From an uncultured Mycoplasma sp. (GTDB lineage Bacteria > Bacillota_I > Bacilli_A > Mycoplasmatales > Mycoplasmoidaceae), in contig CAMWHH010000005.1 in assembly GCA_947174035.1 (NCBI GenBank), forward strand, positions 1 to 15,574: DNA of 15,574 bases, in the 5' to 3' direction. Position numbers and translations under genes: made by a program. This document shows, one piece after another, positions 1 to 15,574 of the stretch. Under the pieces are notes generated by a model that saw only the letters and a program-made list of their open reading frames with translations, did no database searches and was not told where the DNA came from. Numbering within the stretch: position 1 is the stretch's first letter; each line of letters begins with the position of its first letter.

Positions 1-55
1 AATTATGGATATTAAATGTGCTACTATAGTGTTGCACTTCAAATTTCACTCAAGG

Positions 56-82
56 CTCTCATTACTTTATTAGTAATAAGAG
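56..82 (+). terminator. Hairpin, possible terminator at left edge
   Basis: A perfect-register inverted repeat pairs 10 bases (56-65 with 73-82, one G-U) around a 7-base A/T loop. Read on the plus strand it is followed nine bases later by a T-rich run from position 92. Read on the minus strand, which is the direction of rplA, no U-run follows. It therefore suits a plus-strand gene converging from outside the window better than rplA. A short plus-strand frame open from the window edge stops at 71-73 inside the hairpin, and I could not assign it to any family. The T-run is also simply the Lys-rich 3' end of rplA read backwards, so the terminator reading is uncertain. Confidence 0.4.
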
Positions 83-95
83 TTAATATAGTTTT

Positions 96-1142
96 TTATT
101 TTTTTGCTTTTTTTGCAGGTTTTGCTTTTGATTTAGAAGATGTTGATTTTGATTTAGATAATAGTTTTTTATTTTTTCCAACAAGTTTTTTGTTTTCTTT
201 AGTAACAATAGGTTTGCTAGCAACAGGTTTTTTAGTTTTTGCTTTTTTAACTATTTTCTTTTTTTCTTTTTTCTTTTTAGCTTCAACAATAATCGGAGGA
301 TTTTCAGGATTTTTTGATGGTTTTTTCTTTTGTGAATATTTAACCATCGGTTTTAAATAAACTTTTTTAGATTCTTCTTTAACTGATTTTTTTGAATCTT
401 TATCTACTTTTTTAGAAACTGATTTTTTTGCTGAACCCTTATTAATTAAAACTTTAATTCCCGGTCCCATAGTTGAAGAAATGTTTATTTTCTCCATAAA
501 AATACCTTTTACAGCAGCAGGTTTTTTTGAATTAATAAAACTAATTAAAAATTCAACATTTTCTACAATTTTTTTTGTATCAGCATTTGTTTTTCCAACA
601 ACCATATGGATGTTCCCATAATTATCTGTTCTATACTGACTAATTCCTTTTTTAAATTCAGATATTGTTTTTGACAAATCAGTAGTAACATTACCGTTTT
701 TAGGATTTGGCATCAATCCTCTAGTACCTAGTATTTTACCTAATTTACTAAGTTCAGGCATCATCTTAGGAGTAGTAATAATTAAATCAAAATCTAATCA
801 ACCTTTGCTAATTTCAGCAATAGTTTCAGAATCACCTGCATATGCAACACCTAAATTCTTAGCATCCTTTTGAGTTAAACCTTTGTCTAAAACTAAAATT
901 CTTTTTTCTTTTCCAAAAAAATAAGGAAGACTAACTGTTCCTCTCAATTGTTGGTCAGATTTAGTAGTGTCTAAATTTAATTTAATTGCTATATCTATTG
1001 AAGATAAAAATTTAGTTTTTGAAGATTTTTTTGCTAGTTCAACTGCTTCTTCGATTGAATAAAACTTTGTTTTATCAAAATCAAAAGCTGGTTTTTTAGA
1101 TGCTAAAGGTTTTGTTTTTGCTTTATTTTTTTCAGTTTTCAT
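96..1142 (-). CDS. rplA: 50S ribosomal protein L1 with lysine-rich C-terminal tail
   Basis: Ribosomal protein L1 binds 23S rRNA in the mobile L1 stalk, helps release deacylated tRNA from the E site, and often represses its own operon. The 348-aa reading frame crosses one UGA (Trp) near residue 116. Residues about 25-236 form the L1 core, including the family signature with KLGKILGTRGLMPNPKNG around residues 133-150. Normal L1 is about 230 aa; here roughly 112 residues follow, very rich in Lys and Ser with some Pro. The tail shows no recognisable domain and is probably disordered and RNA-binding. The start ATG lies 2 nt after the rplK stop, with an AAAGG about 12 nt upstream inside rplK, so the two genes are surely cotranscribed and probably coupled. 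No U-rich minus-strand terminator is visible after the TAA. The L1 assignment is firm; the function of the tail is unknown. Confidence 0.97.
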
Positions 1143-1144
1143 AA

Positions 1145-1606
1145 TTATTTTTTACCTTTCCCATCTTTATGTACAACAGGATCTACACCTTCAATTTTGA
1201 TACCCATTTGTTTAGCAGAACCTGCAACCATTCTTAATACAGCTTCTTCATCATTAGCATTAGTATCAACTAATTTTAATTTAGCTATTTCTAAAGCTTT
1301 TTCTTTGCTGATGATAGCAACTGTTTCAGTTTTTGAATTTTTTGCACCAGATTTAATATTTGCTGCTTTTTTAAGCAACATTGTTACTGGTGTAGTTTTA
1401 ATTTCAAAATTAAAAGATTTATCTTTATAAGCAGTGATAATACACGGAATAACTTCACCGTTCTTATCTTTAGTTTTTTCATTAAATTGCTTAGTAAATT
1501 CACCCATGTTTATACCAATAGATGCTAATTGAGGTCCAGGTTTTGCTTGACCACCAATTAAGTTAACTTTAGCAATTCTTGTAATTTTTGGATCTTTAAA
1601 AGCCAC
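1145..1606 (-). CDS. rplK: 50S ribosomal protein L11
   Basis: L11 binds the GTPase-associated centre of 23S rRNA and, with L10/L12, serves the translational GTPases. The 153-aa product shows the family's N-terminal domain, with a [20 protein letters not shown] stretch matching the conserved Gly/Pro-rich segment. Its C-terminal RNA-binding domain is marked by [13 protein letters not shown] near the end. Length is slightly above the usual ~141 aa because of a short Lys/Gly-rich end. Start choice: a longer frame begins with GTG at 1615, but that codon nearly touches the AAAGGA Shine-Dalgarno (1617-1622). I prefer GTG at 1606, 10 nt downstream, which yields a normal L11 N-terminus (V/M-A-F-K). 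TTG at 1612 is also possible. It is first in the rplK-rplA operon, behind a promoter and an L1-type leader. Confidence 0.96.
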
Positions 1607-1616
1607 AAGCAACACA

Positions 1617-1622
1617 TCCTTT
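1617..1622 (-). promoter_or_regulatory. Shine-Dalgarno of rplK
   Basis: AAAGGA on the minus strand. Its distance to the candidate start codons (GTG 1615 too close, TTG 1612 at 4 nt, GTG 1606 at 10 nt) decides which L11 start is plausible. Confidence 0.7.
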
Positions 1623-1639
1623 CTTAAATATATTCTCTA

Positions 1640-1670
1640 CGTGGTTAATAGCGGAAAAATCCTCCCACAC
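1640..1670 (-). promoter_or_regulatory. rplK-rplA leader resembling the 23S rRNA L1-binding site
   Basis: On the minus strand the leader contains GUGGGAGG, then a short GGA/UCC hairpin with a U loop, then UAUUAACCAC. The outer GUGG (1665-1668) pairs with CCAC (1641-1644). This copies the conserved layout of the L1-stalk base of 23S rRNA (GGUGGGAGG ... AUACCACC in Escherichia coli). Such mimicry is the established basis of L1 autoregulation of L11-L1 operons: free L1 binds its own mRNA and blocks translation. The element ends 17 nt before the Shine-Dalgarno of rplK. Function is inferred from the resemblance. Confidence 0.75.
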
Positions 1671-1709
1671 GCTTTAATTTACGTACACCAAAAAACATAC
1701 GCTTTTATT

Positions 1710-1715
1710 ATTATA
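1710..1715 (-). promoter_or_regulatory. -10 box of the rplK-rplA operon
   Basis: A perfect TATAAT on the minus strand lies in the gap between the sigma-like gene and rplK, about 40 nt upstream of the L1-type leader. No convincing -35 hexamer is seen, which is common in mycoplasmas. Transcription would begin near 1703-1704, giving a leader of roughly 100 nt. A weak AGTAA/TTACT inverted repeat near 1745-1772 might end the upstream transcript, but it lacks a strong stem. Confidence 0.55.
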
Positions 1716-1773
1716 TAATAATTTACTTAAATAAAATTTAGTTTTTTAACAGTAATTTTTAAATATTTACTCA

Positions 1774-2364
1774 TTAAAATTTTTCTATTCCATACTCTAT
1801 AATTATCTTTTTTCTATAATAATCCCAACAACCTCTAATTTTGTGATATGACATATTTAACATCTTGCTCATTGATTCATATGTGTAACCTTCTTTTTTT
1901 AATTTGTAAATTTTTTTAAAAAGAACTGATTCACTTTTTTGTACACCATATTCAAATTCTTTAACAGTGTTAAAAATTTTGTTATAACAAACTAAGTTCA
2001 TGTTTTCTTTGAAATTTTTTTCTCTTACAACTAAAAAATTCATCGGATTTTTTGACTTTTCTAATTTTCTGATTTCATTTCTAAAAAAATTGTATACAGA
2101 ATAATAAAGTCATGGAATTGCATCGCTTTTATGAAATTTATAATTTTCAATTAATTCTCAAAACTTGTAATAACCCATTTGTATTAAATCTTCAGATTCT
2201 ACAAATTTAAATTTTTTAGTAATTAATTTAATTGCTGTTTTTGAAATTAAATTAAAATAAAGTTCATTCAAAACATTTTTTAAAAATAATGTTTTATCAA
2301 ATCTATATAAATAAATACACTCATTTCAATTAACTAAACCATCTTTATAAATTTTTTTTGACAT
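1774..2364 (-). CDS. Sigma-70-family sigma factor, SigH-like by sequence and position
   Basis: The 196-aa product looks like a small alternative sigma factor that would direct RNA polymerase to a limited promoter set. Residues about 40-105 resemble sigma region 2: the ESEDLIQMGYYKFWELIENY segment (57-76) parallels the region 2.2 motif EDLIQEGMIGLYKAI of SigH proteins. A C-terminal helix-turn-helix (about residues 150-190, GYTYESMSKMLNMSYHKIRG) fits region 4. The order cysS, rlmB, this gene, rplK, rplA is the neighbourhood of Bacillus sigH, with yacP, rpmG, secE and nusG missing. The start ATG is 2 nt after the rlmB stop and no clear Shine-Dalgarno is present, so translation is probably coupled. 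Three UGA codons read as Trp lie in the N-terminal half. Mycoplasma genitalium MG428 is a known divergent factor of comparable kind. Sequence conservation is low, so I leave the symbol blank. Confidence 0.72.
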
Positions 2365-2366
2365 AA

Positions 2367-3083
2367 TTACAATATAAATTGCAAATAATAAATAGCAATA
2401 GCACAAGAAGACGCCACATTTAAAGATTGAACATCATCAGTCATTTCAATTTCAACTAAAAAATCTGATTCTTTTTTAATTAGTGATGAAATTCCTCTAT
2501 TTTCATTTCCTACTATCAAAACCAAGTTTTTAATATCTGTTTTAAATTCTGATAATTTTATTGATTTTTCATCTAATGCAGTAGAAATTGTTCAAAAACC
2601 TTCTTTTTTTAATTTGTTAAGTGTTTCAAATAAATTAGTTGCTTTATAAAAATTTAAATAATTTGCTGCACCCAAACTAGTTTTCAAAACTGTATCTGAA
2701 ATTTGAATTTGGTTATTTTTCTTAAAAATTACGCCTGCAACATCAAAAGCTTTACAAGTTCTACAAATTGCTCCAAAATTACCAGGATCTTGAATTTCAT
2801 CTAATACTAAAATAATTTTTTTCCATTTTCTATTGGTATTAACTTTTTCCATAAATTCATCAAAATTTGTAGTTATTCCAAAAGGATCAGAATTTGAAAT
2901 TCCCATAATATATTGATGATTTATATCATATTCATTAAAAAAACTTTTTTCTACCTTGTGTAAAATAATGTTTTTTTGTTTCAGTAAAAAAATTTCATCA
3001 AAATATGAAACATAATAAATTTCTTTCAAATCATTTTTATAAAAAGCATCTAAAACTGCTTTTTTACCAAAAAATTTTTTCAT
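2367..3083 (-). CDS. rlmB: TrmH/RlmB-family rRNA (guanosine-2'-O)-methyltransferase
   Basis: A SPOUT-class enzyme that transfers a methyl group from S-adenosylmethionine to a ribose 2'-hydroxyl, most likely Gm2251 (E. coli numbering) of 23S rRNA. The 238-aa length is typical. A short N-terminal substrate-binding domain (residues 1-~80) begins with the family-like FGKKAVLDAF. The three SPOUT motifs follow: LDEIQDPGNFGAICRT (94-109), with the catalytic Asn and Arg; IVGNENRGI (190-198), in the place of the usual FGSEGKG; and SLNVASS (220-226) in the knotted cofactor site. One UGA is read as Trp at residue 164. It starts 14 nt after the cysS stop, in a different frame. The exact target nucleotide cannot be proven from sequence, and TrmH-type tRNA methylation is the alternative. 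Confidence 0.9.
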
Positions 3084-3097
3084 AACACATACCCAAT

Positions 3098-4414
3098 TTA
3101 CAATAATTTTTTTTCTATTAATTTTTCTCTAATTGCATCTGATTTTTTAAACTCTTTTTTATTTTTTAAATCATCTCATTCTTTTAGCATTGTTATTTCT
3201 TGATTGTTGTGGATATTAGGATATATTATTCCTAATATGTTTTTTAACAAATAAGAAGTGTTAAAAAGTAATTCATTTAATTCTTCATATTTTTTTTGTT
3301 TAAGTAGAGTATGACCATTTTTTATTTTTTGTAAAATAAAAGAAATTTGATTTGGGAAATTAAATGAATTTTCTAGTTCAAAAATATATTCTTTTTTAAA
3401 ATTTAATAAATCTTTAAATTTATTTTCAATAATTAAATAACTTTTAAAAACATTTAAACTATAGATAATTGACTCAAGTTCATTTTTTGAATTATTTAAA
3501 TTTTCAGTAGTGAAATTTAAAGGATTTGAAAAATTTGTTTGATAAAAAAATCACCTAATTGTATTAGCAGATTCAGTTTTTAAAAGATCTTTTGCTAAAA
3601 TAAAATTTTGAAGTGATTTTGACATTTTTTCATTATTGATATTTAAATGTCCTACATGCATTCAAATTCTTGCTAACGGTTTTCCAACAACTGCAATATT
3701 TTGAATATTTTCATTTTCATGATGAGGAAATTTTAGATCAACACCACCTCCGTGAATATCAGTTTGAACACCTAAATATTTATTTATCAAACAAGCACAT
3801 TCAGTGTGTCATCCTGGTCTTCCTTGAGAAAATTCTGTTTCCCAATTTAAGCCTATATCTGTTTTTTTTCATAAAACAAAATCCTGACTATTGTTTTTGT
3901 TTGAGTTTAATTGTGATTTTTCTCCAATTAGAAGGTCGTCAATTTTTTTATTAGAAATTGTTCCATATTGGTTGGATTTTAATGTATTAAAATAAACATC
4001 ACCATTCTTAAAATATGCAAAATTATTTTCCATTATCTTTTTAATATAATTTTCAATATCTTTTATATGAGTAGAAACTTTGGGAAACAACATGTTTTGT
4101 TTATGTATATTTAAAACATCTAAAATTTCTAAATATTTTTTTTCATAAAATTCTGCTATTTCAAATTCTGTTTTTTGTTCTTGTAAAGCTTTGTTAATAA
4201 TTTTGTCATCAATATCTGTTATATTATGAATAAAAATAACCTTATATCCTAACTCAATCAATAAACGGTTTAAAACATCAAAAGTAATAATTGGTCTTAA
4301 ATTACCAATATGAACATGGTTGTAAACTGTAGGACCACAAACATACATTTTTACTGTTTTGTTTGTAGAACTAACTTCAACATTTTGTTGAGATATATAA
4401 TCATAAAGTTTCAT
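3098..4414 (-). CDS. cysS: Cysteinyl-tRNA synthetase
   Basis: Class I aminoacyl-tRNA synthetase that activates cysteine with ATP and charges tRNA-Cys in the cytoplasm. The 438-aa frame contains several UGA (Trp) codons and ends in TAA at 3098-3100. Visible hallmarks are the [13 protein letters not shown] motif (residues 26-38, with the HIGN active-site signature), the GWHTEC segment (C206), HHENE (231-235) and KMSKS (263-267). C26, C206, H231 and E235 correspond to the zinc site that recognises the cysteine thiolate. The protein is slightly shorter than the ~460 aa of most bacteria, as is usual in mycoplasmas. It lies between the 50-aa protein (32-nt gap) and rlmB. The Shine-Dalgarno is weak. 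mrnC (Mini-RNase III), which follows cysS in Bacillus, is absent here. Confidence 0.97.
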
Positions 4415-4446
4415 ATTAATAATAAATTTAGTTACTACTAATTATA

Positions 4447-4599
4447 TTAATCTTTATTTAACTTTTTTAGAGAAGAAATTAATTTGTTTAGCTTATTGTC
4501 AAAAATTTCTTCAAAATAATCTTTTGAGTCAACTAATTTGTTTATTTCTTGTAAACTTGTGTTTGAACTCAAATAATTAAATTTTTCTTTATTACTCAT
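4447..4599 (-). CDS. Small 50-aa hypothetical protein upstream of cysS
   Basis: An ATG frame of 50 codons, MSNKEKFNYLSSNTSLQEIN and onward, ends in TAA. It is preceded by AAGGA about 11 nt upstream and by a TATAAT box about 60 nt upstream. The product is charged and probably helical (many Lys, Asp, Glu, Leu), has no Cys, no Trp and no membrane segment, and matches no family I recognise. It lies 32 nt before cysS in the same direction, so it is probably the first gene of the cysS-rlmB-sigma transcript. It could be a leader peptide or a small accessory protein. Coding status rests on start, Shine-Dalgarno and codon pattern only. Confidence 0.5.
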   Translation of the reverse strand: MSNKEKFNYLSSNTSLQEINKLVDSKDYFEEIFDNKLNKLISSLKKLNKD

Positions 4600-4656
4600 T
4601 TGAATTTATTCCTTATTTTTTTTGTTAAAAATTAAATGAATTTCTAACCTGTAAAA

Positions 4657-4662
4657 ATTATA
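4657..4662 (-). promoter_or_regulatory. -10 box for the cysS transcript
   Basis: A TATAAT on the minus strand, between the terminator of the upstream operon (4743-4780) and the 50-aa gene. No good -35 is seen. The stretch 4600-4742 contains no gene. It holds this box, a T-rich tract, and near 4700-4735 a short imperfect duplication in which AAGTTTTT and AAGTTTTTT occur side by side on the minus strand. Confidence 0.45.
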
Positions 4663-4742
4663 AAAATCTTTTGATTACTCTATATTTCATATTTAAGTTA
4701 AAATTCTTTCAAAAAACTTTCCAAAAACTTTAAAAATTAAAT

Positions 4743-4780
4743 AAAAAACAACTCTTATTTTTATAAAAGTTGTTTTTTGT
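4743..4780 (-). terminator. Rho-independent terminator of the surface protein/pseudoenzyme operon
   Basis: On the minus strand AACAACTTTTAT (4763-4774) pairs with ATAAGAGTTGTT (4747-4758) around a 4-base A loop, giving a 12-bp stem with one G-U and a following U-run. It starts about 10 nt after the stop of the isomerase-like gene and closes the operon that runs down from 15508. The plus side is also T-rich, so it may work in both directions. Confidence 0.85.
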
Positions 4781-4782
4781 TT

Positions 4783-5700
4783 TTAAATGTCTTCTTCTAT
4801 AACTTTGATTTCACCAAAATATGTATCAGATGTTGTGTCATACATATCAAAATCAATTGTTTTAGTAGCATCTTTAATTCTTTCGTTTTCAGTTGGAAGA
4901 TCAATTAAGACTTTGTAGTCATAATGTTGTGTATATGCAAGATTTGAACCATTATATAAGTGTTTATATAAAACAGTTATATACTTATGAGACAAAGCTC
5001 TTTCATCTTCAATTAACACACCATCTAAATCATTATTTTTACAAATTTGTTCAATGTAATCATTTTCAATCTCACCACCATAAATGATTGGTAAATTATT
5101 TCCAATGTGATAACCAAATTTATTTCTTAAAAATTCTCTAATAATTTTGATTGTGTCAAAAACAAATTTTTCATCAAATCTTGTGCTTATTTCACCTAAA
5201 AATGTAGGTTTATAAACTAAATAAACTTTATCGATTAAGTCTAACCCATCAATACCATCAAAAATTTGATTAATTTGTAATTTTAAATTTTCTTTAGTAT
5301 TTTCTTTTGATAAATCAACTCTAGTTTCTTCAATAAAAACAACAGCTTTGATATCATTTTTAATTAACTTATGTAATTTAGCATTAATTTGATAGTTTTT
5401 TTCTTTGAAATCTAATTTAGCATCTGGATGACCAATTAAAGTTGTTTTGATTCCATAATCTTTTAGTTCAATTCAAGAAACACTACCAGTGTGATTACCT
5501 AAAGAGGGAAGTGAAATATTTTGTGCGATTACTTCAATATTTTTTTCACCAACTAAACCTAAACTAGGAATAATTCCTAAATATGAAGGTGCAACCATAA
5601 CTTTTACATTTTCAAAATTAGAAATATTTTTAAAAAATTTATTTATAGATATGAAGTCAGCACTCATTTTTCAATTTGCTATTAAAACTTTTTGTCTCAT
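4783..5700 (-). CDS. Triosephosphate isomerase-like protein, catalytic Glu replaced, C-terminal extension
   Basis: The fold is that of triosephosphate isomerase, a TIM barrel. The 305-aa product begins MRQKVLIANWKM, keeping the family's N9 and K11. IEVIAQNISLPSLGNHTGSVS (55-75) matches the conserved GAQN...GAFTGE segment. LIGHPDAK (88-95) keeps the electrophilic His at H91. The catalytic Glu of the YEPVWAIGTGK motif is Lys here (YKPTFLGEIST, K164), and flexible loop 6 is altered. The phosphate-binding YGG (207-209) remains, but DG-LVGGASL is changed to DGVLIEDERAL. Family length is ~250 aa; the last ~55 residues are an acidic extension. Loss of the Glu should abolish normal isomerase activity, so I infer a structural or regulatory pseudoenzyme. 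An ideal Shine-Dalgarno (GGAG) follows the upstream stop, 11 nt away, placing it last in the four-gene operon. I would not name it tpiA. Confidence 0.85.
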
Positions 5701-5711
5701 ATTATTACTCC

Positions 5712-8700
5712 TTACTCTTTACTAATTTGATTAGCTTGCTTTCAAATTTCACTTAATTGATTGTATTGTCTTACTTTATTTTTATCTAATTTCAATCTTC
5801 TTTCTTCTTCAACTAAAATTTGTGCATCTACTGCAACATCTTCTAAGAAATTATCAACATTTAAATGTTCATCAATTCTTTTTTGAACTCAACTCTTAGT
5901 TAAATCATATTCTGGTTTAGTACTGATTCTTTCATTGATGTCATCAACAACAATTGGATTTCCATTTTCATCAAGTTCTACTTCTTCATTCTCTTCATCT
6001 TCAGATTCAGGATCTTTTCATTCAATAGTTACATTATCAAATTCTTTATATAAATTTGCATAATGTGAGAATCTTTCAGCAAATTCTTCTTGTCTATGTA
6101 ATTCAACATTTTCATCAAATTCACCTTCATAAACAATTGCTTCTTTAGCTAAATTGATTTTATTTTTATAGTTCATGTCAAATTTATAAACAATTTTTTT
6201 GTTTTCTGTATTTAAAGACTTAGCATGATTTTTTAAGTCATTATTATACAGTTTATATACACCAACTATTTTTGCTGTTAAAGGGTTTAAACTGATTGCT
6301 GGAGCAGTGAATATATTAGAAGCATCATATTCTTTATTTTTTTCATTTAAGTAATTAATGTTTTCAATATATTTTTGATTAAATAAATCAATATTAGGTT
6401 TGTTTTCGTTTACAACTTGAACAACTTCTTGAAAATAGTCATAGTAAGAAACTGTTGCATATAATTTTTTTTCATTTTCAATTTCTTTATCACTTTTTTC
6501 TTCAATAAATTCTTCTTCATCGTTGTTACCAATACCATCAATTGCATTTAAATCAACTTTATTAGCAACATAATTTTCAAAAACTTCTTGAACATCATTA
6601 GCTACTAATTCATAAAATTGTGTTATTGCTAGTGCATCATTTGTTTTTAAAATTTCAAGTTCAGCTTTCTGAATTTTTTTGAAATATAAGAAAGGTAATG
6701 TGTTTGAATATACTCTATTAACTACTTGTTCGTTTTTTGATAAATCAAAAGTTCTGTTTACATTTTGTAATAAATTAAATTTAATTGAATTAATTCATTT
6801 GTCATTTCTAACAAAATTAGTTGTTCAAATTTTCTTGTCAAAATATTTGTTAGAAAGTTTAGTAATTTTTTGTAACTTAATTTCTTTATCAAAAAATGTT
6901 TGGAATGTTTTTTTATAATTAATATCTAAACCAACAAAATCAATTTTGTTATATTCAACATAATCAATTAAAATGTTGTAAAGTTTTTTACGAGTTTCTG
7001 GTGTCAATAAAACTTTTTCATGAATTTTAACAATTTCTTTTAGTACAACATATTTTTGTTTATCACTTATAAATTGTGGGTCTTTAGAAAATTCACTATA
7101 AAAATTCAATTGATTTTTTTCAAAGTTTTGTATTAAATCATCTGAAAGAGTTTCTTTTCAAATATCAAAAGCATCATTTAAATTTTCTTCAATTTTAACT
7201 TTTGTAAAATTTGGATCAATCAAAGAAGTATAGAACAACTTATTATCTAAATCTAATGATTCAAGTGTTGATAAGATTGAAGAATAAACACCTAAGAAAT
7301 TACTTTTAATTTTTTTAGCTGATAAATCTCCATTAGTAAAAACAAAAGGAACAGGTGATGATTTATTTTGTGGAATAATATTTAAATGCTTATCTAACAT
7401 TTTTTCAGCTGCACCATAAGCTGATGTTAAAGCAATAATATTTCCAGTACATCTACAGAAATTAATTAATCTTCCTAAATGTTTATCAAAATTTTCTATT
7501 GTTGCTATCAATTGGTTTAAATCTGCTGATCTTGCAGCTTCTGCAATCATTGGAGCTAAAACAAAAATAACATCATATTTACCAATTGCATCAATTGTTT
7601 TGTCAATCAAAATTTTTGATGATAAAGAAAAATAATCTTTATCTGTACTACTATAAGGAGTTGATAATACTTTTCTTTCAATGTTTGGATTTTTTAAATT
7701 TGGACCAAAAAATTTATTTATAAAACCTTTTTTATGGTTCATTCCTAAAACAAGGGCTTTGTTATTATGTTTTGCAATAACATTTGTTAATAAATTATCT
7801 TCTCTTCCATTAATTGGGTTTGGAAAAAATAATGCATCCATTTCAGTACCATAAATAGGTGCTAAACTTGATAAATAAATTCCTTTAAGTTTTTGTTCAG
7901 TTTTTATCATTCTTGCTAGTGTTGCAAAATCATCTGGATCACTGTTCAAAAATAAAACTATATCTTTTTTAGATAAGAAGCAATCATCAATTAAACCATT
8001 ATAAGCAGGTTCAATATTAGCATCCATTATTTGGTTAGCTAAATTTTCACTTAAATATTCAGTAGCACCACTAAATGGCTTTTCACCTAATCCACAAATA
8101 GTTTCAAAGTAATTCATAACATGAGCATTATCTAAATATGAATGACCTTTTTTACCAAAAACATGGTTTCTTCCTGCAAGTGAAATAATTGGTGTATTTC
8201 TTTTTAATAAGAATTTTGAAAACTCTTCTAAATTTTCACTAAAACTATAAACTCTTTCTTCTTGTCCATCACCAATTAAATGTAAAACTGGTTTTAAACC
8301 TTTTTTAATTAAAATATTAACAATGTAATATAAATTAGTTAGATTTAGCTTAGTGTTGTTTTTAGATAGCATTGAAAAAATATGAACTAATTTAGAATTT
8401 GTTTCATTTGATCTATTTATTAATTTATCAAAGATATCTAAATTATGTAAAGACTTACTAGCTATTTGTTCATTCAATAATTCCAAATATGTTTTAATGT
8501 CTGTTTGACCATAAAACATTTCATAAAAGTTTGAATCTACATCTCTTTTAACAGAAGGATGACTCTTTTTAGGTATTAATACATCTTTTTTTCTATCATT
8601 TGCAAGGATTGCTCAAGGATAAATACCAGAAATTAAATAATTAATATTAGGCTTATTAGCTAATTTTAAATAATTTCCTTTTCATTTTTTGTTTAATCCT

Positions 8701-8738
8701 ATACCTTCAGTAACAAGAAATACTAGAGTGTTTTTCAT
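5712..8738 (-). CDS. iPGM-like pseudoenzyme fused to a ~500-residue unknown C-terminal region
   Basis: The 1008-aa frame runs uninterrupted once UGA is Trp. Residues 1-~510 follow the cofactor-independent phosphoglycerate mutase fold in order: MKNTLVFLVTEGIGLN (cf. VALIILDGF), ANKPN (27-31), a region in place of GNSEVGH, then segments matching SGRYYAMDRD, AIIFYNFRPDRA and NPDMVGHTG...VDECLGRVV...ITADHGNAE. The active-site residues are gone. The first Asp is Glu (TEG), NSEVGH has become HPSVKR, FRPDR is SDPDD, the metal-binding NPDMVGH is APMIAEA, ADHGN is SAYGA, and the His before NPVP is lost. The C-terminal ~500 residues match no family I recognise. They are charged, with predicted helices and acidic patches (around residue 740 and at ~900-925), and no membrane segment. 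It starts 32 nt after the large surface protein and 11 nt before the TIM-like gene. A cytoplasmic scaffold role is inferred. Confidence 0.85.
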
Positions 8739-8770
8739 ATTTTTTCCCTTTCTTATATAGCAGTGTTTAA

Positions 8771-11700
8771 TTAAAATCTATCACTGTCTAGTTTTAATAA
8801 GTCTTCAACCTTATTAACTTCAACATATCTTTTCTTTTTGCTTTCTTCAGACAATCTAACATCAAGAACTTTAGATAGTTTTTTAACATCTTTTCTAGTC
8901 TTAAATAAGACAATGTAAAGAATTGGTGTAAGTAATAATAGAATTGGAACTATAACTGCAACTATAACAATTAAAATATTTGTTCCATCATATCTAATAG
9001 GTGCTGTTGCAAATCCTGTATAACTTCTTTCAGTAGAAGCAACTACAACTCCACTTTTATATAAATTAACTGTTATCTTTAATGTCCCTTGAATATCATC
9101 ATAAGTAGTAAGAACTTCTTTTTCTAAATCGTTTCCTAAACTAATGTTTAATAAAGAAGCAATTTGTTCATCTGTTAAATTAGATGGAATAGTGTTTTTT
9201 AAAGCTAAAGCTGCTTCTGAAGTGTCAAGAGCTAAAGAAACTGAATAATCAGCATTTTGTAAAGTAAATCCAGAAAGAATACTACTATAGTTATATGTTG
9301 ATCCATTCATTGTGATTCTTGCATACATTGAAAGAGTACCTTGTGAATCATTTGGAGTTATTGAAAGTGATAGTGCATCAGGATTTTGCTGAATTTCTTC
9401 TGCTAAACTAACAGACAATGAGTTTGATAAATTAGAAACTAATTGTAGTTTTTCTAAATCTGTTTGTGCTGAACTTTCAATTAAACTAAGTGCATTTGAT
9501 GCTGTAGAAGAAGTAAGAGCAGCATTTGATGTAGTTAATTCATAAAAAGATTTTCAAATAATACTATCAATTGAACTTTGGATTCCAGATTTCAATCCAT
9601 TAGTTAAAACTGTCGAAAAAGATTTTTCTGGAATTTTAATTGTTTTAGTTGATCCTTCACTTTCTTGTTGTTCTCATCAATCATAGAAAGTTATAGTAAC
9701 TTGAATAGCACCTGATGAACTCATTGGAACAACATCAATTTTATGACTTAATTGTTGAGCTGAATTTTCAAAAACAAATAAGTTTGGAAAGTTAGTTTCT
9801 AAATATGAAGCTGTTATTTGTGACGGTTTTAAAGCATCAAAAGCATTAACATCAATGTTACCTCATGAGAACTTTGGCATTGCTGTTGGTGCACCTGATT
9901 GGTTTGTGTTAGATGTAGCAAAACCTGAAAATTCACAAGAATATGAAGATAATAACCCATTTATTTCTTCATTGAATCTAATTCCTATTGTTAAAGTTCC
10001 TAGTGAATCATTAGGATTTATAGTTAAAGTAACAACACTTTTATTGTTTTCATCTAATCCTGCTATTATGTTAAATATGTAATTTGACATATCCATAAAC
10101 AAAAATAATGCAGATTTATCATTGTTTATTAGCGAAAGAATAGAAGAAGGTGTTAGTGTATTTAAATTATATGTTGCAGCAGCCTGACCACTACCAACTG
10201 TATAAGTTGAATTTAATACTGTTTGATTATTAATAAAATCTAAGAAAACATTTTGATTAGTAGTGAAATCTTTTTTAAAAACTTGTGCAGTAACAAACGA
10301 ATATCTTACATTAGTCTTGTTACCAATTTTTGGAATAATTGCAGTAACATACAAATATCCTTCAGAGTCAATTGGATATATTTGAATATTTGATGCCAAA
10401 GGTTTTTGAATTAAATCATTTGTTAATAGTTGTCTGTTTGAAAAAGCATCACCAAAAATTAAAAAGTCATTAATAATATCATCAGCTGTAATTTCTGAAG
10501 GTAAAGTTCCAGAGTATTTGTTTGTTAATGACGCTTTCAATAAAGAATTATTATTTAAATATTCATCAGTAACTAAATTAACAGAAGAATCTAATCCATT
10601 TAAAACATCAACATTAAAATAAGGATTATTTGATGAACCAATGTCTATAGATTGTGTGTAATTTAAAAGTAAATTACCATCAATTCAAACTGCATCTGAT
10701 TTTATTTTTACTGTTAAAATACCAGCAGCATCATTTGGTTCTAAATACATCAAATAATTACCTGCATTTTCAATTGTTAGAATTTTTGATAAATCTTCTC
10801 TTGTAACTTGACTAGGTAATAAACTTGTTATTTCAGCTGTAACACTATTTCTATCAGCAACTGTTATAGAACAATCATCATTTATAAAAGTATAGTTATT
10901 AGAAGACAATCAAACACTAGTTGGATTTGTAGAGTCAATATTTCCATTAGATATTTTTCTAAGGTTTTGGTAAAAATTGATTGAAACTGTATAATTGTTT
11001 GAATCGCCAATTTTACTTACTGAACCAACCTTAGCATCAAAAATTGGTTGACCAAAAACTGAATCATATGAAGATACATTAAAAAATTGACTTGCATTTG
11101 TTTTAATAAAAGTTTGAAAACTTTCAGATGCAGAAGTGCCATTATCGCTAACTTTTTGGAAAAGAATGTTTGATGGAATTTCAGATTCAGACAATAAAGA
11201 AGAAGATGCAACAAATTCAGTTCTACTATTAATAGAATTTGTACCTAATTGACCAACTAAATTAGTTCCACTAAATTGAATAATTGAACCATCTGTCATT
11301 TGCGCATATCAACTAGCATCACCTGGTCTAGTAAATAAATTAAAAATTAATTTAGAATCAGTTGAATTTGCTGATAAGTTATTAAAATTATATAAAATTG
11401 TAATTGTACTGAAATCTGATCTAATTCTTACTGCTGTATTATTGCTTAACAGAGCAATAAAATCACCATTTGCAACATTTGATGAATTGTTATATAGATT
11501 ACTTATACTTACAATATATGCATTACTAGTAGATGAAATTGTTGATAAAGTAGCTGGTGTTGAAGCATTAAATGAATTATCAGTGATATTACCATATAAA
11601 TAAGTTGTAGTATTAGAGCTAGATAAAATTAGTGTTGTTCTAGAATTATTACTAGCAACAGTTGCAGCTAAATTATTTGTAGCAGTATTTGTTTTCATTA

Positions 11701-12730
11701 ATGAAACTTGATCTGCAGATAAATTAACACTATATAAAGAATTTGAATTTATAACTACATTGTTCCCACCTGTAGCTACTCTCATAATTGTTACATAATT
11801 GTTAATGGCATTATTACCGTTTAAAGAATCTTGTTGAAAAACAAAATAAACAAAATTACTGTCAGTATAATATTGAGCAACTTTTGAAGTTAAAGTTGCA
11901 CCTGTTTTATTAGTGTCAATGAAATAATTGTTAATTAAATTATTATCTAATGAAATTGTTTTTACATTAGAACTACTTCAGTTGTTAACATTAGTATCAG
12001 TTGATGAAAAACTTGTAGTAGTTAATTTAATACTATTAGTTGTTGTTGACCCACTTGTAGTAGAAGTAGATTCAACACCATATATAGTAATATTAAAACT
12101 ACTAACTGAATTTACACCAATATAAAATTTAGTACCATCAGAAAAACTAGCATTTAGTTTAGTTGCTTGAACTTTACTTCCATCATCCACTTTAATTAAA
12201 ACTGCATAATAACCATTATCACTACCTTTTGCAACACTAACAAAAAAAGCATTTCTGTTTAAATAAGAAGGTACATAAGTTATAGCTAAATATTCTTCAG
12301 CATAAACACTAGATGCTAAAGCATTATCAGTGTGGTTTCAAATTCTGCTACCATCAGACATTTTATAGTAAGAAATTCTATTAAATTTATCTGTTATTGA
12401 AGTACTTACAGTAGCAGAATTTGCTTTATAAGTAGATGCATTTGATGTTAAAAGTGCATAAGTAGATCCTGAATTATCAAAAGCAATGTTTTGAATAGGT
12501 GAACTTAAATTACTAGTATTCTGTAATTTGTTTCAAGGCAATAAATAAGAGGCACTAGTATCAGTATCTGCATTTAACTTACTTGAAACTCTAGAAAAAT
12601 TATTTGAATTTTCTTCACTGTTGTAATTCGTATTAAATCTATTAGCTGCAACAAAAGTACCTGCAGCAAAAACTCCAGTTATACCAACAGCTAATAAAGA
12701 TGCATAAATTCTTTTCTTTAATTTTTTCAT
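8771..12730 (-). CDS. Large membrane-anchored surface protein (1319 aa) with repeated lipoprotein-associated-type modules
   Basis: An N-terminal signal/anchor (KKLKKR then a hydrophobic segment, residues ~9-29, without a lipobox Cys) leads to a Ser/Thr/Asn-rich ectodomain. One strong membrane helix follows (about 1251-1276), then a ~43-residue basic cytoplasmic tail. Residues ~60-490 are strand-rich, with recurring blade-like pieces such as YYKMSDGSRIW, IKVDDGSK and YAQMTDGSIIQF, which suggest but do not prove a beta-propeller. From ~600 on, modules recur with an LPS(E/Q/N)(I/V/L)T start, then a PND..GTL.V strand, often ending in GF. This is the pattern of the mycoplasma lipoprotein-associated domain (Lipoprotein_17). 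Start choice: a GTG at 12739 overlaps the AGGTGA Shine-Dalgarno, so ATG 12730, 5 nt past it, is used. It lies 27 nt after the sister protein gene. Topology is outside with an inward tail; function is probably adhesion or binding. Confidence 0.85.
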
Positions 12731-12757
12731 ACTAGTCACCTATTTAATTTTTTGTTT

Positions 12758-15508
12758 CTATATTTTTTTCTTCTTATTTAAATTAAATTTTTTTTCATCA
12801 ATAGCATTTGTTTTGTTTTTGTTGTTTTCTTTACCCAACAAATTGTTGTGATAATCTTTGAAATTTCTTATTCTTGCTCGTCGTAGTAATAAAGATAATA
12901 GAACTACCCCTAATGTAACAGAAACTGTTGTTGCAACTGAAACACTAATAACAGCTGTTAAATTTTTAGGCGGATCAAACCTTGTTTCATTTTCAAAATA
13001 ATTACTAATAAAACCTGTGATTCTTGTAGCAAAAACTCTATTAGTAGTATTTTCATCTTCCTGATTGAAAATTGGTACATTAACTTGAACTAATAAAGAT
13101 GAATCGCTCAATATAGGTGTAATTTGAATATTGTTAAGTGATAAAGTACCATCTTGAAACATTCCAATATTACTTAAATAATAATCAACTACATCTTGCT
13201 TAGTAACTCTGTTCAATGGAATTGATAATAAATCTGAAGAAACATTGTCTTGTGGTAATCATGAAAATGAAACCACACCAGTTGTAGATTGACTTTTTGC
13301 AAAACCTGTAAAAAATTGTGAATATATATAATTATTAGGATTTGTAGTATTGTCTGTTTTTTTGCTTAAAAAGACAGTTAATGTTCCATTTACATCATCT
13401 GGTAACAAATTAATACTTAAATTGTTTTCATTTTCACCAATAACACTTGTAATAAATGATGTGTATGGAGAAACAGCTGCTGATGTAACTAAATTGTATG
13501 CAACATTAGAAGGGATGGTATTTGGAAAAGATGGGTTTTCATTGATGACAGCATCATTTGTTTTTCAAGTAATAGATAATACATCATTTTGATTTCCTGT
13601 AGCTTCATACTTGTAATATGGTAGGGTGAAAGATTGTTGAAAAACTTTAGTTTCTCCTGATCCATTTCAATTTTCAAACTCTAATCTTACAGTTATGGTT
13701 TTATTGTCTATTCCTGAAGAAGCTTCATAATTCCCTGTAGTTTCATTATAAGATGTGTTAGACTCAGGAACTGCATCCATTGGAGCATTAGTAGATGGTT
13801 TACCATATAAAATTGTTGCTTTTCTATTCATTGAATTAATAGTTGATGTTGTATTAATGAAATGATTTGTAAATAATCTTACAAATTCATTATTAACACT
13901 ATTTTCATCTTTATTAGTGCTTGAAGGGTCACCAATATATTTATTCTTGTTAAATTCATTAACAATATCAGATGAAGCAGTAAGACCATAATTTGATAAA
14001 ACATCAGCTGTTTTTCAAGAAAGAATTAAATTATTTGTAGGATTTTCATTAATTGCAAAAGTAGCAGCTGGTAAATTTGCTTCATATGTTGAAGAAACTA
14101 TATGACCAGTAAAAATACTAAATTCATTGTAGGTAATAATTAATTGTAAACTTCCATCTTGATCATTTGGAATAGGTTCAATATTTGTAATCATTAAAGA
14201 TGAATTCAAGTTTTTAATCTCTTGTAAAATACCTCCAGTGATTCCATCACTTGTATCTCCAGTACCAGTAACAGATGAATTATAGAAACGGAATGATTGC
14301 CCATTATATGAATAAGTTAAAATTGGCTTTGAATCTGTGCTTGATGCATTTTCTTTTAAACCTATACCACTATCAAATAAACCAATTAGTGCACTTGTTC
14401 CACCAAATGGACTAACAAATTGTGAAGGAGTTAAAGTTGAAACTTGTTGATTATTTCCAGAAACACCATCAAATAAAGAATTATCAGAAATTATTCAACT
14501 TCTAAAATTCTGTTCCATATTAATTTCGATAGTTTTTCTAGTACCATCAGCACCTAAAAAACCACCAATATATTTAGTAATTGTTATTTCTCTTTTATCA
14601 GTATCATTTGGCGCATCACTACCACCAGTTGATTCTTCAGGAAATCCATTTGACAATCAATCTGATTTAGATGTATTGTTAAAAATTATTTCAACTTTAT
14701 ATAAACCAATATTATTAGTTGTGCTATTCCCATTTCCATCAACAGCACTAACATTAATTTTTGTGTATGGTACATTACTACTTTCATTGCTATCAATAAG
14801 TGGAGGAAGAGTGTTTTTGTTAAAAAAATTATTTCAAATATCTTCAGCACTTAAAGTAGTTAAAGTAGAATTTAAAACATATTCTTTAATAGAGTCTTCA
14901 GAATTTCAAACTAAATTATATTTTTCTGCTGTAATTCAATTACTTAAATTATTTATTCTTGCTGTAGAAAAAACATTGTTAGCTGTAGGAGCTGATGTAG
15001 CATCACCTTTATAACTTTCTAAAACAGCAATATCAATAGTGTCTGTTGTTTTGTAATTAACATTACCTGTGTTTCCTGTAGTTGATTTAGTAGCATCTGC
15101 AAAAGTTGTAACATTTTTACTACCATCATAATATGTTTGATAAATTAAAAAATTAACATAACCCTTGTTTATGTTTTGCTCATTAACAGGAAGAATAACT
15201 GCAGATCAAGAAGTAATTGTAGAACTTGGTGATAATACATTTTCAATATCTGAATTTAAAACCTGATCAGCTTTTTTATTTAAAGGTTCTTGAGCAGAAT
15301 TTACAGTGAAATTTGCTGCAGTTTGAGTTTGTTGAGTGTTAGTGGATAAAGCATTTAAATTACTATTTACACTTTTTAAATTTTCATTATTTTTACCTGA
15401 AAAAAATAAACCTGAAAACGTTGCAGTAGCTGAAACAATTCCAATTGTTGCTAAGATTGCAAGTTTTTTTCGTTTTCTTAAAAAAGCAAATAAAGAAGTT
15501 TTTTTCAT
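12758..15508 (-). CDS. Membrane-anchored surface protein (916 aa), first gene of the operon
   Basis: The frame is continuous from ATG 15508 to TAG 12758-12760 with UGA as Trp. A basic N-terminus (FLRKRKK) and hydrophobic segment (~16-36) form a signal/anchor without a lipobox Cys. A long Asn/Ser/Thr-rich ectodomain follows, then a membrane helix (~851-875), the stop-transfer cluster RRARIR (876-881) and a Lys/Asn-rich cytoplasmic tail. The ectodomain contains modules of the same kind as in the downstream 1319-aa protein, for example PIPNDQDGSLQLIITY, LLPDDVNGTLTVFLSKK ending in FFTGFA, and a last one ending ATRITGFI just before the helix. Shine-Dalgarno AGGTAA is 8 nt upstream and a TATAAT box lies 41 nt upstream, so it opens the operon. 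No specific family is recognised; a surface adhesin or receptor is likely. Confidence 0.85.
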
Positions 15509-15548
15509 TGCTAATTACCTCAAAACCATACCAATAAATAAGTCAAAG

Positions 15549-15554
15549 ATTATA
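15549..15554 (-). promoter_or_regulatory. -10 box of the surface protein/pseudoenzyme operon
   Basis: TATAAT on the minus strand, 41 nt before the ATG of the 916-aa surface protein. The expected -35 region falls at the window edge and cannot be judged. The spacing would give a short leader of about 35 nt. Confidence 0.5.
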
Positions 15555-15574
15555 AATTAACCATTTATATATAT

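Follow-up and report, generated by a model that had tools for sequence, protein, structure and literature searches.

Among the mycoplasma machineries described so far, two are closest to the locus analysed here: the Nap or P1-type complexes, such as P140-P110 of Mycoplasma genitalium and P1-P40/P90 of M. pneumoniae, and the gliding machinery of M. mobile, comprising Gli123, Gli349, Gli521, Gli42 and a twin motor that contains PGK. Known Nap and P1-type pairs are encoded by neighbouring genes. From a structural point of view, published work describes propeller heads on both P110 and P140 (PMC6203739, PMC7280502), a compact intracellular density beneath the Nap (PMC7280502) and a reciprocal stabilisation of the two proteins (PMC6203739). 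M. penetrans is likewise described as gliding with its protrusion leading, and the same source sees no obvious molecular similarity between gliding in M. pneumoniae, M. mobile and M. penetrans (PMC9282661). In the open literature we found no gene-level account of how M. penetrans and its relatives build or drive their attachment organelle, nor any paper on the four-gene set presented below, although its proteins may already be listed in a study of the M. penetrans attachment organelle (J Bacteriol 199:e00069-17).

The window, that is, the whole stretch of 15,574 nt that was analysed, belongs to a genome of Malacoplasma, the wall-less relatives of M. penetrans, and contains four open reading frames (genetic code 4) in the order S916-S1322-PGM2-TIM2 (Table 1). 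An earlier note on this DNA had described four genes with gaps of 11-32 nt, a strong terminator at one end and a promoter-like box at the other. The gaps indeed measure 18, 32 and 11 nt, and the terminator folds at -14.5 kcal/mol (z -6.35), none of 200 shuffles being equally good; it is absent from the output of a generic consensus scan, and hairpins resembling it are also found 3' of TIM2 in several of eight relatives. The promoter-like box fared less well: the TATATATAA block precedes S916 in the window and in five of the eight relatives examined (G024, G025, G026, G028, G029), but it is missing there in the other three (G022, G023, G030), and the consensus scan lists no promoter within the 66 nt of upstream DNA that the window holds. 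The block is therefore best regarded as a weak candidate for the promoter of S916. For S1322, translation more probably begins at an ATG at 12730, which closely follows an AGGTGA box and would give a protein of 1319 aa.

Table 1. Positions of the genes, protein regions and flanking signals of the four-gene unit within the window.
Feature	Position	Strand	Description or basis
Promoter-like TATATATAA block, truncated at window end	15540..15574	-	Upstream of S916
S916	12758..15508	-	Gene 1; 916-aa surface protein; N-terminal hydrophobic segment, C-terminal TM, basic tail
S916 transmembrane segment (approximate)	12881..12961	-	Hydropathy
S916 cytoplasmic tail, motif RA[RK][IL]R.FK	12761..12880	-	Motif counts in operon copies
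S1322	8771..12739	-	Gene 2; 1322-aa surface protein with PF04200 modules
S1322 N-terminal region, predicted beta-propeller (approximate)	11528..12397	-	Structure model
S1322 transmembrane segment (approximate)	8915..8983	-	Hydropathy peak 3.19
S1322 cytoplasmic tail, ends in V..[IV].DLL	8774..8896	-	Identity and motif comparison
PGM2	5712..8738	-	Gene 3; 1008-aa iPGM-like protein without enzyme active site
PGM2 iPGM-fold region, most metal ligands lost	7227..8738	-	14 sequences
PGM2 C-terminal extension, predicted all-helical	5715..7226	-	Model, mean pLDDT 59.8
TIM2	4783..5700	-	Gene 4; 305-aa TIM-like protein without catalytic Glu
TIM2 C-terminal extension, YF..I.I.EE near end	4786..4953	-	Alignment of 10 genomes
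Intrinsic terminator 3' of TIM2	4743..4778	-	Fold z -6.35

The earlier note had suggested looking for the same gene order in related genomes. The order is intact in eight of the ten genus genomes, contig ends interrupting the other two, so that all eight genomes whose contig spans the unit retain it, with gaps of 2-43 nt. On the chromosome of M. penetrans HF-2, the four proteins are encoded at 21.6-32.4 kb. Outside Malacoplasma, one genome from a different genus of the family has a comparable cluster, in which two genes homologous to the surface genes and a dead TIM are arranged as they are here. In this cluster, the position of PGM2 is occupied by a 783-aa protein with no detectable PGM2 similarity, and the dead TIM has a Met at the loop-3 Thr position.

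According to hydropathy, S916 and S1322 have the same layout, with a hydrophobic segment at the N-terminus, a single TM segment towards the C-terminus and then a basic tail, in agreement with the two anchored surface proteins with cytoplasmic tails that had been claimed. These features, together with the adjacency of their genes, are shared with the Nap and P1-type pairs, which also consist of large surface proteins, whereas a propeller head of the Nap type is predicted for S1322 only and by a weak model (mean pLDDT 49.6); S1322 may thus carry a beta-propeller as Nap-type adhesins do. The locus differs from the Nap and P1-type systems in the PF04200-module stalk, in the two pseudoenzyme genes of the same operon and, as far as a comparison with solved structures shows, in sequence: neither protein was found to resemble solved adhesins, and no chain of P1, P140 or P110 was listed at E up to 10, whether S1322 alone or profiles of either surface protein were used. 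S916 homologs are present in all ten genus genomes and, at E 1e-5, in none of the 85 genomes from the rest of the family. Within the genus, the two tails are marked by motifs particular to the operon copies, namely RA[RK][IL]R.FK in S916 (9/9 operon copies examined, 0/3 second-pair copies, 0/5 distant paralogs examined) and V..[IV].DLL in S1322 (9/9, 0/3 and 0/6, respectively). Across the deepest split (G022, G023, G030), the S1322 tail is 47-58% identical against 17-36% for ectodomain segments, while in G024 and G025 it is not better conserved (56-59% against 35-57%); the S916 tail is slightly more conserved than its ectodomain towards the distant clade (27-45% against 23-31%). Distant S1322-like paralogs have tails similar to one another, and no linked pseudoenzymes were seen beside them. 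Taken together, the sequences suggest that the operon copies may have special tails.

The other two genes encode proteins of iPGM and TIM fold that lack residues essential for catalysis and bear extra C-terminal regions, as the earlier note had it. TIM2 matches the TPI (tpiA) barrel profile PF00121 over residues 5-230 (1.7e-36, under the NCBIfam equivalog cut-off). Unlike TPI, in which the catalytic Glu (E165) is present in all seven genuine sequences aligned, TIM2 has Lys at this position in 10/10 genomes. In the same ten genomes its phosphate site has turned acidic (Ser211 to Glu/Asp, Gly232 to Glu/Asp, Gly233 to Asp/Asn), W168 of loop 6 (WAIGTG) is replaced by Phe, and a conserved C-terminal extension of about 55 aa is present. 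The Gln, Thr and Gly of dimer loop 3, a TPI feature, are retained throughout (10/10), and we infer that TIM2 probably dimerises. The ten-genome alignment from which the extension was read left out eleven of 17 genuine TIM loci, as the motif did not recover them.

PGM2 matches the iPGM (gpmI) profile TIGR01307 over residues 5-492 (2.8e-29), scoring 101.9 bits against an NCBIfam equivalog cut-off of 330.65. It departs from iPGM in its metal site and in a C-terminal extension of about 500 aa, which is found only in Malacoplasma and is predicted to be helical by a weak structure model. The metal site was followed at D12, D394, H398, D435, H436 and H453 (numbering of the genome's own gpmI), which we take to be the iPGM metal ligands. 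Four of these are lost in 14/14 sequences (D394 to Ala; D435 to Ala/Pro; H436 to Tyr/Phe; H453 to Asn/Ile/Val), D12 is Glu in 13/14, and H398 is retained in 3/14. At the nucleophilic Ser62 position, Ser is found in seven sequences, including the window's own, Ala in six and Thr in one. The alignment left out the genuine iPGM loci L017, L023 and L031 (frame not recovered) and L032.

Not every pocket residue has been lost, since the active-site Asn, Lys and His of TIM2 (10/10) and Lys336 (14/14) and Arg190 (13/14) of PGM2 are kept, which would fit a metabolite sensor that controls adhesion through a glycolytic metabolite still bound by the two folds. However, with most phosphate-binding residues of TIM2 acidic and several arginines and most metal ligands of PGM2 gone, phosphorylated sugars should bind poorly, and such a sensor appears quite improbable. 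An extracellular role is more improbable still: a review counts TPI and other glycolytic enzymes among the reported mycoplasma adhesins (PMC7954426), and PGM2 and TIM2 could act as moonlighting surface proteins in the same manner, but neither has a hydrophobic segment above the hydropathy cut-off, and the moonlighting proteins reported are housekeeping enzymes.

The earlier note had also proposed checking for intact gpmI and tpiA genes. Genuine copies of both lie elsewhere in the same genome and in eight of the ten genus genomes, which rules out the operon copies as the genome's only TPI and PGM. Loss of catalytic residues alone would fit leftover duplicates decaying without any linked function. 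This is ruled out by dN/dS values of 0.005-0.177 for TIM2 and 0.052-0.227 for PGM2, computed for four of the nine other genomes (the closest ones and M. penetrans) and, for PGM2, for three, the G026 copy being split. Moreover, frames are open in every copy not truncated by a contig end and both genes are kept in 10/10 genomes, so the probability of mere decay is next to nil. In the same three close genome pairs, TIM2 gives 0.005, 0.041 and 0.041 against 0.085, 0.155 and 0.185 for genuine TPI. At greater distances the genuine enzymes are in most comparisons the better conserved: identity to the window's own copy is 71.8% for TIM2 against 77.6% for TPI in G024, 41.8% against 53.6% in G030 and 76.6% against 55.6% in G025, and that of PGM2 is below that of GPMI in all three. 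Regarding their origin, a plain duplication of a tpiA-gpmI cassette was rejected, because the operon order is reversed (PGM2-TIM2) and each pseudoenzyme forms a clade of its own, with long stems of 1.83 and 2.5 changes per column, in trees with midpoint rooting only. L078 and the database PGM2 rows P0015 and P0023 were left out of these comparisons.

Because essential residues are lost, genuine tpiA and gpmI exist as further copies in the genome and the unit has kept its gene order under purifying selection, the best reading of the sequences is that PGM2 and TIM2 were recruited to a non-catalytic role probably tied to the surface proteins. This role might be that of chaperone-like assembly or stability factors which stay outside the finished complex. 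The operon order and the long helical extension are compatible with it, as is the reciprocal stabilisation described for P110 and P140 (PMC6203739). We nevertheless consider it improbable. Nothing specific speaks against it, but among close relatives TIM2 is strongly conserved and the surface proteins change faster, a pattern that fits a fixed cytoplasmic partner at least equally well.

The M. mobile machinery offers a comparison for recruitment in the form of surface proteins encoded in a row and an inner glycolytic protein. Its Gli349 and Gli521 are far larger, with 3183 and 4727 aa against 1322 and 916 aa for S1322 and S916. According to two sources, PGK sits in the gliding motor (PMC8406192, PMC11864180), as the earlier note had mentioned, but the precedent is weaker than stated there: the twin-motor PGK is described as retaining substrate-binding and catalytic residues (PMC11864180) and is therefore no pseudoenzyme. 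By analogy, the operon could be a gliding force-transmission unit with the surface pair as legs that PGM2 and TIM2 couple to a motor. Gliding in M. penetrans (PMC9282661), the place of PGK in the M. mobile motor and the presence of both pseudoenzymes throughout the genus speak for this, and yet it is unlikely, for no ATPase gene was recognised among the window's ORFs and a second F1-like alpha/beta ATPase pair (type 2, M. mobile motor) was not found in ten Malacoplasma genomes, some of them incomplete. PF00006 has two matches above the cut-off, one alpha-like and one beta-like by frame length, in 7/10 genomes; G000 and G026 have a single match each, G027 has two and a further fragment at a contig edge, and the weak, partial matches in G023, G024 and G028 are all under the cut-off. 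Since G000, G026, G027 and G029 are fragmented or incomplete, this negative holds firmly only where the assembly is better, as in G024 (one contig). The earlier note, which suggested recruitment as scaffold, motor-linked or signalling parts, is thus supported in part, namely as regards a probable non-catalytic role linked with the surface proteins.

Our best reading, to which we give about an even chance, is that the unit encodes an adhesin complex of two subunits together with a cytoplasmic scaffold of pseudoenzymes dedicated to it. The operon products would form one membrane machine, in which S916 and S1322, exported by their N-terminal segments and each anchored by one C-terminal helix, would make up the adhesin complex at the surface. 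S1322 would display a beta-propeller head on its PF04200-module stalk, and the short basic tails of both proteins would face the cytoplasm. PGM2 and TIM2 would stay inside the cell, no longer acting on sugars, their stable folds serving as protein-binding blocks; TIM2, with the TIM dimer loop kept, would cross-link, and the genus-specific helical extension of PGM2 would reach other proteins. By binding the tails, they would cluster adhesin complexes and connect these with the inside of the attachment organelle at the cell pole. A bolder version is tentative and rather doubtful: the operon would encode the core of an undescribed machine with which the Malacoplasma lineage attaches and glides, with the dead enzymes as the permanent cytoplasmic plate of the two-subunit adhesin. 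The machine would predate the genus, given the cluster outside Malacoplasma that has its homologous surface genes and dead TIM in matching order.

The four-gene unit is a good candidate for part of the Malacoplasma attachment machinery, and it offers a compact, conserved gene set with which the basis of the attachment organelle can be tested. If the proposal is true, nature would here provide a clear example of two enzymes of glycolysis that turned structural after losing their chemistry, and the working tpiA and gpmI copies in the same genome allow the pseudoenzymes to be compared with them.

The four genes for two anchored surface proteins (S916 and S1322, of 916 and 1322 aa), an iPGM-like protein (PGM2, 1008 aa) and a TIM-like protein (TIM2, 305 aa) lie on Malacoplasma DNA, translated with code 4, in a fragmented assembly of 139 contigs that is 79.7% complete. 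The operon described in the earlier note proves real, beyond chance and out of the ordinary: when the gene order was sought in related genomes, as that note had advised, S916-S1322-PGM2-TIM2 was found intact in eight of the ten genomes of the genus (the window's own, M. penetrans (G024), G022, G023, G025, G028, G029 and G030), with gaps of 2-43 nt. A contig end inside PGM2 cuts the operon in G026; the G027 contig starts inside PGM2, and the position of its surface genes cannot be assigned. The operon ends in a strong hairpin plus a U run, and of eight relatives several carry a comparable hairpin after TIM2, G027 and G030 not clearly among them. Upstream of S916, where the window holds just 66 nt, a TATATATAA block is shared with five of eight relatives.

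Positions of the operon and of other features in the window, its genome and related genomes
Feature	Sequence	Position	Strand	Remark
S916, S1322, PGM2, TIM2	window		minus	consecutive genes; gaps 18, 32, 11 nt
Ribosomal protein L1	window	96-1142	minus	348 aa in total; long lysine-rich C-terminal tail
Sigma-70-like protein	window	1774-2406	minus	210 aa; beside rlmB and cysS
Small ORF	window	4447-4599	minus	50 aa; between TIM2 and cysS
F1 ATPase alpha-like match	own genome (G000), C57	2478-3119		
521-aa protein	locus L039	17366-18931		
518-aa ORF, two copies	M. penetrans, loci L041; L115	1396-2952; 2499-4055		same start
Four tandem S916-like genes	M. penetrans, locus L113	2044-13188		~9 kb before genuine tpiA-gpmI
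Three tandem S1322-like genes	M. penetrans, locus L115	4300-17141		apart from L113 array
Four-gene row (L137)	G073, C1	258570-269303		1103-, 1403-, 783- and 262-aa proteins
Two further apparent surface pairs	G073	277-293 kb		comparable size
Genuine tpi and gpmI	G073	939-942 kb		

Elsewhere in the window, the sigma-70-like protein changes fast: its identity to the M. penetrans and G025 proteins is 29-34%, against 58-68% for its neighbours rlmB and cysS; the small ORF has relatives at the equivalent place in G028 and G026. The 521-aa protein matches nothing in Pfam or NCBIfam, and in several relatives look-alikes precede the operon. One copy of the 518-aa ORF of M. penetrans, which is probably an insertion sequence, lies between a galU-like gene and the operon. 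F1 ATPase alpha usually measures about 500 residues, and the alpha-like match lies in a longer frame in nine of ten Malacoplasma genomes, the figures (537-774 codons in these, 504 in G023) being lengths of open frames, not of proteins.

The PGM2 extension is present in all ten genomes of the genus, while in 310 other genomes of the order nothing but one weak, broken match was found; a search of a database of about 5.8 billion proteins, in which only the candidates sharing most words were scored, gave 14 proteins, the window's own included. No S916 homologs were found among 85 other genomes of the family, and the S1322 profile matched partially in six of the 310. A second S916-like and S1322-like pair follows TIM2 in G022, G023 and G030, and the two families have expanded separately in M. 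penetrans, since their tandem arrays occupy different loci.

Both enzyme-like proteins have lost active-site residues, named here by their usual roles in TPI and iPGM. Aligned against seven genuine TPIs (one with a late start and two positions missing), TIM2 shows in all ten genomes the catalytic Glu replaced by Lys, Ser96 by Pro, W168 by Phe, Ser211 and Gly232 by Glu or Asp, and Gly233 by Asp or Asn, while the active-site Asn, Lys and His are kept, as are Gln, Thr and Gly in dimer loop 3. In PGM2 (eight genome and six database sequences, with 17 genuine ones as control), positions 394, 435, 436 and 453 of the genome's own gpmI are lost in 14 of 14 sequences, Asp12 has become Glu in 13 and His398 is retained in three; the nucleophile Ser62 is Ser in seven, the window's own among them, Ala in six and Thr in one. 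Genuine tpiA and gpmI, which the earlier note wanted looked for, do exist elsewhere in the genome, adjoining on contig C11 and followed by a gene that its sequence suggests is eno. Genuine copies of both occur in eight of the ten genomes; neither was found in G023 (93% complete) or G027 (78%). Because the two are neighbours in the genomes looked at, a single assembly gap could explain their joint absence, and real loss is possible in G023, since its PGK is present; TIM2 and PGM2 occur there too.

Between the window's genome and G028, G026 and G029, dN/dS is 0.005, 0.041 and 0.041 for TIM2, and 0.085, 0.155 and 0.185 for genuine TPI; against G028 and G029 it is 0.052 and 0.117 for PGM2 and 0.052 and 0.123 for genuine GPMI, the surface proteins being looser (0.15-0.28). 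Against M. penetrans, where dS is near 1 and ratios are less reliable, the values are 0.177 (TIM2), 0.202 (TPI) and 0.476 (S1322). TIM2 is 99.7% identical in G028, above ribosomal L11 (96.8%) and L1 (91.0%), both encoded in the window. Farther away, identities to the proteins of the window's genome for TIM2 versus TPI are 71.8 versus 77.6% in M. penetrans, 41.8 versus 53.6% in G030 and 76.6 versus 55.6% in G025, and PGM2 falls below GPMI in all three. These comparisons indicate that the two pseudoenzymes stay under tight constraint in close relatives and drift over long times, as parts fitting changing partners might, and that they are not decaying.

Among the six genomes matching the S1322 profile is G073, a single contig from another genus of the family, whose 1103-aa surface protein resembles S916 (hhalign 94.5%, E 7.6e-8) and whose 1403-aa protein resembles S1322 (99.8% over 718 columns). 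No similarity was detectable between its 783-aa protein and PGM2. In its 262-aa TIM the catalytic Glu is Met, YGGS reads YGGL, and loop 3 has Met at the Thr position of TIM2. Since this cluster holds both the surface pair and a dead TIM, in the operon's order, their linkage is not limited to Malacoplasma; seen in one genome, the unit may reflect common descent, transfer or convergence.

On the simplest account, S916 and S1322 may form a two-subunit adhesin, itself a presumed function, with PGM2 and TIM2 making up a plate that grips its tails. Since TIM usually occurs as a dimer and the dimer loop persists in TIM2, this protein could tie adjacent complexes together, and the long PGM2 extension, predicted at low confidence to be helical, might reach the cell interior. 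M. penetrans is described as moving protrusion first when it glides (PMC9282661). We infer each step beyond the anatomy and offer the mechanism as a reasoned candidate, in which the operon would encode a surface complex whose cytoplasmic part is made of two pseudoenzymes.
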